Of a stretch of DNA of 64,000 nt, positions 1-64,000 are shown piece by piece (positions within the stretch are counted from its first letter, which is position 1; every line of letters starts with the position of its first letter). The translations under genes and the position numbers were made by a program. The notes below the pieces were generated by a model. That model was given only the letters and a program-made list of their open reading frames with translations, did not search any database and had not been told where the DNA came from. Source of the DNA: Thermoplasmata archaeon (GTDB lineage: Archaea; Thermoplasmatota; Thermoplasmata; Thermoplasmatales; Thermoplasmataceae). The stretch spans positions 1 to 64,000 of the forward strand of contig JAJZZE010000052.1 in the NCBI GenBank assembly GCA_021797735.1. The letters run 5' to 3'.

Positions 1-57
1 GTTGATATGGGAAAGAGAATGCTCCTTGCAGGTAACATACCTGATACACCATATTAG
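1..57 (+). CDS. 3' end of an unidentified gene
   Basis: The first frame is open from the window edge to a TAG at 55-57 and encodes an 18-residue tail ending LLAGNIPDTPY. The body of the gene lies outside the window, and the tail is too short to assign a family. It is called coding because the frame is open and the residues look protein-like. The next feature, tRNA-Leu, follows after about 110 bases. Confidence 0.5.
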   Translation, partial: VDMGKRMLLAGNIPDTPY

Positions 58-169
58 GATGAAAAGATGATAAAAATATAATGATTTATATATAAATACT
101 AGAAATAACACCAGATGATCGCCATAGAATTAATTATAAAGTTAATATATTTTAAAAACATATAGAGGT

Positions 170-254
170 GCAGAGGTTACCGAGTTAGGACAAAGGCGCT
201 AGATTAAGGGTCTAGTCTCGAAGGAGTTCGCGGGTTCAAATCCCGTCCTCTGCA
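170..254 (+). tRNA. tRNA-Leu, anticodon AAG as read
   Basis: An 85-base tRNA with a perfect acceptor stem (GCAGAGG with CCTCTGC), discriminator A254, the long variable arm of class II tRNA-Leu, and a T-arm identical to that of the tRNA-Leu at 17637-17721. The anticodon stem CTAGA/TCTAG encloses loop TTAAGGG, so positions 34-36 read AAG. Archaea normally use GAG here, so A34 is unusual. A TATA-like stretch lies at about 143-154. The 3' end serves as the putative attachment site of the element that follows. The tRNA identity is firm; the anticodon is what the sequence shows. Confidence 0.93.
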
Positions 255-255
255 T
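241..255 (+). repeat. Putative attL in the 3' end of tRNA-Leu
   Basis: The 15-base segment covering the T-stem 3' side and acceptor 3' strand of tRNA-Leu plus one base. It matches 4318-4332 at 14 of 15 positions. Integration into the tRNA end leaves the gene intact, as in many archaeal elements. Confidence 0.55.
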
Positions 256-388
256 TACCGTAAACGTTTAATGCGTATACCATAAGAATGGATAAATATC
301 CTTACCCCTTTATATACTCTCAATCCACATTTTATAATATAAAAATAACATTATATAATTTATAAATTATATTACAATAGAAATAAAA

Positions 389-673
389 TTAAAATTCTTT
401 GTTAATAAATCCCTTGGCCTGAAGATATTTTGTATATGAATTAAAGAAGACATTCCTCTGCATATTTTTGATTATCTTACCGGTCTTTGCCTTCCATGTG
501 AAATCATACAGGTCATATTTATCAAATTTATCAGTATTATATGTTCTTTCATACTGGGAAATCAGGATCTCAAACTCTTTAAATACCTTCCTGTAAATGA
601 TTGTGTGGTTATATGCATCTAAGGTTTGCTGCCTTTCATTAATCCTCTTCCTGCTATTCTTAATTGTCCTCAT
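389..673 (-). CDS. Small basic hypothetical protein of the integrated element
   Basis: About 94 residues from ATG 673, rich in Lys, Arg, Tyr and Asn, with no family recognised. The frame also holds an upstream ATG at 697, but ATG 673 fits better: it overlaps by 14 bases the acidic C-terminus of the preceding gene (TAA at 660-662), a typical translational coupling. The N-terminus is strongly basic (RTIKNSRKRINER) and could bind nucleic acid. No signal peptide or membrane segment is seen. It is probably co-transcribed with the frameshifted gene upstream. Confidence 0.5.
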   Translation of the reverse strand: MRTIKNSRKRINERQQTLDAYNHTIIYRKVFKEFEILISQYERTYNTDKFDKYDLYDFTWKAKTGKIIKNMQRNVFFNSYTKYLQAKGFINKEF

Positions 674-952
674 CCTCCTCATCATCCTCCCAGTCATATG
701 GCTCTATATCAGGTTCTTCAGGATCTATTGTTTTCTTTTCTGGATAATCCCCCGGGCCTTCCGGTTCTGCCCCTTAAATTCAGGACCATTGTTTTCTGGA
801 TTACGGTCATATAAATCCAGGTTATAATCTTCAGGTAAAAAATTATGGCAAAAATGATAGCTTCTAACATTGAAATTAGAAGTAAGTGATGATAATGGTA
901 TAATATTATCATTTGATATGTTTTGATTTAAATTAGAGTCGATTTTCTGCAT
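660..952 (-). pseudogene. Frameshifted gene with acidic C-terminus
   Basis: The frame starting at ATG 952 runs 75 codons to a stop at 725. A -1 shift in the GGGG run at 770-773 instead opens a tail with sequence AEPEGPGDYPEKK followed by a highly acidic end (YDWEDDEEDEDN) that stops at 660-662. The tail looks like genuine protein: it is Pro/Glu-rich and ends just inside the start of the next gene. The simplest reading is loss of one G from a G5 run, giving a broken gene. Slippage on the G run during expression cannot be excluded. No family is recognised. Confidence 0.45.
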
Positions 953-1384
953 TTTACTTGATGATTTTATAGCACTAAATAAGTCTCCCTGGAAGATAAA
1001 AATAGATGATAACTTTTTAACTGAATTTTTAAATTGATATAAGTGGTTTCTCCTTGGTTTTTTAGAGATGATAGTACTGGGGGTATAATATTACCCCTAA
1101 GGTAAGGGTTGAGACATATTTTTCATCGAATATCCTTAATGAAAGGTATATTTTTTATTGACCCGGAAGGCAAATATTAATCATATTAATATTATTGTGC
1201 ATAAGTTATAACCCTTGTGCTGAAAATGAATAATGATCATTGTTGGATATATTGCAGCTTTTTAGTTTCCTTATTATGACAATCTTAATCCCGGAATATA
1301 ATCAAATTACCAGGAAGTTATGGGCATAACCAAAAGAAAAATGTATATTTAAAATAGTTTTACCTTATATAGAAGTGTAAAGCA
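953..1384. other. Divergent intergenic region with a palindrome
   Basis: About 430 bases between the leftward pair and the rightward gene at 1385. The only structure noted is a 6-bp inverted repeat GGGGTA/TACCCC separated by six A/T bases at 1080-1097, whose centre is TATA-like and which could be an operator for either direction. A second short stem, TTACC/GGTAA, overlaps its right arm. No ORF of note and no RNA gene is seen. Confidence 0.35.
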
Positions 1385-1998
1385 ATGAATGTGAAATTAT
1401 TCTTAATAGATTATGGTACTTTTATACTAGCTTGCGCAACCGTTGCTGCAATTGTTGTGCCAATAGTAGGAAAATGGTGTAACAGGCCAAAATTATCAGT
1501 ATGCAAGCCATCAAAAGATACTTTAGACCAGATTTCACTTGGTATTAAGAACGAAGGCAGATCGGTAGCTACCGACTGCTATGTGACAATAAATATAAGT
1601 ATAAAAGAGAAAAAAGATGTATTAACTAAGTATGATATACAAAAAAATGAACCACAGAACATGGTAAACGCTTTTGAAACTATGTATAAGAAAGAAATTA
1701 AGGGGCATCTCGCTTGGGAATTTGTACAGCAATTAAATAGGAACAGAGAGGAGACAAATCCTCCTTTTTTAAATATATCCCAAATGATACTGCTGGTATT
1801 TTGATAGGGAGACTGTGTAAGTCGGAAAGTAAACAATATATAGAAATTCCATCAGAATTGGGATACAAAAAACCAAGAGTTTATTTAGAGGCTAAAGATT
1901 ATTACATTAAGATAAGCTACGGTGCATCAAATGTAAAAATGAAAGAATGTAATTATGTGTTAAAATATGTTTCTGATGGATTATTACTTATAATTTGA
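1385..1998 (+). pseudogene. Membrane-anchored hypothetical protein, frameshifted
   Basis: An N-terminal hydrophobic segment (about residues 8-28) precedes a soluble domain. The first frame stops at 1804. A +1 change in the T run at 1765-1770 joins it to the frame that runs on to 1998, giving the smooth junction PPFFKYIPNDTAGILIGR. One T lost from the run explains this exactly. The intact protein would be about 204 residues with a single N-terminal membrane anchor. The family is not recognised. It sits in the integrated element, so decay is plausible; a sequencing error in the homopolymer is the alternative. Confidence 0.55.
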
Positions 1999-2201
1999 TT
2001 TATATATTTATAAATGTGAGATTTTTATTGACATTATGGGGCATTGGTGTAATTCCATAATTCAAAGAATAGGTAATATGTGGGTTTATAGGAATAAAAT
2101 ATTATCCTATTTTTTCTGCTTTTATATATTACAAAACAGTAGTTTTACAATAGAACTTCAAAAAATACAAACGTTTATATTTAGAATAATTATATATTTG
2201 C

Positions 2202-2486
2202 ATGGCACTTTCACTAAAGAAAACTTTAAACCCAGGGTATGAACTTGCAAACGGTATAATAAAAACATATTATTTAAATGAAAACGACCCCAATGTTACA
2301 GAAAAGGTAAACCAAATAAAAGTAGATTATGCCGTAAAAGACGCTGTGTATGAATTACTTGCAGCAGCTATAATAAAGGAAAAACGTTTAAATAAAAGTA
2401 ATCCTGGTATTACTGAAAAGATAAAACAATTGAAAATAGATGATAACGTAAAAAAAGGGATATATAAAATACTTAGAATTTCATGA
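2202..2486 (+). CDS. Small hypothetical protein with two internal repeats
   Basis: 94 residues, charged and probably helical. Two similar units are visible: LNENDPNVTEKVNQIKVD followed by VKDAVYELL, and LNKSNPGITEKIKQLKID followed by VKKGIYKIL. This points to an internal duplication of about 45 residues. A TATA-like sequence near 2173-2182 lies about 25 bases before ATG 2202, fitting a leaderless transcript. The gene overlaps the start of the membrane protein at 2483 by four bases (ATGA), so the two form an operon. No family is recognised. Confidence 0.6.
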   Translation: MALSLKKTLNPGYELANGIIKTYYLNENDPNVTEKVNQIKVDYAVKDAVYELLAAAIIKEKRLNKSNPGITEKIKQLKIDDNVKKGIYKILRIS

Positions 2487-2764
2487 TTGATTATGCAGCA
2501 CTGGCCGAATCCGCATCGGTTATATTAACAATTTATTTTATTGTAGCCGGTGTACTTATGCAGCTTTTTCAGGGTACCGGACTGTTATTTGCTATAGCGA
2601 ATGTCTACAGAAAGTGGATAGTTGCAGTTTTTATCCTTTTTAGCATTGCTATTATCATGGCTTTAATGAATATATTTTATTCAATTCTATTCTTTATTGC
2701 ATCAATGATAATGTTGGGCATTGCCTTACAGTATCTTTTTTCTTTTCTCAACAAGATACGTTAG
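2483..2764 (+). CDS. Small three-helix membrane protein
   Basis: 93 residues with hydrophobic segments at roughly residues 10-30, 46-63 and 66-88, joined by short loops, so it should be an integral membrane protein with about three spanning helices. It is translationally coupled to the preceding two-repeat protein by an ATGA overlap, suggesting the pair acts together. Its function is unknown. It lies next to, and converges on, the integrase of the integrated element. Confidence 0.55.
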   Translation: MIDYAALAESASVILTIYFIVAGVLMQLFQGTGLLFAIANVYRKWIVAVFILFSIAIIMALMNIFYSILFFIASMIMLGIALQYLFSFLNKIR

Positions 2765-2783
2765 AATTAAAATAAATAAAGGA

Positions 2784-3995
2784 TTAACCCTGGTTTATTT
2801 CATCCCTGAACTTCTTTAACAGTTCAGGGTCCTTTAATATCTCTTCCAGGACACTCTCTATTAACTGGGATTTAAATGCCTCATGGGCCTTCTCAATTAA
2901 TGACCTGGTAATCCCTGGCAGTACTGTAGATTTTTCTATGTTTGCCTCAATCTCTTTCTCCCTTCCCTGGTATTCTAAAGCCATAGCTTCATCAAACGGC
3001 AACCAGCAGTTATGGCAGTACCTGGCATTAGATGGGTTTAATTCATTGCATCTTAAGCATTTCTTGGGCTTGGCATCAGTAATAACCTCTTCCTTTGTGC
3101 TAATTCCATATGCCTTTAATATTGCATTATCCTGGTCTCTCCCTGAAAGATGTACATAGGTCTGTGTCATTCTGGATCCATGCACCCACCCCATCTGGTT
3201 TTCTAATGGTGCCTCTGGTACTCTGGATGCAAGCAATGAAGCCCTTGTATGCCTGAACAGATGTGGATATATTCTTTTATTAATGCCTGCCCTTTCTTTC
3301 AATCTTAAAATAATCTTCCTGGTAGACTGGTAATTTAACTGGGCATTTCCACTCTGGGTAAAGACATATCCATTAACGTTTCCCTTTGACTTTAAATAGT
3401 CCCTTAAGTACGCTATTGAATCACCAACAATCCTTACCTGCCTGTTACCTGTTTTCCCATGTACCCTGATAACCAGCCCATACTCATCATAAACTACCTC
3501 ACCTGGCCTTAATGAAAGTATTTCACCAATACGGCAGCCTGAATCATACAGCAATGAAATTAATGCCTTGTCCCTTAAACTGTTTGTTGAGCCAATCATT
3601 GCTTCAATATCACTTTTTGTAATCAGCTCCAGCTGCTTGTCATGTGAAGGCCTGTTGTATATTTTAATCTCTAAAAATTCAGGAACCGTCCCATAACGCC
3701 ATTTATAAAACCTCTTTAATACACCCTCATAATCTGATATTGTTTTATAAGTGTATTTTTCCCTGAACTTCAAAAACATATTTATTATATCATTCTTTTC
3801 AGGATCCAGGAATTTATCCCCAAGGTAATTATATATTACCCTTACCCTTACTAAATAAAAATATATCCCGTGTTCTGTTATTCCAGTAATCTTCAATTCA
3901 TTAATAAAATTAAAAATAATATTTCTTTCCTTCTCAGGAATATTATTATATCTTTTATACTCACCCATTATATCTCTTTCAATTTGATAAATCAT
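2784..3995 (-). CDS. Tyrosine recombinase (integrase) with C-terminal zinc ribbon
   Basis: A 403-residue site-specific recombinase of the XerC/D-like tyrosine family. An N-terminal SAM-like DNA-binding domain covers about residues 15-110 and the catalytic domain 120-295. The active site is complete: R155 (GCRIGE), K181, H245-x-x-R248 (HLFRHTR), H272 and nucleophile Y280 (TYVHL). A zinc ribbon follows (C313, C316, C327, C330), common in archaeal plasmid and element integrases, then a helical tail. It lies beside the right attachment repeat, as expected for the integrase of the element. ATG 3995 and an in-frame ATG nine codons later are both possible starts. The gene is not split by the att site, unlike SSV-type integrases. 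Confidence 0.9.
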   Translation of the reverse strand: MIYQIERDIMGEYKRYNNIPEKERNIIFNFINELKITGITEHGIYFYLVRVRVIYNYLGDKFLDPEKNDIINMFLKFREKYTYKTISDYEGVLKRFYKWRYGTVPEFLEIKIYNRPSHDKQLELITKSDIEAMIGSTNSLRDKALISLLYDSGCRIGEILSLRPGEVVYDEYGLVIRVHGKTGNRQVRIVGDSIAYLRDYLKSKGNVNGYVFTQSGNAQLNYQSTRKIILRLKERAGINKRIYPHLFRHTRASLLASRVPEAPLENQMGWVHGSRMTQTYVHLSGRDQDNAILKAYGISTKEEVITDAKPKKCLRCNELNPSNARYCHNCWLPFDEAMALEYQGREKEIEANIEKSTVLPGITRSLIEKAHEAFKSQLIESVLEEILKDPELLKKFRDEINQG

Positions 3996-4039
3996 AATAC
4001 TATTATTTACTGTAAGCGTATTAAACTTTTAGGCTTAGT

Positions 4040-4310
4040 CTATGGCGGAAATAAGTGGTTATTCATTTACTTTTATATGATTCATTATATTTTTTATGTT
4101 TTCATCCCGGGATAACTATTATTTATGTTACCAGCAAGTATTATACCATCCTCCTGTCAACAAGCTTATAATAGTTGTTTTTACCTTTTTTATAATTAAT
4201 GTCATATATCCCATATGTATGAAATACATATAAATCCCGCCTCGGGTAGTAGATCACAGAGTCAGAAAGAAAAATTATACGAAATTCCTAGCGGCTTATT
4301 TCCGACATAA
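4040..4310. mobile_element. MITE copy A (271 bp)
   Basis: A non-coding element beginning CTATGGCGGAAATAA and ending in the imperfect inverted repeat TTATTTCCGACATAA. It is flanked by a perfect 8-bp direct repeat GGCTTAGT (4032-4039 and 4311-4318), a target-site duplication. Most of its length is closely similar to 39716-39955. It carries no transposase, so it must be moved in trans by an unseen element. It sits directly against the right attachment repeat of the integrated element. Confidence 0.85.
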
Positions 4311-4317
4311 GGCTTAG

Positions 4318-4332
4318 TCCCGCCCTCTGCAT
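4318..4332 (+). repeat. Putative attR of the integrated element
   Basis: TCCCGCCCTCTGCAT, matching the 3' end of tRNA-Leu (241-255) at 14 of 15 bases. Its first base is shared with the target duplication of the neighbouring MITE. With the MITE and one duplication removed, the remaining sequence is continuous, so the MITE arrived after the attachment site was formed. Confidence 0.5.
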
Positions 4333-4430
4333 AATTATAAAAGTCCAGTACAAACAATATTGAAGTTTTGTTATAATAAACATAGGAAATACTGATTATA
4401 CCATGTTCTTTACTTTACTGTAAAGTTGGG

Positions 4431-5039
4431 TTATATCCATTTTATTTCCCTCATTATAGATATAATATCCCTAATATTCTCTATTTCATAATCCTTATGT
4501 GTGGATTCTTTTTTACTGCCATGTGTAACCAGAACAGAAACACAGTTCAATTTTTTCGCAGGAATTAAATCATTGTCTATATCACCAACAACCATGGTAT
4601 TTTCAGGTGTTACTTTCATCAAATTTATCGCTTTTAAATATGGTTCTGTATCGGGTTTCCCCCTTTTAACGTCATCCATGGTAACTATGGCATCAACATT
4701 CAGATTAAGTTCATTTATTAATTTCCTTCTGGACGATGTTACAACTGCCATTTTTATATTATTTGATTTTAAAATATTAAATGTTTCCTCAACATCATTA
4801 AAGAATCTTACATTGCCTATATTTTCATGAAAATATTTTTCTTCACCCATCTCAATTTCGGGATTAATTGCATTCATCTTTTTTATAAGCATTGAACCGG
4901 GATAACCGATCATCAGTTTGATTACCTCAGGGTCAGAATCAATATTATAATCCTTAAATGCCCTTTTCCATGCCTCTACCCGGTAATCTATTGAATCCCA
5001 TATTGTCCCATCAAGATCAAATATTATGCCTTTTTCCAT
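4431..5039 (-). CDS. HAD-superfamily phosphatase (phosphoglycolate phosphatase-like)
   Basis: A 202-residue haloacid-dehalogenase-type hydrolase, subfamily IA. The nucleophile motif is FDLDGT with D8 and D10, the second motif is VVTSS, and the final acidic motif is VVGDIDNDL. A small helical cap lies between residues 15 and 80. Such enzymes dephosphorylate small phosphorylated metabolites such as 2-phosphoglycolate or sugar phosphates; the substrate cannot be told from sequence. It is a single gene just outside the integrated element. Length and motifs are complete. Confidence 0.85.
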   Translation of the reverse strand: MEKGIIFDLDGTIWDSIDYRVEAWKRAFKDYNIDSDPEVIKLMIGYPGSMLIKKMNAINPEIEMGEEKYFHENIGNVRFFNDVEETFNILKSNNIKMAVVTSSRRKLINELNLNVDAIVTMDDVKRGKPDTEPYLKAINLMKVTPENTMVVGDIDNDLIPAKKLNCVSVLVTHGSKKESTHKDYEIENIRDIISIMREIKWI

Positions 5040-5520
5040 GAAAGTAAATGTTTCAATAATATTTAATTTATTATTAATGGGATAAATAATACATTTTTAA
5101 ATAAATCTTTTAAATAATATAATATGTTAATATGTTAAAAATTAGTATATAAAACAATTAAAAACAACTTATGTGATACAGTGTAAAAAATATATCGGGA
5201 TTGCAGGCATTTAATATTTAATGATTCAGTGGGTTAACAAAATATAAAGTCAAATTTAACTGATATTAACTCCCCTGCAGGTTAAGTATTTTTATTGAAT
5301 TATGTATATAATTTTTATTTCCAGTTTGTGGTTTTAGTATCATAATTTTTGTAATTTAAATAATTATTAAATATTGATTGCAAAAGTTAATAACATGGTT
5401 CATAAAGAATATTCTAACCGGATCAATTCGTATTTCTATAGGTTAAAAACTTTAAATATATTTGGAATTATAAAATTTATGGTAAATATTTTTTTATATA
5501 ATATTTATTTTTATGCGCTT
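5040..5520. other. AT-rich intergenic stretch
   Basis: About 480 bases of very AT-rich DNA upstream of the HAD gene and downstream of the 900-residue ATPase gene. No ORF, tRNA, repeat or convincing hairpin is seen. A TATA-like sequence suitable for the HAD gene lies just before 5040 on the minus strand. With the similar gap at 8224-8688, it isolates the ATPase gene from its neighbours. Confidence 0.6.
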
Positions 5521-8223
5521 TTAAATTAAATTCTTATCAATCGATACATCCAGATGGTTATTAACTACTTTCGGAACTATAGTTGTATTTACATACATTG
5601 ACAGGCTATCATGGTAATTTTCAGATTCAGATGTAAGAAGTATCAATTCTTCATGTATAAACGAATTGACAAACTGGAAAAATACCCTCCAGAATTCATT
5701 CTGATAAATCATTGAACTGCCTTTTTTCTGTATTGGTATAACATCATCAATTTTATAAATAACAAATAATGACCCTTCAAAATTTGATATGCTATTCTTT
5801 ACTTCAATGTACAGTTTGCCGGCTAGTGTCATTGCCTGACCTACGTCGTTAACAGGGCGCTGCCTGAAATATGCAGGTGAAAGTGAAAGCATATCTACGT
5901 CGCTGATATCCTCAAGATAGCTATTTATTTCCCTTTCATGCGACGTTGTAAGTATAATTACATGCCTGCCATTATTATGCGCATATTTAATAATTTCTGA
6001 TAATAAACGTATTTCATTGCCGGAGTTTCCGGACAATAATGCTATACCGTTTGAAACAGCTATACTTAAAATATTGCTTTCTGCATTAAAACTGAACTCA
6101 AAGTTTTTGGTGCTTTTCTTGCCTGATAAATTTATTATTGAATTGTCTTTAACCCTGGAAAACGGGTTAAACTTTGAAAGAATAGATCTGACGTCATCCT
6201 TTGGCTCAGGTGAGATGTCCTCATTATGAAATTCTTCAACTGCATGGTATGAATAATCTTCTTCTACAATGAAGGGAAACACAATATTATATAAATTAAT
6301 AATAGGGCTATCTTCTTTCTGGGATTTCATTAGATTAACAATTTCATTTGCCGTTCCTGGTCTATTATATTCAATTCCATTTTCTACAGAGTATTTTTCT
6401 AGTAAATTAACTATGCCATTTTTCTTCTTTAGCCAGTTTTCAACATCTTTTAACTGGCTATCATTATATATTTTATGATATTTTACATAGGCTTTTGCTA
6501 TAACTTCCGGGTCTATAAAGTCTTCAATTGTGGAATCTTCCACTCCAATTTTTGAGGGTATTAACTTTATCCTGCTTTCTGCTACATTCATTTTCTTGAG
6601 CTTTTCCTTTGTATCACGCCCATAAGCATTGTCGTTTAATATAATGTAGAATGGCGTTCCATTATATTGCATCCATAATATATATGAATATATATTGTTA
6701 GGCTTGTTCTGCCCTATAAAGGTAACATCTGTTCTTGGTATGTTATTTTTAATTATATTATATTTATTCCAGATGAAATTTAATAAAATTTGATCAGATT
6801 TAGTTTCAACAAAAAACACTGTTTTGTTTATAAATAAGTTATCCAGTATGCCATATCCAAGAGCGGCATATATTGGGGCAAGGACCTCTTTCTGTGTTTT
6901 CCATCCCCTTTTAAGGTTCATTAAATCAGTAATAGCACTTGAACTCCCGCTTCTCGAGAGAAGAAGAATGCTTTCAGGTATATCAAGCGGGATAAAAAAT
7001 GGTAGATGTGTGGTATATATTATGTATATGTTTTTCGGCAGGTTTTCCCTCAAAAATCCCAGAAAATTTTTCTGTTTTCCAGGATGTAATAATATTCCAA
7101 GGTCATCAAGCATTAAAAATGAGTTATTATATTCACCATCTGTCCTGGAATTTAAGTTAATAAATACACTTAGAAACCATTGAAAACCATCGCTTTCCAT
7201 GCTTGGTGGCACAAGGTAATCCCGGGATTCTTCCGGCGTCACCATTACTAATAATATAGGTGATGTTGATTGCTCATATCTAATTTCCAGCCTGCCCTCG
7301 TCAAAACCCCAGACCGTAGATAATCTTTTGCTGATAATATTGCTTGCTTTTTCAAAATATGCTACACGCTGATCATGGTCCATATACTCTATTCTATCAA
7401 GTTCAACCTGTGCCAGCCGCAGCAGGTTCATAAAAGTTTTATGTTCACCAGGATTTTCTTTTAATTCAGTTACTGTAACCCGATCCTCCAGCCTGTCATA
7501 TGCGGAAAAATAAATAAATTTTGGGATTTCACTAAGAATTTCAGGCACATCTGTCATTGAAAGCTGATCACGTAGCATTTTAATATTTTCATCTATCTGT
7601 GTTTTTATGTCACTTTCAAATTCTATATCATTGATGATATCAAGCAACATGAATATACGATTATAATCAAGATAATTATCATTAACTGCATTTTTTAAAT
7701 TTTCAAGCTGAATTAACATCTGTGATGTTAATTTAGGATTATTTGACTGAACTGCAATACTCCTTAAATCATCTATGAAGGGTAGCATTTTATTCTGTAT
7801 TTTACCGGAATTTATGACGTATTCCTTGGTGCCAATTTTAATGTGGTATGATGGATCAAAAAATTTTGTTACTGTTAATAATTCATCACTTTCTATGTTA
7901 CGCCGCATAGGTTCAAACTCAGCCTCTATTATTTTTATCTGATTACCATTTATTTTGCCATTCATATAATTAAAACCTATATCTCCAAGCTGTGTAATAT
8001 CAAATTTATCAAATTCTGTATCGTAATTTAGTTTCTCAAGCGCATTTAAAAGGCTGCTTTTGCCAGCCCTGTTTGATCCTATTAAAACTGTGGTTTGATT
8101 TTTAATATCAACATATCCGGAATCCACTATCGATCTAAAATTAGTAACTCTAAAACGTTTTAACCTATATTTTACCGATAAGTTCTGTTTATTTGGTTCA
8201 AAATTAAGGTTTAAATCCGTCAT
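5521..8223 (-). CDS. OLD-like ATPase with TOPRIM-like region and extra C-terminal domain
   Basis: A 900-residue protein. Residues 20-410 form an ABC/SMC-type ATPase: Walker A GSNRAGKSS (49-57), a signature-like SMESDGFQW (341-349), Walker B FLMLDDLGILLHP with Asp where Glu is usual, and switch His in YTTHLP (403-408). Residues 466-575 resemble the TOPRIM domain of OLD nucleases: VFFVETKSD keeps the Glu, FYIILNDNAYG is a weakened DxD, and TIEDFI follows. Residues 700-900 form an additional domain whose SGNSGNEIRLLSEIIKYA and VIILTTSHER look like a KaiC/RecA-type fold without a proper P-loop. The gene stands alone between two gaps of about 470 bases. OLD-family proteins often act in phage defence or DNA repair; the role here is inference. 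Confidence 0.75.
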   Translation of the reverse strand: MTDLNLNFEPNKQNLSVKYRLKRFRVTNFRSIVDSGYVDIKNQTTVLIGSNRAGKSSLLNALEKLNYDTEFDKFDITQLGDIGFNYMNGKINGNQIKIIEAEFEPMRRNIESDELLTVTKFFDPSYHIKIGTKEYVINSGKIQNKMLPFIDDLRSIAVQSNNPKLTSQMLIQLENLKNAVNDNYLDYNRIFMLLDIINDIEFESDIKTQIDENIKMLRDQLSMTDVPEILSEIPKFIYFSAYDRLEDRVTVTELKENPGEHKTFMNLLRLAQVELDRIEYMDHDQRVAYFEKASNIISKRLSTVWGFDEGRLEIRYEQSTSPILLVMVTPEESRDYLVPPSMESDGFQWFLSVFINLNSRTDGEYNNSFLMLDDLGILLHPGKQKNFLGFLRENLPKNIYIIYTTHLPFFIPLDIPESILLLSRSGSSSAITDLMNLKRGWKTQKEVLAPIYAALGYGILDNLFINKTVFFVETKSDQILLNFIWNKYNIIKNNIPRTDVTFIGQNKPNNIYSYILWMQYNGTPFYIILNDNAYGRDTKEKLKKMNVAESRIKLIPSKIGVEDSTIEDFIDPEVIAKAYVKYHKIYNDSQLKDVENWLKKKNGIVNLLEKYSVENGIEYNRPGTANEIVNLMKSQKEDSPIINLYNIVFPFIVEEDYSYHAVEEFHNEDISPEPKDDVRSILSKFNPFSRVKDNSIINLSGKKSTKNFEFSFNAESNILSIAVSNGIALLSGNSGNEIRLLSEIIKYAHNNGRHVIILTTSHEREINSYLEDISDVDMLSLSPAYFRQRPVNDVGQAMTLAGKLYIEVKNSISNFEGSLFVIYKIDDVIPIQKKGSSMIYQNEFWRVFFQFVNSFIHEELILLTSESENYHDSLSMYVNTTIVPKVVNNHLDVSIDKNLI

Positions 8224-8688
8224 ATTTCGTCAGACAATCTAATGAAAATAAGTATATAAGATTATATTCACTATTATTCTTATCTACTATATGTATAAAT
8301 GATACTGAAATAATGCAAATATTAATCTATGGTGGTATTAATGCAATATAAGGTCATTAGCACATTTACATTACTGTAATTTTTGAATTTCACTATACAA
8401 CTCTATATCATATTAATTTAAATACTTTTGGAATTGATTTTAATAATATCTCCATTAAAGTTATGATAATATTTGACTTAAATTTATATTACTCAATCCT
8501 TTTTTTATTTCCAAATTATTTTAGATATATAGTTATGCATGGAATAGCATGGTTAATAATATATCTATTCTATTTAAATTATTTTTATTTATCATTACAA
8601 TTAATTTTATATATGAAAATATGTATATTATTAATATAATATCATAAATTAAAAATAAATTTATTTAATTATTAATAATAAACCGGCA
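8224..8688. other. AT-rich divergent intergenic region
   Basis: About 465 bases between the leftward ATPase gene and rightward bluB. Runs of A and T with several TATA-like sequences are seen, but no ORF, tRNA, direct repeat or clear palindrome. It must hold both promoters. Confidence 0.6.
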
Positions 8689-9354
8689 ATGGATATTTAT
8701 GATGCAATAAAAAAAAGAAGGGATGTTAGATCGTGGTTTAGCAATGAAAAAATACCGGATGAAACAATTTCAAAAATATTGCTTGCCGGCCATTATGCAC
8801 CTTCTGTAGGTCTATCAGAACCGTGGAATTTTATTATAATAAAAGATATAAATACAAGAAAAAAAATTAAAGAACTTGTGGATAAAAAAAGGTCTGAATT
8901 TTATAATTCCTTACCCGAAGATAAAAAAGAAAAATTTGAAAAAATAAAAATAGAAGGCATTATAGAATCATATGCTAATATAGCAGTAACGTGTGATTTT
9001 AATCGTAAGAGCCCTAATATACTTGGGAGAACATTTATAAAAGAAACATCAGAATACAGTACTGTTCTGGCAATTGAAAACATGTGGCTTGCCGCAAGGT
9101 CTGAAAATATCGGTATTGGCTGGGTAAGTTTTTTTAATCCTGAGGATGTTAAAAAAATATTAAATGTACCGGATGAAATAAAATTAGTAGCATATCTAAC
9201 TTTAGGCAAATTAACAGAATACCATAATAAGTCCGAGTTGGAGGAAAAACACTGGGAGAAAAGGCATAATTTATCTGAGTATATATTTATGGATAAATGG
9301 AATAATAAGCCGGATGATAATTTTATGAATATTATTAAAAATTCAATGCTTTAA
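8689..9354 (+). CDS. bluB: 5,6-dimethylbenzimidazole synthase BluB (nitroreductase fold)
   Basis: A 221-residue flavoprotein of the nitroreductase superfamily. BluB marks are RRDVRSWF near residue 10, HYAPSVGLSEPWNFI around residues 36-50, GIGWVSFF around residue 140, and a C-terminal LEEKHWEKR. BluB fragments reduced FMN with oxygen to give 5,6-dimethylbenzimidazole, the lower ligand of cobalamin. An ordinary nitroreductase is the alternative, but the APSVG and GWVSFF motifs favour BluB. It is preceded by a long AT-rich region and its 3' end overlaps the convergent Nudix gene by 12 bases. No other cobalamin gene is in the window. Confidence 0.8.
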   Translation: MDIYDAIKKRRDVRSWFSNEKIPDETISKILLAGHYAPSVGLSEPWNFIIIKDINTRKKIKELVDKKRSEFYNSLPEDKKEKFEKIKIEGIIESYANIAVTCDFNRKSPNILGRTFIKETSEYSTVLAIENMWLAARSENIGIGWVSFFNPEDVKKILNVPDEIKLVAYLTLGKLTEYHNKSELEEKHWEKRHNLSEYIFMDKWNNKPDDNFMNIIKNSML

Positions 9355-9765
9355 GTTTTTGATATAATCATTTAATATTCTATATGTTAATCCGAATATT
9401 GTATAATTTTTATACAGATAAGATAAATTATCATATTTTAATTCATCAAACCTTACCCAGAAATACTCTGATATCTCATTATCTATAATAACATCATCAT
9501 TTAATGTAAAGGCCTCAAATGCCGCAACTTTTAATTTATTATTTAACGTATAATAAATTCCAAGGAATCTATTAATTTTTATTTTCAAATTTACCTCCTC
9601 AAAGGTTTCCCTTATTGCAGTTTCTTCACAGGTTTCATTTTTCTCCTTATGGCCACCAGGTAAAGCCATCTGGCCTGACCACGGGTCATTTTCCCGGTCT
9701 GACCTTTTTATCAATAAAAATTTATCATTGTTTAAAATCAACGAAACTGAAGCTTTACAGTCCAT
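9343..9765 (-). CDS. Nudix hydrolase
   Basis: 140 residues with a complete Nudix box from G38: G-x5-E44-x7-R52-E53-x2-E56-E57 (core sequence AIRETFEEVNL). The preceding WSGQMALPGG is reminiscent of the NUDT7/CoA-pyrophosphatase branch. It hydrolyses a nucleoside diphosphate linked to another moiety; the exact substrate is uncertain. It converges on bluB with a 12-base overlap. RNase P RNA lies just upstream on the same strand, its 3' end about 45 bases before this start. Confidence 0.85.
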   Translation of the reverse strand: MDCKASVSLILNNDKFLLIKRSDRENDPWSGQMALPGGHKEKNETCEETAIRETFEEVNLKIKINRFLGIYYTLNNKLKVAAFEAFTLNDDVIIDNEISEYFWVRFDELKYDNLSYLYKNYTIFGLTYRILNDYIKNLKH

Positions 9766-9809
9766 AACAACAATAATAATTATGTTATATATAAAAATAT
9801 TTAATGAAA

Positions 9810-10104
9810 GGAAATGCCCGGAGTAAGCCTCCTTCTGTTAGCCTTTCGGTTGGCAACATTCGACTATGCGTCTTACCTGAATCTCACGGTCGGCTCACAG
9901 ATTCCTTTTAGACTTGCACCCTGCAGGGAGAGTTCCCATCCGTACTCCATAAAACGTCATCTTTCCGAATCACCCTTTATATGGAACAGTTTATTTCTTA
10001 TCCCTTTACCATACCTCTCGATATTCCGGCTTTCACCGGATGCAGTTGGCCGTGGAGGGGGGACTTTCCTCACCTTTCGGCGTAAGTTGCCCTCGGGCTT
10101 TTCC
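9810..10104 (-). ncRNA. rnpB: RNase P RNA (archaeal type A)
   Basis: Read on the minus strand, the RNA begins GGAAAAGCCCG and ends CGGGCATTTCC, which pair as helix P1. It holds the conserved GAGGAAAGTCC element near the 5' end, AGGGTGCAA in the middle and ACAGAAGGAGGCTTAC near the 3' end, the universal core regions of RNase P RNA. It forms the catalytic part of the tRNA 5' processing enzyme. The region is clearly GC-richer than its surroundings, as usual for structured RNA in an AT-rich thermophile. The open frame on the opposite strand is a shadow. Confidence 0.93.
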
Positions 10105-10255
10105 ATCTAATAATTACAATGTTAAATTTAAATTTAACTTACATATTAGCATAAAAAAATTTAACTATATATACAAAAATATTAGATGCCAGGGTTTAGT
10201 AGCTTAAAGGTTACATTGATAGAAAATATGGAACACGGGAGTTTAGGAGATAGGT

Positions 10256-10277
10256 ATATATGCATGTTTGCATATAT
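10256..10277. promoter_or_regulatory. Palindromic operator before vapB
   Basis: A perfect inverted repeat with 9-base arms (ATATATGCA and TGCATATAT) and a four-base spacer. It overlaps the TATA-like promoter and ends six bases before ATG 10284. VapB antitoxins bind such palindromes to repress their own operon, so this is the likely autoregulatory site. Confidence 0.6.
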
Positions 10278-10283
10278 GTATAC

Positions 10284-10520
10284 ATGGTTAAAGTTATATC
10301 AATACAGGATGATGTTTATGAGGAACTAAGAAAGCGCAAGGATGGAAAATCCTTTTCTGTGGTTATAAGGGGTCTGCTTAAAGAATCAGGTAAAAAACTC
10401 ACAATAGGTGATCTTTTTAGTTATGAAACTATACTTTCCGATGAAGAAGCCATTAAAATGGAGAAAGAGACGCTTGAAGCCAGAAAACGTTCTAAAACAA
10501 GGTTTATAAAGGAGTTGTAG
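10284..10520 (+). CDS. vapB: VapB-type antitoxin
   Basis: 78 residues from ATG 10284 (MVKVISIQDDVYEELRKRK). The N-terminal strand and helices fit the archaeal VapB (DUF217) group, with a C-terminal charged helix that would wrap the toxin. An in-frame ATG at 10260 lies inside the operator and is unlikely as the start. It neutralises the VapC toxin encoded immediately downstream and represses the operon. The gap to vapC is three bases. Confidence 0.8.
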   Translation: MVKVISIQDDVYEELRKRKDGKSFSVVIRGLLKESGKKLTIGDLFSYETILSDEEAIKMEKETLEARKRSKTRFIKEL

Positions 10521-10523
10521 GAT

Positions 10524-10928
10524 TTGGTTACAATACTTGATACAAATATATTGATAGACATGGCCCATCACGAGAATGATTTGTTTGTGGCTATGAATGA
10601 CGTTTTAAATCAGAATCCTGCTATCACTGTCATAAATAAATATGAGTTTCTTCGTGGTATTTTCATATCTAACAGTACCAAAGAGAAAAAGGAAAAACAG
10701 ATATCGTTCCTGAATCAATTCATGGTATATAGTTTCACACCTAATACCGTGCAACATTGTGCAGAATTATATTCAAGGCTAAGGAAAAATGGAAGGCTAA
10801 TAAATGAACTTGATATCCTAATTTTAGGAATATGTGTAGAAAACAGACTTAGCTTAATAACCAATGATCATGACTTTGATGGTATGGATCAGATTACAGG
10901 AATTAATATAAAGGTGCTTAATTACTAA
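10524..10928 (+). CDS. vapC: VapC toxin, PIN-domain ribonuclease
   Basis: 134 residues starting at TTG 10524. The PIN-domain acidic residues are present: D in ILDTNILID near the N-terminus, E in NKYEFLRG, D in NELDILILG and the ITNDHDFD motif near the C-terminus. These coordinate Mg2+ or Mn2+ for RNA cleavage; VapC toxins usually cut tRNA or rRNA. The gene forms a two-gene toxin-antitoxin operon with vapB. The length is typical and no catalytic residue is missing. Confidence 0.85.
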   Translation: MVTILDTNILIDMAHHENDLFVAMNDVLNQNPAITVINKYEFLRGIFISNSTKEKKEKQISFLNQFMVYSFTPNTVQHCAELYSRLRKNGRLINELDILILGICVENRLSLITNDHDFDGMDQITGINIKVLNY

Positions 10929-11051
10929 GATTAATATATCAAGAGATATAATATTAAATGATGATGTTTGCAGTAAAAAATGATAAATGGAAAATAGGTA
11001 TTAAATGTGTTTGTTAATACAACAGTTCTTAAACTGGATGAGGGTATAAAA

Positions 11052-11723
11052 ATGGGAAATAGTATTACATTGAATAATAACTACAGTTCATCAAAGGTTA
11101 CAGTATCAGGAAATAAGATTAACCTTACTATAACTAATCAACTTTCTAAGAAGAATATTATTATACCACAGAATAATAAAATAAAAGGAATACATAATTC
11201 ACCGGAGGTCTCGGATAATGTTTTATCGTCTAGAAGTGTACATCTTAAATTTCCAAAAGATTATGCAGCTGCACTTGTAGTTACAAAAATAGGCGTGTCA
11301 TCTGTAAGTACGGATTCTCTGTCATTTATTGTGGGCGTTATGGGTGAAGTAGTCCCTGCTGATGCAGATGCCGCAATTGGTGCACTTGCAGGCTTATCTG
11401 CGGCTTCTATAGTGGGTGCTGTTGTAGTTGGTGCAGTTATAGCTGCACTTGCTGCTGATTACGCAGCTTTATATTATTACGCTTCAAGCGGTCATTATCC
11501 TACTATGTATTTAGACATAGGTGTTAGTATAGGAACGCAATGGTGGAATTCTTACGATATTGGAACTTATGGGGAAGAGGGAGCATTTACAGGAAACTAT
11601 AATTCAGGCAATGGCATGTATATACCACTGGTATCAACATCTACAAATCTCAATGCTTTCATGCCACATGCAGGTGTATGGAATCCTTATGCTGAACCTC
11701 CATGGCATTTATACAAAAACTAA
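11052..11723 (+). CDS. Hypothetical protein with Gly/Ala-rich hydrophobic core (possible bacteriocin-like)
   Basis: About 223 residues from ATG 11052, chosen because a GAGG ribosome-binding site lies eight bases upstream; the frame is open from 11007. The N-terminal third is polar and Asn/Ser-rich with no signal peptide. The middle has an Ala/Gly/Val-rich membrane-active-looking segment (GALAGLSAASIVGAVVVG, then AALAADYAALYYYA). The C-terminus is aromatic and ends PPWHLYKN. No Cys is present. A glycine-zipper segment followed directly by a small membrane protein resembles bacteriocin-immunity loci, but no homology is recognised and the role is inference. The accessory setting (VapBC, IS256) fits. 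Confidence 0.5.
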   Translation: MGNSITLNNNYSSSKVTVSGNKINLTITNQLSKKNIIIPQNNKIKGIHNSPEVSDNVLSSRSVHLKFPKDYAAALVVTKIGVSSVSTDSLSFIVGVMGEVVPADADAAIGALAGLSAASIVGAVVVGAVIAALAADYAALYYYASSGHYPTMYLDIGVSIGTQWWNSYDIGTYGEEGAFTGNYNSGNGMYIPLVSTSTNLNAFMPHAGVWNPYAEPPWHLYKN

Positions 11724-11737
11724 GTCTGGGTAATAAT

Positions 11738-12025
11738 ATGATAAATATATATATTATGGTAGTCAGCGTAAATACATTTATTCATTTTTTACTTTATGAT
11801 ATTTCAATATCTTACATATGGACATTTATAACACTTTTATTTGTATATGTTGGTATAAGAGCACTATTTAAACGTAAGGCTACAGCAAAGCCGGTAAGAA
11901 TAATAACAATCATCGAAATTGCATTAAGCATATATGTTTTTGGCATTTTAGGTATAGCTTTTATTATTATACTTGTGCTTCCGTTTTATATAATAGATCG
12001 TGTACATTATTTTGTGTATTTATAA
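11738..12025 (+). CDS. Small membrane protein (possible immunity partner)
   Basis: 95 residues from ATG 11738, preceded by a GGGT ribosome-binding site; an earlier in-frame ATG at 11702 overlaps the upstream gene and is less likely. Hydrophobic segments around residues 4-20, 25-40 and 60-85 predict three membrane helices with basic loops (FKRKATAKPVR). It starts 14 bases after the Gly/Ala-rich protein, so the two are co-transcribed. An immunity role is speculative. Its 3' end runs to the left edge of the IS256 element and the last codons overlap the transposase stop region. Confidence 0.5.
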   Translation: MINIYIMVVSVNTFIHFLLYDISISYIWTFITLLFVYVGIRALFKRKATAKPVRIITIIEIALSIYVFGILGIAFIIILVLPFYIIDRVHYFVYL

Positions 12026-13165
12026 AGGGTACCTCTTCTGAAACATTTCTCTTATGCCGTCCCTGCATTTAAAGTAACCGTTCATCTTCCTGAATATGTG
12101 CTTTGAATTAAACTCTACAGATTTAAAATAGAATATTTTCATTGCTGAATCCTGATCAGGGAATGATGATACAGTTTTTATCCTTCTTCTTATTTCCTCA
12201 TTTTCCCTTTCTATTACATTTGTTGATTTTAATGATCTTCTAATATTCTCAGGGTAATCATAGAACCTGAATAGCTTACCGGTACTCTTCTCCGTATTGT
12301 ATACTATATCAGGATATTTATTATTCCATTTAATTTTAAAGTCATTGAATCTATCTACTGCATCCTTCTTATCATTACAGTTAAACATTTTATTAGCATC
12401 ATTTACTATCTCCTCAGAATCTCTCTCTTTTACCTTAGATTTTATTCCCCTTAAATAGTGTATGGTACATGACTGAAAATCTGCCCTGGGGAAGATCCTC
12501 ATTACCTCCTCATCTAGATTATTTATTCCATCTGCTATAAACAATAGTGGCTCTGTTAATCCCCTGTTATACAGATCTGTTAATACATCCCGGTAGTTGT
12601 TATGTGATTCCTTTACCGTAAGATAGAAACCCAATATCTCATATTCACCTGTTTCCTTTATACCTATTGCAAATATTACAGGTTCCTTATCAACCGGAGC
12701 TCTTCTTAAATAGAAGAATAATCCATCTAAATATACAGCAATATACCTTTTATCCAGTTTTCTGTTCAGGAATGTATTTATTTCTTCTATTGCTGCATCT
12801 GTTATCTTTGATACTGATGATGGAGAATATTTATTATTAAATAGAGTCTTTAATATATTTGATATTCTCCTTGTTGATACCCCATTTGAATACATTGATA
12901 TTATTAAATCATCCATGGCTATAGCTCTGTTATTATAATCTATTACAGCACTGTGGAAACTGTTATCCCTGTTTCTTGGTACCTTCATATCATCTATTTC
13001 ACCATATTTAGTTTTTAAATTCCTTGTGTAATAGCCATTCTTTATTCCTGTATTCTCTGATAGGAATACATCCTGCTCTATCTTCATTATCTTTTCTATT
13101 TCCTTTTTCACTGTCTCTTTTATTATACTGTCAATATCAGATATGTTTATATTGTTATATTCCAT
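12020..13165 (-). CDS. IS256-family (Mutator-type) transposase
   Basis: 381 residues. The DDE catalytic residues are visible: D147 (VYLDGLFF), D212 (FIADGINN) and E319 (TNVIERENEEIRRR). The C/H motif of this family, CTIHYLRG, is at 233-240. A strong ribosome-binding site GGAGG precedes ATG 13165. The protein seems complete and functional. The C-terminal codons (FQKRYPL) are written by the left terminal repeat, and the TAA stop lies in flanking chromosomal DNA, so the stop depends on the insertion site. The enzyme moves the element by cut-and-paste or copy-out transposition. Confidence 0.92.
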   Translation of the reverse strand: MEYNNINISDIDSIIKETVKKEIEKIMKIEQDVFLSENTGIKNGYYTRNLKTKYGEIDDMKVPRNRDNSFHSAVIDYNNRAIAMDDLIISMYSNGVSTRRISNILKTLFNNKYSPSSVSKITDAAIEEINTFLNRKLDKRYIAVYLDGLFFYLRRAPVDKEPVIFAIGIKETGEYEILGFYLTVKESHNNYRDVLTDLYNRGLTEPLLFIADGINNLDEEVMRIFPRADFQSCTIHYLRGIKSKVKERDSEEIVNDANKMFNCNDKKDAVDRFNDFKIKWNNKYPDIVYNTEKSTGKLFRFYDYPENIRRSLKSTNVIERENEEIRRRIKTVSSFPDQDSAMKIFYFKSVEFNSKHIFRKMNGYFKCRDGIREMFQKRYPL

Positions 13166-13202
13166 ATTTCATTACCTCCTTGTATTCAGAAGAGGTATTC
13201 CC
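12027..13202. mobile_element. IS256-family insertion sequence
   Basis: Terminal inverted repeats GGGTACCTCTTCTGAA (12027-12042) and, read inwards from the right, GGGAATACCTCTTCTGAA (13185-13202) bound a single transposase gene. The right repeat has two extra bases. This family usually makes 8-9 bp target duplications; none is clear at these edges (GTATTTAT on the left and GTTATTTA on the right are only similar), so the true ends may extend a few bases outward. Confidence 0.8.
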
Positions 13203-13425
13203 TCCTGTTATTTAATAGATTATTCTATCTGTAACAGGGGGTTTATATTTACACAAAATATTATACACAACCTATAATAATTGAGTATGCGTTTTATAAA
13301 GTAAAAAAATTAAAAAGAGAAAAGAGCTTAAGCAATAATTAATTTCAAGCATTTATTATAAATTTAATATAATTATTTAAAATATATAAAATTATAAAAA
13401 AATTATTTTTAAGATTAAAACAGAA

Positions 13426-14739
13426 TTAATTTACCCACACAGTCTTAATATTGGTAAACTCCAGTAACCCATATCTTGATAATTCCCTGCCTATTCCGCT
13501 TTTCTTTGTTCCACCGAATGGCAATCTTGGATCTGAGGCTGTGATTTTATTTATTGAAACAGTTCCTGTATTTATATATTTAGCCATTTTTTCAGCATCA
13601 ACGTCGTTGCCCCATATTGAGCATCCCAGGCCGTATTCGGTATCATTCGCCATCTTTATTGCCTCATCTATGGTTTTAAAGCTCCTTAACATTGCTACCG
13701 GCCCGAAGATCTCTTCAGCGTACTCCCTATTAAGTTTCACTATCATGGGTCTTATAACATTGCCCCTGTTTTCACCGGTTGTTGTAATTTCACCATAATT
13801 TTTCAGGTCATTTATCTGGTTTAATATTATGCCCGCCTGTGATTTTGATGATAATGGCCCCACATAGGTATTCTCATCCAGCTGATCTCCAACCTTTACC
13901 TTCTGAAACTCCTCCAACATTTTTTTATAGAATTCATCGTATATTTCATCCTTAACAATGAATCTTTTTGAGGCTATACAGCTCTGGCCGTTGTTCTGCA
14001 GTCTTGCATAAACACTGTTTTTAACTGCATTTTCAATGTTTGAGGAATCAAGCACAATAAATGGATCTGAACCACCCAGTTCCATTACAAACTTTTTAAT
14101 ATTTCTTGCCGCCTCGGCAGCTATTATAGAACCTGCCGCAGTTGACCCTGTAAAGGAAACTCCATCAGAATATTTTATGGCATCATCTATTATTTTGCCG
14201 GTGGTTATTACGGATTTAAAAACGTCTAAATTGAATAATTCCTGAATTTTTAATGATGTCCCGCTTACTATGGATGCATGCTTTAATAACACTGCATTGC
14301 CTGCAAGCATTGCGGGTATGGCTGCCCTTACAACCTGCCATAGTGGAAAATTCCATGGCATAATTATTATAATTACACCCAGTGGATCAAATCTTATATA
14401 CGATTTTTTTGCCTCAGTTTTGATATACTCATTCTGTAAAAAGTTTTTACCATTTTCCATATAATAATCAAATAGCCATAAGGTCTTTTTAACCTCTGCA
14501 ATGCTCTGTGTCAGTGGTTTTCCCATTTCTGCCGACATTAATTTAGCCAGTTCATTCAGATTTTTTTCGAAGTTGTTTCTGGATTCCCTTAATTTATCGA
14601 TTCTATAGTCTATATTCTCCTTCCAGTTTTCCTGCTCCTTTCTGAGTTCAATAATTATATTTTTAACACCCTCCAGTTCAGTAACATCATATTTGTCAAG
14701 TTCCTGTTCTGTATAGGGATTATATGTTGTAATTTTCAT
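13426..14739 (-). CDS. NAD(P)-dependent aldehyde dehydrogenase (succinate-semialdehyde dehydrogenase-like)
   Basis: 437 residues of the aldehyde dehydrogenase superfamily. Motifs are PWNFPLW for the cofactor site, FTGSTAAG, the general-base Glu in MELGGSDPF, the catalytic Cys in NNGQSCIASKR and EEIFGPVA near the C-terminus. It oxidises an aldehyde to the acid; the short N-terminus and motifs resemble the succinate-semialdehyde group. It follows the ThDP enzyme on the same strand with a 44-base gap, so it may oxidise the aldehyde that enzyme makes. A glyceraldehyde dehydrogenase of the non-phosphorylative Entner-Doudoroff pathway is an alternative. Confidence 0.85.
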   Translation of the reverse strand: MKITTYNPYTEQELDKYDVTELEGVKNIIIELRKEQENWKENIDYRIDKLRESRNNFEKNLNELAKLMSAEMGKPLTQSIAEVKKTLWLFDYYMENGKNFLQNEYIKTEAKKSYIRFDPLGVIIIIMPWNFPLWQVVRAAIPAMLAGNAVLLKHASIVSGTSLKIQELFNLDVFKSVITTGKIIDDAIKYSDGVSFTGSTAAGSIIAAEAARNIKKFVMELGGSDPFIVLDSSNIENAVKNSVYARLQNNGQSCIASKRFIVKDEIYDEFYKKMLEEFQKVKVGDQLDENTYVGPLSSKSQAGIILNQINDLKNYGEITTTGENRGNVIRPMIVKLNREYAEEIFGPVAMLRSFKTIDEAIKMANDTEYGLGCSIWGNDVDAEKMAKYINTGTVSINKITASDPRLPFGGTKKSGIGRELSRYGLLEFTNIKTVWVN

Positions 14740-14783
14740 ACTTTAACTATTATTTTAAAATATTTAAGATTATTTATGTTGAA

Positions 14784-16517
14784 TTATGGGTTATATTTAT
14801 TCAGCATAATATCTATTACAGAAGGCTCTCCAATCTCTGCATTTTTAATAGCATCCTTTATTGAGTCATTAAATTCATCTATGGTTCTTACTGTGTATGA
14901 TTTTATGCTGAATGCAGATGCTATGGTGGCATAACTTATTCTTGGTTCGTCCAAGTCTATAAATTGATGATCATGCTTATTTGAAACAACATTCTCTACA
15001 GTATTTTCAAAATATGGCCATTCAACAGCCCAGGAACCGTTATTCAATATTATATATATTACACCTAAATGATAATGCTTTACAGACCATAATGTTGATG
15101 AAAAATTGCCGAATACTGCATCACCATCGCCTGTAATGCACACAACCGGTTTATAGTTTTTAATTCCATTTAAATAATTATCCTCATTTAATGCCAGAAA
15201 TACACCATATGCCATTCCGACAGGTGAACCCAAATGTCCACTGGGATTACTGAAATACGTAGACGGTTCGTTTAAATTAACCTGCATGTTTATTTTGGAA
15301 TTGAATGTTATGCTACCGTTTACCAGTGCCATACCCTTTTTCCAGTACTTATTCATAATATATCCTATTGTGCTGGCCGTTAATTTCTCATTTTTAAGGT
15401 CATCAAGTGCACTTTCCTCAATTTCCTCCATTAACTTATTATGCCTTTCCTCTATTCTTTTCTTTCTTTCATCAATAAATTTTTTATCCATATTATTCAG
15501 TTTCATTCTTTTCATGATAGCTTCCAGTGTTGGCCCCAGATCGCATATGATATCCATTGAATTAAATAAATTGGAGGAACCGTAATCACCACCACTGTAA
15601 ATATCGCGGCGCCTTACAAAATCAGTTGAGAAATCAATAATGTCCACATTTTCGTTAATTCTGTTACCGGGCAAAATTCCGAATTCAAACAGTAAAACCA
15701 GGTCATCGTTGTTGAAATCAGGTGGTTTCATTCTTGATGTAAAGCCCAGATGCATTTTATCTCCCAGCGGGTAACTCATAAAATATCTACGCTCCCTTAC
15801 CTTTATTCCAAGCATATTTGCAAATTTTACCATGGTATCAACATATTCCGGGTTCCTGCCAGCATGCGATATTAATATTTCCGGGCGTTCGGAGGATAAA
15901 ATTCTATCTGTAATTCTCTGTATAGTATCATCATCCGGAATCCTTTTATTATAATAGAAATCCTTTGTTCTGACCCTTGTCCCGTTATACCTTCTCTGCA
16001 TTAAATCGTGCCTTAAGGTTATAAATGATATGCCCTTAGGTTCTAACTGTGTGATAAAAATTGCCTTTGATAAATCCTCCTCAATCATTTTTTCTGATTG
16101 TGAGTTGTTTGACCATTTTACCCATGGCTCTACAATCTGCAGATGTTTTGAAGAATAATGGCTTGTCGGGTCCTTCAGTAAGTGTGTCCCTGCAATATCC
16201 CTTGAGGAAAATACCAGTAAGGGTGCCATATTGATATATGATGAATATAATGCACCTATTGAATTCTGGGTACCAACTATTCTATCTATAAGTGCTATTC
16301 CTGTTTTATTTTTTGCAAGTGAATAACCTTCAGCCGAACTTACAGCGGTGAATTCATGCAGTGCCTGAATCCATTTTATATCATTTCTCTTTGAAATTGC
16401 ATCCTGTATTTCTGCTTCACCTGCTCCTGTTGTTCCAAAAATAAAATTATTGCCGTATAACTTTAATGAATGTAACACTAGCTGTGCCAGTGTCTTAATA
16501 TCTTCAGATTTTTCCAT
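14784..16517 (-). CDS. Thiamine diphosphate-dependent enzyme (acetolactate synthase/2-oxoacid decarboxylase family)
   Basis: 577 residues with the three-domain plan of the POX/AHAS family. The catalytic Glu that activates ThDP is in ALHEFTAVSSAEGY near residue 53, and the ThDP-Mg motif GDGDAVFGN ending in ILNN lies near residue 460. It probably decarboxylates a 2-oxoacid; benzoylformate- or pyruvate-type decarboxylase and acetolactate-synthase-like activity are all possible. No small regulatory subunit gene is adjacent, which argues against a biosynthetic acetohydroxyacid synthase. The aldehyde dehydrogenase downstream suggests an acid-to-aldehyde-to-acid route. Confidence 0.8.
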   Translation of the reverse strand: MEKSEDIKTLAQLVLHSLKLYGNNFIFGTTGAGEAEIQDAISKRNDIKWIQALHEFTAVSSAEGYSLAKNKTGIALIDRIVGTQNSIGALYSSYINMAPLLVFSSRDIAGTHLLKDPTSHYSSKHLQIVEPWVKWSNNSQSEKMIEEDLSKAIFITQLEPKGISFITLRHDLMQRRYNGTRVRTKDFYYNKRIPDDDTIQRITDRILSSERPEILISHAGRNPEYVDTMVKFANMLGIKVRERRYFMSYPLGDKMHLGFTSRMKPPDFNNDDLVLLFEFGILPGNRINENVDIIDFSTDFVRRRDIYSGGDYGSSNLFNSMDIICDLGPTLEAIMKRMKLNNMDKKFIDERKKRIEERHNKLMEEIEESALDDLKNEKLTASTIGYIMNKYWKKGMALVNGSITFNSKINMQVNLNEPSTYFSNPSGHLGSPVGMAYGVFLALNEDNYLNGIKNYKPVVCITGDGDAVFGNFSSTLWSVKHYHLGVIYIILNNGSWAVEWPYFENTVENVVSNKHDHQFIDLDEPRISYATIASAFSIKSYTVRTIDEFNDSIKDAIKNAEIGEPSVIDIMLNKYNP

Positions 16518-16744
16518 AACCTCATAATCATTAGAGTAAATTTAAATGTTTGTTATGTTAATTTAACCGGAATTTCATTAAATGTTAATATAACAATTCA
16601 AAAAATTCATTAATTTAACCCTTGATGTTCAAAAAAATTGTAAAAAAATTAAATTTTAAATAAAAAAATTATTTTTATGGGTCTGATACAACATTTAAAT
16701 CTATTTCAAAGCTAAAGTCTGAACTTTCCTGTTCTGTACACAGC

Positions 16745-17149
16745 CTATACTGCTGATTTATTTGGTAAGTTGGCTATTCGTTCCACGCTTATTTCGCTAA
16801 TATAGTCTTCTGTAAGATCCTTTCCTTTTTTATTTTCATTGAGAAGTTTTATTGCTTTCAATCCGGGTGAGTTTATAGTTTTCAACCTGCCGATTTTGTC
16901 AAACGTGGAGTACTCCCTGTGTTCAACTGTCATATTTACATTAACCTCATATGCAAACACATTAACATAACCCAATTGTCTAGCCAGATCTTTTAGGGCA
17001 TCAAATGTTTCATTGCAAAGGGATATATCGTCTGTATTTAATATCTGTACCTGAAAGACTCCCCCTATGGAATTTCCGTAATTCTTGTTAAATAATAGAA
17101 GATCCTTTCCGTTAACGCTTCCACGAAATACAAAATTGGGTTGTTTCAT
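16745..17149 (-). CDS. Hypothetical protein
   Basis: 134 residues, soluble, mixed alpha/beta composition, no signal peptide or membrane segment, and no recognised family. It starts MKQPNFVFRGSVNGK and ends in a Lys/Glu-rich helix. The start follows the stop of a 98-codon frame on the same strand by 21 bases, so the two may be co-transcribed. Base composition is less AT-rich than in neighbouring metabolic genes, which may mean transfer. Function unknown. Confidence 0.5.
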   Translation of the reverse strand: MKQPNFVFRGSVNGKDLLLFNKNYGNSIGGVFQVQILNTDDISLCNETFDALKDLARQLGYVNVFAYEVNVNMTVEHREYSTFDKIGRLKTINSPGLKAIKLLNENKKGKDLTEDYISEISVERIANLPNKSAV

Positions 17150-17170
17150 TTCAATGGTAAGAGCAATGCC

Positions 17171-17467
17171 CTAAGATCCTACGGATCTGGTTTCTGGAGT
17201 CATCGGTTTTAAACTTAGCTTTCCCGCCTTCCCGGGTCTATTAAAAAGATCAGATGGTTCTATTGGCTCATTGATAATTACAAATAAGTTCAGGTTAAAT
17301 TTTTTCTCCATATATAATAATAGAATGCTCCTAGAACTATAAATATTTCTATTATGATCTGGTTCCCTCAGCACCAAACAATTTTTTCCAAAAATGCCAA
17401 AACAATTCTCTCTATATGCATCTGTATTTTTATATAGTTCTTTCCACCGGAACATTGCAAAAATCAT
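17171..17467 (-). CDS. Uncertain small ORF
   Basis: 98 codons of mixed composition, with an N-terminal part containing two Cys (YRENCFGIFGKNCLVL) and a basic C-terminus. No family is recognised. Codon use is not clearly that of the neighbours, and it could be a fragment of a larger decayed gene. It is listed because it lies 21 bases upstream of the 134-residue ORF on the same strand and no better explanation of the region was found. Confidence 0.3.
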   Translation of the reverse strand: MIFAMFRWKELYKNTDAYRENCFGIFGKNCLVLREPDHNRNIYSSRSILLLYMEKKFNLNLFVIINEPIEPSDLFNRPGKAGKLSLKPMTPETRSVGS

Positions 17468-17636
17468 GATGTGGCTTTCAAAGATATATGGTCAATCCTG
17501 AAAAGGATTTGCCCGGCATCCACCATACTGATTTCCTTCCATATAAATAACCAATCCATACAGATTGGCAAGAGCTATCTTCAAAATAATATATAGTCAT
17601 GGTAAGGTATACCAGTGCATTGAACTTTTATAATCA

Positions 17637-17721
17637 TGCAAGGGACGGGATTTGAACCCGCGAACTCCTTCGAGATAGGATCTTAAGTCCTACACCGTTG
17701 TCCAAGCTTAGTTACCCTTGC
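17637..17721 (-). tRNA. tRNA-Leu (UAA)
   Basis: An 85-base class II tRNA with acceptor stem GCAAGGG/CCCTTGC and discriminator A at 17637. The anticodon stem TAGGA/TCCTA closes loop CTTAAGA, giving anticodon TAA. The long variable arm and T-arm are identical to those of the tRNA-Leu at 170-254. Confidence 0.96.
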
Positions 17722-17754
17722 AACACCTAATTATTTTGTTATTAATAAGTTTTT

Positions 17755-19416
17755 TTAATTTTGCTGTTTATTAATTTTTCCATCCCTAAATAATGAAATA
17801 ATTCCAGCTATTATTGTTATAGCTGCTGCAATATAGAAAACATCACTGAGTGAAACCATAAATACCGGTGCAATTAACTTTGGAAACCATGTATTTCCAC
17901 TGATTGTACCTATTGATGATGATGAAACCTTTGAAATAACACCGTTTGGCAACTGGTTTATTATGGCTGAAGCCGGGTTTATACCAAGGAAATCACCAAA
18001 TATGGCTTCAGTTGGTGGCATTGTTTTCATATATGGAATTAATGCATTTGCATGTGCACTGGTTAAACCTCCAGATATCCTGCCAGGTAATGATAATGAC
18101 AGTCCAAATATGAGAATACTGAAGAATAATCCCATACTTGCGGTATAACCTGTATTTCTCATGGTATTTAACATGCCTGAAGCGGTACCACGCTTATTAG
18201 GTGGAACCGATGACATAGCATGTGATATATTGGGTGCATTGAATAAACCATAGCCTATACCAAAAATAAACAGTATAATACCCATTAAAATATAAATAAA
18301 ATCATATGGTAAAAATGCTAATAATATAAGTGAAATTCCTGAAATAAATAATCCTATTGATGTTAACCATTTATATCCATATATATCTGATAATTTCCCG
18401 CCTATAACCCCAAAAATACCCATGGATACTGTCATTGGCAGCATGAATATCCCTGCCCATAGGGGGGTTATATAAAATGGGTACCCGTGTAATGGTAACC
18501 ATATACCCTGGAATAATAATGTTAGCATATATAATAGCCCCATCATTCCCATTGCAGATACAAACCCGGTAAAATTGCTTATCCCAAAGTTTCTATTTTT
18601 AAATAATGTCATATCAAACAGGGGATTTTTTACCTTTTTTTCCACAAATACAAACATAATTAAAATAATAATTCCCGATGCCATTGCCAATATAACATAT
18701 GGATTTGTCCATCCCATCGGTGATTTACCATATGGTACTATTCCATAGGTTACACCAAGAAGTAATGCAATGAGGCCGCAGGCAAACATTAAATTACCGG
18801 GAATATCAAGTTTCTCCCTTTTTCTCGGCGAGGTTTCTCTTAATTTTGTATACGACCATACAGTGCCGAAAATACTTACAGGTATGCTTAATAAAAATAC
18901 ATCCCTCCAGTATATTATAGATAATACCCCACCCAGAACTATGCCCAAACTGACACCGGATACGGAGGCAACACTGTTTATTGATAATGCAAAACCCCAT
19001 TCATTTTCAGGAAAATTGTCAGTTATTATTGCAAAGCTATTTGCCATTATAAAGGATCCGCCAACGGCCTGAATTATCCTGAACATTATCAATTCTAAAG
19101 CTCCTGTATCACCTGTATTTGGGGTTATATATAATAATATAGAACCTACAGTAAATATTAAAAAACCCAAATTGAATAATTTAACCCTGCCAAACATATC
19201 AGATAATCTTCCAACTGTTACTAATAATACGGAAATAACGATCATATAGCTCATTATCATCCATAATAAATATGAAAAGGAAGCCGGTGCCAGTGGATTT
19301 AAATGAATGCCGTTAAATATTGGGGGTAGGGCCACTATTATTATGCTTGTATTTATTGTTGCCATTAACTGTCCCAGGGTTGTATTAGATAACGCTATCC
19401 ATTTTTGGTCTAACAT
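17755..19416 (-). CDS. MFS drug/proton antiporter, DHA2 (14-TM) family
   Basis: 553 residues, strongly hydrophobic with about 14 predicted membrane helices. The motif-A loop GRLSDMFGR between helices 2 and 3 marks the major facilitator superfamily, and a second copy GGKLSDIYG occurs in the other half. EmrB/QacA-type proteins export drugs or toxic organics in exchange for protons. A non-helical segment of about 70 residues lies before the last helix. It is a single gene between tRNA-Leu and the beta-oxidation genes, which may be coincidental. The substrate is unknown. Confidence 0.87.
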   Translation of the reverse strand: MLDQKWIALSNTTLGQLMATINTSIIIVALPPIFNGIHLNPLAPASFSYLLWMIMSYMIVISVLLVTVGRLSDMFGRVKLFNLGFLIFTVGSILLYITPNTGDTGALELIMFRIIQAVGGSFIMANSFAIITDNFPENEWGFALSINSVASVSGVSLGIVLGGVLSIIYWRDVFLLSIPVSIFGTVWSYTKLRETSPRKREKLDIPGNLMFACGLIALLLGVTYGIVPYGKSPMGWTNPYVILAMASGIIILIMFVFVEKKVKNPLFDMTLFKNRNFGISNFTGFVSAMGMMGLLYMLTLLFQGIWLPLHGYPFYITPLWAGIFMLPMTVSMGIFGVIGGKLSDIYGYKWLTSIGLFISGISLILLAFLPYDFIYILMGIILFIFGIGYGLFNAPNISHAMSSVPPNKRGTASGMLNTMRNTGYTASMGLFFSILIFGLSLSLPGRISGGLTSAHANALIPYMKTMPPTEAIFGDFLGINPASAIINQLPNGVISKVSSSSIGTISGNTWFPKLIAPVFMVSLSDVFYIAAAITIIAGIISLFRDGKINKQQN

Positions 19417-19508
19417 AATAATTCAATCATTACATTATATTATTTAAATTTCATTGAAAAAGTATTTACTAATAAATTATTCATAGGTATATTAAAATGA
19501 TAATTTTT

Positions 19509-21437
19509 TTAATTTCCCTTATAATCCGGTTTTCTTTTTTCAAGAAAGGCTTTTACTCCTTCCTTTAAATCATTTCCTGCATATAGCATGCCCATGGATA
19601 ATGATTCCTCATCAAAGTTTATTTTTGATGTATTATAAATTAACCTCTTTGCAACGTAAGCAGATGCTGGAGAGATCTTTTCGGATAAAGTTTCAGCGAA
19701 CTCTAAAGCCTCTTCATCAGGATTATCAAATAACCTTGTTACTATTCCGTATTCATATGCCTTCTCACCATTAATCCTATCTGCAGTTAATATTAGATCC
19801 ATCGCCCTTGATATGCCTATTAAATTCGGCAATCTCTGGCTGCCTCCATATCCCGGTATTAATCCCAAACCCGTTTCAGGGAAGCCTATTACTACATTTT
19901 TATTAGATACCCTTATATCACATGCCAGTGCTAATTCAAAACCACCACCAAGAACATATCCATTCAACTCCGCTATGAAAATTTTATTGATTTTCGTTAT
20001 TCTGTCAAATATATCCTCCCCTCTTTTTGAGATTCTCATGAAATTATATGGGTTGCTGATAAACTGTGATAAATCTGCTCCGGCAGAAAATGCCTTTTCG
20101 TTCCCTTTTATTATTATAACATGCACATCATTATCATTTTCTATAACGTTTAGCTGTTTTTCTATTTCTGTTAGGAGTTCAATGCTCATCAAATTGTTTT
20201 TTCCATTGTTTAATGTTAATATACCCACCTTATTCTTAACCCCGTATTTTGTTAGATCACTCTTTTCCTCCCTTTTTTCCACGGGTTTTTTATTCAATAG
20301 CTCCTTCAGTTTATGTTCCTTTATGGTTTTTGATGGCAAAAATACATCTATTTTATACTCATTATATAGCTTATTCAGTGTTTCAAGGATATCATCGTTG
20401 CTTAAGCCGTTTGCAACAGTAATAGGCCCAAACGGCCTGTTTAACCCATATTTAACACCTGTTTCTATATCATCAGGTGATGCAACGTTATCTTCAAGTA
20501 ATTTTGTGGCCTCATTAATCTCCAGGGCAAATGCATCCATTAAACTTATTTTATCACTTTCCCCGGATTCCGGAATTATAGCCTTTCCATTTTCCCATTT
20601 ATATATTCCTGAACCAGTTTTCATGCCCAAATTTTTTGATTTAATAAATGAATCGAGTGCATTGCATTTGCCATAATCCTGTGATAATTCCCCTGCATAA
20701 TATTTTAGTGAGTCCACTACTGTATCCAGGCCAACATAATCAAATAGCTGGTACGGTCCCATAGGCAATCCCTGTGATTTAAAGTATTTATCTATCTCCT
20801 CTGGTTTTGCTACATTTCTCTGATATGCACTGCATAATAATAGTGTTTCAGGGGCAGATATTCTGTTAACAACAAAACCCGCCTCATCCCTTAAAATCTT
20901 TACTGGTTTTTTACCCAGTTTTATTGCAAGGTCATATATTTCATCTACATATTTATCTAAGGTTTTATCCCCTTTTATTACCTCAACAAGTTTCATCAGA
21001 ACAGGAGGGTTGAAGAAGTGCATCCCTATTAATCTTTCAGGTTTTACTATTTCAGATGCCATTTCAGTTATTCTTATATTGGAAGTATTGGATGCAATTA
21101 TATTATCCGTATTTTCAGATATTTCTTTTAAAACCTTTACCTTTATATCGTATATTTCAGGCACAACCTCTACCGTTAAATCTGCATTTTTTACTGCATC
21201 ACGGATATTGCTGTAATAATTTATATTTTTTAATATTTCATTTTTTTTATTTTCATCAATTTTTTTTGATTCTATTAATTTATTTAAACTGTCATCTATA
21301 CCCTTCTTTGCCTTTTCTATTACCTCTGGATAAAAATCTTCTAAATTTACATTAAGGCCATTCAATGCAAAAACTTCTGCTATTCCGTGTCCCATTACAC
21401 CTGCGCCTACTACAGTAACATTTTTAATCATACTCAT
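19509..21437 (-). CDS. 3-hydroxyacyl-CoA dehydrogenase/enoyl-CoA hydratase fusion
   Basis: 642 residues. Residues 1-380 are a 3-hydroxyacyl-CoA dehydrogenase: NAD-binding GAGVMGHGIAEVFALNG, then FFNPPVLMKLVEV with the catalytic region, and two C-terminal helical domains. Residues 400-642 are a crotonase-fold enoyl-CoA hydratase: FSAGADLSQF, the oxyanion-hole region GGGFELALACD, and PETGLGLIPGYGG with a catalytic Glu. It performs hydration and NAD-dependent oxidation in beta-oxidation. The dehydrogenase-first order is the usual archaeal arrangement, opposite to bacterial FadB. It is divergent from the acyl-CoA synthetase operon with 118 bases between, so both promoters lie at 21438-21555. Confidence 0.92.
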   Translation of the reverse strand: MSMIKNVTVVGAGVMGHGIAEVFALNGLNVNLEDFYPEVIEKAKKGIDDSLNKLIESKKIDENKKNEILKNINYYSNIRDAVKNADLTVEVVPEIYDIKVKVLKEISENTDNIIASNTSNIRITEMASEIVKPERLIGMHFFNPPVLMKLVEVIKGDKTLDKYVDEIYDLAIKLGKKPVKILRDEAGFVVNRISAPETLLLCSAYQRNVAKPEEIDKYFKSQGLPMGPYQLFDYVGLDTVVDSLKYYAGELSQDYGKCNALDSFIKSKNLGMKTGSGIYKWENGKAIIPESGESDKISLMDAFALEINEATKLLEDNVASPDDIETGVKYGLNRPFGPITVANGLSNDDILETLNKLYNEYKIDVFLPSKTIKEHKLKELLNKKPVEKREEKSDLTKYGVKNKVGILTLNNGKNNLMSIELLTEIEKQLNVIENDNDVHVIIIKGNEKAFSAGADLSQFISNPYNFMRISKRGEDIFDRITKINKIFIAELNGYVLGGGFELALACDIRVSNKNVVIGFPETGLGLIPGYGGSQRLPNLIGISRAMDLILTADRINGEKAYEYGIVTRLFDNPDEEALEFAETLSEKISPASAYVAKRLIYNTSKINFDEESLSMGMLYAGNDLKEGVKAFLEKRKPDYKGN

Positions 21438-21555
21438 ATATATTTTAGGTCTTTAAATTCTTTTTCATATGGAAGTTATAACTATAAAAATCTGTATTTT
21501 CATTGTTCATATGTCCTGATAATAAATTTTATAAATTAAATCAATATCTAACATT

Positions 21556-23145
21556 ATGGTAAATTATGAGCTCACAATAAACAATTTATTAGAAAGCGCG
21601 GTGAAAGCTAATGAAGACCAGGAGATTATTTATAATAATAAAAGTATTAGTTATAAAGAATTTTATAAAAATGTTAATAATTTTGCAAAGAATCTTTTAA
21701 AAATAGGTGTAAAAAAAGAGGATAGAATAGCTATACTTGATTATGATACTATAAATTATCTGTACTGTTACTATTCAATTCCCATGATTGGTGCCACAAT
21801 GCATATGGTAAATATACGGTATCCACCAGAAATATTATACTATACGATAGAAAATTCTGATGACAGATATATAATAGTAAATTCTGCCTTTATGCCCATA
21901 ATCGCAAAATATAAGGATATGTTTTCATTTATAAAGGGATTTATAATATATTCTGAAAATAGGGATGAACCACAGGAGGATTACGGGTTAGATAATGTTT
22001 ATTATACACATGATATGTTCGGTGATACCGATTATGAAATAGAAAGACCGGCTGAAAACTCTATGGCAACGTTATTTTACACATCAGGTACAACAGGATT
22101 GCCAAAAGGTGTATATTATTCCCACAGGCAACTGGTATTGCATGCACTGGCATCAGTTTCGGCACTGACTGATGAGCCGATAACCTTAAGAAAAACAGAT
22201 ACAATGATGCCGTTAGTCCCAATGTTTCACGTTCATGCATGGGGAATGCCCTATTTCTCAATAATGAAGGGTATGAAATATGTATTGCCAGGGAAATACG
22301 ACTGGCAGGACATATTAAAAACCATGGAAAAGGAAAATGTTACCATTTCTGCCATGGTACCATCGATATTATACATGCTATTATCGGAGAAAAATGGCCC
22401 GGAAATTTTAGGCAAATTAAAACTAAGGGCAACAATAGGCGGTGCAGCGTTAAACTCTGGCCTTGCAGATAAGGCGGAAGCACTTGGCTTATCCCTGGTA
22501 ACTGGCTATGGCATGTCTGAAACAGGTCCCATACTTACACTGGCAACATATAACAATTATGTAGCAAAAATGGATGACAAAACAAAAAGTATATACAAAA
22601 GGAAAACTGGAATACCCATACCTATGGTTAATTTAAGGGTTGTTAAGGACGGTCATGATGTAAAAAGGGATGATAGGGAAATAGGTGAAATTATTGTGAG
22701 GGCACCATGGTTAACAGAAGGCTATATAAAGGACCCTGAAAAAACTGAAAAACTCTGGAGAAATGGGTGGTTACATACAGGAGATTTAGCAACAATAGAT
22801 ACATATAACTATATAAAAATAGTTGACAGGGAGAATGATGCTGTAAAATCCGGAGGTGAATTTATACCATCAATGGTTCTGGAGGATTTACTAAGTACGG
22901 TCAATGGCGTTGACGAGGTTGCTGTTGTTGCCAGAAAGGATGAAAAATGGGGAGAAAGGCCGGTAGCATTTATAAAGGGCAATGCAAAGGAAGAGGATAT
23001 AAGGAAAAAGATGGAACAATATGTTGACACTGGAAGGATAGCAAAATTCTGGCTCCCCGATGAATATAAATACATAGAAAATTTTGAAAAAACTGGAACT
23101 GGAAAAATAGATAAAAAAGTATTAAGAGAAAGACTGGGTGATTAA
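21556..23145 (+). CDS. AMP-forming acyl-CoA synthetase
   Basis: 529 residues of the ANL superfamily. The P-loop-like motif LFYTSGTTGLPKG is near residue 175, TGYGMSETGP near 320, and WLHTGDLATID near 415; the C-terminal Lys that drives adenylation is in KTGTGKIDKK. It activates fatty acids to acyl-CoA using ATP. It is the first gene of a four-gene operon with thiolase and two acyl-CoA dehydrogenases, the next start lying one base beyond its stop. The chain length of the substrate cannot be told. Confidence 0.9.
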   Translation: MVNYELTINNLLESAVKANEDQEIIYNNKSISYKEFYKNVNNFAKNLLKIGVKKEDRIAILDYDTINYLYCYYSIPMIGATMHMVNIRYPPEILYYTIENSDDRYIIVNSAFMPIIAKYKDMFSFIKGFIIYSENRDEPQEDYGLDNVYYTHDMFGDTDYEIERPAENSMATLFYTSGTTGLPKGVYYSHRQLVLHALASVSALTDEPITLRKTDTMMPLVPMFHVHAWGMPYFSIMKGMKYVLPGKYDWQDILKTMEKENVTISAMVPSILYMLLSEKNGPEILGKLKLRATIGGAALNSGLADKAEALGLSLVTGYGMSETGPILTLATYNNYVAKMDDKTKSIYKRKTGIPIPMVNLRVVKDGHDVKRDDREIGEIIVRAPWLTEGYIKDPEKTEKLWRNGWLHTGDLATIDTYNYIKIVDRENDAVKSGGEFIPSMVLEDLLSTVNGVDEVAVVARKDEKWGERPVAFIKGNAKEEDIRKKMEQYVDTGRIAKFWLPDEYKYIENFEKTGTGKIDKKVLRERLGD

Positions 23146-23146
23146 A

Positions 23147-24322
23147 ATGGAAGATGCATATATAGTATATTATAAAAGAGTACCATTTTCAAGGGCAAGG
23201 CCAAGAGCCCCTGAAAAGGATATATATAATGATTTGAAAATGGATAAGTTACTGGCGGATCTGATAAGAATATCTATTGAGGAAACAGAAATTAACCCGT
23301 CTGAAATAGATGACGTTATTACAGGATGTGCCCTTCAGGCCGGGGAAAACTGGACATATGGTGGCAAACATACTGCATTGCTATCGGAATTGCCGGTATC
23401 TGTTCCTGCAATGTCTATGGATCGTGCATGTTCATCATCACTGAATGCAACCTCTATAGGTTCCATGGAAATTATGTTAAATAAAGCAGGCATAGTACTT
23501 GCGGGCGGTATGGAGCATATGACACATGTGCCTCTGGGCATAGATGACCCATATATAAAACCGAATATGGAGTTAATGGTAAACCCAAAATATTCAAAAT
23601 ATAATATGAATGTATCATATAATATGGGTTTAACTGCAGAGAAACTGGCTGCATTGAAACACATACCAAGGGATGAAATGGATAAATATTCATACAATTC
23701 GCATATAAGGGCAGCGAAAGCATATGACGACGGCTTTATGGATGATGAGATTATGCCAGTTACAGTTAATGGCAAAACAATAGACCGTGATGTTGGTATA
23801 AGAAAAGACGTTTCACTGGAGGCAATAGAATCACTAAAACCTGCATTTAAGGAGAATGGAATAATCACAGCTGGCAATTCCTCATCCTTGAATGATGGGG
23901 CATCCTTATTGATGTTAATGTCAGGGTCTAAAGTAAATGAATACGGATTAAAACCGGTGGCGAAAGTAGTTGATTTCGCGGCAGCAGGTGTTGACCCGAC
24001 AATAATGGGGGAAGGCCCTGTGCCTGCAACAGAAAAGGTGTTAAAAAGAAACAATTTGAAGGCCGATGATATTGATTACTGGGAAATCAATGAGGCATTT
24101 GCGGTAGTTGTTTTGAATGCTGTTAAGGCATTTAACCTGGATTTAAATAAGGTCAATATACACGGTGGAGGCATATCTATAGGTCATCCACTAGGTGCTA
24201 CCGGTGCGAGATTAGCAGGCACACTGGCAAGGACACTGAATGACAGGAAAAAGGATTTAGGTATAGCTACGTTATGTGTTGGCGGAGGCCAGGGCTATTC
24301 CATGCTTCTTGAGAGGGTTTAA
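23147..24322 (+). CDS. Acetyl-CoA acyltransferase (thiolase)
   Basis: 391 residues. The acylated Cys lies in MDRACSSSLNATS near residue 89, the His/Asn region is NEAFAVVVLNA, and the conserved GGGISIGHPLGATGARL and C-terminal LCVGGGQGYSM with the second catalytic Cys are present. It cleaves 3-oxoacyl-CoA to acetyl-CoA in beta-oxidation. ATG 23147 is preferred over an upstream GTG because it follows the previous stop by one base with GGTGA as ribosome-binding site, a pattern repeated along this operon. All catalytic residues are seen. Confidence 0.92.
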   Translation: MEDAYIVYYKRVPFSRARPRAPEKDIYNDLKMDKLLADLIRISIEETEINPSEIDDVITGCALQAGENWTYGGKHTALLSELPVSVPAMSMDRACSSSLNATSIGSMEIMLNKAGIVLAGGMEHMTHVPLGIDDPYIKPNMELMVNPKYSKYNMNVSYNMGLTAEKLAALKHIPRDEMDKYSYNSHIRAAKAYDDGFMDDEIMPVTVNGKTIDRDVGIRKDVSLEAIESLKPAFKENGIITAGNSSSLNDGASLLMLMSGSKVNEYGLKPVAKVVDFAAAGVDPTIMGEGPVPATEKVLKRNNLKADDIDYWEINEAFAVVVLNAVKAFNLDLNKVNIHGGGISIGHPLGATGARLAGTLARTLNDRKKDLGIATLCVGGGQGYSMLLERV

Positions 24323-24323
24323 A

Positions 24324-25403
24324 ATGTTTGAGGAATATGATGATTACAGGAAACAAATAAGGGAATTTGGATTGAAGGAATTTACAGATGAAGTTGCAGC
24401 AAAATACGATCGGGGTGAAGAATACCCCGATTACCTGAGAAAAAAATCATTATCATTAGGAATTGTAGATATGCAGAATCCGGCTAAAATATTGATAGCG
24501 ATAGAGGAATTATGCAGGATTGATGCAGGCCTTGGCATATCAGTCACAACACCATATTTCGGTGCGGAGGTTCTGATGTTATTCGGCAATGATAAACAGA
24601 AGGAATTCCTGAATGATGTTTATTCAGGAAAATATGTTCTCGGCCTGGGTGTTACGGAGGCTTCAGGAGGAAGTGATGTTGCACATATAAAAACAACGGC
24701 AACAAAAAAGGGTGATAAGTATATACTAAATGGTTCAAAGATGTTTATAACAAACGGTGCAATAGCTGATTATTTAGTTGTTTTAGCAAGAACCTCAGAT
24801 GAGGATAAGCCCCATCATGGCCTGAGCACATTTTTGCTCAATACAAAATTAAATGGTTTTAAAGCGAATAAATTAACAGGTAAATTAGGTGTAAGGGCAA
24901 CAAATACTGCAGAATTAACATTCGATAACATTGAGCTAAGCAGTGAAGATTTAATCGGTGAAGAGGGTAAAGGCTTCTATTATATAATGACATTTTTTAA
25001 TATTAGTAGGATATACGTTGCCGCCCAGGGTTTAGGCATAGCTGAGGGGGCATTTGATAAAATACTGGAGTATGTTAAAGCCAACGAAATTAAGGATGAA
25101 AACACAATGTTTGAAATAGCCGATGTGGCCACAAGAATTGAAGCCACCAAAGAACTAACATATAATGCAGCGTCATATCTATTTAAATTTGAGCCAAGAC
25201 CACAGTTAACAAGCATGGCAAAGGCATATGCAGGTGAAACTGCAGTTTATGCATCAGAAAAAGCCATGGAGATTTTAGGTGCAAATTCATTAGAGGAGAA
25301 CGTTGAAAGGATATTCAGGAACGCAAAAATTATGGAAATCTGGGAGGGCACAAGCGAGGTTGAGAAGTTAGTAATTTCAAGATTTATATTAAAGGGTGAG
25401 TAA
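24324..25403 (+). CDS. Acyl-CoA dehydrogenase
   Basis: 359 residues from ATG 24324, one base after the thiolase stop. FAD-binding LGVTEASGGSDVAH and MFITNGAIADY are present, and WEGTSEVEK near the C-terminus carries the catalytic Glu of medium-chain-type acyl-CoA dehydrogenases. It oxidises acyl-CoA to enoyl-CoA, passing electrons to ETF, whose genes are not in the window. The N-terminal helical domain is slightly shorter than in bacterial homologues. It is followed by a divergent paralogue that may be its partner subunit. Confidence 0.92.
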   Translation: MFEEYDDYRKQIREFGLKEFTDEVAAKYDRGEEYPDYLRKKSLSLGIVDMQNPAKILIAIEELCRIDAGLGISVTTPYFGAEVLMLFGNDKQKEFLNDVYSGKYVLGLGVTEASGGSDVAHIKTTATKKGDKYILNGSKMFITNGAIADYLVVLARTSDEDKPHHGLSTFLLNTKLNGFKANKLTGKLGVRATNTAELTFDNIELSSEDLIGEEGKGFYYIMTFFNISRIYVAAQGLGIAEGAFDKILEYVKANEIKDENTMFEIADVATRIEATKELTYNAASYLFKFEPRPQLTSMAKAYAGETAVYASEKAMEILGANSLEENVERIFRNAKIMEIWEGTSEVEKLVISRFILKGE

Positions 25404-25404
25404 T

Positions 25405-26388
25405 TTGAATGAGGAAAACAATATATTAAGGGATACAGTAAGGGAATTCTGTGAGAAGAACCTTGATGAGAAAAAAATAGAGGAAGAAAAAATAGATAAT
25501 AATATAAACTCCCTTCTGGCATCACAGGGATTCATGGGAGCAAAAATTAGTAGTAAATATGGGGGTTCGGAACTTGATGATATATCATACCATATAATTC
25601 TTGAGGAGTTTTCGAAATATTCACCATCAATTGCAATGAAAATTTTTATGATAAATTCTCTGTATCTTCCATCCGTGATAAATACGGAATATGAATCATA
25701 TTTACAGGATGTTTCATCTGGCAAAATGAATGTTTCTGTTGATTTTATGAATAACAAATATAAACTTGAATACGGTAATAATATAAACGGTACAGTTGAG
25801 AATATATTAAATACCGATTCAGAAAATATTGTTTTATTTGATGGCAAAACAACTATTGTTAACGGTCCATTTAAAACCCGGGAGAAAGATTTCATGGGTT
25901 TTAAGGGATTAAAATTTGGGAGTATTGAATTAAATAATAAATATAATGTAATTGATAAAAACAGCAGGAAAGAAAAAATAATGGAGGATTCATACAATGA
26001 TCTATCAGCTATTGCCCTGGGAATAATATCAGGTGCAGTAGATAAGGCTATGGACTATTCAAGGGTAAGAACGGTATTCGGTGCATATTTAAAAAATTAT
26101 GAGCCTCTGGTATTCAGGTTATCAGAGATGTACTCAAAGGAAAATATACTCCGTTCGATATTATACAGTAATCTGGATAAATATTATACATTTAACTTTG
26201 CGATGAATTCAATAGTTGAAATAGCAAGATTCTCGGTAAACACACATGGTGGTTACGGTTATTTTAAGGATTTCGGTGTTGAAAAATTCTACAGGGATGC
26301 AATAATATTAAAATCAGTATTCTACGGCAACAGCGAATTAAAACAGTTATCAAACCATGTATATTCTGAAAAATTAACATTTATATAA
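25405..26388 (+). CDS. Divergent acyl-CoA dehydrogenase paralogue, usual catalytic Glu absent
   Basis: About 327 residues. TTG 25405 is chosen because GGTGA lies just before it; GTG 25396 is in frame and overlaps the preceding gene. The acyl-CoA dehydrogenase fold is recognisable from GFMGAKISSKYGGSEL near the N-terminus and the C-terminal HGGYGYFKDFGVEKFYRD. Where active paralogues read W-E-G-T-S-E this protein reads F-Y-G-N-S-E, so the usual base is replaced by Tyr. The FAD-binding middle domain is also much shortened. A structural partner in a heteromeric enzyme, as in mycobacterial steroid-degrading dehydrogenases, is the favoured inference. Confidence 0.8.
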   Translation: MNEENNILRDTVREFCEKNLDEKKIEEEKIDNNINSLLASQGFMGAKISSKYGGSELDDISYHIILEEFSKYSPSIAMKIFMINSLYLPSVINTEYESYLQDVSSGKMNVSVDFMNNKYKLEYGNNINGTVENILNTDSENIVLFDGKTTIVNGPFKTREKDFMGFKGLKFGSIELNNKYNVIDKNSRKEKIMEDSYNDLSAIALGIISGAVDKAMDYSRVRTVFGAYLKNYEPLVFRLSEMYSKENILRSILYSNLDKYYTFNFAMNSIVEIARFSVNTHGGYGYFKDFGVEKFYRDAIILKSVFYGNSELKQLSNHVYSEKLTFI

Positions 26389-26389
26389 A

Positions 26390-27508
26390 TTATCTATTAT
26401 TTTCATATATATTTTTTAATTCCCTGTATAATGAATCTGCAAGATTTTCCCAGTCATATGTTTCCCTTATATATTCATGAATTTTTAATTTATTTTCATA
26501 AACATCTGTGTACTCAAGTTTTTTATTAACATTTTCCAATGCATTTTTTATACCATTTTTATCAGGTGTTGTATACTCCAGGTATTTCATATTTTCAAAG
26601 TAATCAAATCTGGGTTTCATATAATTCGATGTTATTACATACAGCCCTGAAGACAGCGCCTCCAGTATTACAAGGCCAAAATTTTCAAGCATTGATGGGA
26701 AAATAAAAACATCAGAATTATTATAGATCTCTGTTAATTCATTTATACCAATGTTTTTATAATAATGGATTCTGTTATTCTCTTTCATCATATATTCCAT
26801 TGTTCCAGAACCAACTATGGTTAAATCATAACCATCATCCAGTTCATTAAAGGCATCTATGATTTTATCTATGCCCTTTGATTTTTCAAGCCTGCCAACA
26901 AATAATAATTTAATTACCTTATTTTTATTATCTACAGGAATAAATTTATCTGAATCCACTCCATTGGGTACACAGAAATATCTGCCATATGGGGAAATGT
27001 ATTTACCATAATAGCAGTTGATCAGGTGAAAATAATTTATATTTCTAAATATAATCTTTTTCAGCATTAATTTTGATAAAATTCTGTTAAAAAAACCTAA
27101 GCCGGTATAGTTAAATGGGAGATTGCCATGTTCACTCCATATCATTATTTTTGGTTTTTTAAATAAAAAATATAAATCGTTGTTTGCTAAATATATTATG
27201 TCCGAGTTTTTCTCTATGTATTTTATATTTTTTATATTCCTTATCCTATCTATTTTTAATAATAATGGTGATAAAATTCTTACAAGAAAATTTTTAAATC
27301 CTGAAGTTTTTAATATATAATTGCAGTAAATTGAATTTATTGTTACCCTGTTGTAATTATCATTTTTATTATCACCTTTCCCCTCCAGTACGGTAACGTC
27401 AAAATTTTCGTTTCTGTAATCAATATATTTCCTTATCGTTTTTTCAATGCCGCCATTGAAATAAATATTTGCAGGTATAACAAATGTTATTTTTATTTTC
27501 ATATACAT
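26390..27508 (-). CDS. Glycosyltransferase, GT4 (GT-B fold) family
   Basis: 372 residues; ATG 27508 or 27502 are both possible starts. N-terminal IPANIYFNGGIEKTI is the acceptor-side glycine loop. The C-terminal donor domain has LLFVGRLEKSKGIDKIIDAF and SMLENFGLVILEALSSGL with the E-x7-E motif. It transfers a sugar from an activated donor to a lipid, protein or polysaccharide acceptor at the cytoplasmic face of the membrane. It is adjacent to AMMECR1 on the same strand but is probably unrelated in function. Donor and acceptor are unknown. Confidence 0.88.
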   Translation of the reverse strand: MYMKIKITFVIPANIYFNGGIEKTIRKYIDYRNENFDVTVLEGKGDNKNDNYNRVTINSIYCNYILKTSGFKNFLVRILSPLLLKIDRIRNIKNIKYIEKNSDIIYLANNDLYFLFKKPKIMIWSEHGNLPFNYTGLGFFNRILSKLMLKKIIFRNINYFHLINCYYGKYISPYGRYFCVPNGVDSDKFIPVDNKNKVIKLLFVGRLEKSKGIDKIIDAFNELDDGYDLTIVGSGTMEYMMKENNRIHYYKNIGINELTEIYNNSDVFIFPSMLENFGLVILEALSSGLYVITSNYMKPRFDYFENMKYLEYTTPDKNGIKNALENVNKKLEYTDVYENKLKIHEYIRETYDWENLADSLYRELKNIYENNR

Positions 27509-28069
27509 CTATTTAATTATTTTTCCCTCAAAAACGTATAATTCCGAATCAGTATAACAGTTTTTATTAAGGCCAGCCTTTAGACATGTTTCCTCCAGGA
27601 ATTCTTTCTTTGTAAAATTATATTCCGTTGCTACCTGTGGCAATAAAATTCCAGAATAAATACCATTTTTTATATATAATCCATGCTTTCCTACTGTAAT
27701 TTCATCTATATTTTTATAATCAAATTTCATCATCTCACCTAAAATAGTTATCTCTATTTCTATTTTGTCAATTTCTTTCTTTTTTAATGGCATAAACCGT
27801 GGGTCATCGAATGCCGCCTCTACCGCGGATTTTTCAACAGCCCTGTATAATTCCATAACGGGGTATGGATAACCGATGCAGCCACGCAATGAATTATCTT
27901 CATTGATTGTCACAAAGGCACCAGCTTTTTTCTTTAATTTTTCAGGTATATCTATTCTACTATACGTTATATTAAATTCATTTTTAATTGCATTTTTTGC
28001 AATCTCTATAAGTATTTTTCCATCTTTATCATCTATGGAATCCAGAAATTCATCCCTTAATGTGTCCAT
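27509..28069 (-). CDS. AMMECR1-domain protein
   Basis: 186 residues from ATG 28069; an upstream in-frame ATG at 28102 exists, but a TATA-like TTTAAAT at about 28092-28098 fits a leaderless start at 28069. The hallmark LRGCIGYP lies near residue 60, followed by AAFDDPRFMPL. This is the A component of the AmmeMemoRadiSam set; its biochemical role is unsettled. It is divergent from the Memo gene, with the radical SAM gene next, so all three components are together. Length and motif are typical. Confidence 0.9.
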   Translation of the reverse strand: MDTLRDEFLDSIDDKDGKILIEIAKNAIKNEFNITYSRIDIPEKLKKKAGAFVTINEDNSLRGCIGYPYPVMELYRAVEKSAVEAAFDDPRFMPLKKKEIDKIEIEITILGEMMKFDYKNIDEITVGKHGLYIKNGIYSGILLPQVATEYNFTKKEFLEETCLKAGLNKNCYTDSELYVFEGKIIK

Positions 28070-28140
28070 ATTTATATATAATGAAATTATGAATTTAAAC
28101 ATTTATATAATCTTTAAATAAATAATAGTAATCCTCATGC

Positions 28141-28959
28141 ATGGAGAATGTTAGAGAACCGTATGTATCCGGAGCATTTTATCCGGACAATGAAGATTTA
28201 CTGATGCCAATGCTTGAGTCATATATTAAAAATAAACCGGAAGATTTTAAATATAAAAAAATAATTGGTGTTATAGTTCCGCATGCAGGATATGTGTATT
28301 CAGGCAAAACAGCGGGCTATGCATATAATATTATAAAATATTATAATAAGAAAAGGTTTTTAATAATCGGCCCAAATCACTCAGGTTATCCATTTTATCC
28401 GGCTATTTATCCCGATGGATCATGGAATACACCACTGGGCAATGCAAATATTGATAGTGAATTTTCCAGTAAATTAATTACAAAGTCCGATATTATAAGG
28501 GATGATAAGGAAGCCCATTCTGTAGAGCATTCTATTGAGGTGCAGGTACCATTTTTGCAATACATTTTTAATAACAATTTTAAATTTACACCGATAATTT
28601 TAGGAAAACAGAGTGCTGCTGTTGCAAGAGATTTAGCGGAAACAATCGGGTCAGTAAACGAAAAGCCATTTATTATCATAAGTTCCGATATGAACCATTA
28701 CGAACCGGTCAATAAAAACGATGAAAAGGATAATATATTAATAAATGACATTATAGATCTAAAGGTAAAGAAATTCTATGAGGACATAGAAAAGTATAAT
28801 ATAACCACATGTGGTTACGGTGCAATAGCAACATTAATGTTAATAACAAAAAGCATGAAAGGAAAAATCAAACTTTTAGACCATAGCAATTCAGGTGATT
28901 CAAACAATGATTATAAGAGGGTGGTAGGATACTCCTCAATGGTTGCATATACCGAATAA
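28141..28959 (+). CDS. Memo family protein
   Basis: 272 residues. Conserved Memo/LigB-fold residues are seen in VIVPHAGYVYSGKTAGYAY, IGPNHSG, EAHSVEHSIEVQ and ISSDMNHY, which in dioxygenase relatives would bind metal. It corresponds to the Memo component of the AmmeMemoRadiSam system. It reads divergently from AMMECR1 across 71 bases and is followed after 31 bases by the radical SAM gene, so it is likely co-transcribed with it. Archaeal function is not known. Confidence 0.92.
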   Translation: MENVREPYVSGAFYPDNEDLLMPMLESYIKNKPEDFKYKKIIGVIVPHAGYVYSGKTAGYAYNIIKYYNKKRFLIIGPNHSGYPFYPAIYPDGSWNTPLGNANIDSEFSSKLITKSDIIRDDKEAHSVEHSIEVQVPFLQYIFNNNFKFTPIILGKQSAAVARDLAETIGSVNEKPFIIISSDMNHYEPVNKNDEKDNILINDIIDLKVKKFYEDIEKYNITTCGYGAIATLMLITKSMKGKIKLLDHSNSGDSNNDYKRVVGYSSMVAYTE

Positions 28960-28990
28960 GTATATATACTAAATTATGCATTAATAAATT

Positions 28991-30013
28991 ATGCTGCCAT
29001 TATATAGAGTTGAAAACGATAAAGTAAGATGCACTGCATGTTATCGTTACTGCTTATTATCGAACAATCAGACTGGATTCTGTGGTGTGAGAACAAATAG
29101 AAACAATAAATTAGTTTTAGATGTTTATAATATGCCATATAGCTTTAATATAGACCCTATTGAAAAAAAACCGGTATTGCATATGGATCCGGGTGCTAGA
29201 ATATTATCATTTGGTACAGCAGGATGCAATTTTGCATGCAGGTACTGCCAGAATTATGATATGAGCCAGAGAAAAACCGTTGTGGGATCATATTTTTCGC
29301 CTGAAGACGTTATAGAGCTGGCATTAAGATATAATGTAGATGGTATAGCATATACATATAATGAGCCAACAGTATTTATGGAATATGCACATGATATAGG
29401 AATACTGGCAAGGAATAAGGGGCTGTTAAACATATTTGTTACAAACGGTTATGAAACAGAAGAATCAATGGTATATGCATCTGAATTCCTGGATGCCATG
29501 ACAATAGATTTTAAGGGTAATGCCAATAATAATTTCTATAACAAATATATATCTGTTTTAACCGCAGATAAAATATATGAAAATTTTTACCGGGCAAAGA
29601 AATATAATATACATGTGGAAATAACAGATCTGGTTATACCGGAAATAGGGGATAATTTAGAGGACGCCAGAAAGATGATATTAAAGGTAAAAGATATTTT
29701 AGGGGAGTATACGCCCATAAGTTTTTTGAGGTACTACCCGGCTTATAAATTGAAGATACCCCCAACACCATTTGAAACATTGAAAAAACATTATGACCTT
29801 GCAAGGGATCTGGGAATGAAATATGTATATATAGGCAATGTTCCCGAAGAGGATTATGAAAATACATACTGCCCTGAATGCAATGCACTGCTAATAAGGA
29901 GAAATAGCTTTAAATCAAAAATTATTAATCTGGATAATAACGGTAAATGCAAAAAATGTGGTTTTAATACAGATATAAAATTAAAAAAGAAAATAATTAA
30001 TTACCATACATAA
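28991..30013 (+). CDS. amrS: AmmeMemoRadiSam system radical SAM enzyme
   Basis: 340 residues. The radical SAM cluster motif is C79-x3-C83-x2-C86 (GCNFACRYCQN). Cys-rich stretches lie before it (CTACYRYC, then CGVR) and at the C-terminus (CPECNALL, then CKKCGF), the last probably a zinc ribbon. It is a PflA-like activase by sequence; its substrate is not established. It lies downstream of Memo on the same strand. The 3' end overlaps a convergent small gene by 17 bases. Confidence 0.92.
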   Translation: MLPLYRVENDKVRCTACYRYCLLSNNQTGFCGVRTNRNNKLVLDVYNMPYSFNIDPIEKKPVLHMDPGARILSFGTAGCNFACRYCQNYDMSQRKTVVGSYFSPEDVIELALRYNVDGIAYTYNEPTVFMEYAHDIGILARNKGLLNIFVTNGYETEESMVYASEFLDAMTIDFKGNANNNFYNKYISVLTADKIYENFYRAKKYNIHVEITDLVIPEIGDNLEDARKMILKVKDILGEYTPISFLRYYPAYKLKIPPTPFETLKKHYDLARDLGMKYVYIGNVPEEDYENTYCPECNALLIRRNSFKSKIINLDNNGKCKKCGFNTDIKLKKKIINYHT

Positions 30014-30239
30014 AGGCTTTAAAATTTAGTGGCATATTTATTTCTGTTATCTCTTTTTTACAGATACTCTTATTAATTTTATACGCTCTCATAAATTCAT
30101 TACTTATATAATAAACCAGAAGAAAATCCAGTCTTATATCATTTTCATTCAAATTATTTATTTTATCAAAAAGGTAATCGCATGAAATTTTTGTTATCAG
30201 ATATTTTGATATCTCTTTTCTCATTAAAACATAAATCAT
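29997..30239 (-). CDS. Small hypothetical protein downstream of the amidase gene
   Basis: 80 residues from ATG 30239, which directly follows the amidase stop; a second in-frame ATG at 30224 is an alternative start. It is soluble and Ile/Lys/Asn-rich. The stretch RLDFLLVYYISNEFMRAY is faintly reminiscent of STAS-like DUF4325 domains, but too weak to assign. It is co-directional with the nitrilase-family gene and abuts it, so it is probably translated from the same message. It overlaps the 3' end of the convergent radical SAM gene. Confidence 0.45.
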   Translation of the reverse strand: MIYVLMRKEISKYLITKISCDYLFDKINNLNENDIRLDFLLVYYISNEFMRAYKINKSICKKEITEINMPLNFKAFMYGN

Positions 30240-31028
30240 CTATATCCTCTTATACAGTTCTGGCCTCCTCTGATTTAACAGTGGCATAATTTTCCTTACC
30301 CTTTTTATCCTTTCAGTATCAACTGTTGAATATATAATATTCTCATCCTCTGCACATCTGTTTGTTATAATCCCTATCGGGTCTACAAATGATGCTATGC
30401 CGGTAAATCCACCGCCTATTAAATTTGATGTCCCTATATAAACTGTATTTTCCAGTGCGCGTACAGAAACAAGGGATAACCACTGTTCCTCCTTTACAGG
30501 TCCGGAAAACCATCCAGATATTATTATAACTGCATCCACACCATTTAATGAATAGTTTCTAAACAGTTCCGGAAATCTTACATCATAGCAGATTAAAATG
30601 CCAAGGCTTATATTATCTATTTTAAAAGTGTTGAATGGTCCATCACCATAATCATAAACATCGGATTCCCTATAATTAAATGCATCGTATAAATGGGTTT
30701 TTCTGTAATAACCTGATAGTTCACCATCTTTATTTACGTAAATTGCAGTATCATAAAGTTTATTGTTATCCCTTTCGTTTATACCTGTTATTATGTTTAT
30801 ATTATTATTTTTTGCAATTTTTTTTATATTATTTACATAACTTCCATCTAATGTTTCGGATTTATCAATAATATCACTTTTATTACTGGAATAAAACATG
30901 TAATATTCCGGGAAAACGATTAAATCTGAATTGTTTTCCGATGCTATGCCCGAATAATACTCTATATTTTTTAAGCTTTCATTTTTATCATATACCGGTT
31001 TTAGCTGTGTCAGTGCAATTTTTACCAT
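30240..31028 (-). CDS. Carbon-nitrogen hydrolase (nitrilase superfamily, omega-amidase-like)
   Basis: 262 residues with the full catalytic set: Glu in VFPEYY, Lys in YRKTHLYD and Cys in LICYDVRFPELFR. The overall pattern resembles the Nit2/omega-amidase and predicted-amidase branch, which hydrolyses small linear amides such as 2-oxoglutaramate; the substrate is not certain. The gene begins just upstream of a short hypothetical ORF and is divergent from the MqnD-like gene with an 80-base spacer carrying TATA-like sequence. Confidence 0.88.
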   Translation of the reverse strand: MVKIALTQLKPVYDKNESLKNIEYYSGIASENNSDLIVFPEYYMFYSSNKSDIIDKSETLDGSYVNNIKKIAKNNNINIITGINERDNNKLYDTAIYVNKDGELSGYYRKTHLYDAFNYRESDVYDYGDGPFNTFKIDNISLGILICYDVRFPELFRNYSLNGVDAVIIISGWFSGPVKEEQWLSLVSVRALENTVYIGTSNLIGGGFTGIASFVDPIGIITNRCAEDENIIYSTVDTERIKRVRKIMPLLNQRRPELYKRI

Positions 31029-31108
31029 TATAATACATTATAATAAATAATATAAAACCTTATCCTTTAATTTTGATAAATTTATATAATAAATTATAAT
31101 ACTAACGC

Positions 31109-31975
31109 ATGGAAACGTTAAAAATAGGAGCACTGGCAGATTCAGGGGATTTGTATCCTTTTATTCCCCTAATAGAGGGAAAAGTAAAATCACCGTATTT
31201 TGATTTAGAATTTGAATACATACCTACAGTCCAGGATGTAAATGATAAAATAGTTAAGAAAGAAGTTGATGTTTCCGTACCGTCCGCAGCATTATATCCA
31301 TATATACAGAATAATTATTACATATTATCATCAGCGGTCGCATCTGCCGTGGATGGAATTACGGGGATGCCGGTTCTATCACTTAATGATGTGTCTCTGG
31401 ATGATCTAAAGAATTCAAAAATAATAGTTCATGGATTAAATACAACAGCATTTAATTTATATAAATTACTGATAGGAAACTATAAAAAATTAATTGTTGT
31501 GCACAGAGTTCTGGATGAGGTAAATGCAATGGTAAATGAAGATGCAGTGATGGTGGCTGTACACGAGTTAAAGGCAATGTATGCACTTCAGGAAATGGGG
31601 ATGAAACCAAAGAAAATTGTGAGCATGTGGGATATGTGGAAGGAATTATCTGATAATAAGCCAATGCCTATGGGTACGGTTGTAATAAATTCCGGAATTG
31701 GGGAAGAAAACGCAATAAAATTTAAGGAATTATATAATAAAAGCAAAAAATACGCTGAAGAACATATGGATGAGATACTGCCAGTGGATATAAAATTGAT
31801 GAGGCAAATACAGAATACAGACATTCCAGAGAACATAATAAGGGGAACAATAGATACCGATGTTCAGGAATATAACGTAAATTTAAACGATGTAAAATCT
31901 GGTTTAAGATTTTTTTATGATATTATGCAAAAAAAGAACCTTTTACCCGGTGTAAATGAGATAAAATTCATTTAA
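31109..31975 (+). CDS. MqnA/MqnD-family protein (menaquinone futalosine pathway-like)
   Basis: 288 residues with a periplasmic-binding-protein-like fold. The stretches VHGLNTTAFNLYKLL, VAVHELKAMYALQEMG and MWKELSDNKPMPMG match the MqnD plan (1,4-dihydroxy-6-naphthoate synthase), where TTA and HE are part of the active site. MqnD converts cyclic dehypoxanthinyl futalosine to dihydroxynaphthoate. Thermoplasmatales use menaquinones, so the role is plausible. No other mqn gene is nearby; a related solute-binding function is the alternative. Confidence 0.65.
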   Translation: METLKIGALADSGDLYPFIPLIEGKVKSPYFDLEFEYIPTVQDVNDKIVKKEVDVSVPSAALYPYIQNNYYILSSAVASAVDGITGMPVLSLNDVSLDDLKNSKIIVHGLNTTAFNLYKLLIGNYKKLIVVHRVLDEVNAMVNEDAVMVAVHELKAMYALQEMGMKPKKIVSMWDMWKELSDNKPMPMGTVVINSGIGEENAIKFKELYNKSKKYAEEHMDEILPVDIKLMRQIQNTDIPENIIRGTIDTDVQEYNVNLNDVKSGLRFFYDIMQKKNLLPGVNEIKFI

Positions 31976-32086
31976 GCATTTTAATATAATTCAAATTTTA
32001 TTAAAATAAATTCATATTTATGGATGTTATAATCCATTACGTAGAAACTATCCTTATTTTTATCATTTATTCACAATACTGAAAGA

Positions 32087-32098
32087 AAAGTATATATA
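32087..32098 (+). promoter_or_regulatory. Promoter of the rubrerythrin-like gene
   Basis: A strong TATA-like sequence AAAGTATATATA whose centre is about 35 bases before ATG 32128, giving a short leader of about ten bases. It is one of the clearest promoters in the window, in keeping with a well-expressed gene. Confidence 0.55.
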
Positions 32099-32127
32099 GC
32101 GGCATATATTTTATAATATTGATAACA

Positions 32128-32685
32128 ATGTCAGTATTAGGAGAGAAAACAGAGCAGGGATTAAAGGTGTTATTGACGGCAAATGCTGAAGACCATATGA
32201 GATTAAAGGCAGCAGCGGAATATTTTGAAAAAATGGGAAACACGGAAACTGCAAAAGACTTAATGGACAAGGCGGACGTAGAGCAGGGTCATTTCAATGC
32301 TATATTCTCAACACTGGTAAAATATGAAGGATTAAATGCACTGGTAAATGGAATGGCAAGAGAAGAATCAGAACAGCACGTATCTGAATACACAAATGTT
32401 GCAGCAGCAGCAAAAGCAGAAGGCCATGATGACATAGAAGCAATGTTATGTGCATTCTCAGAACAGGAAAAGGGAATAGCAGACGCATTAAACAGAGCAG
32501 GAATGCAGAAAGTAATAGAAGGCATGGCAAGAGAAGAATCAGAACAGCACGTATCTGAATACACAAATGTTGCAGCAGCAGCAAAAGCAGAAGGCCATGA
32601 TGACATAGAAGCAATGTTATGTGCATTCTCAGAACAGGAAAAGGGAATAGCAGACGCATTAAACAAAAGCAAAACAGCATTCTAA
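32128..32685 (+). CDS. Rubrerythrin-like (ferritin-fold) protein with internal duplication
   Basis: 185 residues from ATG 32128; an in-frame TTG at 32119 is less likely. Helical, with Glu/His pairs typical of di-iron four-helix bundles: NAEDHMRLKAAAEYF, KADVEQGHF and ESEQHVSEY. No rubredoxin domain is present. Residues 76-122 recur without change at 133-179 because the DNA is duplicated, so the protein has three two-helix modules instead of two. Rubrerythrin relatives reduce peroxide or store iron; with the extra module either role could be altered. A strong TATA box precedes the gene. It stands alone. Confidence 0.75.
   Translation: MSVLGEKTEQGLKVLLTANAEDHMRLKAAAEYFEKMGNTETAKDLMDKADVEQGHFNAIFSTLVKYEGLNALVNGMAREESEQHVSEYTNVAAAAKAEGHDDIEAMLCAFSEQEKGIADALNRAGMQKVIEGMAREESEQHVSEYTNVAAAAKAEGHDDIEAMLCAFSEQEKGIADALNKSKTAF
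32353..32493 (+). repeat. 141-bp direct repeat, copy 1
   Basis: Identical base for base to 32524-32664, offset 171 bases, in the same reading frame. It encodes the module from MAREESEQHVSEY to IADALN. Confidence 0.95.
32524..32664 (+). repeat. 141-bp direct repeat, copy 2
   Basis: The second perfect copy; a 30-base linker encoding RAGMQKVIEG separates the copies. Identity at synonymous sites points to a recent duplication or gene conversion. Confidence 0.95.
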
Positions 32686-32787
32686 ATTTAATTATATTTT
32701 ATTTATTTAATTTAAGTTTTAAGGCGATAGTTTATATATTGAAATTATATTATAGTCATTAATTCTGCCACAGGAAGATTTATTATT

Positions 32788-33207
32788 TTAGTCGTTTCTA
32801 TTAATAATAGAAACGGGAAAAACACCTTTAGATATTTCTCTTATAAAATTTAACGTTGTTTCATTTACATTACTGAGCCCATTCAAATTAAAATATCCTA
32901 TATCCAGTGCATCAGAGTTTGCCTCTATTTCTCCGGATATTATATCACATTCATAGTCAAGTATTACATAATGAAAACTATCATTAATAACCTCTATAAT
33001 TCCAAGTAATTTTCCTATTTTAACATTTAGGGAGGTTTCCTCCTTCATTTCCCTCTTTAATCCCTCTTCTAAAGTTTCATTTAATTCAAGTTTACCGCCG
33101 GGTATTGCCCATTTATTTTTATCCGGTTCATCCCTTCTTTTCGTTAATAATATTTTATTATCCCTTATTATTACACCGCCAACAGCAATTTTTGGTTTCC
33201 TCATCAT
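32788..33207 (-). CDS. Nudix hydrolase (ADP-ribose pyrophosphatase/MutT-like)
   Basis: 139 residues with a complete Nudix box from G38: G-x5-E44-x7-R52-E53-x2-E56-E57 (LKREMKEETSL). The N-terminal AVGGVIIRDNKILLTKRR and WAIPGGKLE fit housekeeping or ADP-ribose pyrophosphatases. The exact substrate is unknown. It lies 28 bases downstream of the PEP carboxylase gene on the same strand and may share its transcript. Confidence 0.87.
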   Translation of the reverse strand: MMRKPKIAVGGVIIRDNKILLTKRRDEPDKNKWAIPGGKLELNETLEEGLKREMKEETSLNVKIGKLLGIIEVINDSFHYVILDYECDIISGEIEANSDALDIGYFNLNGLSNVNETTLNFIREISKGVFPVSIINRND

Positions 33208-33235
33208 GTATGGTTATTTATTTAAAATATTTATT

Positions 33236-34777
33236 TTATCCCATAAATTTCCTGATTAGGCCCATCTCATATATATAATTTTTAACGTCATCAAATTTCT
33301 TATCTCTGAATGCCAGTAACAGCAGGGTTGAGAATAATATGTGTTTATTTGTTTCATATGAATTATCGGTTAAAACCCCTATATTATTTTCAACATATTT
33401 CATATCCTCTTTAATCATATCTATTATACCGTTATTAATATTCCATACATCCTTCAATAAATTCAATGAATCATAATTAAAATACTTTGCACTATTTTTT
33501 ATATCGTAATCCATATTTACATATAATTTCCTTATTAATGAAATCTCCTCATCTGACATTTCCTTTAATGATGATAATCCCAAAATTTCCGGTGGTATAC
33601 CTATAGAATACAGGGCTGCAACAAATGATATAGCCCTTGGCAACTTCGCCGTTCTTGTTTGCCTGGCGTATCCAAACAATCCAATATGTAGTTTTCTTGA
33701 CCTCCTTTTCGGTAAATAAACTGTCATATCATTTATTGTATCTGCAAGTGCTTCAATTATTTTCTGGAATCTCACAGAATATTTATTTATTATGTTTTTA
33801 ACTAAATCCTCCTCACGGTTGTTTAATTCAATATACCCTGAAGGTTCATGCCGGTTTATATAATCAACTGCCTTTTTTACATCGGCGTCATCATAGTCAT
33901 ATCTAAAAGCGGATTGTACTGTATATGTATAGTATGAATCATATTCCTTTAATGCGTTTTTAATATTTAATGGGCCTAAATTACCCCTGAATGGTGATGA
34001 ACCGGCACCGAGCATGGGATACATTCTTATTTTCAGGTTATCCTCTAATTTTTTTATTTTAAATGACGCATATTTTGATAGCAGTGTTGCTGGCAGCATA
34101 CCATAATTCATTGCTGGATCAGACCTTGCTATGAATATTCTCATATGGTCTGGTTTTATATACTTACAGTATGTTTCTATTATAGAATACATATTAAATA
34201 TAGAGTCCTTGTCCTCAATTAACGGTATTAAATTTATTTTCTTGGGTAACACTCCACCGGTTACATCCCTTAAATAAACATCATCGTATAATTTTACATC
34301 CTCGTCCTTTACTATGGCATTTTCATAATATTTCACTATATTTAGCATACTTTTATAATCTGTTGTAAATGGTAATATTACCTCAAATATTGGTGTTATA
34401 CTGTTATTAAACATTCTATTGGCAACATCGTAATTCAGGGGTATACTGTTTAATGTTTCATTTAATATTTTTTTTTCTGCACCCTCAATTAACGGATTTG
34501 GAATCCTGTAGGTTAAAAACAAATCTCTTCCAAGAACATTATTCCTAAAAAAATCACTATCCTTTGAAAATAATTTCCTTATAACATGCGTATCAACGTC
34601 CTTGCCTTCGGCATCCCACATGACCTCCTTTATACCAAGGTTTTTAAAGGAAATAAATGCCTCTTCAATTTCATCATCGTTTTTTATAATAGATTTATTA
34701 CTTGACCATTCGGGCATCCTTGCATTGTCCGGGTGCTGTGTTGACATTGTCTTCGGTATCATGGTATATAATTGCAT
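33236..34777 (-). CDS. ppcA: Phosphoenolpyruvate carboxylase, archaeal type
   Basis: 513 residues, the usual size for the short archaeal PEPC family, about half that of the bacterial enzyme. The family hallmark IPKTMSTQHPDNA is at the N-terminus, and GAGSSPFRGN and the C-terminal GYARQTRTAKLPRA carry substrate-binding residues. It carboxylates phosphoenolpyruvate to oxaloacetate, replenishing the citric acid cycle. An in-frame ATG five codons in is an alternative start. A Nudix gene follows. The upstream intergenic region holds a GC-rich structured segment. Confidence 0.94.
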   Translation of the reverse strand: MQLYTMIPKTMSTQHPDNARMPEWSSNKSIIKNDDEIEEAFISFKNLGIKEVMWDAEGKDVDTHVIRKLFSKDSDFFRNNVLGRDLFLTYRIPNPLIEGAEKKILNETLNSIPLNYDVANRMFNNSITPIFEVILPFTTDYKSMLNIVKYYENAIVKDEDVKLYDDVYLRDVTGGVLPKKINLIPLIEDKDSIFNMYSIIETYCKYIKPDHMRIFIARSDPAMNYGMLPATLLSKYASFKIKKLEDNLKIRMYPMLGAGSSPFRGNLGPLNIKNALKEYDSYYTYTVQSAFRYDYDDADVKKAVDYINRHEPSGYIELNNREEDLVKNIINKYSVRFQKIIEALADTINDMTVYLPKRRSRKLHIGLFGYARQTRTAKLPRAISFVAALYSIGIPPEILGLSSLKEMSDEEISLIRKLYVNMDYDIKNSAKYFNYDSLNLLKDVWNINNGIIDMIKEDMKYVENNIGVLTDNSYETNKHILFSTLLLLAFRDKKFDDVKNYIYEMGLIRKFMG

Positions 34778-34840
34778 AATGATATATATAAAAAATGCAA
34801 AAATTTTGGGATAAATGCTATAATATCATATAAATTTTAA

Positions 34841-34940
34841 CAGTGTTAGCTGGAAATACCACATCGTTTATGGATGAGATGAAACCCAGCACTGCTGCAT
34901 TGCACTATGGTGATTAATAGTCTCCAGGGGTGCTGTATAA
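34841..34940. ncRNA. Candidate structured RNA in the ppcA-gcvPA intergenic region
   Basis: This roughly 100-base stretch is distinctly GC-richer than the flanking AT-rich DNA. An outer stem CAGCAC (34887-34892) pairs with GTGCTG (34930-34935) and encloses a hairpin ACTAT/ATAGT with loop GGTGATTA. In AT-rich thermophiles, local GC peaks outside genes often mark RNA genes. The strand and identity are unknown; no C/D or H/ACA box set fits cleanly. Confidence 0.3.
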
Positions 34941-35051
34941 TTTTCTTCTGAAAACCCACTGAAATACTAAGTATATAAACAATTTATGCTGCTGGAGAAT
35001 GTTACTTATACCATGTAAATGGTTATATAATAGTTATTTATCGTTTACCCA

Positions 35052-36341
35052 ATGAATGAAAATGATGTTATGTTAGGGGCATTAAATTTAGGTAATATTA
35101 ATGAATTATTTAAGGATATACCACCAGATTTAATTGTTAATATGGATCTTGGAACACCATTAACCGAGATGGAACTGATAAATAGAATTAATAAAATAAA
35201 AAATAAAAATAACAGGAAGAACCTATTTTTCCTGGGTAATGGCATATATGACAGGTTCATTCCAAATTTAGTAAATGAGATAATATCAAGAAATGAATTT
35301 CTGACATCATACACGCCATATCAGCCGGAAATATCTCAGGGAATCCTATTTTCATTATTTGAATATCAGAGTATAATTTCAGATTTAACAGAAATGGATG
35401 TCACAAATTCATCAATGTATGATGGTTTTACATCATTGGCCGAAGCTGTAAGAATGGCATTCAGGATAAATGGCAAAAATGAAATTTTAATGCCGGAGAA
35501 TATTTACAGGTCAAAACTGGATATAATAAAAAACTACTCCTATGGCTTAAGTTTAAAATTTATATTCTATAATTTTGGCGATAATGGTAAAATAGATTTA
35601 GAAGATTTAAAAAATAAAATAAATGATAATACATGTGCCATTATAGCGGAGGAACCAAATAGTTATGGCATAATAGATGAAAATGTATTTAAATTGAATG
35701 AAATTAAAGGCCCCTCTATTTTAATAACATATTATGACCCGGTCTCGCTTGGCATACTGAAACCACCTGGAGAATATGGCTCGGATATAGCAGTTGCCGA
35801 GGGGCAGCAGTTAGGAATAAATATGAATTTTGGCGGCCCATTATTAGGTCTGTTTTCCTTTAAGAAGGAATACGTTCATAGATCTCCGGGGAGATTAATA
35901 GGAATGGGCAATGACCTAAACGGAAAAAAAGCGTTTGTAATGACATTGCAGGCAAGGGAGCAGCATATAAGGCGGGCAAAAGCAATGAGCAATATATGTT
36001 CAAACCAGGCCCTTCTTGGCATAGCAGCATTATCGTATCTATCAATTTTAGGGTCAAACGGCTTAAGAAAAATAGCACTGATTACAATGAATAAAAGCAA
36101 AAAATTAAAAAATGAATTAAATAAAAGAAATGTAAAAACCGTTTTTGATTCAATAAATTTCTCAGACAATCTATTTTATTTTGATAATAAGGAATTATTA
36201 AGGAAAAATAACGTATCCGGTGGAATAAAACTGTCGGAATTATCGGATATAAGTAAATATAGAAACACAAGCTTTTTTTCTGTTACAGAGAAAACAGACG
36301 ATAATGATATAATTGAATTATCAAAAATTATAGGTGATTAA
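35052..36341 (+). CDS. gcvPA: Glycine dehydrogenase (decarboxylating) subunit 1
   Basis: 429 residues, matching the N-terminal half of the P-protein. Family stretches are FLTSYTPYQPEISQG and GGPLLGLFS. With subunit 2 it forms the PLP enzyme of the glycine cleavage system, which decarboxylates glycine and passes aminomethyl to the H-protein. It is followed one base after its stop by gcvPB, with ribosome-binding sequence GGTGA inside the overlap. The T- and H-protein genes are not in this window. SHMT at 51-52 kb may link to the same one-carbon pool. Confidence 0.93.
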   Translation: MNENDVMLGALNLGNINELFKDIPPDLIVNMDLGTPLTEMELINRINKIKNKNNRKNLFFLGNGIYDRFIPNLVNEIISRNEFLTSYTPYQPEISQGILFSLFEYQSIISDLTEMDVTNSSMYDGFTSLAEAVRMAFRINGKNEILMPENIYRSKLDIIKNYSYGLSLKFIFYNFGDNGKIDLEDLKNKINDNTCAIIAEEPNSYGIIDENVFKLNEIKGPSILITYYDPVSLGILKPPGEYGSDIAVAEGQQLGINMNFGGPLLGLFSFKKEYVHRSPGRLIGMGNDLNGKKAFVMTLQAREQHIRRAKAMSNICSNQALLGIAALSYLSILGSNGLRKIALITMNKSKKLKNELNKRNVKTVFDSINFSDNLFYFDNKELLRKNNVSGGIKLSELSDISKYRNTSFFSVTEKTDDNDIIELSKIIGD

Positions 36342-36342
36342 A

Positions 36343-37782
36343 ATGTACAGACAGGCATATTATAATGAGGATTTTCTAATAGATTACAACACAAATAATG
36401 ATTACTATCTTGATGATGTTGAGGATGATTATCCGGATTACATAAAAAGGGAAAAATTAAAACTGCCTGATGTCAGGTCAGTTGATGTTTCAAGGCATTT
36501 CACAAGGCTATCGGAAATGAATTATTCCGTTGATCTGGGCATGTATCCCCTGGGTTCATGCACAATGAAATTTAATCCAAAATACAGTGATTATATAGCA
36601 TCAATTGAGGAATTCAATAAGCATCCATTAGAAGGCGAAGAAAATACCCAGGGCAATCTGGAAATAATGTATAATTTACAGGAATATTTAAAAACTATTT
36701 CTGGAATGGCTTACTCTTCACTGCAACCATCGGCCGGTGCCCATGGAGAATTTACAGGAATATTAATTATAAGAAAATATTTTGAAATGAAAAATGAGCT
36801 TGATAGGAGAAACGAGATAATAATACCAGATTCCGCACATGGCACAAATCCAGCTTCCGCTTCAATGGGGGGATTCGCAGTTATAGAAATACCCTCAGAT
36901 GAATCCGGACTGGTTGATATTGATGCATTAAAGGCTGCTGTTTCAGATCATACAGCTGCTTTTATGATAACAAATCCAAACACCCTGGGCATTTTTGATG
37001 ATAAGATTAAAGAAATTTCGGAAATTATACACAACAACGGGTCATTATTATATTATGATGGTGCAAATTTAAATGCAGTACTCGGTATAACAACCCCGGG
37101 TAAAATGGGATTTGATATAGTTCATTTTAATTTACATAAAACATTTGCAACACCACACGGTGGAGGAGGGCCCGGTTCAGGGCCAGTCGCAGTAAAATCA
37201 TTTTTAAAGGAATTTTTGCCGGTCCCGATTATTTCAATGGAGAATGGCCAGTATAAGCTGGATTATCGCCTAAAAAACACTGTGGGTAAAATATCATCAT
37301 ATTACGGGTCATTTTCAGTCCTACTGAGAGCATATTCATACATACTGAAAAATGGCAATAATTTGAAGAACAGCACGGAAAAGGCAGTTTTAAATGCAAA
37401 CTATATGGCAGATAAGCTGTCAAAATATTATAAAATACCATATAAGAAATTAAAAAAACATGAATTTGTATTATCAACAGAAAATACCGGGAAAAGGGCA
37501 TTAGACATTTCAAAATTTATCCTTGATTATGGAATACATTCTCCGACAACATATTTCCCACTGATAGTTAAGGAGGCCATGATGCTGGAACCCACGGAAT
37601 CCGTAACAAAGAAAGATATAGATTATTATATAAGTGTTATGGTAAAGGCATTGAGTACAGATAGTGATATAATTAAAAAATCACCGGTAAATACATCTGT
37701 AACAAGAATAGATGAAATAAAGGTAGCAAGGGATTTAATATTAACATGGAATAAAAATGAAAAAACGTTAAATAAAATTTAG
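36343..37782 (+). CDS. gcvPB: Glycine dehydrogenase (decarboxylating) subunit 2
   Basis: 479 residues from ATG 36343; the upstream in-frame GTG at 36334 is less likely because the ATG follows the gcvPA stop by one base. The PLP-binding Lys is in NLHKTFATPHGGGG, followed by PGSGPV. Other family stretches are YPLGSCTMKFNPK and DSAHGTNPASA. It is the catalytic half of the two-subunit archaeal P-protein. The RPA genes start five bases after its stop, so the operon may run on into them. Confidence 0.94.
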   Translation: MYRQAYYNEDFLIDYNTNNDYYLDDVEDDYPDYIKREKLKLPDVRSVDVSRHFTRLSEMNYSVDLGMYPLGSCTMKFNPKYSDYIASIEEFNKHPLEGEENTQGNLEIMYNLQEYLKTISGMAYSSLQPSAGAHGEFTGILIIRKYFEMKNELDRRNEIIIPDSAHGTNPASASMGGFAVIEIPSDESGLVDIDALKAAVSDHTAAFMITNPNTLGIFDDKIKEISEIIHNNGSLLYYDGANLNAVLGITTPGKMGFDIVHFNLHKTFATPHGGGGPGSGPVAVKSFLKEFLPVPIISMENGQYKLDYRLKNTVGKISSYYGSFSVLLRAYSYILKNGNNLKNSTEKAVLNANYMADKLSKYYKIPYKKLKKHEFVLSTENTGKRALDISKFILDYGIHSPTTYFPLIVKEAMMLEPTESVTKKDIDYYISVMVKALSTDSDIIKKSPVNTSVTRIDEIKVARDLILTWNKNEKTLNKI

Positions 37783-37786
37783 GGAT

Positions 37787-38857
37787 ATGCGATATATGAA
37801 AATTGATGAAATACTAAATGAGAATAATAATCTCGATCTAAAGGTCAAAATATTATCAGTGGATAAGAGGGAGGTCACAACACCCAAGGGCAATACAGTA
37901 TATTATTATGGTCTGGTAGGAGATGAAACAGGTGTTTTATCATATACTGCATGGGAATTTCCCACACCGGTAAAGGCAGGTGACGTTGTTGAAATAAAAT
38001 ATGCAAGAACGAAGGAATATAATGGCAGGCTTAGATTATATTTCGACTCAAAGACCGAAATTATTCTAAAGCCGGGAGAAACTATGGATGTTAAAAATAC
38101 ATACAGGGAAGAAAAACTACAGGAAATCTCACTAAAAATCCCATTTGTTTCTGTGACAGGAAAGGTTACAGGCATGGTCAAAAAAGAATATAACAAGGAT
38201 GGCAGGAATTTAGTAATTTATAATGGTTTTATAGAAGATGACACATCGAGGGTGAGACTATCATCATTCGGTAAAGAACTTGAAAATAATAAGGTCTATA
38301 AAATAAAGGGTGCAAAAGTTTCTGAATTTAATAAGCAGATGGAATTATCAATAGGGGATAAAACAGAGGTATTTTTGGTTAATGATGCAAACATAAACCT
38401 TGAAAGAAATTATAAAATAGCAGAGATAATAAATCCTGCGGGTGGCATAAATATAATGGGATTTGTAATTACATTAGGCACAAAAAGCGGCATAATAAAA
38501 AGATGCTCTATCTGCAATAAACCTATAACAGCAAGTGTTTGCCCCGACCATCCCGATGCAAAAACAGTTTTAGATACATTTTCATATTTTACAGTAGATG
38601 ACGGGACAAAATATATACAGTGCATAGGAGGTAAAAATGCAATACTGCCATTTTTAAATATAAAAGATGATGAAATTGCAAAATACGCCGGTGATATATA
38701 TTCAAAATTAAATGATAATTTATACGGCCATGCAGTTAAAATGAATGTGGATTTTATAAAAAAGGATAATGAATTATCTGCAAGGGTTAACAGCATAAGC
38801 AGTATAAACAAAGAGGACATAAAAAATGATATTTTATTAAATAATTCAGGTGATTAA
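37787..38857 (+). CDS. Replication protein A-like OB-fold protein (RPA large subunit)
   Basis: 356 residues with three OB-fold-like repeats: about 12-100, 115-205 and 215-340. The last contains a zinc finger with the ligands of CSICNKPI and CPDHPDA. It binds single-stranded DNA during replication and repair. An internal ATG at 37796 is an alternative start. It overlaps the RPA-associated gene downstream, the standard euryarchaeal pair. The position just after gcvPB is probably fortuitous operon packing. Confidence 0.85.
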   Translation: MRYMKIDEILNENNNLDLKVKILSVDKREVTTPKGNTVYYYGLVGDETGVLSYTAWEFPTPVKAGDVVEIKYARTKEYNGRLRLYFDSKTEIILKPGETMDVKNTYREEKLQEISLKIPFVSVTGKVTGMVKKEYNKDGRNLVIYNGFIEDDTSRVRLSSFGKELENNKVYKIKGAKVSEFNKQMELSIGDKTEVFLVNDANINLERNYKIAEIINPAGGINIMGFVITLGTKSGIIKRCSICNKPITASVCPDHPDAKTVLDTFSYFTVDDGTKYIQCIGGKNAILPFLNIKDDEIAKYAGDIYSKLNDNLYGHAVKMNVDFIKKDNELSARVNSISSINKEDIKNDILLNNSGD

Positions 38858-38858
38858 A

Positions 38859-39698
38859 ATGGCATACACAAAAAGGGAAAATTCTTACTGGATATTTTCC
38901 AGGGAATTGAAGGATTCAAATATACTGGAAGGCGAAGAAAAACCATATGTTATAACACCACTGGGAACAAAGGTAAAAAGAATTCTGATAGCGGGCAAAA
39001 TTACGCATAAAAGCAGCGATGAAAAAATGGTAAAAGTTACAGTTATGGATTACATAGGCTCATTTTACCTTACTGGATTTAAAACCGGATTCAGCAGTGA
39101 AATTTCAGAGGAAATGGATAAATTTGATGTAAATGATACAGTGGTTATAATGGGAAAGGTAAATTCATTTAAAAACGACGAGGGGATTTTCTATTTTTCA
39201 ATATATCCAGAAATGATCAAAAAAATATCAGAACTTGAAAGGTTTTTCTGGGGAATCCGGACTGCGTATGTATCAAAAAGAAAAATATATGCAATTACGG
39301 AAATACATAAGGATGAAAATGCAACAGAAGAGACACTGGTAAAACTTGGATATACAGTAGATGAAGCAGCAGATGCAGTGAGGTCAAAGAAATACTATAA
39401 TGACTATGATTATGAGTCCTATTTGAATACAGTATCCGCAATAAATTATGAAACACCGGAAGAAAATAAAATCGATGAAAATTCTAACAGTGGCAATACA
39501 GTGACATTAAACCTTGACAGTTTTGTCCTTGATTATATTAAAAACAATGATTTCGGTCCCGGATGTAAATATGATGATATCATTATTGCAGCATCAAATG
39601 CAGGTATAAGCCGTGAGAAACTTGATGAAATTTTAAATGTTCTCGGTTCAAATGGTGATATATACGAAGTATCATTGAAAAGATATAAAGCATTATAA
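38859..39698 (+). CDS. RPA-associated protein (RPA32-like, COG3390 type)
   Basis: 279 residues from ATG 38859, one base after the preceding stop, with GGTGA before it. It begins MAYTKRENSYWIFSREL, typical of the RPA-associated family. An OB fold covers about residues 35-125, then an acidic linker, then a C-terminal winged-helix-like region (about 205-275). It forms a complex with the RPA subunit encoded upstream. A MITE follows 17 bases after the stop. Confidence 0.82.
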   Translation: MAYTKRENSYWIFSRELKDSNILEGEEKPYVITPLGTKVKRILIAGKITHKSSDEKMVKVTVMDYIGSFYLTGFKTGFSSEISEEMDKFDVNDTVVIMGKVNSFKNDEGIFYFSIYPEMIKKISELERFFWGIRTAYVSKRKIYAITEIHKDENATEETLVKLGYTVDEAADAVRSKKYYNDYDYESYLNTVSAINYETPEENKIDENSNSGNTVTLNLDSFVLDYIKNNDFGPGCKYDDIIIAASNAGISREKLDEILNVLGSNGDIYEVSLKRYKAL

Positions 39699-39715
39699 TT
39701 TTAATATTTATTAAC

Positions 39716-39955
39716 CTATGGCGGAAAAGTGGTTATTCATTTACTTTTATATAATTCATTATATTTTTTATGTTTTCATTCCAATATGGCGTATTATTTA
39801 TGTTACCGGCTGTTTTTGCCCCGCATATTTACCTTTTTTACAACCAGTGTCATGTATCCCATATGTATAGGATACACATAAATCCTCCAGGTATTATATC
39901 ACAGGGTCAGAAAGAAAAATTATACGAAATTCCTGGTAGTTTATTTCTGCCATAG
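39716..39955. mobile_element. MITE copy B (240 bp)
   Basis: Begins CTATGGCGGAA and ends TTATTTCTGCCATAG, an inverted repeat of the consensus left end. It is flanked by a perfect 8-bp duplication TTATTAAC (39708-39715 and 39956-39963). It is closely similar over its length to copy A at 4040-4310 but about 30 bases shorter. There is no coding capacity. It lies between the RPA operon and the next gene, 44 bases before that start codon, without covering its TATA-like box. Confidence 0.88.
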
Positions 39956-39998
39956 TTATTAACAAAAGATTTAAAATATATTAATGTTATTATAACAT

Positions 39999-40607
39999 AT
40001 GGCAACAGTTGATAATATAGTGGACTGGTTCAAAACCGGTAATGAAAAATCGCAGGCTCTGATTGATTTAAAGTGGAATTTAACAACCGTGGGAGATTAT
40101 ATATTACTGCAGAACGATAAGATACCATTTATGCTATACATAAATTTTGAAAGTGATAAAAATACAGTGCATATACTTGTAAGAACCGGTATAGAAACCG
40201 CAACAATAGAAAATCAACCAAGATTAACAATATACAGAACATTGCTGATATTAAACCAGCGTGTTGAACTTGTAAAATTTATGCTGGATAGTATAAACGA
40301 AGAAGTTGTGGCAAGAGAGGATTTAACGATGGATACACTGACAAGGGATGATTTGAATGCTGCTTTAAATACCTTAATTACGGCATTTTATCTGATGGTT
40401 CAGGCATTGAAACTACAGGATGAATTTAATGAGCAGATTATAGAGAGAACATACATGATGATAAAGGATATGTTACAGCAGGGGAAAACCAGGGATGAAA
40501 TTAAAAAGTACCTGAAAGAAACTATAGGTTTAGGGGATGAGGAGGCAGAGGAACTTATAAGCCAGGTACTGGATTCCGATAAAGTTCCAAAAAACATGTA
40601 CCAGTAA
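39999..40607 (+). CDS. Conserved-looking hypothetical protein (possible YbjN-like)
   Basis: 202 residues. Residues 5-125 alternate strands and helices in a way that recalls the YbjN/secretion-chaperone-like fold (DWFKTGNEKSQ, then FMLYINFESDKNTVHILV). Residues 125-202 form helices ending in a UBA-like segment (LGDEEAEELISQVLD). It is soluble and acidic. The assignment is tentative. A TATA-like ATTTAAAAT lies about 25 bases upstream, so the message is probably leaderless. The NfeD-like gene follows after 37 bases. Confidence 0.55.
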   Translation: MATVDNIVDWFKTGNEKSQALIDLKWNLTTVGDYILLQNDKIPFMLYINFESDKNTVHILVRTGIETATIENQPRLTIYRTLLILNQRVELVKFMLDSINEEVVAREDLTMDTLTRDDLNAALNTLITAFYLMVQALKLQDEFNEQIIERTYMMIKDMLQQGKTRDEIKKYLKETIGLGDEEAEELISQVLDSDKVPKNMYQ

Positions 40608-40644
40608 ATAAAAGCTTATTAAGCATAAAAATAATGATGTATAT

Positions 40645-41004
40645 ATGTTTATGAATTTAACCGGTATAAATAATATTTATTTCCTGTCAACGTTTGTAAT
40701 AGTTTTTTCCATAGGGCTTATAGCCTTTCTACTTATTGTTACTGTAATTATATACTATGTATATACAATAATATCATCACAGAGGCGGAAAAGATACACG
40801 GGTTATGAATCCATTATAAACTCTACTGGAACCGCAACTAAGGATATTGCGAAAAATGGATCCGGCTCTATAACAATTGATGGTGTTTCGTGGGAGGTTG
40901 TTAATAAGGATAATGAAGATATAAAAAAATTTGATAGGGTTATTGTTACTGGTAGATCAGGTTTAAAGCTTATTGTAAAGAAATCAGAGGCAGACAATAA
41001 ATAA
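40645..41004 (+). CDS. NfeD-like membrane protein
   Basis: 119 residues; ATG 40645 and 40651 are both possible. One long hydrophobic helix at about residues 14-43 anchors the protein. The C-terminal 65 residues form an OB fold of the NfeD type (GTATKDIAKNGSGSITIDG, then FDRVIVTGRSGLKLIV). NfeD proteins partner with stomatin-type membrane proteins or ClpP-class proteases; neither gene is adjacent here. This is the short form without the protease domain. Confidence 0.75.
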   Translation: MFMNLTGINNIYFLSTFVIVFSIGLIAFLLIVTVIIYYVYTIISSQRRKRYTGYESIINSTGTATKDIAKNGSGSITIDGVSWEVVNKDNEDIKKFDRVIVTGRSGLKLIVKKSEADNK

Positions 41005-41097
41005 ATCCAGGGATAGGTCAATAAAAAATATGATTAAAGCAATTTTAAAATTCCCAACCATCGCCATGATTATACACACATTAAACATTTATAAAAA

Positions 41098-41170
41098 TGC
41101 GAGAGCCGGGATTTGGACCCGGGGCATGAGCTTGGCAAGCTCGCGTGTTTCCAGGCTACACCACACTCGC
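41098..41170 (-). tRNA. tRNA-Gly (GCC)
   Basis: A 73-base tRNA on the minus strand. The anticodon loop is TTGCCAA, giving anticodon GCC. The acceptor stem GCGAGTG/CTCTCGC contains one T-T mismatch at position 6, which is tolerable. The discriminator is A at 41098. The surrounding sequence is AT-rich, so the tRNA stands out by GC content. Confidence 0.94.
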
Positions 41171-41391
41171 TTTAGATGTAAAATACATAGAAGTATATAT
41201 ATTTTAATATAACGCCCCTGGTGGCAATAAACCATCAGGAATTTCACATAAGATTCAGGGCGTAATGAAACTGTATATATACTGTAATTTCTCAGGGTTT
41301 CAGGGCATAAATGTATCATTGCCCTTACTGGTAATCAGCATTGCCGGGTTACCCGGAATATTATTTATGTATAAATCTATAATACAGTAAT

Positions 41392-42333
41392 TTATAAAGT
41401 TGTTATAATGAAGTGTATTAAAACTATTGATACCGGTATTGCAATGTTATCATCAGCGATTTTGTTTGATAATGATTCGGAAACAGTTCCTATTAAGGAA
41501 TAAATTATAGAATAATAATACACAAGGAAAAATACACCAAATATTGCTGATGGTATTAGCATGAAGGCAAAACCTGCCATGGACTTCTTTTTATTATAGA
41601 ATAATTTTTTGCTTCTTATTTTCATTCCAAATATTGTTGCCAGTGAATCGCCGATCATTAATATAAAAGCAGATAAAAGTATTAATGATAATGAATTTAT
41701 CAGGGCAAGAACAAGCATAAATCCAGATGCAAGGTACATGGAACCAAGTCCAAGTTTTGTCTCATCTCTCTCCATTTTATAAACAAGATAGGTTATTTTA
41801 TTATCCCTATGTAGATATAATATATTTCCAAATAAATATATTAGCAGTATTGTAAATAAAATAATAACCTTACCATTTGTACCAAAATAAATGAAGACCA
41901 GTATTGTTATAACGCCTGTCCCTATCTGAAAATAATCCCTGTAAAATTCCTTTTTAATGTTTTTTCCCTTTTTATCATTATTTGTCCGTGCATATGATTC
42001 CATATTCTTATCAAGGAACATTGATAATAGAACGGCTATTGAGATTGAGAACAATAAATATTTCAATGGCAGTGCATGAAGCAGTAATGAATATAAAATA
42101 AAGCCAAGGTCTATAAAAAATGGCACATAAAAAAATATTGTATAAAGATACGTTGCCGTTATTAATGAAAATATGTATACTGGCAAAAACAGCATGGTTC
42201 TTGAAAAGTAAAGTATTATTATTAATATTGGTATGGATGCTATTAATTTTAACTGGAATAATTCTCTATCCTTAATCAGGATATAGATTAATGGAACGAT
42301 GAACAAAATCAAATATACTATATTTTTTATCAT
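41392..42333 (-). CDS. Dolichol kinase-like (CTP-dependent lipid kinase) membrane protein
   Basis: 313 residues with about nine hydrophobic helices. The C-terminal half carries the polyprenol/dolichol kinase signature: EFYRDYFQIGTGV, then IGDSLATIFGMKI, then KKSMAGFAFM. Related enzymes phosphorylate dolichol, phytol or other isoprenoid alcohols with CTP. In an archaeon a polyprenol carrier or a lipid-salvage alcohol is the likely substrate. The gene lies downstream of GNAT and Sua5 on the same strand and may be the last of that operon. Confidence 0.78.
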   Translation of the reverse strand: MIKNIVYLILFIVPLIYILIKDRELFQLKLIASIPILIIILYFSRTMLFLPVYIFSLITATYLYTIFFYVPFFIDLGFILYSLLLHALPLKYLLFSISIAVLLSMFLDKNMESYARTNNDKKGKNIKKEFYRDYFQIGTGVITILVFIYFGTNGKVIILFTILLIYLFGNILYLHRDNKITYLVYKMERDETKLGLGSMYLASGFMLVLALINSLSLILLSAFILMIGDSLATIFGMKIRSKKLFYNKKKSMAGFAFMLIPSAIFGVFFLVYYYSIIYSLIGTVSESLSNKIADDNIAIPVSIVLIHFIITTL

Positions 42334-42368
42334 TACTAAGATAATTATTATCTGGATTTAAATTTTGG

Positions 42369-43286
42369 TTATTTCTTATAATTTAAATAATAAATAATTT
42401 CCTCCGGATAATCATCAAATTTAAAGCCACTTTTTAAATAAAATTCCTTTGCAAAATTTTCGTTATTTACCCATAGAAAAACATAATGGAATGATAATGC
42501 CTTTAACCTGTTAAGTGCCGAAAATAATAAATATTTGCCAATGCCTTTTTTTCTGTACTCACGCTTTACAAACAGTGAAACAATAAAAGCCCTGTCAAAA
42601 CCAAGCTGTGCACATATTGTTGCCGCTATTACCCTGCCCTTGTTTTTAATGATTATTGACGCCTCATCTAATATTTTTCCATATTCACCATTGAATAAGT
42701 TATGTACAGATTTTAATCTATCTTCCCTTTTATCACTGAATAATATCTTGTCTGATGTATACTTAAATGATTCATATTCAGCATCCGCATATAAATCTTT
42801 ATTCAGATCCTTTATACCGGATATACTGTAATTTATATGAACAACGCTATATTTATAATCGTTTAAATCGGCAACCATTCTTTTTCTTATTATCTTTTTG
42901 AAGCCAGTATCTTTTAAATAAGTCTCTACCAGTTCATTTCCATTGAATACCGGGTTGAGCATTAATTTTTTCCTTGATTTTTTTGCAGTATCTATTATCC
43001 AGTCAAAAAATTCTTTTAATCTTATTTCATTAACCTTTTTCTCCGATATGAAACCTATATCTGCATATAACCTGTCTCCTTTTTCTGTTGATTCCATTAC
43101 ATATGCATAACCTATAAATTCCTTTTTCTCCAGCATTATTTTATATTTTATTTTATTTTCATTCAATAAACCTATTATGCTTTGATAACTACTTTTAACA
43201 TCAAGGTCTGGAAATTTCTTTGATAAGTAATCTATTTCCTTTTTTAGGATAACCTCCCAGTTGAGTTTATAATTATCTTCATTCAT
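42369..43286 (-). CDS. GNAT-family N-acetyltransferase
   Basis: 305 residues. The C-terminal half has the acetyl-CoA binding signature VSLFVKREYRKKGIGKYLL (R/Q-x-x-G-x-G/A type). The N-terminal half has another, weaker acetyltransferase-like fold, so the protein may be a tandem GNAT. The substrate is unknown. Its start overlaps the 3' end of the Sua5 gene by eight bases, implying co-translation; a link to tRNA or ribosome modification is possible but unproven. Confidence 0.8.
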   Translation of the reverse strand: MNEDNYKLNWEVILKKEIDYLSKKFPDLDVKSSYQSIIGLLNENKIKYKIMLEKKEFIGYAYVMESTEKGDRLYADIGFISEKKVNEIRLKEFFDWIIDTAKKSRKKLMLNPVFNGNELVETYLKDTGFKKIIRKRMVADLNDYKYSVVHINYSISGIKDLNKDLYADAEYESFKYTSDKILFSDKREDRLKSVHNLFNGEYGKILDEASIIIKNKGRVIAATICAQLGFDRAFIVSLFVKREYRKKGIGKYLLFSALNRLKALSFHYVFLWVNNENFAKEFYLKSGFKFDDYPEEIIYYLNYKK

Positions 43287-44322
43287 TTAAAACCTTATCT
43301 ATTTTATCTATATTTTCTTTATCCTTTACTGCAGTAAAACTTGCTTTTCTTATTCTATTCATTACAGCCAGGCCAATGCCTTTTTCATCGAAGGATTGTA
43401 TAACACCGTATTCTTTATCAGAATTATCCAGCAACCTGAAGTCATAGAATAGGTTATGTGCAACCTCATATATGTCTTTTCCGAGGATTATTTTATCATA
43501 TTTTGCATATTCTGCATTATCATACGAACATAGTGTAAGAAAATCCCTGGAATTATCAGATGATATAAATTCCCTGAATTTTTCCTTATTTTCAATTAAA
43601 AATAGTTTTTTCGAAGGTGCGTAATGCCTGTATTTTAATCCCGGTGTTAAAGCTATTTTAGATTCAGTATAACCCCCAACATATTCACTTGCATGAACAT
43701 CGCCCAAAATGGATATGGTATCTTCCAGTGAGAATGCTCCCGGCCTCAACATTTCATATGGTTTTTCTGTACAGTCAATAATTGTTGATTCAACACCATA
43801 TTTTACCCTACCAGCATTTAATATTACATCCACCCTGTTATTCAATTCCTTTATGGCGGTTACAGAATCAACTATGCTGGGTTTTGTTGCAAGATTTGCA
43901 CTGGGAGCAGCTATGGGTCCCGCCTCATCAATTAATTTCGATGCTATTTTATTATCTGGAAACCTTACACATACCGTATCTAAATCTGAGGTAACTATGC
44001 CCGGAACTTTATTTTTCTTTTTTAATAACAATGTTAATGGTGAGGGCCATACATTTTTCATTTTATCTAATAAATCCTCATCAATATATGCAACATCATC
44101 CAGCATATTAAAATTTGATATGTGGACAATTAAAGGATTATCGGCAGGTCTATTTTTCGCCTCAAATATTTTTTTGCATGCCCTTTCATTGAAGGCATCT
44201 GCACCCAAACCGTATACAGTTTCTGTTGGGAATACCGCAGTCCCTCCATTTTTTATTATTAATGCTGCCCTATGTATCGAATCTTCCAGATGTGCATCAT
44301 CAACATCTAATACTTCTGTCAT
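43279..44322 (-). CDS. sua5: Threonylcarbamoyl-AMP synthase Sua5 (YrdC + Sua5 domains)
   Basis: 347 residues. Residues 10-200 are the YrdC domain: GGTAVFPTETVYGLGADA, then NRPADNPLIVHI, then APSANLATKPS. A linker LTPGLKYRHYAP leads to the C-terminal Sua5 domain (245-345). It makes threonylcarbamoyl-AMP for the t6A37 modification of ANN-decoding tRNAs. Length is typical of full Sua5. It is the first gene of a minus-strand group with GNAT and the dolichol-kinase-like protein. Confidence 0.93.
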   Translation of the reverse strand: MTEVLDVDDAHLEDSIHRAALIIKNGGTAVFPTETVYGLGADAFNERACKKIFEAKNRPADNPLIVHISNFNMLDDVAYIDEDLLDKMKNVWPSPLTLLLKKKNKVPGIVTSDLDTVCVRFPDNKIASKLIDEAGPIAAPSANLATKPSIVDSVTAIKELNNRVDVILNAGRVKYGVESTIIDCTEKPYEMLRPGAFSLEDTISILGDVHASEYVGGYTESKIALTPGLKYRHYAPSKKLFLIENKEKFREFISSDNSRDFLTLCSYDNAEYAKYDKIILGKDIYEVAHNLFYDFRLLDNSDKEYGVIQSFDEKGIGLAVMNRIRKASFTAVKDKENIDKIDKVLNE

Positions 44323-44691
44323 TCCTTTTATATATTACAAGGTTTTATTTAAGAATTCCATATACTTTGAATTATTTTAGTTTATAAATTTTATTTATAG
44401 CTATCCGGTTAGAAAATCTGCAATTCTGGTAATTAAGCCCATATCACGTCCAGGAATAGCCTTACAGAGATCGTGTACATGGAGTTAAGTGAGAATTATT
44501 GGAAGGATAATAGCGAAAAAGTATTGAAGGCATAACAGGAATAGAATTAACCGGATTCTGCACAGTATATCAAATGATGCTGGAACGTTCTGCCTCATGT
44601 GCTTGAACCATCCAGAAGGTCGATGGATAGAAGGAATTGTTTGCCCCACTGCCATACAGAAAAATTATATTATGCTTCATAATATACATTT
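44323..44691. other. Intergenic region with unexplained GC-richer segment
   Basis: Between Sua5 (leftward) and the aminopeptidase (rightward). The first 80 bases are AT-rich promoter-like DNA. Bases 44400-44655 are noticeably richer in G and C, yet all frames are broken and no tRNA or known RNA is recognised. Short open frames exist on both strands but none resembles a family. It may be a decayed gene or insertion element, or an RNA. A TATA-like sequence for the aminopeptidase lies at about 44665-44680. Confidence 0.35.
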
Positions 44692-47076
44692 ATGGAGATA
44701 TTAAATTATAACCTGGATTTTGATATAAATAGTGGGGATTTTACATATAGCTGTCATGAGATTATAAAATTACAGGGTAATGAGGAAAAATTAATTTTAA
44801 ACACATTAAATCTAAACATTAAGAAAATAACTGTAAACAAATCTATAAAAAACTACAAAGAGTTAAGGGAAAATCAGGAAATTGTTGTTGATGGCATAAT
44901 AACATCTGATGCAGTAGTTGAAATTAATTTTACGGGTAAAATACCGGAAGAACTACAGGGATTTTACAGGTCAAAAACGGATAATGGATATATGTTTTCA
45001 ACCCAGTTTGAATCAAGTGATGCAAGGAGATTATTTCTATGTATAGATCACCCCTCATACAAAGCAACGTTTGATATCTCAGTAACAGTAGATTCGAATT
45101 TAAAGGCAATATCCAATATGCCAGTTGAAAAGGAAGAAATAATAAACGGCAGAAAAAAAATAAAATTCTCACAGACACCAAAAATGTCCACATATTTATT
45201 ATATCTGGGAATAGCTGATTTTGATGAAAGGTCAATAAGGTTTGATGGCAACAAGGAACTAATTCTTGCCGCACCCAGAAACCATTTAGCAAAATCCGAT
45301 TATCCACTGGAGGTCGCAAAAAAATCAATAGAGTTTTATGAAAAGTATTTTGATATAGAATATCCACTGCCTAAAGAGCATTTAATAGCGGTTCCTGAAT
45401 TTGCTGCAGGTGCAATGGAAAACTGGGGAGCAATAACATTCAGGGAAATATACCTTTATTTAGATGAATATAGTGGAAGTAGAACAAAAAAATTAATAGG
45501 GGAAGTCATAGCGCATGAACTTGCACACCAGTGGTTCGGTGATCTGGTAACAATGAAATGGTGGGATGATTTATGGTTAAATGAAAGTTTTGCAACGTTT
45601 ATGTCATATAAAACAATAGACCATTTATACCCCGAATATGATATGTTTTCAGATCTTTTAGCGATGGAAACATCCGGTGCTTTACTGGGTGATTCATTAA
45701 TAAATTCGCATCCTATAGAGGTTGAGGTTAAAAAACCAGATGATGTTTCACAGATCTTTGATGAAATAAGCTATGGCAAAGGTGGAAGTATATTAAGAAT
45801 GATCAACTCATTTGTAACCGATGAAGTATTTAAAAAGGGTTTAAATTTATATTTAAATAATTTCAAATATAGAAATGCTGAAGGTTCGGACCTGTGGGAA
45901 TATGTAGGCAAAGTTTCGGATCAACCTGTAAGAGGTGTTATGGAATCATTTATAAAACAGGTTGGATATCCAATCATAGAAGCAGATATAGATGATAACA
46001 GAATAAAATTAAATCAGTACAGGTTTTTATTGAACGGTAAGAAACAGATAATGAAATGGAAAATACCGTTGACAGTAAAATATAAAAATGGTAATGAAAG
46101 TATTTTATTTGATACTGAGACAATGGATATTGACTACAGTGATAGCTTTATAAAATTAAACGATGATGAAACTGGATTTTACAGGGTATTATATTCAGAT
46201 GAATTATATAAAAACATATTTGATAAAATAGATTTATTGAGCAATAAGGATATATTTGGAATAATGAATGATTATTATTCATTTTTATTATCAGGTAAAA
46301 TAAGCCTTGACAGGTATATAGAAACTGTAAAGCATTTTATGCATCTAAATAACCCCTTAATTGTAACTGAGATATCAAACGAATTATTCTCATTATATAC
46401 AATATATGAGAATAAAAAAATTATTGAAATTAACAACAAATTTCTGGGTGATAAACTAAAGGTATTATCCGCAAAAAAGGAGAATGAGGATATAAATATA
46501 TCGATATTGAGGGGTGTAATAGGTTACAGGTATGCAATAATAAATAAAGAGTATGCAGAAAAACTGAAAGATGAAATTGATAACATTCAGGATATTGACC
46601 CGGATATGAGACTATCCGTTATTACAGCCTATGCAATTGCAACAAACGATATTAAAAAATTAGAGGATTTATTTAACAAATCCGGTAATGACGAGGATAA
46701 AATAAGAATAATAAATGCAATGGCATGGCTTAACGGAAAGGAAAATTTTGATGAGATAAGCAATTTAATAGAAACACACGGAATAAAAATACAGGATTCA
46801 ATGAGGTATTATATCTCGGCATCGTTGAACAAAAACCTGAGGGAATACCTGTACAATAGTTTTGAAAAAATAGTAAATAACCACCAGAAATACTTTGCGG
46901 GGTCAGGAAGTACATCAAGGTTAATAGAAAATATAATCCCCCTTATAGGTTTAAAGCATATAAATGAAATAGAAGAAAAATTAAATAATCTCAGCATAAG
47001 GGAAGCAACAAGGGGAATCAGGAAAGGCATGGAATACCTGAATATATATAATAATTTAATTCAAAAAATAAATTAA
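44692..47076 (+). CDS. M1-family aminopeptidase (tricorn-interacting factor F2/F3-like)
   Basis: 794 residues. Zinc-binding HELAHQ with the second Glu in LNESF, and the substrate-anchoring GAMENWG, define an active M1 gluzincin. The N-terminal beta domain is residues 1-175, catalytic 175-410, then a beta sandwich and a C-terminal helical array. In Thermoplasma, factors F2 and F3 take peptides released by the tricorn protease to free amino acids. The length fits F2/F3. It stands alone and converges on the pmbA-type gene with a two-base gap. Confidence 0.93.
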   Translation: MEILNYNLDFDINSGDFTYSCHEIIKLQGNEEKLILNTLNLNIKKITVNKSIKNYKELRENQEIVVDGIITSDAVVEINFTGKIPEELQGFYRSKTDNGYMFSTQFESSDARRLFLCIDHPSYKATFDISVTVDSNLKAISNMPVEKEEIINGRKKIKFSQTPKMSTYLLYLGIADFDERSIRFDGNKELILAAPRNHLAKSDYPLEVAKKSIEFYEKYFDIEYPLPKEHLIAVPEFAAGAMENWGAITFREIYLYLDEYSGSRTKKLIGEVIAHELAHQWFGDLVTMKWWDDLWLNESFATFMSYKTIDHLYPEYDMFSDLLAMETSGALLGDSLINSHPIEVEVKKPDDVSQIFDEISYGKGGSILRMINSFVTDEVFKKGLNLYLNNFKYRNAEGSDLWEYVGKVSDQPVRGVMESFIKQVGYPIIEADIDDNRIKLNQYRFLLNGKKQIMKWKIPLTVKYKNGNESILFDTETMDIDYSDSFIKLNDDETGFYRVLYSDELYKNIFDKIDLLSNKDIFGIMNDYYSFLLSGKISLDRYIETVKHFMHLNNPLIVTEISNELFSLYTIYENKKIIEINNKFLGDKLKVLSAKKENEDINISILRGVIGYRYAIINKEYAEKLKDEIDNIQDIDPDMRLSVITAYAIATNDIKKLEDLFNKSGNDEDKIRIINAMAWLNGKENFDEISNLIETHGIKIQDSMRYYISASLNKNLREYLYNSFEKIVNNHQKYFAGSGSTSRLIENIIPLIGLKHINEIEEKLNNLSIREATRGIRKGMEYLNIYNNLIQKIN

Positions 47077-47078
47077 AA

Positions 47079-48368
47079 TTAAAAACCTTTTGTTATGTTA
47101 ATGTTTTCGGCCTTAACCGATGGCATTATTGATGAATGGATCTCATCCCACCATTTTACATATTTTTCCTCGTTTGATATCTCTGTTATATTTTTTAATA
47201 TATTTAATATTGAATCACTTATCCTTATTCCAGAAACATTACCCTTTATTTCCCCATTTTTTACCAGGAAAACTCCATCCCTTGGAACGGTTGAAAATGT
47301 GCCGGTTCTTTCATCCTGAAACCTTGTGTACCATGAGTTATTTATATATAACCCACTGTCCATTGAGCTTATCATATCATTGATATCCTTATTTCCTTTT
47401 TCCATATGTATCTGCCACGGTGACGGTGATATTATTCCAGCATTTCCAGTAGTCTTTACGCCTGCCTTTCTGGCAGTTGAATATGAATGCATATAATTTT
47501 TTAATGTACCGTTGCTTATTAAATCAAGCTTTTCTGTCATTGTGCCCTCCTCATCAACAGGTGTAAAGCCTATACCATTTTTATTCAGTGGGTCATCGTA
47601 TAGATTCACGTTCTTCGATGCAATGTTTTCATTTAATTTACCTATAAATGGACTTAATCCGGAATCAATATCAAAATATGATAAAAATCCTATGTTATAT
47701 GTTAATATTGTTCCAATAAGATATGGTGACATTAAAACATCATACTTCCCCTCATTTATATCTATTTTATTATTTCCATTTAAAGCTGTTTCTGCCGCAT
47801 TTTCACCTATTTTATAGGGATCTATATTTTTTACCGCATCAATTCCATAGTGCAGGCCTTCCTGACCTGAATAATCTCCCTTAAATGATCTTAAAACTAT
47901 CTCTATTCCCGAGTTATAATAGGTTTCATCATTATAATTTGTTTTTATTCTTGTTTTTGCATAATTTTTATATATTAATCCTGCGTTTTGATCTGTTTTA
48001 TTTTTTAATGATGCATCTATTAATTGCTGTGATAAATCATAGATATCCACCTCATCAATATCCTCTTCCCCTGAACTGTAATTATAATGCTCCGGATTTA
48101 TGCCGTAATATGAGGGGTTGTCAGGAATCATATTCAGCGTTTTATCTATTTTTTCTATGTAATAATCTATATTATTATAATCTTTTATTAAAATATCCAT
48201 GGTTTTTTTATTTCTGGATGCAAATACATCTGTATAACTTTCCTCCCAGTTGTTGAATAGATCCATTGAATTATTTGAAAACCTCAACTCCTTTATATTT
48301 TCATAATTTTCGGCTATTGCAAATTCATCACATACATTTTTCAATTTTTTCGTTAATTCCTCTATCAT
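47079..48368 (-). CDS. pmbA: TldE/PmbA-family metalloprotease partner
   Basis: 429 residues from ATG 48368, chosen because GAGG lies about eight bases upstream; the frame is open to 48434, but that extension looks non-coding. Family marks are the C-terminal SPSPWQIHMEKG and GVFLVKNGEIKGNVSGIRIS. The HExxxH zinc motif of TldD is absent, as normal for this subunit. TldD and TldE form a heterodimeric zinc protease acting on unfolded small peptides. tldD is upstream on the same strand but the two are separated by a transposon remnant. Confidence 0.85.
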   Translation of the reverse strand: MIEELTKKLKNVCDEFAIAENYENIKELRFSNNSMDLFNNWEESYTDVFASRNKKTMDILIKDYNNIDYYIEKIDKTLNMIPDNPSYYGINPEHYNYSSGEEDIDEVDIYDLSQQLIDASLKNKTDQNAGLIYKNYAKTRIKTNYNDETYYNSGIEIVLRSFKGDYSGQEGLHYGIDAVKNIDPYKIGENAAETALNGNNKIDINEGKYDVLMSPYLIGTILTYNIGFLSYFDIDSGLSPFIGKLNENIASKNVNLYDDPLNKNGIGFTPVDEEGTMTEKLDLISNGTLKNYMHSYSTARKAGVKTTGNAGIISPSPWQIHMEKGNKDINDMISSMDSGLYINNSWYTRFQDERTGTFSTVPRDGVFLVKNGEIKGNVSGIRISDSILNILKNITEISNEEKYVKWWDEIHSSIMPSVKAENINITKGF

Positions 48369-48532
48369 CTGATCGTCCTCATAGCTACCGCTCTCTTCCT
48401 GGGCTGGAGACGGAATTTTACCCCTCCACCACACTTTATTAACCCTGCTTTTATTACATTTACATACATCTTTTACCCCTCTTTTTAATAATCACCGTTG
48501 TTAGCATTAATGGTTTGTTTCGCATATTTAAA

Positions 48533-48665
48533 ACGGGAACCTACGGATCCCGTCCAGTCATGCCTGACCACCTCTCTGTTTAACGACTTTAATACTTTTC
48601 AAAGTTTCCCAATCAACTCCTGCATTCCCCTCATGGAACGGACCCACGGTTTTAGTTGTGGGCAG
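48533..48665 (-). pseudogene. Remnant of an IS200/IS605-type TnpB 3' end
   Basis: On the minus strand a frame running to TGA at 48558-48560 encodes a tail with TVGPFHEGNAGVDWETLK and ending KQRGGQA, in the style of archaeal TnpB C-termini. It is followed by a hairpin, ACGGGA/TCCCGT plus CC/GG (48533-48553), like the right end of such elements, where the guide RNA of TnpB is also encoded. Another stem is formed by CCCAC/GTGGG around 48648-48662. The rest of the transposase is missing. The remnant lies between tldD and pmbA. Confidence 0.45.
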
Positions 48666-48674
48666 TTTATAATA

Positions 48675-50051
48675 TCATTTCATGAAAACATTTTTTAACC
48701 GTATGTGTGGTCCACCCATCCATACTTCAACTCCCTGTTCCGGATCTCCCTTTCCGCAGGTACCCGCATTAAATCTCAGGTCATTGCCTATTGCATCTAT
48801 TGAGGAATAAAACTTGACGGTATTTGTTTCCAGTACGGGCCTTCTTATCTGTTCTTTGATTTCACCATTTTCTATTAAATATGCTTCCTTGCCAACATAT
48901 TTTTCATTGAATCTTACATCATCTATATTCCATTCGGTAAAATTTTTCATATAAATTCCATGCTTTATATCCTCAATCAATTCGTCGAATTTGTAATCTT
49001 TAGGTTCTATATATGTAGTGCTCATCCTGGCCAATGGCTCCATATCCCATGATGATGACCTGCCACCACCATTTGGTTCTGAATTGCTTATTGCGGCACT
49101 TTCCCTGTTGAGTATAAATTCATTTGTATAACCATTTTTATATAGCTCCCTTTTTCTGGCTTTTGTACCCTCATCATCGTATAGATAATATCCATAACTA
49201 TCGTGCATTGTCGGGTCGTCAACAACATTTACTATATCGGAACCCACTTTTAACGGATAATTATCAGGTTTTATAAAGGATCCACCTGCCTGTGCTGATT
49301 CACGGCCTATTATCCTGTCATATTCCATTGGGTGCCCGCATGATTCATGCGCTACTATACCTGAAACTTCTGGACCAGCGATTAAATCATAATTGCCTGG
49401 CTGTATATGTTTTGCCTTTATTGATTTTTTTAAGCTTTTTATATCATTTTTTATATCATCATTCAGGTCAATGCTATCAAAATATTCATATCCCGTGGTA
49501 GCACCGTACTCTTCAAACGATTGTTCAAATTCATTATCCTCTATTACGCCTAGCATATAAACGTAAAAAATTCTTGAATATTCTGATCTTATATCGGAGC
49601 CGTATGAGTTTTTATATATCTGTTTTACCCGTTCATCACTTAAATGGTTTATTCTTATCCTTGCATCCAGGGATTCCATTAGCTTATCGTTATCACTTAA
49701 AAAGGATATTTTGTCATTATCAGAAACATTTTCTACCTTTTTTATTCCAGTTTTTGACCATGAATATTTTATATTCCCATTTTTGTTTATTCTGTTTTTC
49801 CCTTTCAGCAATGACTTTTTTAATATATTATCAATGACACCCTTTGCATTATCAAAGTTTTCTGTTGAAACAAATCCCATAGCTATTGAGTTATTAACAC
49901 ATCTTATTGCATATCCCTGATCTTTACTGAAATCTATTCCCATGAATTCTCCATTTTTATATGCCATGGAATTATTTTCGGTTTCCATGTACCTGACATC
50001 ACAGTAATCAGATCTGTTAGACAAATAATTTAAAATTTCATCAATTATCAT
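48675..50051 (-). CDS. tldD: TldD-family zinc metalloprotease
   Basis: 458 residues with the zinc-binding motif HESCGHPMEYDR (HExxxH plus Glu) and the family stretches GGRSSSWDMEPLARM and NAGTCGKGDP. It is the catalytic subunit of the TldD/TldE protease. Its start codon lies two bases after the stop of the CBS-domain gene, so it belongs to an operon of SHMT, CBS protein, tldD and pmbA. The fragment of TnpB follows its stop. Confidence 0.92.
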   Translation of the reverse strand: MIIDEILNYLSNRSDYCDVRYMETENNSMAYKNGEFMGIDFSKDQGYAIRCVNNSIAMGFVSTENFDNAKGVIDNILKKSLLKGKNRINKNGNIKYSWSKTGIKKVENVSDNDKISFLSDNDKLMESLDARIRINHLSDERVKQIYKNSYGSDIRSEYSRIFYVYMLGVIEDNEFEQSFEEYGATTGYEYFDSIDLNDDIKNDIKSLKKSIKAKHIQPGNYDLIAGPEVSGIVAHESCGHPMEYDRIIGRESAQAGGSFIKPDNYPLKVGSDIVNVVDDPTMHDSYGYYLYDDEGTKARKRELYKNGYTNEFILNRESAAISNSEPNGGGRSSSWDMEPLARMSTTYIEPKDYKFDELIEDIKHGIYMKNFTEWNIDDVRFNEKYVGKEAYLIENGEIKEQIRRPVLETNTVKFYSSIDAIGNDLRFNAGTCGKGDPEQGVEVWMGGPHIRLKNVFMK

Positions 50052-50053
50052 AT

Positions 50054-51133
50054 TTATTTGCCCTTTAGTTTTGTTTCATATCTGTCCAGTATATTTTTTA
50101 TGCATCTTCCATAATTATAACTGGAATCATCTAAATCCAGGTGTATTTTTGGTGTTATAAATTTTGTTCTTACCGAATATTTGCCCTTTCCCTCGGTTTT
50201 ATATTTTCTTACATTAAATAGTAATTTGCCACCACTGCCTGTTATTCTGGATATATTGTTTATGAATTTGTCAGCAAGAAAATACGTTATATCATATAAA
50301 TCACGGTCATCCTCATTTAATCCAGAAATTTCTATGAAAAATCCCTCCTCATTTTCTGTTTCCATGGAATTCAGAATATCCATTATTCCAACTACACCGG
50401 TTATTTTTGAATCTCTGTCTGTTATGGGCATAATATGAAGATGGTTTTTTATCATTAAATTCGACGTTTCTGTTATATCTGCATCCTCCGTTGAACTTAT
50501 TGAATTACTCATTAATGATTTTGCTGTTATTTCAATCTTTGATTTTCCTGAGGTAAACTCACCATAACTTATTTTCTGTTTATCCATTATTATATTATTT
50601 ATTATATCTTTTAATCTCAGTATTCCGGTTAATTTACCATTTTTTGTTACAGGAATTTCATATTCATCAAGGCTCCTGATTTTTTCTGTGGAACTTTCAA
50701 TTTCCTCGTCCTCATCAACGGTTATAACATCCGAAGTCATTATTTCATAATTTTTTATTGAATTACCATTATTAATTATTCCATTCAGATTCCTTATTAT
50801 ATCAATTCTTGTTAGAATTCCAGTTAATTTATCCTTATTGAATACAGGTAATGAATTTAACCCACTTTCCTTTATAAGTTTAACAGCATCAACAACCTCT
50901 GATTTTTCATCAATTTTCGGGGTATTTATTGAAAAATTATATACCCTGGAAGTCGTTCTTACACTACCTCTTCTCAATATGTTTTTATACGTTAACATTG
51001 CAACATACTTATTTCCGGACATTACAGGCAATTGCTGTATATCATTCTCTCTCATTTTTGAAATAGCCTCTGAGATCTTTGCATCCGGATCTATTGTTAT
51101 TAAATCCCGTTTCATTATTTCTTTTACTTCCAT
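50054..51133 (-). CDS. Four-CBS-domain protein with HPF-like C-terminus
   Basis: 359 residues. Four CBS repeats occupy about 1-60, 65-118, 128-183 and 203-257, each with the I/V-T-V-D-x-D type start and G-I/V-L/V-x-x-x-D end, and likely bind adenine nucleotides. Residues 265-359 form an alpha/beta tail (KYSVRTKFITPKIHLDLDD, then CIKNILDRYETKLKGK) that resembles hibernation-promoting factor. A nucleotide-sensing ribosome hibernation role is inference; other CBS proteins regulate transport or metabolism. It lies between SHMT and tldD with four- and two-base gaps. Confidence 0.8.
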   Translation of the reverse strand: MEVKEIMKRDLITIDPDAKISEAISKMRENDIQQLPVMSGNKYVAMLTYKNILRRGSVRTTSRVYNFSINTPKIDEKSEVVDAVKLIKESGLNSLPVFNKDKLTGILTRIDIIRNLNGIINNGNSIKNYEIMTSDVITVDEDEEIESSTEKIRSLDEYEIPVTKNGKLTGILRLKDIINNIIMDKQKISYGEFTSGKSKIEITAKSLMSNSISSTEDADITETSNLMIKNHLHIMPITDRDSKITGVVGIMDILNSMETENEEGFFIEISGLNEDDRDLYDITYFLADKFINNISRITGSGGKLLFNVRKYKTEGKGKYSVRTKFITPKIHLDLDDSSYNYGRCIKNILDRYETKLKGK

Positions 51134-51137
51134 TCTA

Positions 51138-52295
51138 TCACCAGTATTTAAGTTCCTTTCTGTCTATCATACTGTTAATTTCATTGTTAATATTTAATTT
51201 ATTGTATGTGTCATTAATTATATATGCAATCTCATTCATATCATTTATATTATACCGTGTTATTTCCTGTGTCCCTATTCTTCCAAACCTATCTATTATT
51301 ATTTTATTTCTCTCCATTTCCTCAGAGAAAGTTAAAAAACTATAACCTTTTTCACTTAAAAATTTTTCATCCAGTAATATCTGATGCGTTTCACTTATTT
51401 CCGATCCATCCAGCAATTTAAATTTTAATTCATTCAGGGCTTTTATTAATTCCCCGGTATTTTTTACAACATTTTTTGCATATTTATCACCGTATTTTAG
51501 CATCTCCTCAACTGATACTGACAGTGCCGCAACCCTTGATAAATTTATATTATCCATGGTTTTAAATATCGTATTGTTCACTATTTTATCATATATCTCA
51601 TCGTTATCCGTTAATATTATACCACCCTGTGGACCAAAAAATGTTTTGTGTGTTGATCCGAATAATATATCAGAATATTTCAGGGCATCGGTCTGAAAGG
51701 CATTGCCTGCGATTAATCCCATAACATGTGACCCATCGTAAACAACACCTGAGTTATATTTTTCCGCTATTTCATGTATTCTTTTCATATCATATGATTT
51801 TATAAACATGGACTGGCCCAGAATTACCGTACCTATTTTATTTGTTTTTACTGATTTCTCAAGCTCATCATAATCTATGCTGAAGTTTTTATATGGTATT
51901 TTATATGTTCTGAATCCAATTACCCTTTCAAGGTTACTGTTTGTGTATCCCGGATAACCGCCATCCTCCTCAGAAACTGCAGCAACGTTTTTATTATTAT
52001 TTATAATGCTTAATAATGATATTTCTGAGGCTATATGGCCACTCAGTGGTCTTGATTCGGAGAACCCTGCATTAAATAATTTTTTAACGTTATACTCCAG
52101 TAATTTTAATATTTCATCAAAATAAAGTGTTCCGCCATATGCATTATAGTTTTCAATTTTTAATGAATACCTTGATGCCATATCCGATGATAATGCCATT
52201 TTTGCATTGGGGCTTAAAACATTTTCTGACGCCTGCATATTTAAAACATTTTTTCTGTATTCATTATATTTTTTTATATAATACATGGAATCCAT
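51138..52295 (-). CDS. glyA: Serine hydroxymethyltransferase
   Basis: 385 residues. The PLP Lys is in FGSTHKTFFGPQGG; YDGSHVMGLIAG carries the Asp and His that hold PLP; and NLSRVAALSVSVEEM follows. It interconverts serine and glycine, moving one carbon to a tetrahydropterin. The protein is somewhat shorter than the approximately 420-residue norm, mainly in the C-terminal domain. It heads the minus-strand run with the CBS protein, tldD and pmbA. A link to gcvPA/gcvPB is metabolic, not positional. Confidence 0.92.
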   Translation of the reverse strand: MDSMYYIKKYNEYRKNVLNMQASENVLSPNAKMALSSDMASRYSLKIENYNAYGGTLYFDEILKLLEYNVKKLFNAGFSESRPLSGHIASEISLLSIINNNKNVAAVSEEDGGYPGYTNSNLERVIGFRTYKIPYKNFSIDYDELEKSVKTNKIGTVILGQSMFIKSYDMKRIHEIAEKYNSGVVYDGSHVMGLIAGNAFQTDALKYSDILFGSTHKTFFGPQGGIILTDNDEIYDKIVNNTIFKTMDNINLSRVAALSVSVEEMLKYGDKYAKNVVKNTGELIKALNELKFKLLDGSEISETHQILLDEKFLSEKGYSFLTFSEEMERNKIIIDRFGRIGTQEITRYNINDMNEIAYIINDTYNKLNINNEINSMIDRKELKYW

Positions 52296-52417
52296 TTCTG
52301 TATATCATGTATAATGTCTTATATTTTATGCTTGATCTTTCAGGATAGAAGCTATATAATGCCAGTACCATAATACTGGATATGGAAAAACAACACAAAA
52401 CCAGTAGAATACAATAC

Positions 52418-52444
52418 TACGTGAAAAGTTTAATTTTTCACGTA
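52418..52444. terminator. Perfect 10-bp hairpin upstream of glyA
   Basis: Arms TACGTGAAAA and TTTTCACGTA with a seven-base loop, followed on the plus strand by ATTTTTA. It could be a terminator, an operator, or a boundary of the adjacent candidate RNA. The strand is undecided. Confidence 0.4.
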
Positions 52445-52451
52445 TTTTTAT

Positions 52452-52510
52452 GGTGCCTTCAGGGATGATAACCTGTATACATATTCACTGCCAGTGATAC
52501 TCACAGCACC
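52452..52510. ncRNA. Candidate three-way-junction RNA
   Basis: A closing stem GGTGC/GCACC surrounds two hairpins: CAGG/CCTG with loop GATGATAA and TCACT/AGTGA with loop GCC. The 59-base unit is GC-richer than its surroundings and lies just after a perfect 10-bp hairpin. It resembles a small structured RNA or a leader element for the PLD gene 54 bases downstream. No known family is recognised; the strand is uncertain. Confidence 0.3.
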
Positions 52511-52563
52511 GGTTAGTTACATATAATAGAAAGATTAATATTTTATAATTTTTATACAGATAT

Positions 52564-53514
52564 ATGGTAAATAAATTATATGTTGAACCCGATGCCGGTG
52601 TAGGGCCATTAATAAAATTTATTAGAAACAGTAACAAATTTTTATATATAAATTCTTATTTAATTGACGATCCAAAAATTCTGGAAAGTATTTCCGGTGC
52701 AGTTAAAAGAAAGATAGATGTTAAAATAATTGTTGATGGCAGACCATATGGCATAAATGGAGATGATGGTACCCACGATGAAATAAAAACATTGAAAAAT
52801 ACAGGTGCAGAGGTAAAAATAGCCCCTCCAAGGTTTGAGGCAAAGAATGTCTTTGACCATGCCAAATATATGCTAACATCAAACAGGGCAGATATTGGAA
52901 CATTAAATTTTACCGAAGCGGCCTTTTCAAAAAATAGGGAATATTTCTTTATAACGGATAATAAAAATGTAATAAAGGCTTTAGAAAAAATATTTTTATC
53001 AGATTTTAATGACAAACATGCAGGTGAAGATCCAAGGAAATACCTTATTGTTTCTCCCGGGTCAGAGAAGAATTTACAGGATTTTATGGAAAAAGAGAAA
53101 AAAATTTTTATTGAAACCGAGGAAATGGGAGATGACGAAAACATCATAAACACAATTATGAAAAAGGGAAAAAAGGCAAGGGTGATAGTACCGGACACAG
53201 TTTCACCAACTGATATATCAAATTTAAAGAAATTAAAAAAGAACGGTGTAAAAATAAAATATATGCCTGCAAATAAATTATATATGCATGCAAAAACCAT
53301 AATAGGGAAAAAGGCGTTCATTGGATCAGAAAATTTTACAAAATCAAGTTTAAATAGAAACAGGGAGGTAGGCATTATATTGAATAAACACCACTCCATT
53401 TCAGTTTTAAAGGACTCCTTTTCACAGGACTGGAAGAATGCATCAAAGAGCATTAAAAAGGCAAAATATCAGGCATCGGCATCAAAGGATAAAAAGAGTA
53501 AGGATTATGATTAA
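52564..53514 (+). CDS. Phospholipase D-superfamily protein
   Basis: 316 residues with two HKD half-sites: FDHAKYMLTSN, then GTLNFTEAAF; and YMHAKTIIGKKAFIGSENF, the second closer to consensus H-x-K-x4-x6-G-S-x-N. A paired-lobe PLD fold is expected, acting on a phosphodiester of lipid or nucleic acid. There is no signal peptide, so it is probably cytoplasmic, favouring a nuclease or a cytosolic phosphodiesterase over a secreted lipase. It is a single gene whose end overlaps the convergent small gene by four bases. The C-terminus is Lys-rich. Confidence 0.83.
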   Translation: MVNKLYVEPDAGVGPLIKFIRNSNKFLYINSYLIDDPKILESISGAVKRKIDVKIIVDGRPYGINGDDGTHDEIKTLKNTGAEVKIAPPRFEAKNVFDHAKYMLTSNRADIGTLNFTEAAFSKNREYFFITDNKNVIKALEKIFLSDFNDKHAGEDPRKYLIVSPGSEKNLQDFMEKEKKIFIETEEMGDDENIINTIMKKGKKARVIVPDTVSPTDISNLKKLKKNGVKIKYMPANKLYMHAKTIIGKKAFIGSENFTKSSLNRNREVGIILNKHHSISVLKDSFSQDWKNASKSIKKAKYQASASKDKKSKDYD

Positions 53515-53879
53515 GTTATATCATCAAAATCCTGAAAATAAACAGTAATTAGCTCATTATTTTTTATTGTTATACGGTTATCAAAAATTTCCTGTATTTT
53601 ACCATTTTTAATTCCCTCCTTTTTTGTCATTATTTCTATGTTTCCAGATAATGGTACCTCCTTTATTTCATTAATTTCATCCTTATTTATTATTGAGGGT
53701 GTATGCATGGGGTTATTATTAATATAAAATTTTAACGGCAAATCCATTATTATTTCAGTTTTTGAAACGGACCTTATAGTTCCTGTATATGCCATACCGG
53801 ATGTTTTTATTAAATATATAAAATCCAGTTTATTGGCGGTGAAATTATTTAAAAATTCATTATACGTGTAGATTCTCAT
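53511..53879 (-). CDS. Hypothetical beta-rich protein
   Basis: 122 residues, soluble, with repeated short beta-type segments (TGTIRSVSKTEIIMDLPL, then IQEIFDNRITIKNNEL) that suggest one or two small barrels; no family is recognised. It converges on the PLD-superfamily gene with a four-base overlap. TATA-like sequence lies upstream at about 53895-53905. Composition and codon use match neighbours, so it is likely a real gene. Confidence 0.6.
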   Translation of the reverse strand: MRIYTYNEFLNNFTANKLDFIYLIKTSGMAYTGTIRSVSKTEIIMDLPLKFYINNNPMHTPSIINKDEINEIKEVPLSGNIEIMTKKEGIKNGKIQEIFDNRITIKNNELITVYFQDFDDIT

Positions 53880-54010
53880 AATTCGTTATATAATTTTTAT
53901 ATTAAATTCTATTGTTAATGGAGTCCTGTAAGGCTCTTAATTAATACAGTCTCTAACAGCATAAAAAAACATTACCATCATTTTATACCAGAATACAGTG
54001 GTAAATGGTA

Positions 54011-54082
54011 TGGACTCAAGGGGATTTGAACCCCTGCCCTCTTCCATGCCAAGGAAGCGATCTACCGCTGATCTATGAGCCC
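54011..54082 (-). tRNA. tRNA-Ala (GGC)
   Basis: A 72-base tRNA. The anticodon stem CTTCC/GGAAG closes loop TTGGCAT, giving GGC. The acceptor stem GGGCTCA/TGAGTCC has one G-U pair. The usual alanine identity G3-U70 pair is seen: the third base G faces T. The discriminator is A at 54011. Confidence 0.96.
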
Positions 54083-54623
54083 TAAACCATCATTGCAATA
54101 TAACGTATAAATTTTATTATAGTTAGCTTTAATGTAATACTGTATTACTAATGTATGCAAAAAAGGACGTTTATATTTCAATACATTATACCTATTAATG
54201 AATTTTAATGGCATTCAGGAAGTGGAATTAACATGCAGAAGGAACTAAAAATTAAGTTTGAAAGGGCCACAAAAAATGTGTATTTATATTGTACATTCTG
54301 TGTGCATTTTGATATACCGGCTCTGGAATAACTAAATATTAACATTTACAATAATAATTAGTTATATATTTTCATGTGTCCACTGGAATCAAAAGAAATG
54401 CCCCATGCGGATTATGGTCTTGCATCAGGTATAATTGAAATAGAATACCTGACCAGAATAATAAAAGCATAATAGAAAATATGGATATCGATGGATGTAA
54501 AAAAGGCCATACATAAAACCATGGAATTTAACAACTAACTATAATGCACTGTCAGGGGCACTCCAGTGTTTAGGTTGATATTGCCGTCATTTTAATGTTA
54601 GATTATAACGATTACCAATCCTT
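54083..54623. other. Long intergenic region between tRNA-Ala and vapB
   Basis: About 540 bases. Two small frames are open on the plus strand: one starting near 54233 with about 33 codons and containing a CTFC pair, and one at 54374-54472 with 32 codons. Neither has a recognised family or clear ribosome-binding site. A weak CACTG/CAGTG stem lies near 54547-54568. No tRNA or repeat is seen. The region may hold relics of accessory DNA. Confidence 0.35.
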
Positions 54624-54644
54624 AACATTTTACCGTAAAATGTT
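54624..54644. promoter_or_regulatory. Perfect palindromic operator before the second vapB
   Basis: AACATTTTAC and its exact complement GTAAAATGTT flank a single central C, a 21-base perfect palindrome. A TATA-like TTTATATGG starts at its right edge and ATG 54669 lies about 25 bases further on, so the site would block the initiation complex. It is the likely autoregulatory site of this toxin-antitoxin pair. Confidence 0.7.
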
Positions 54645-54668
54645 TATATGGTATTAGAATACTATAAT

Positions 54669-54905
54669 ATGGTTAAAACCACGGTGAACCTGGATGATGA
54701 AATCTATGCAGAAATTGTTAAGGAATCCATAGAAAAGTATGGTAGTACCAAAAATATATCAAAGATCATTAACCAGCGCCTTAGAAACAGGAAAACTGAT
54801 GCGGGGAAACATGGAAAGAGAATTACGTTTAGGGTTAAAAATAACCTTTCATCGCTGGATGTAGACAGTGAGATAAAAAAAGGATGGGAGGAGAGCAGTA
54901 AATGA
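54669..54905 (+). CDS. vapB: VapB-like antitoxin, ribbon-helix-helix type
   Basis: 78 residues from ATG 54669; the in-frame ATG at 54648 lies within the promoter and is rejected. The N-terminal MVKTTVNLDDEIYAEI is a ribbon-helix-helix beginning, followed by a second helix and a charged tail. It should bind the palindrome upstream and neutralise the adjacent PIN toxin. Its stop overlaps the vapC start by four bases (ATGA). Confidence 0.8.
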   Translation: MVKTTVNLDDEIYAEIVKESIEKYGSTKNISKIINQRLRNRKTDAGKHGKRITFRVKNNLSSLDVDSEIKKGWEESSK

Positions 54906-55306
54906 CAATGCTGGTTGACACAAACGTTCTGGTATATGATACTATAGAGAATTCTATACACCATGACCGTGCAAGTGAACTTATCGATGGGTCAGAAAAC
55001 TCTATAATAAATTTGCTTTCAATTATTGAATTTGGATTCGTGCTTCCGAGGTATGGGATAGACAATGACAGCGTTAGAATGAAACTTGAAGAATTATTGG
55101 ATGACGATTATTTCACAGTTTCCTGGCTATCTGGAAAGACACTTGAAGAAGTGTCTGTATTTATGGTTGAAAATCGTCTCAGTTTCAGGGATTTCAATGA
55201 TTGGATCATTGCTTATGATGCATATTCAAGAAATGTACCTCTAGCAACTTTTGATAAAGTACTATCCAAAAAATGCAAAAAACTTGGAATAGAAGTTATT
55301 GAGTGA
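54902..55306 (+). CDS. vapC: VapC toxin, PIN-domain ribonuclease
   Basis: 134 residues; ATG 54902 overlaps vapB, and ATG 54908 is an alternative. PIN-domain acids are in MLVDTNVLVYD, IIEFGFVL, FRDFNDWIIAYD and LATFDKVL. The family cleaves RNA, often tRNA or the sarcin-ricin loop of 23S rRNA. It forms an operon with the ribbon-helix-helix antitoxin and differs clearly from the VapC at 10524, so the two pairs are not recent copies of each other. Confidence 0.85.
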   Translation: MTMLVDTNVLVYDTIENSIHHDRASELIDGSENSIINLLSIIEFGFVLPRYGIDNDSVRMKLEELLDDDYFTVSWLSGKTLEEVSVFMVENRLSFRDFNDWIIAYDAYSRNVPLATFDKVLSKKCKKLGIEVIE

Positions 55307-55418
55307 TGGTCAATTTTAGATTTCCTTGGATCTATAACTCCCGGAATGAGATCCCGGCTCAAACACCGATCTATGATTTTAAGTATTTATCACGGTATAC
55401 CGTATAAATCTCATACTA

Positions 55419-56705
55419 TTACTCATTTTTCTCTCTAAACAGGTATCTGCCTATATATGGGACATAAGCCGTCTGTAGTATTATTGATATTAACACCACA
55501 AATGATACCGAAGCATATATTATTGTTCCATATTCTATTAATAACGGTATGTGATTTACTGTACCTATAACAAACGGAATAGTTGATAATACAACAGGCA
55601 CAATGCCTCTGGGACCAACGAGTGACATGAAAACTTTTGTTTTAGTATCAAATTTTATCACATTTTTGCCTATATTTGCTATTCCTATTGAAATGAATAC
55701 TGCCACAGGCCTTATTATAAATATAACAAGCAATGATATTATAAAACCAAATATCACATAATTTAATAGTTGAGTTCTTGTTAATATACTTCCCATGAGT
55801 ATAAATATTATTGATTCTGCCATAAAAGATAAATTTTCATTGAAATTTTTTTCTCTATCCCAGAATATACTTTTGTCAGAATAATTCCCTATTATTGCAC
55901 CCGTGGAAATAATTGCGGGGAAAGGTGTTATTCCCGTAGCCTCCATGGATGTAAATTCAAACAGTATAACTCCCAGCGTTAATACTACAAGCAGGTTTTC
56001 AAAATTGAAATATTTATTTAATATAATAATAAAGAATCCAAGAGCTATTCCTACCGTTGCAGGTATGGCTATTTCCAGTATCAAAAAGGATACAGACCCC
56101 AGTATTACGCCTATATGTGAGGATAATAGCGTAAAAAAGGAAGAGTATGAAACACCTGGTGCAACTATGGCAATTCCTATACTCAGCAGTATTATTCCCA
56201 GAGGATCATTGAAAAGACTTTCCCCTATCAATGTTCCGGATACGTCATCCCTTATGTTCAATTTTTTGAATGTAGGTATCAACGATGCAGGGTCTGTTGG
56301 AGATATTATGGCACCAAAAATAAAGCCTATAATAAATGGTGCGCCTGTCATCATTGAAAAGAATAACCCGGCACCTACTGCAGTTATTACCATACCTACC
56401 GTATCCAGTGAGGCAATTTTATATAAATACTTTCTTAGAATCCTTGGGTTTATATTATGGGATTCAAAATAGAGTATAATTACCAGCCCAAGGAGTCCAA
56501 AGCCTACAGTACCGAATGATGATAGGAGATATATCGCGAAACTGTGATTTACAAAGCCAAAAATTGGACCAAAAATTAATCCAAGCACTATTAATACCGG
56601 TATATATACAATTGAGGCTTTTCGTGAAATGGGGATAGAAAAAGCTGCTAATATTAAAATAAAGCTTATCTCGTAATATTCATATGTTATTTCAGAAATT
56701 ATCAT
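55419..56705 (-). CDS. Na+/H+ antiporter, CPA1 (NhaP-type) family
   Basis: 428 residues with about 12-13 membrane helices. The substrate-site pattern is visible in FGAIISPTDPAS and ESLFNDPLGIIL, with the Asp pair expected for ion exchange, and MSLVGPRGIVPVVL near the C-terminus. It exchanges Na+ (or K+) for H+ and would help hold a near-neutral cytoplasm in an acidophile. It starts directly after the nadE stop, so the two are probably one transcript. No regulatory C-terminal domain is present. Confidence 0.87.
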   Translation of the reverse strand: MIISEITYEYYEISFILILAAFSIPISRKASIVYIPVLIVLGLIFGPIFGFVNHSFAIYLLSSFGTVGFGLLGLVIILYFESHNINPRILRKYLYKIASLDTVGMVITAVGAGLFFSMMTGAPFIIGFIFGAIISPTDPASLIPTFKKLNIRDDVSGTLIGESLFNDPLGIILLSIGIAIVAPGVSYSSFFTLLSSHIGVILGSVSFLILEIAIPATVGIALGFFIIILNKYFNFENLLVVLTLGVILFEFTSMEATGITPFPAIISTGAIIGNYSDKSIFWDREKNFNENLSFMAESIIFILMGSILTRTQLLNYVIFGFIISLLVIFIIRPVAVFISIGIANIGKNVIKFDTKTKVFMSLVGPRGIVPVVLSTIPFVIGTVNHIPLLIEYGTIIYASVSFVVLISIILQTAYVPYIGRYLFREKNE

Positions 56706-56706
56706 T

Positions 56707-57426
56707 TTACCTCATCGATTTTGGCATTTCCCTTTTGTGCATGGATTTTATATATGTTTCAATTACCTTTTCATAACCATTATTAATTATATTCCTATCA
56801 AAAATATTTTTTAAAATTGAATCCAGCTCATCATATGTCATTTTGAATTCGTCTTCATCATACTGGTTCTCCCACAGTCCTGCGGATGGTTTTTTATTTA
56901 TTATTGATTCAGGTAAATTTAATTCTTTTGACATTTCTCTGACATCTGTTTTGTACAGATTCTCTATAGGTTCTATATCGCAGGCCCCATCACCATATTT
57001 TGTATAGTATCCAAGCAAATATTCTGTTCTATTTGTAGTCCCTATTACTAAACCATTTAATTTATTTGCATAATAATATAATATATTGGCCCTTATTCTC
57101 GACCTAATATTCCCCTCGATTTTAATATCATCTGTTTTCAATGTACTTTTGTATGAGAGAAATATATTTTCTATGTTTACGGTTTCAATCTTTATACCGG
57201 CAAATTCGGATAATAATTTTATATCATTATAATCATTCTCCTTTGTAAATTTATCTGGCATAAATACTGCTTTAACCTTATTCTTATTAATGGATAATGA
57301 TAGCATTGTAAGCACTAAAGAGCTGTCTATGCCAGAACTTATACCTAAAACAGCATATTTATCCTGTATATTGCCGGTCAAAAAGCCTTTTATTTCATTT
57401 ATTTTATCCATATATATATCTTCCAC
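56707..57426 (-). CDS. nadE: NH3-dependent NAD+ synthetase
   Basis: 239 residues. The ATP pyrophosphatase loop is LGISSGIDSSLV (SGGxDS type, with Ile replacing the second Gly). NRTEYLLGYYTKYGDGACD and KKPSAGLW are typical of the synthetase domain. It amidates nicotinate adenine dinucleotide to NAD+. There is no glutaminase domain, so ammonia is the nitrogen source. ATG 57426 or an ATG five codons in may be the start. It is followed by the antiporter gene with a one-base gap. Confidence 0.93.
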   Translation of the reverse strand: MEDIYMDKINEIKGFLTGNIQDKYAVLGISSGIDSSLVLTMLSLSINKNKVKAVFMPDKFTKENDYNDIKLLSEFAGIKIETVNIENIFLSYKSTLKTDDIKIEGNIRSRIRANILYYYANKLNGLVIGTTNRTEYLLGYYTKYGDGACDIEPIENLYKTDVREMSKELNLPESIINKKPSAGLWENQYDEDEFKMTYDELDSILKNIFDRNIINNGYEKVIETYIKSMHKREMPKSMR

Positions 57427-57693
57427 AATCAGATAATAAAATAGAATTAATAAATATTTAGTTAAATTTTATAATAAATATCCTGTAGCCATACACAATT
57501 TTTATTTTATTTTTATTATATTAATTTTCTATTTATATAATATTTAAGTTTATCATAAATATAAATTTTCTTTATGTAATTTAATATTTTCTATTCCAGG
57601 ATTATAATTATGCAAAGTCATTTATATAAAAATCACAAATTCCATTATTATAATAATTTTTAATAGTATTATATGATATTAGGTATAGAAATC

Positions 57694-57725
57694 TTTATAT
57701 TATAGTGTCATATGTTCTCATATGA
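57694..57725 (+). promoter_or_regulatory. Promoter and inverted repeat before the DUF3311/SSS pair
   Basis: A TATA-like TTTATATTA at 57694-57702 lies about 25 bases before ATG 57722. Between them and across the start codon is the perfect inverted repeat TCATATG-TTCT-CATATGA (57708-57725). Its position on the transcription start suggests a repressor site, perhaps sensing the transported acid. Confidence 0.5.
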
Positions 57726-57931
57726 ATTGGTTATTGAAATTCATATTGTTGGCAATACCATATTTTTTTATGGTGCTTGGTGTAGGAATATATATGAGAG
57801 TTAAGCCCGAACTGGGTGGATTTCCCTTCTTTTACTGGTACCAGCTGGTATGGATATTTATAGCAGCCGCATTGACGTTTAGTGTGTATAGCATAGAAAA
57901 TGCTGAAAAGAAGAAAGGGGTGACGCATTAA
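57722..57931 (+). CDS. DUF3311 small membrane protein
   Basis: 69 residues with two hydrophobic helices (about 5-25 and 38-58) and the DUF3311 pattern PYFFMVLGVGIYMRVKPE, then FPFFYWYQLVW. DUF3311 proteins accompany SSS-family permeases and are thought to be accessory subunits. Its stop overlaps the permease start by one base (TAATG), so they are translated together. Base composition is less AT-rich than in surrounding genes. Confidence 0.85.
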   Translation: MNWLLKFILLAIPYFFMVLGVGIYMRVKPELGGFPFFYWYQLVWIFIAAALTFSVYSIENAEKKKGVTH

Positions 57932-59433
57932 TGTTCTCAGATCTTGATCTTGCCCTGTTCTTTGCGATTGTTATCATTGTACTCTTTGCAGGATACATGG
58001 CGTATTTCTGGAGAAAACCTGAAAATATGGGGACCCATGAAGAATGGAGCGTAGGTGGCAGGAGATTTGGTACTGTTGTAATGTGGTTCCTTCTTGGCGG
58101 TGATGTTTATACAGCATATACGCTTATAGCTGTTCCAGGGGCTGCAGCAAGTGCAGGTCCTGGTGGTGGAGCTTTTGCAATGTTTGCCATAGCATATGGA
58201 ATTATGATTTATCCAATAGTATATGGAACTATGCCAAGGTTATGGAATGTTTCAAAAAGAAGGTCGTATATTACAGCAGCAGATTTTGTTAAAGATCGTT
58301 TTTCATCAAGGTTCCTTGCAATGCTTATAGCCCTAACAGGAGTACTGGCTGAGCTTCCCTATATTGCACTGCAGATAACCGGAATAAAATATGTGCTTGG
58401 TGCACTTTCCCTTCCGATTACCGTAAGCCTTATAATAGCATTTGTACTGGTAGCCGGATTTACTTTCGTGAGTGGTCTAAGAGGGCCTGCCCTTACTGCA
58501 ATAATAAAGGATGCAATTATATGGGTTGCTATTATTGTAATAATAGTATACATACCCATACGGATGGGTGGTTTCGGCCATATATTTTCTAAGGCAGCGG
58601 CAGTACCAGGATATTACCCACTTAGCATAAATCCTGCCATAGCAGTGGGGTATTCAAGCCTGGCACTTGGCTCGGCACTTGCCCTATTCTTATATCCCCA
58701 TGCAATTACAGGAACACTGGGTGCCAAAGATTCTAAAACCATAAGAAGGAATGCCTCCCTTCTTCCAATTTATAATATACTGCTTATGTTTGTTGCATTG
58801 ATAGGTGTCATGGCAGTTGCCTATTATAATAAAGTCCCGGCAATTAGCAGCGAAGCACTGCCAAAAATCGTTATGAGCATATTTCCCTCAACATTTACGG
58901 CTTTTGCCTTTGCTGCTGTAGTTGTGGGAAGTATAGTACCCGCCTCCATTATGGCACTGGCCTCGGCAAATCTGCTAACAAGGAATGTATATCTGGAATA
59001 TATAAATCCAAATGCCTCTGAAAAAACGCAGACCAATCTTTCAAGAGTGCTTGTCATGGTAGTAATCGTAGCCGCCCTTGCATTTTCACTGGTCCCAGCA
59101 GCATCTGGAGAAATTATCTATCTTCAGACAATTGGTGGTGCAATAATTATGCAGACACTTCCAGCTGTATATATGGCCCTGTTTACAAGAAAGTTAAACA
59201 AATATCCTGTGGGCATCGGATGGCTGGTTGGGCTTTCAACAACACTTATTGCACTGGTTCAACTTGGTTTTAAAACATCACTTTATAAAAATCTTGATTT
59301 CCTGTACGTAGGTATATTCGCACTTATCTTGAATCTGGCAGTTGTTGGCATAGGGATGGCTGTAATGAAGGCTATGAATAAAATAAAAGATGAGGGAATA
59401 ATAGAAAACTCTGAATTTAATGATATTGAATAA
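57931..59433 (+). CDS. Sodium:solute symporter (SSS family), monocarboxylate-type
   Basis: 500 residues with about 13 membrane helices of the LeuT-like fold. Family stretches are EEWSVGGRRFGTVVMWFL, ITAADFVKDRFSSR, and the Na+-site region VVGSIVPASIMALASANL. With a DUF3311 partner, relatives such as MctP take up short monocarboxylates (acetate, lactate, pyruvate). Sodium or proton may drive it; in an acidophile protons are possible. The gene is visibly GC-richer than its neighbours, which may mean recent acquisition or high expression. Confidence 0.88.
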   Translation: MFSDLDLALFFAIVIIVLFAGYMAYFWRKPENMGTHEEWSVGGRRFGTVVMWFLLGGDVYTAYTLIAVPGAAASAGPGGGAFAMFAIAYGIMIYPIVYGTMPRLWNVSKRRSYITAADFVKDRFSSRFLAMLIALTGVLAELPYIALQITGIKYVLGALSLPITVSLIIAFVLVAGFTFVSGLRGPALTAIIKDAIIWVAIIVIIVYIPIRMGGFGHIFSKAAAVPGYYPLSINPAIAVGYSSLALGSALALFLYPHAITGTLGAKDSKTIRRNASLLPIYNILLMFVALIGVMAVAYYNKVPAISSEALPKIVMSIFPSTFTAFAFAAVVVGSIVPASIMALASANLLTRNVYLEYINPNASEKTQTNLSRVLVMVVIVAALAFSLVPAASGEIIYLQTIGGAIIMQTLPAVYMALFTRKLNKYPVGIGWLVGLSTTLIALVQLGFKTSLYKNLDFLYVGIFALILNLAVVGIGMAVMKAMNKIKDEGIIENSEFNDIE

Positions 59434-59443
59434 TTTTATTTTT

Positions 59444-59788
59444 TTATTTTTGATTTTTTAACATTTCATCAATTTTATATCTTATGCAATCCATAAATCT
59501 ATCATGGTAATCAGACCTTTTTATTGCAATATAATCAAGAATTTTTTCGTTTTTCAGTATATCGTTTATATCTATTTTTACAAGTTTTAGCATTTCATCG
59601 GTTGCCGGTTTCTTTTTTGCTTTTCTATTTTTTATTAATTCATCTATAAATGGTTCTGTGTCAATTATCCAGTGTTTTATTATTTTTTCTATTTCATCTT
59701 TTTTTACACCCAGCGTTTTGGATATTGATTTTACCGGTTTATTTACACATCTTAAACCTGCCACAGCCTCCTCTAATTTTTCGTTCAT
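59444..59788 (-). CDS. Hypothetical helical protein
   Basis: 114 residues, all predicted helical and Lys/Glu-rich. Residues 15-45 (KPVKSISKTLGVKKDEIEK) look like a helix-turn-helix, so a DNA-binding role is possible. No family is recognised. It converges on the symporter gene with a ten-base gap and has its own promoter region, shared back-to-back with thermopsin. Codon use matches the genome, so it is probably real. Confidence 0.6.
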   Translation of the reverse strand: MNEKLEEAVAGLRCVNKPVKSISKTLGVKKDEIEKIIKHWIIDTEPFIDELIKNRKAKKKPATDEMLKLVKIDINDILKNEKILDYIAIKRSDYHDRFMDCIRYKIDEMLKNQK

Positions 59789-59907
59789 AGTTATAATATT
59801 ACTTAAAAATAGATTAATTTAAGCAATACTGAATTTATGCACAGTATGTTTATAATAACCTATACAAATGTCTATTACTGAACATTTGCATATACAGCAA
59901 CACAAAA

Positions 59908-59917
59908 CTTTTATACC
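59908..59917 (+). promoter_or_regulatory. Promoter of the thermopsin gene
   Basis: CTTTTATACC centred about 24 bases before ATG 59936, consistent with a leaderless message. No operator is seen. Confidence 0.5.
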
Positions 59918-59935
59918 ATTTTAGATTATATTTTT

Positions 59936-62173
59936 ATGAAGAAATTATTGGTTGTACTGGTAAGTATGATTTTTATAGCAATAGCCTTTTCAACGATAAC
60001 AGCGCAGGCATCGCCTGTAAATATTAACAACGATCATGTAAATACCGGTAATAGCTCAAAGCTTGTGAACATGGAAAATCAGCTAAAATCAAAGGGAATA
60101 CCACTGAAATATGCAAGTTTTCCAACATACCATACGGATGTAAAGAAGGTTAACAATGTTATAGTACCATCGTATAATTCCGCTCCTGCACCCATGGGAA
60201 TAGGATTTTACGGTACAAAAAACACATCAGGCCATTTAACTGGATACAATGTAACAACAAAAAGTGTTATGGCGTCAATTCATATAAATAATATGAGTGA
60301 TTTCTATTTACTAAACGATGGCCCGAATAGCGTCACATTTCAGTTAAATTCAGTTCTTACAAACGTTACTCTGTTCGGTAATTCCAGTTATAATTTCTGG
60401 ACACAGAACGTTGCATTTTATTCTGCGAGGACACAACAGTTAACATTCCTTGACAATATATGGAACTTCTCCTCACCCTCGGTGGCCATAAGTAATAATG
60501 TATTTCATTCCTACGGTGGCCATCTGGATGCACCTGTTTTTTATTATGATGTGGGACCTACAATAAACGTTACACATCCATTTACCCTCAACCTTTATTT
60601 AAATTCAACTGTAATTAACCGTGATAGCGCTGTTTATTTCAATTATTCAATAACATCCAACAATAAGGTAATATCCGGGTCATATGATAGAGTATTATTT
60701 AATTCAACGTATTATCAGCCAGCAAGTTTTGTATCAAAAAGTCCAGAATATCTCGCAAGTGGAACACAGATAACTCCAACGGGTTACATACCATACGACT
60801 TTGAGATAATGGTTGGTGGTCCAGGAGGTGGAAGCACAACATCCATGTACAATATAAACGCAACAATGAATTTAATGTACAGAAAATCAGGTAAATATCA
60901 CAATGTTCCTTCTGCATATGATGTTGCGTCTGAAACTGGAGAGACCTCACAGGGTGTTTCTGTTGCATGGCAACATTCAACTGCATATTTAACTCCGGGT
61001 CCATCATTTATATACGGAATGTGGAACATATCGGGAAATAATGTAATGCATGATTATAAGGGTAAAATATCCCCATCAAATGCATTTATGTTTGTTTCGG
61101 AAGGAAATAATTTTAATACAGATAGTGCTGCGTGGTCTCCATTATCATTAAACGGAACTTATAACTTCACGTTGCCTTATAATCAATATTCTGCGGAAGC
61201 GTTAATGAGTTATCATAATAATGAATTCTTTAAACCGGGCAATAATGCCTATTTAAAATATAATATGCATAGAGGAATATACACCCCATTATACGCATTT
61301 GACAATTCACAGTTAAAAAACATTTCAATGTACGGTAATGGTACGGTGAATAATCCATATGTTTTATTCAATTTCCAGAAAAGATCTATAAACACGCTAT
61401 TTGAAGAATTCAATGATTTTGCTTTTCCTGTATTCTCAGGAGTACTGATAATGAATACAAATGCAAGTACTGTAATGTATAAAATGCCATCAATGTTTAT
61501 AAATTATAATAATCCTGCATATAATGCATTTTTATCATTCTATGGATTGCCATCATACAATTTCTTAAATTATGAAATATATAATGCATCAAACATAACC
61601 GTATGGAAATCAAATAATATATCAGGTTATTTCCCATACACTTTATCCGGATTCCCGGTAGCCAATATTTTAATATGGAATTCCACAAAAATACTTGTTG
61701 GATCAAACGTATTTAATGTAATGGATAGTGGCATCCTTGCATATAATAGCCCTAACATAACTGTATGGGGAAATTATCTCATAAATGCTCCACAGATATA
61801 TAACAGCACATTTTACAATGTTACAGATATATGGGGAGCCCCACTTGGAATAGCTGAATATAGTTCCGGTGATACGATATACAATAATTACTTCAACGTT
61901 GAAATAACAGCGTATAGCCCCAACTATTCAATATACTCTGGAACTTCTGCTATATATATGGATCACTGGAACATACCAAAACAACCGGCATATATTGTTC
62001 ATTATTTCAATGGGTTTGCCCTGTCTGGCAGTATAATTCACACACGTTATCAGGGAGGCAATTTCTGGTATAATTTCAATGGCACAATACCGTACAATGA
62101 TTATGGATTAATTGCATATGGTGGGGATTATGCACCATTATATTACCCATTTTTCTACTATTTCCTCTACTAA
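59936..62173 (+). CDS. Thermopsin-family acid protease (peptidase A5), secreted
   Basis: 745 residues. A signal peptide (KKLLVVLVSMIFIAIAF, then cleavage near SAQ/QAS-type residues 25-28) directs export. The body has the thermopsin repeats of the A5 family: PAPMGIGFYG near residue 83, then MSDFYLLNDGPNSVTFQLN, YNFWTQNVAF and GPTINVTHPFTL. Numerous N-x-S/T sites suggest glycosylation, as in known acid-stable archaeal proteases. It degrades proteins outside the cell at low pH and high temperature. The C-terminal half has further beta-helix-like repeats (NITVWKSNNISGYFPYTL). No C-terminal membrane anchor is visible. Confidence 0.9.
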   Translation: MKKLLVVLVSMIFIAIAFSTITAQASPVNINNDHVNTGNSSKLVNMENQLKSKGIPLKYASFPTYHTDVKKVNNVIVPSYNSAPAPMGIGFYGTKNTSGHLTGYNVTTKSVMASIHINNMSDFYLLNDGPNSVTFQLNSVLTNVTLFGNSSYNFWTQNVAFYSARTQQLTFLDNIWNFSSPSVAISNNVFHSYGGHLDAPVFYYDVGPTINVTHPFTLNLYLNSTVINRDSAVYFNYSITSNNKVISGSYDRVLFNSTYYQPASFVSKSPEYLASGTQITPTGYIPYDFEIMVGGPGGGSTTSMYNINATMNLMYRKSGKYHNVPSAYDVASETGETSQGVSVAWQHSTAYLTPGPSFIYGMWNISGNNVMHDYKGKISPSNAFMFVSEGNNFNTDSAAWSPLSLNGTYNFTLPYNQYSAEALMSYHNNEFFKPGNNAYLKYNMHRGIYTPLYAFDNSQLKNISMYGNGTVNNPYVLFNFQKRSINTLFEEFNDFAFPVFSGVLIMNTNASTVMYKMPSMFINYNNPAYNAFLSFYGLPSYNFLNYEIYNASNITVWKSNNISGYFPYTLSGFPVANILIWNSTKILVGSNVFNVMDSGILAYNSPNITVWGNYLINAPQIYNSTFYNVTDIWGAPLGIAEYSSGDTIYNNYFNVEITAYSPNYSIYSGTSAIYMDHWNIPKQPAYIVHYFNGFALSGSIIHTRYQGGNFWYNFNGTIPYNDYGLIAYGGDYAPLYYPFFYYFLY

Positions 62174-62191
62174 AATTTTTATATATTTTAA

Positions 62192-63397
62192 TTAGTTTTT
62201 CTGTTTTATTTTAATTTTATCATTATTTTTTAATAATTTTTCAAGCATTTTATCATATTCCTGCAATATATAGGCATATTTATTATTGTTTTTTATGAAT
62301 GTCTTTACGGAATTTGTATACGGGGCCAAAATTTTATTTGTAAATGAATTCATCATTATATTTATTGTTTTTAACTGTTCATTGTTTAAATCTACTTTTC
62401 TTTCCAGCTCATCCATTTCTTCCTCCTTTATACTTTCTGCAAATTTATAAAATGTGCTTATTATATCATCGGATTTCATTTCATTTATTTTCTGCTGATA
62501 CAGAACCAGTTCATCATCTATTATTTTTTTAACCTTTCTTATTTCGTTTTTCCTTTCTTCACCGGTTATCTTTGAAATGCTGTATATTGAATCAAGATCA
62601 TACAGGTCTATATTATTTTTATTCATTTTTTCTATATTTGCGGGATTTGACAGGTCTATTAAGATTTTATTGCCATCTATTTCATCCATGTCTTCTTTTT
62701 TTATTATATGATTTTTTGAGGATGTAACTGTAATTATTATATCATTGTTTTTTATCAGTGATTTGATATCAGATAAACCTGAATGAAATGCCCCGTATTT
62801 TATTGCAAGCTCCTCTGCGTGCTCCTTATTTCTGCCCGCTACTGTTGTTTTAATATTTGATCCTTTTAAATAGTTTAATAGTGCAACCGCCATCTTGCCA
62901 GTTCCTATAATTAATAGTTTTTTATTATTTATATCATATTTTTTATTTAATATATCCAGGGATATGGTCGATAATGATGTTTTACCCTTTGATATATTAG
63001 TTTTTGTCCTCACATCCTTTCCAATGCTCAATGCCTTTTGAAATGTAAAGTATAAAAATTTATTTGTATGCCCCCTATTTTTTGATAAATCCAGCGAATC
63101 CTTTATCTGCCTTAAAATATCGTTTTCCCCTATTGACATTGATTCAAGTCCAGATGAAACATAAAATAAATGCTCTATAGATTCCGGATATCCAAGAGGC
63201 AATGCATTATAACTATTATATATCTCATTTCCCTCAAAATATATCTCAATTCTATTGCATGTGATCAATATAACGTAATGTTTTATATTATTATTCTGCA
63301 TTAAATCCTCAAAATATGAATAATCATACTTTATCATACTATCAAAAGTATCTGGGGTATCTTTATAATTCCATGTGAGTAAATTGATATCTACCAT
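62192..63397 (-). CDS. hemA: Glutamyl-tRNA reductase
   Basis: 401 residues. The catalytic Cys48 is in LITCNRIEIYFEG; the second hallmark is SSGLESMSIGENDILRQIK; the NADPH-binding domain has LLIIGTGKMAVALLNYL; and a C-terminal dimerisation helix follows. It reduces glutamyl-tRNA to glutamate-1-semialdehyde, the first step of haem and sirohaem/cobamide synthesis by the C5 route. It is convergent with thermopsin. No other haem gene is in this window. Confidence 0.94.
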   Translation of the reverse strand: MVDINLLTWNYKDTPDTFDSMIKYDYSYFEDLMQNNNIKHYVILITCNRIEIYFEGNEIYNSYNALPLGYPESIEHLFYVSSGLESMSIGENDILRQIKDSLDLSKNRGHTNKFLYFTFQKALSIGKDVRTKTNISKGKTSLSTISLDILNKKYDINNKKLLIIGTGKMAVALLNYLKGSNIKTTVAGRNKEHAEELAIKYGAFHSGLSDIKSLIKNNDIIITVTSSKNHIIKKEDMDEIDGNKILIDLSNPANIEKMNKNNIDLYDLDSIYSISKITGEERKNEIRKVKKIIDDELVLYQQKINEMKSDDIISTFYKFAESIKEEEMDELERKVDLNNEQLKTINIMMNSFTNKILAPYTNSVKTFIKNNNKYAYILQEYDKMLEKLLKNNDKIKIKQKN

Positions 63398-63536
63398 TGA
63401 ACCACACTCTATAATTGTATTTTATTATATAAATGAACTGATTTAGAGGAGTGTATATAAATAAATAATTTTTTACTAAATTATAACATAAGGTTAAAAT
63501 AGAAAAAAATTTATTAAATATCGCTCTATACAAATA

Positions 63537-63782
63537 ATGGATAATATAGATCACGAAATTCATAGATTATACGAAGAAAATAATAGATATAGAAGCTTCT
63601 TAAAATCAAAATTTATACTTTTACTTATAAGTATAATAACAATAGATATTATATTGCTTATATATTCAATAAAATTTCACTCATTACTACTAAGACTGTT
63701 ATTTAATATAGCATCTGGAATTTTGCTGACATTTTTCTTTATATGGTTTTTATACAATATATACAGGGCAAATAAGAGATAG
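63537..63782 (+). CDS. Small membrane protein
   Basis: 81 residues. A charged N-terminal helix (DNIDHEIHRLYEENNRYR) is followed by two hydrophobic helices at about 26-46 and 51-72 and a short basic tail. A TATA-like TTTATTAAAT at about 63510-63519 lies 20-25 bases before the ATG, suggesting a leaderless gene. No family is recognised. It precedes tRNA-Asp by about 60 bases. Confidence 0.5.
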   Translation: MDNIDHEIHRLYEENNRYRSFLKSKFILLLISIITIDIILLIYSIKFHSLLLRLLFNIASGILLTFFFIWFLYNIYRANKR

Positions 63783-63845
63783 TAATTCAGTATAAAATAA
63801 AAAATGTTTATATAAAACAATACAATTATGAAGAAGGTATAATAT

Positions 63846-63918
63846 GCCCCGATAGTGTAGCGGCCTATCATACAGGCCTGTCGAGCCTGTGACGTGGGTT
63901 CAAATCCCGCTCGGGGCG
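63846..63918 (+). tRNA. tRNA-Asp (GTC)
   Basis: A 73-base tRNA with acceptor stem GCCCCGA/TCGGGGC. The anticodon stem CAGGC/GCCTG closes loop CTGTCGA, giving GTC. The discriminator base is G73, the identity element for aspartate. A TATA-like sequence lies about 40 bases upstream. Confidence 0.97.
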
Positions 63919-64000
63919 TAACTTACAGTCCGGGTTGCCCGTGCTACTCTTTCTATTTGCCGTAAAATCCAGCTTTTTCATATTACTGCGCAACGCCGAA

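Follow-up and report, generated by a model that had tools for sequence, protein, structure and literature searches.

An OLD-like ATPase/TOPRIM protein with degenerate motifs and a KaiC-like tail in the Ferroplasma group

The window, i.e. the whole stretch of 64,000 nucleotides that was analysed, contains a gene whose 900-aa product consists, in order, of an OLD/Rad50-type ABC ATPase, a TOPRIM-like domain and, at the C terminus, a RecA/KaiC fold that has no functional P-loop (Table 1). This fusion is real and unusual. The ATPase and the layout are OLD-like, of a known kind, but no other family member in the searched collections was found to carry the tail. The gene is a single intact open reading frame with no internal stop, and an independent assembly (G004; locus L039) holds the same fused frame at 97% identity; thus the fusion is not an assembly artefact. 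The preliminary description did not recognize the combination as a described architecture, and the collections searched did not yield it elsewhere.

Table 1. Features of the fusion gene and its insertion site (window coordinates; residue numbers are those of the 900-aa protein)
Feature	Position	Strand	Basis or remark
OLD-like ATPase/TOPRIM/pseudo-KaiC fusion gene, 900 aa	5521..8223	-	ORF; dN/dS 0.04 vs G004 copy
ABC ATPase (residues 20-440), split by a helical insertion typical of OLD/Rad50-type proteins	6904..8166	-	Pfam AAA_15, model, PDB matches
Walker A GSNRAGKS (49-56), intact	8056..8079	-	family alignments
ABC signature SDGFQW (344-349), family hallmark SxGFxW	7177..7194	-	family alignments
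Walker B FLMLDD (369-374), catalytic Glu replaced by Asp374	7102..7119	-	alignments; identical in G004
Switch (H-loop) His406, intact	7006..7008	-	invariant alignment column
TOPRIM-like domain (466-572)	6508..6828	-	beta-alpha order in model; alignment to family TOPRIM motifs
Degenerate DxD N530-D531-N532	6628..6636	-	alignments; identical in G004
Tail homologous to C-terminal half of ~430-aa Ferroplasma paralogue (about 656-897)	5533..6258	-	tblastn 3.3e-19, blastp 1.7e-20, alignment
P-loop remnant GNSGNEI (732-738) lacking the Lys and Ser/Thr	6010..6030	-	blastp and KaiC profile alignment
Tail Walker B strand LFVIY (819-823), acidic residue lost	5755..5769	-	KaiC profile alignment
Segment missing at the equivalent site of G007	5077..8644		AT-rich DNA leaves about 25 bp of uncertainty at the right edge
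HAD-family hydrolase, left flank	4431..5039	-	Pfam HAD_2 1.2e-32; adjoins empty site in G007
Nitroreductase, right flank	8689..9354	+	Pfam 2.2e-27; adjoins empty site in G007

The ATPase head is matched by Pfam AAA_15 over residues 21–411 (1.7e-11). The predicted model has a pLDDT of about 85–92 across most of the ATPase core and matches PtuA (retron-Eco7), TsOLD, GajA and Rad50 in the PDB. The OLD-family ATPase features, i.e. the Walker A motif, the signature and the switch His, are all present in this N-terminal ABC/Rad50-type domain. Walker A is intact (G49-SNRAGKS56), as first described, and the Asp for Glu noted in Walker B is also confirmed (FLML-D373-D374), nearly all relatives having Glu. 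The Glu is lost in other Thermoplasmata members as well, which read LLDNP (G386, G366 and G012), and in one viral contig (L050), which reads LLDDPG.

Pfam gives no TOPRIM match for the window protein itself; one relative passes the cut-off. The beta/alpha order and the family alignment fit a TOPRIM domain and the model has OLD and GajA fold matches, with moderate model confidence for the domain (about 72). The DxD motif, earlier called weakened, has Asn at both aligned acidic positions (N530 and N532). This reading stands with a refinement: the second Asp is often lost throughout the family, and only the missing first Asp sets the window protein apart. It should be pointed out that a one-residue shift would let Asp531 replace the first Asp. 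Acidic residues E473, D477 and E567-D568 are kept. Judged from its sequence, the protein lacks the catalytic acidic DxD by which OLD nucleases are recognized.

The tail had been described as the last 200 residues, RecA/KaiC-like and without a P-loop. The fold and the lost P-loop are borne out, but the added part is about 240 residues long, its homology beginning near residue 656–669. Residues 716–897 are modelled with RecA/KaiC secondary structure; confidence for the tail is moderate (about 70), and the linker at residues 602–715 is largely of low confidence. Absence of the TOPRIM or KaiC-like fold from a predicted structure had been named as the outcome that would speak against the description, and this outcome did not occur, the model having a TOPRIM-like beta-alpha order and a RecA/KaiC-like tail. 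A HerA/FtsK-type reading of the tail, made from sequence, was given up for KaiC after the PDB fold search. DUF835 is a P-loop-less relative of KaiC; it was ruled out as the identity of the tail (hhalign probability 0.3).

The tail has a chromosomal homologue. A paralogue of ~430 aa (429 aa in one case), present in the same genome and in relatives (G000:C43 and F. acidarmanus), resembles the tail in its C-terminal half at about 30% identity. The model of this paralogue is good only in the C-domain (pLDDT about 80), whose best PDB matches are KaiC (top), FlaH, sso2452 and RecA (E 1e-6). The tail profile itself aligns in register with the KaiC profile from the P-loop through Walker B (E 1.3e-5). 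The tail shares fold and profile alignment with KaiC/FlaH/RecA-fold ATPases, but it lacks the P-loop Lys and the Walker B acid and is not KaiC by function. The paralogue motifs are likewise degenerate (GKKGDGKI, and no Walker B acid), which makes the tail family a pseudo-ATPase family of long standing. When the tail profile was run over GTDB species genomes, in a pattern-based scan that remote fusions may escape, it gave seven loci, all in Thermoplasmata, one of which is a full fusion. Viral contigs, phages and plasmids yielded no match to the tail, and the tail tree did not resolve the host lineage that donated it.

In Ferroplasma and relatives, the full paralogue and an Hsp70-like gene lie side by side in divergent orientation in 21 of 21 loci, although several of these are overlapping copies of one genome and the independent genomes are fewer than 21. 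The conserved pair is seen at L088:9205–12536 (Hsp70-like gene at 10782–12536), L089:7131–10232 and L040–L045. A second Hsp70, which scores better, is elsewhere in the genome. Unlike the fusion, the paralogue has no ATPase or TOPRIM domain, has its own N-terminal half and occupies a fixed chromosomal locus.

The N-terminal ~630 residues belong to an OLD-like family of bacterial plasmids and viral contigs, with homologues of 20–25% identity that span residues 20–625 and stop there. These are found on 78 plasmid records (Streptomyces, Enterobacter, Acinetobacter and others), at 39 viral-contig loci and in a few Thermoplasmata, and share the motifs SxGFxW(F/Y)xS, LLLDEPG and VEGxxD...IED. Phylogenetic analysis, in which outgroup branches are long and TsOLD was left out, places the window protein inside this plasmid/viral clade (99/97); P2 Old, YbjD and GajA-like proteins fall outside it. 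The OLD-like ATPase/TOPRIM identity proposed at the outset is upheld. Plasmid members annotated as ‘AAA family ATPase’ (e.g. Streptomyces WSQ96641.1 and E. albertii WP_059268695.1) have the same ATPase-TOPRIM order, signature and TOPRIM motifs and, like the window gene, are mostly standalone. However, they end near 640–700 aa without a tail and keep LLDEPG and the first TOPRIM Asp, which the window protein does not. A relative on an E. albertii plasmid is encoded at L029:4998–7001.

Across 51 family loci no conserved neighbour was found, except a ~165-aa open reading frame upstream in six related loci. These loci form one bacterial subgroup (L029, L031, L056, L057, L062 and L063), in which the frame is immediately upstream and encodes a possible partner.

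Among known systems, Class 1 OLD proteins (P2 Old, T. scotoductus OLD and YbjD/OldB) are standalone ATPase-TOPRIM proteins, a layout that the window protein resembles, and among the PDB matches of its model TsOLD (6p74) ranks second. Their catalytic residues are reportedly kept and a KaiC-like tail is not described for them; the window protein differs in both. Its gene is standalone as in Class 1, the neighbours being the HAD hydrolase and the nitroreductase, with no helicase, RT or AriB. GajA of Gabija (Class 2 OLD) is similar to the model (8sm3, 1.7e-10) and has nucleotide as a regulator, but the window protein has a degenerate DxD and an extra tail, and a UvrD-like GajB helicase was not found beside its gene. 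The PtuA proteins of Septu and retrons are the best fold matches of the ATPase part, whereas the window protein also has a TOPRIM-like domain and tail. The Septu, PARIS and retron partners (PtuB HNH, AriB, and RT plus ncRNA) were not found beside the gene. Pfam, PDB sequence and PADLOC searches returned ATPase cross-matches only; the PADLOC assignments arise via the shared ATPase and do not reflect true membership.

The fusion was found only in the window genome (G000) and one other Ferroplasma-group genome (G004), i.e. two of the ten genus genomes. A close relative, G007, has an empty site where the HAD and nitroreductase genes are 76 bp apart; along the flanks it matches the window at about 95% identity (96% over the HAD gene). 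The nitroreductase beside this empty site is interrupted (L112:7754–8819). Non-coding AT-rich DNA of 481 bp and 465 bp is found on either side of the open reading frame, in agreement with the roughly 470 empty bases first reported. Between G000 and G004, dS of the fusion gene is 0.36, compared with 0.53–0.89 in five neighbours, and fourfold-site divergence is 0.245 vs about 0.43 in neighbours (Fisher p 3e-8). A transfer of the gene after the two genomes had separated would be expected to leave lower silent divergence than in the flanks. The empty site and the dS values support gain/loss of a single-gene insert, as had been suspected. Loss in G007 together with local recombination is a possible alternative account. 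Conserved synteny with housekeeping genes, which would have counted against transfer, is not seen: the flanking genes are common to relatives, but the fusion gene is missing from the site in the closest relative. No convincing terminal repeats or clear target duplication were found at the insert ends, which are AT-rich, and there is no mobility gene inside the insert. The G004 insert at the same site is 8.4 kb and contains the fusion gene and two short open reading frames (L085:5708–6758) that read by eye as PIN-domain proteins.

Between the two copies dN/dS is 0.04 overall and 0.025–0.056 per domain, lowest in the TOPRIM domain (0.025), with 0.056 in the tail. The degenerate residues are all identical in both copies. 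Far from decaying, the degenerate domains are thus functional.

OLD proteins occur across several anti-phage systems, but little is understood of those that stand alone or come from archaea. We infer a defence function for the window protein. A reading that we consider to have an even chance of being right is that the gene is accessory, moves horizontally on its own and encodes an OLD-like protein, most likely of an immune or abortive type, which works by ATP-gated assembly and not by canonical two-metal TOPRIM cleavage, and whose tail is an adaptor or sensor. From the retained Walker A, signature and switch His, ATP binding and head-to-head assembly would be expected of the head. Hydrolysis is probably slow, given the Asp for the catalytic Glu, and ATP would then be a gate rather than a motor. 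Canonical two-metal cutting seems unlikely for a TOPRIM domain without the acidic DxD position(s); the domain may still bind nucleic acid or work with a weakened site. The tail, a RecA/KaiC-fold pseudo-ATPase, derives from a lineage-specific host family whose members always have an Hsp70-like gene as partner; it would most likely dock on a host partner or its attacker and so control the ATPase head.

Work on related proteins touches on these points. YbjD with its TOPRIM domain deleted still gives anti-phage phenotypes (PMC13261556), and IbfA is a plasmid standalone ATPase-TOPRIM protein that interferes with phages (PMC12111858). According to PMC12796447, which cites Cheng 2021, GajA probably binds ATP without hydrolysing it, and ATP probably serves as regulator. 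If a natural member that is degenerate in both sites is under strong purifying selection, this would speak for the ATPase switch, and not TOPRIM cleavage, as a part that can do the work.

It is possible, though unlikely, that the protein has kept OLD-type nuclease activity on DNA or RNA, Asp531, E473, D477 and E567/D568 forming a shifted acidic site and the tail merely aiding oligomerization. The four residues other than Asp531 are invariant in the plasmid-family alignment as well as kept here, the TOPRIM domain has the lowest dN/dS, and members with a single DxD Asp are widely persistent in the family; against this, both aligned DxD positions are Asn, and the first is Asp in nearly all relatives. 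A host maintenance protein, with a part in DNA repair or a chromosome or cell-cycle role, and working with the Hsp70-linked KaiC-like family, is improbable. For Cran1, an OLD protein of archaea, a role in cell cycle progression is reported (PMC12796447), and the parent of the tail is in conserved synteny with the Hsp70-like gene. However, Cran1 is conserved across Sulfolobales, whereas the window gene is accessory, absent from most of the genus and from the site in the closest relative; its silent sites are less diverged than the flanks, and its relatives are on plasmids and viral contigs.

The gain and loss pattern is also element-like, and the gene might be one for addiction or self-maintenance of a mobile element, harmful once ATP or a partner is lost. 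The PIN-like frames of the G004 insert and the greater toxicity of a YbjD Walker A mutant (PMC13261556) are in line with this, but no antitoxin-like partner is beside the gene and the insert lacks a mobility gene, and we consider this most improbable. As a point against the defence reading, no known defence gene is directly beside the fusion gene; the nearest toxin-antitoxin pair is a VapBC pair 2 kb off (window 10260–10928), and a Mutator-family transposase (12020–13165) is also near the insertion site.

A bolder version of the immune reading, and a distinctly unlikely one, is an archaeal equivalent of integrated-decoy immune receptors, in which a mobile OLD-type switch would carry a dead copy of the host's Hsp70-linked KaiC-like domain as bait or guard, and virus meddling with the host module would trigger the response. 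If confirmed, it would extend the guard/decoy idea to archaea. In G386, a relative of the N-terminal part (L086:8909–11764) has a prenyltransferase alpha/alpha toroid (Pfam PF00432, 3.2e-60) inside its ABC ATPase, a pattern that an exchange of sensor modules within this kind of ATPase would predict. Because the host domain in the fusion has a fixed Hsp70-like neighbour, there is a concrete partner to test.

Other features of the window deserve mention. A tRNA-Leu gene (169–255) is followed by a tyrosine integrase with a zinc ribbon (2784–3995). Positions 272–4430 have no match between the same tRNA and the HAD gene in G007, and therefore probably represent a second integrated element. The archaeal RNase P RNA gene is at 9812–10102 on the minus strand (Rfam RF00373, 203.8 bits), about 460 bp past the nitroreductase, and the plus-strand open reading frame overlying it (9814–10110) is spurious. 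Within the protein encoded at 32119–32685, a stretch of about 50 residues (GMAREESEQHVSEYTNVAAAAKAEGHDDIEAMLCAFSEQEKGIADALN) is duplicated almost exactly.

What the first reader, a model, noticed from the sequence alone, without database searches (positions are those of the whole stretch)
11052..12025. Possible archaeal bacteriocin and immunity pair
A 223-residue protein with a glycine-zipper-like Ala/Gly/Val segment and aromatic end is followed after 14 bases by a small three-helix membrane protein, in accessory DNA between VapBC and an IS. This resembles antimicrobial-immunity loci, of which few are known outside halophiles and Sulfolobus. No homology supports it directly.
Basis: inference. 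Interest (0 to 1): 0.6.

Follow-up and report, generated by a model that had tools for sequence, protein, structure and literature searches.

The report
Damaged copy of archaeal toxin–immunity pair
These two genes are the damaged remains of one member of a varied family of gene pairs in acid-loving archaea, each pairing a secreted protein with a small membrane protein, that look like weapons and their antidotes, although no function has been tested.

Summary
The two ORFs exist where stated, but neither is a whole gene. P1 (11052-11723) is a 5'-truncated member of a Thermoplasmatales family of secreted ~240-415 aa proteins. Homology resumes at 10933, five bases after the vapC stop; signal peptide and first ~56 codons are gone, the remaining 5' piece carries a frameshift and a nonsense codon, and the stop after the conserved C-terminal PPW is lost. 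P2 (11738-12025) is cut near its 3' end by an IS (11996-13272); its last ten codons are IS DNA and its native tail lies beyond the IS.

Linkage is real: 51 of 58 gene-1 loci have an adjacent co-directional small multi-TM gene, against 0 of 38 other window ORFs. Gene-1 families A and C share only a leader; two family-C alleles at one Ferroplasma locus agree in the N-terminal half but diverge over hairpin and C-terminus, with an extra TM gene. Gene 2 varies far more than gene 1. In this genome gene 1 is broken at 3 of 3 family-A loci while two gene-2 copies stay intact.

Best reading: polymorphic, probably membrane-active secreted toxins with membrane immunity proteins, resembling (not homologous to) SSV9 B310/C108. 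Function untested; the window copy is a relic.

The parts
10260..10928 (+). vapBC toxin-antitoxin cassette (VapB 10260-10520, VapC 10524-10928); its right edge coincides with the break in gene 1
   Evidence: Pfam VAPB_antitox 1.3e-13 and PIN 2.8e-11; same edge in the orthologous site of G007, where DNA similarity to the window ends at window 10932
10933..11051 (+). 5' remnant of gene 1 with one frameshift and one in-frame stop; leader and first ~56 codons absent
   Evidence: blastn against full-length L008 starts at window 10933; sequence
11052..11723 (+). gene 1 (P1), family A, 5'-truncated ORF of 223 aa; conserved part ends at 11705, then five extra residues before a stop
11346..11477 (+). 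Ala/Gly/Val-rich hydrophobic segment of P1 (about residues 99-142), the putative membrane-inserting hairpin
   Evidence: hydropathy run; two helices at the matching place in a low-confidence model of the relative L036
11738..11995 (+). gene 2 (P2), native part: membrane protein with 2-3 hydrophobic segments, putative immunity protein
11996..12025 (+). last ten codons of the P2 ORF (nine residues and stop), which are IS sequence
11996..13272 (-). IS with Mutator-family transposase (ORF 12020-13165) inserted in the 3' end of P2; duplicated TATAATA at 11989-11995 and 13273-13279
   Evidence: Pfam Transposase_mut 1.1e-82; other copies in the genome match window 11995-13272; inverted ends 11989-12026 / 13242-13279
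13280..13342 (+). stranded native 3' end of P2 (20 residues and stop), similar to the C-tail of the G007 protein
   Evidence: one search compared with L148

Best explanation
The pair is a decayed copy of a polymorphic secreted-toxin / membrane-immunity system of Thermoplasmatales. Intact gene 1 encodes a Sec-type leader, a strand-rich N-terminal part, a variable Ala/Gly-rich hydrophobic hairpin and a conserved aromatic C-terminal part. The protein is exported, inserts its hairpin into the membrane of a related archaeon and makes it leak, which at very low external pH would be lethal (inferred). Gene 2, next to it, encodes a small membrane protein that would bind the cognate hairpin in the producer's own membrane and block it (inferred). 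C-terminal halves and gene 2 change together by recombination, and displaced or orphan gene-2 copies persist. In the window, vapBC adjoins the break that removed the leader, and an IS cut gene 2 near its end, so gene 1 can no longer be secreted; P2 might retain some protective function. Shown: linkage, leader, polymorphism, damage. Inferred: toxicity, membrane leakage, immunity.
For: Linkage: 51 of 58 gene-1 loci against 1 of 39 window ORFs (that one is this pair) and 4 of 63 ORFs in flanks of L036-L047, two of which are themselves such pairs. Shared leader with unrelated bodies: family A against family C profiles align only over 47 leader columns, E 9e-9. Allelic swap at one locus: about 92% DNA identity to codon ~147, below 50% through most of hairpin, C-terminus and an extra TM gene, then 77% in the next TM gene. 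Hairpin is a conservation minimum in family C, 0.27 against 0.50 before and 0.44 after. Gene 2 more variable: in family C 171 of 171 gene-1 pairs but 11 of 171 gene-2 pairs reach E<=1e-3. Between F. acidiphilum and F. acidarmanus two family-D gene-2 copies differ by 12 nonsynonymous and 0 synonymous changes, one gene 1 by 13 and 22 (Fisher p 1e-4; small numbers). Orphan gene 2: gene 1 broken at 3 of 3 family-A loci of this genome, gene 2 with native tail at two of them. Hydrophobic segment in 39 of 43 gene-1 proteins. Experimental analogues: SSV9 B310/C108, and CDI ionophore toxins with small hydrophobic, highly polymorphic immunity proteins.
Against: No function is tested. No Pfam or NCBIfam family reached its cut-off and no convincing PHROG was found. 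The AlphaFold2 model is poor (mean pLDDT 45) and Foldseek gave nothing at E<=1e-3. There is no homology to SSV9 B310 or C108, and in SSV9 the TM gene alone did not protect. Family A shows no clear conservation minimum at the hairpin (0.34 against 0.30 before and 0.50 after). The leader is also used by ~500-600 aa proteins with no adjacent TM gene, so it is not exclusive to the pairs. Gene 2 is about a third the length of gene 1, so its more frequent survival is partly expected by chance. Between F. acidiphilum and F. acidarmanus three cassettes are identical, so they give no sign of diversifying selection.
Confidence: 0.58

Rival explanations
1. Gene 1 is a secreted toxin, but gene 2 is not immunity: it helps export, processing or membrane release, and the producer is protected by gene 1 itself, as reported for SSV9 B310.
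For: SSV9 B310 protected and C108 alone did not (PMC8628083 sections 6 and 9); same order of a ~300-aa leader protein then a small 3-TM protein.
Against: Gene 2 diverges much faster than gene 1, is added at a swapped allele and survives where gene 1 is lost; a generic helper would be expected to be conserved and lost with gene 1.
Confidence: 0.2
2. The pairs are a surface recognition or adhesion system (self/non-self discrimination, mating or aggregation), with a secreted variable protein and a membrane anchor, like the hypervariable VARTIG islands of Thermococcales.
For: Hypervariable leader protein followed by variable membrane proteins is also the VARTIG layout, for which the authors leave several functions open (PMC8416519 passages). 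No toxin domain is recognisable.
Against: The hydrophobic Ala/Gly hairpin and single paired TM gene fit membrane-active toxins better; orphan gene-2 survival is not expected of an anchor.
Confidence: 0.13
3. The genes belong to an archaeal virus or mobile element (envelope, entry or superinfection exclusion) and were captured on chromosomes.
For: SSV toxins lie in viral genomes; the window pair sits beside vapBC and an IS, with an integrase gene at 2784-3995.
Against: No relative in viral contigs (54 pattern matches, none confirmed) and no tblastn match in 50,697 phage records; the loci whose neighbours were read lie among ordinary chromosomal genes such as nitroreductase, NUDIX and a dehydrogenase.
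Confidence: 0.06
4. Ordinary secreted or envelope protein with a membrane partner and no role in conflict.
For: No functional domain or activity is known.
Against: Patchy presence (19 of 121 relatives), multiple diversified copies per genome, frequent decay and allelic swapping are unusual for a housekeeping protein.
Confidence: 0.03

Closest known systems
Fusellovirus killer toxins SSV9 B310 + C108 (and SSV11 p29, SSV1 a291)
   Same: About 300-aa protein with N-terminal signal peptide, followed by a small TM gene; strong diversity; loss of the leader abolishes activity (B252; SSV14 allele lacks about 60 N-terminal residues), as has happened to the window copy. From PMC8628083 (sections 6, 9 and passages) and PMC13431529 (passages).
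   Different: No detectable homology of either protein; viral not chromosomal; B310 is described as without a transmembrane domain, while most gene-1 proteins here have a hydrophobic hairpin.
CDI ionophore toxins and CdiI immunity proteins of Proteobacteria
   Same: Helical membrane domain (one group with a putative glycine zipper); small very hydrophobic immunity proteins of 72-100 residues, typically ~30% identical within a group; cognate pairs only (PMC11630599, abstract and passages).
   Different: Delivered by contact as the C-terminus of CdiA, five-helix bundle; here a free leader protein with a predicted two-helix hairpin; no homology found through Pfam, NCBIfam or PHROGs.
Pore-forming bacteriocins (colicin N / pyocin S5 type) with 3-4 TM immunity proteins
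   Same: Immunity by a small membrane protein encoded next to the toxin gene; orphan and additional immunity genes (PMC5358913, abstract and passages).
   Different: Modular Gram-negative bacteriocins that dock on outer-membrane receptors; no sequence relation found.
Sulfolobicin SulA/SulB (+SulC)
   Same: Two proteins with signal peptides from a thermoacidophilic archaeon, reported in PMC8628083 (passages); sulA, sulB, sulC named in PMC3718332 (passages).
VARTIG islands of Thermococcales
   Same: Hypervariable leader protein first in a co-directed array of small, mostly membrane, proteins with recombination (PMC8416519 abstract and passages).
   Different: Proteins mostly over 500 aa with Ig domains; none seen here.

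Membership tests
SSV-type secreted killer toxin locus | ~300-aa protein with N-terminal signal sequence | tested here: met
   Met by intact relatives (hydropathy of the leader); not met by the window copy, which lost it.
SSV-type secreted killer toxin locus | Adjacent downstream small TM gene | tested here: met
   51 of 58 loci.
SSV-type secreted killer toxin locus | Sequence homology to B310 / C108 | tested here: not met
   hhalign probability 0.1-0.2; blastp E 3.6.
SSV-type secreted killer toxin locus | Location in a fusellovirus genome | tested here: not met
   No relatives in viral contigs or phages.
SSV-type secreted killer toxin locus | Growth inhibition by supernatant | not testable with these tools
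   Needs culture work.
Polymorphic toxin system | Shared N-terminal trafficking region with diverse C-terminal bodies | tested here: met
   A and C profiles share only the leader; L078/L080 alleles.
Polymorphic toxin system | Adjacent immunity-like gene, with orphan or extra copies | tested here: met
   Extra TM gene at L078; gene 2 without intact gene 1. Genomic pattern only; immunity not shown.
Polymorphic toxin system | Recognisable toxin domain | tested here: not met
   No Pfam or NCBIfam domain above cut-off.
Pore-forming / ionophore bacteriocin | Hydrophobic helical membrane domain in the toxin | tested here: inconclusive
   Hydrophobic segment in 39 of 43; helices in a model of mean pLDDT 45.
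Pore-forming / ionophore bacteriocin | Dissipation of membrane potential | not testable with these tools
   Needs biochemistry.
Sulfolobicin SulA/B | Homology to SulA or SulB | not tested
   Sequences not at hand; PMC3165506 not held.
Known curated bacteriocin families | Score above a curated NCBIfam or Pfam cut-off | tested here: not met
   None above cut-off; best bacteriocin-like score NF053514 at 18.9 bits against a cut-off of 40, for L047.

The most novel reading that the evidence does not exclude
Thermoplasmatales carry a not yet described class of polymorphic archaeocins: shared-leader proteins with swappable hydrophobic hairpins that collapse the steep proton gradient of acidophile neighbours, each neutralised by a matched, fast-evolving membrane protein; strains such as the window's species have lost family-A toxins but kept antidotes, living as immune non-producers.
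Probability: 0.35. Interest if true: 0.8.

Novelty: new variant of a known kind. Interest (0 to 1): 0.58.

Why it matters
Few protein weapons of archaea are proven. The intact pairs occur in the sequenced strains Ferroplasma acidarmanus Fer1 (L036; about six pairs read here) and, by its 1,826,943-base size, F. acidiphilum Y (G003), so the toxin-immunity idea can be tested directly. If right, it would add acid mine drainage archaea to the groups with a polymorphic arsenal, give a possible reason for strain replacement in these biofilms, and suggest that the proton gradient of extreme acidophiles is a target in warfare between close relatives.

Tried and rejected
Intact bacteriocin-immunity pair in the window: rejected because gene 1 has lost its leader and gene 2 is cut by an IS. 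Phage tail tube (PF23849, E 0.014) and DsbD_TM: below cut-off, not shared by relatives. Distant-phylum matches of the family A profile (G193, G252, G274, G297, G337) cover mostly the leader and were not counted as members; the G113 match lies in a transporter-like ORF. Structure route: one AlphaFold2 model of L036 with 11 sequences had mean pLDDT 45 and its PDB search gave nothing at E<=1e-3; I draw only the hairpin suggestion from it. PDB profile search: no match. Viral contigs and phages: no relatives. Codon-position comparison of gene-2 paralogues in this genome (40/29/47 changes at positions 1/2/3 for window against C36) is too saturated to prove selection. Gene-2 search with P2 found 9 places in 6 of 121 genomes; five adjoin a gene 1 or its remnant, one is the G007 site without gene 1, three weak ones (E 1e-3 to 7e-3) were not assigned. 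Papers that might already name these families: Makarova et al. 2019 (mBio; recalled and cited in PMC8416519) is not held, so prior description cannot be excluded; nine literature searches showed no report of such a system in Thermoplasmatales in their listings.

Rows dropped: the 58 loci and the 43 were picked by hand; leader-only matches and short remnants were left out, and F. acidiphilum / F. acidarmanus near-duplicates are kept in the 58, so these are not independent events. In one search no adjacent TM gene was found by the script for L014, L019, L020 and L067 and only one TM for L058, L117 and L126; for L020 an adjacent 91-aa hydrophobic ORF is visible beyond a broken gene 1. Of 28 leader-search loci put through, 21 had a downstream ORF with at least two hydrophobic segments (three of these ORFs are 276-278 aa, larger than usual), seven had none or could not be parsed.

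Full report
What is in the window. P1 alone matches nothing curated (best Pfam E 0.014, below cut-off) and P2 nothing. The neighbours are a nitroreductase, a NUDIX protein, VapBC, a Mutator-family transposase and an aldehyde dehydrogenase (named from recall; its orthologues were found).

P1 is a truncated gene. Searching 121 genomes (relatives, own included) gave matches in 19. Full-length relatives of this type are about 280-340 aa, begin with a leader such as MNKKKLIIGVLIAAIFVM and end in WNPxxEPPW. The closest, L008 (G007, 58% identity), aligns with the window DNA from 10933, five bases after the vapC stop at 10928; within 10933-11006 there is a one-base gap and an in-frame TAG. The first ~56 codons including the leader are missing. 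At the other end the stop after PPW is lost and five residues are added. So the 223-aa ORF is what is left of a secreted protein.

P2 is cut by the IS. Other copies of the IS in the genome match window 11995-13272, inverted ends lie at 11989-12026 and 13242-13279, and TATAATA flanks both sides. The last ten codons of the P2 ORF (nine residues and the stop) are therefore IS DNA. Beyond the IS, 13280-13342 reads IEYAFYKVKKLKREKSLSNN and a stop, like the tail EHAFYRLKKTIRKKI of the G007 protein. All hydrophobic segments of P2 precede the insertion.

History of the site. The dehydrogenase was found in 9 of 10 genus genomes, and flanks of eight were read. G007 has nitroreductase, NUDIX, vapBC, a 44-48 residue P2 fragment and the dehydrogenase, with no P1 and no IS; its similarity to the window vapBC ends at window 10932. 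G004 has no vapBC but a P1 fragment before the dehydrogenase. The other six show no trace of the pair there; for two of them (G002, G008) only about 2.3 kb and 0.7 kb of flank was read. The simplest account (inferred) is an old pair at this site, broken next to vapBC before the window species and G007 parted, then eroded differently.

The family is a set of linked pairs. Using relatives I compiled 58 gene-1 loci by hand in five sequence types (A-E). In 51 of 58 the next co-directional ORF is a small protein with at least two hydrophobic segments, in 54 of 58 with at least one; by the same script 1 of 39 window ORFs of 200 aa or more has such a neighbour, and that one is P1 itself. In the flanks of L036-L047 it is 4 of 63, two of which are further such pairs. 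Near-identical loci of F. acidiphilum and F. acidarmanus inflate the 58. Type A was strong only in the same taxonomic family f1 (16 of 389 genomes of the phylum at E<=1e-3, five of them weak and mostly leader-only); type C reached 12 of 389 at E<=1e-6, one outside f1 but in the same order. No relatives in viral contigs or phage records.

Polymorphism. Types A and C share only the leader: hhalign aligns 47 columns at E 9e-9 and nothing else. At one locus beside a gene that I recall as Hsp20-like, F. acidarmanus (G009) carries L078 and F. acidiphilum (G003) carries L080: DNA identity is about 92% up to codon ~147 of gene 1, about 70% to codon ~213, then below 50% over most of the hydrophobic stretch and C-terminus; L078 has an extra TM gene, and identity returns to about 77% in the second TM gene. 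By protein, identity is 49/60, 57/60 and 47/60 in the first three blocks and 22/62 over the hairpin. In family C the hairpin is a conservation minimum; in family A it is not clearly so. In family C all 171 gene-1 pairs but only 11 of 171 gene-2 pairs are recognisably alike. In family D the gene-2 copies of the two Ferroplasma differ by 4 and 8 nonsynonymous and no synonymous changes, gene 1 of one pair by 13 and 22; three other cassettes are identical. In F. acidarmanus one family-D gene 1 is truncated while its gene 2 is open. The leader itself is not exclusive: ~500-600 aa proteins without an adjacent TM gene also carry it.

Decay of toxin, survival of partner. In the window's genome family A has three gene-1 remnants: C3 (window), C36 (C-terminal piece only) and C22 (internal deletion). 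Next to the last two lie gene-2 ORFs with native tails. Gene 2 is shorter, so part of this is expected by chance. The same genome has another leader pair, L133/L202 (267 + 87 aa), that looks intact.

How it probably works. Most gene-1 proteins (39 of 43) have an internal hydrophobic Ala/Gly-rich segment; a low-confidence model of L036 shows a strand-rich N-terminal part and two hydrophobic helices at 155-177 and 184-212. Secreted protein, hydrophobic hairpin, co-encoded variable membrane protein and orphan antidotes together suggest a membrane-active toxin with membrane immunity. The mechanism resembles CDI ionophores with very hydrophobic polymorphic immunity proteins (PMC11630599) and pore-forming bacteriocins with TM immunity (PMC5358913). 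The closest archaeal precedent is SSV9 B310/C108: B310 with leader inhibits growth, the leaderless form does not, and B310 itself protects while C108 alone does not (PMC8628083); in SSV1 a291 a mutation at the signal-peptide cleavage site abolishes inhibition (PMC13431529 passages). Neither protein is homologous here, so this is similarity of layout, and the role of gene 2 as antidote remains inference.

Novelty. No Pfam or NCBIfam family reaches its cut-off and no PHROG fits convincingly. Two Thermoplasmatales genome papers, read only as passages, do not report it: F. acidiphilum (PMC5473848: no hit for toxin or bacteriocin) and E-plasma (PMC10354927: bacteriocin databases returned nothing). 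A 2019 survey of archaeal conflict systems was not available, so some families may already be listed there as candidates. I call it a new variant of a known kind: polymorphic secreted toxin and membrane immunity, in a new group and with unrelated sequences; the window copy itself is a relic.

Noticed in passing
L078 (G009:C1:751500-756000) and L080 (G003:C1:1619500-1624000): Same Ferroplasma locus with swapped gene-1 C-terminal halves and an added TM gene in F. acidarmanus; the best natural experiment for testing the system.
   Followed up: yes
L049/L050, L065/L066, L072/L073: Three cassettes identical between F. acidiphilum and F. acidarmanus, with flanks 99.6-100% alike where aligned, while two other loci are 94-97% alike; possible recent exchange of whole segments.
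   Followed up: partly
L198, L208, L209, L188: A ~500-600 aa Ferroplasma protein family with the same leader type but no adjacent TM gene; only a sub-threshold Pfam match.
   Followed up: partly
L210/L211 (377 + 129 aa), L195 (308 + 67 aa): Further leader-bearing gene pairs outside families A-E, suggesting the repertoire is larger than counted.
   Followed up: no
window 10260-10928: vapBC cassette whose right edge coincides with the break in gene 1 and is shared with G007 but absent from the G004 site; it may mark a toxin-antitoxin insertion.
   Followed up: partly
window 5521-8223 (minus): 900-aa AAA ATPase (AAA_15/AAA_21) with a 97% relative in G004 over the 720 residues in view; function not examined.
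   Followed up: no
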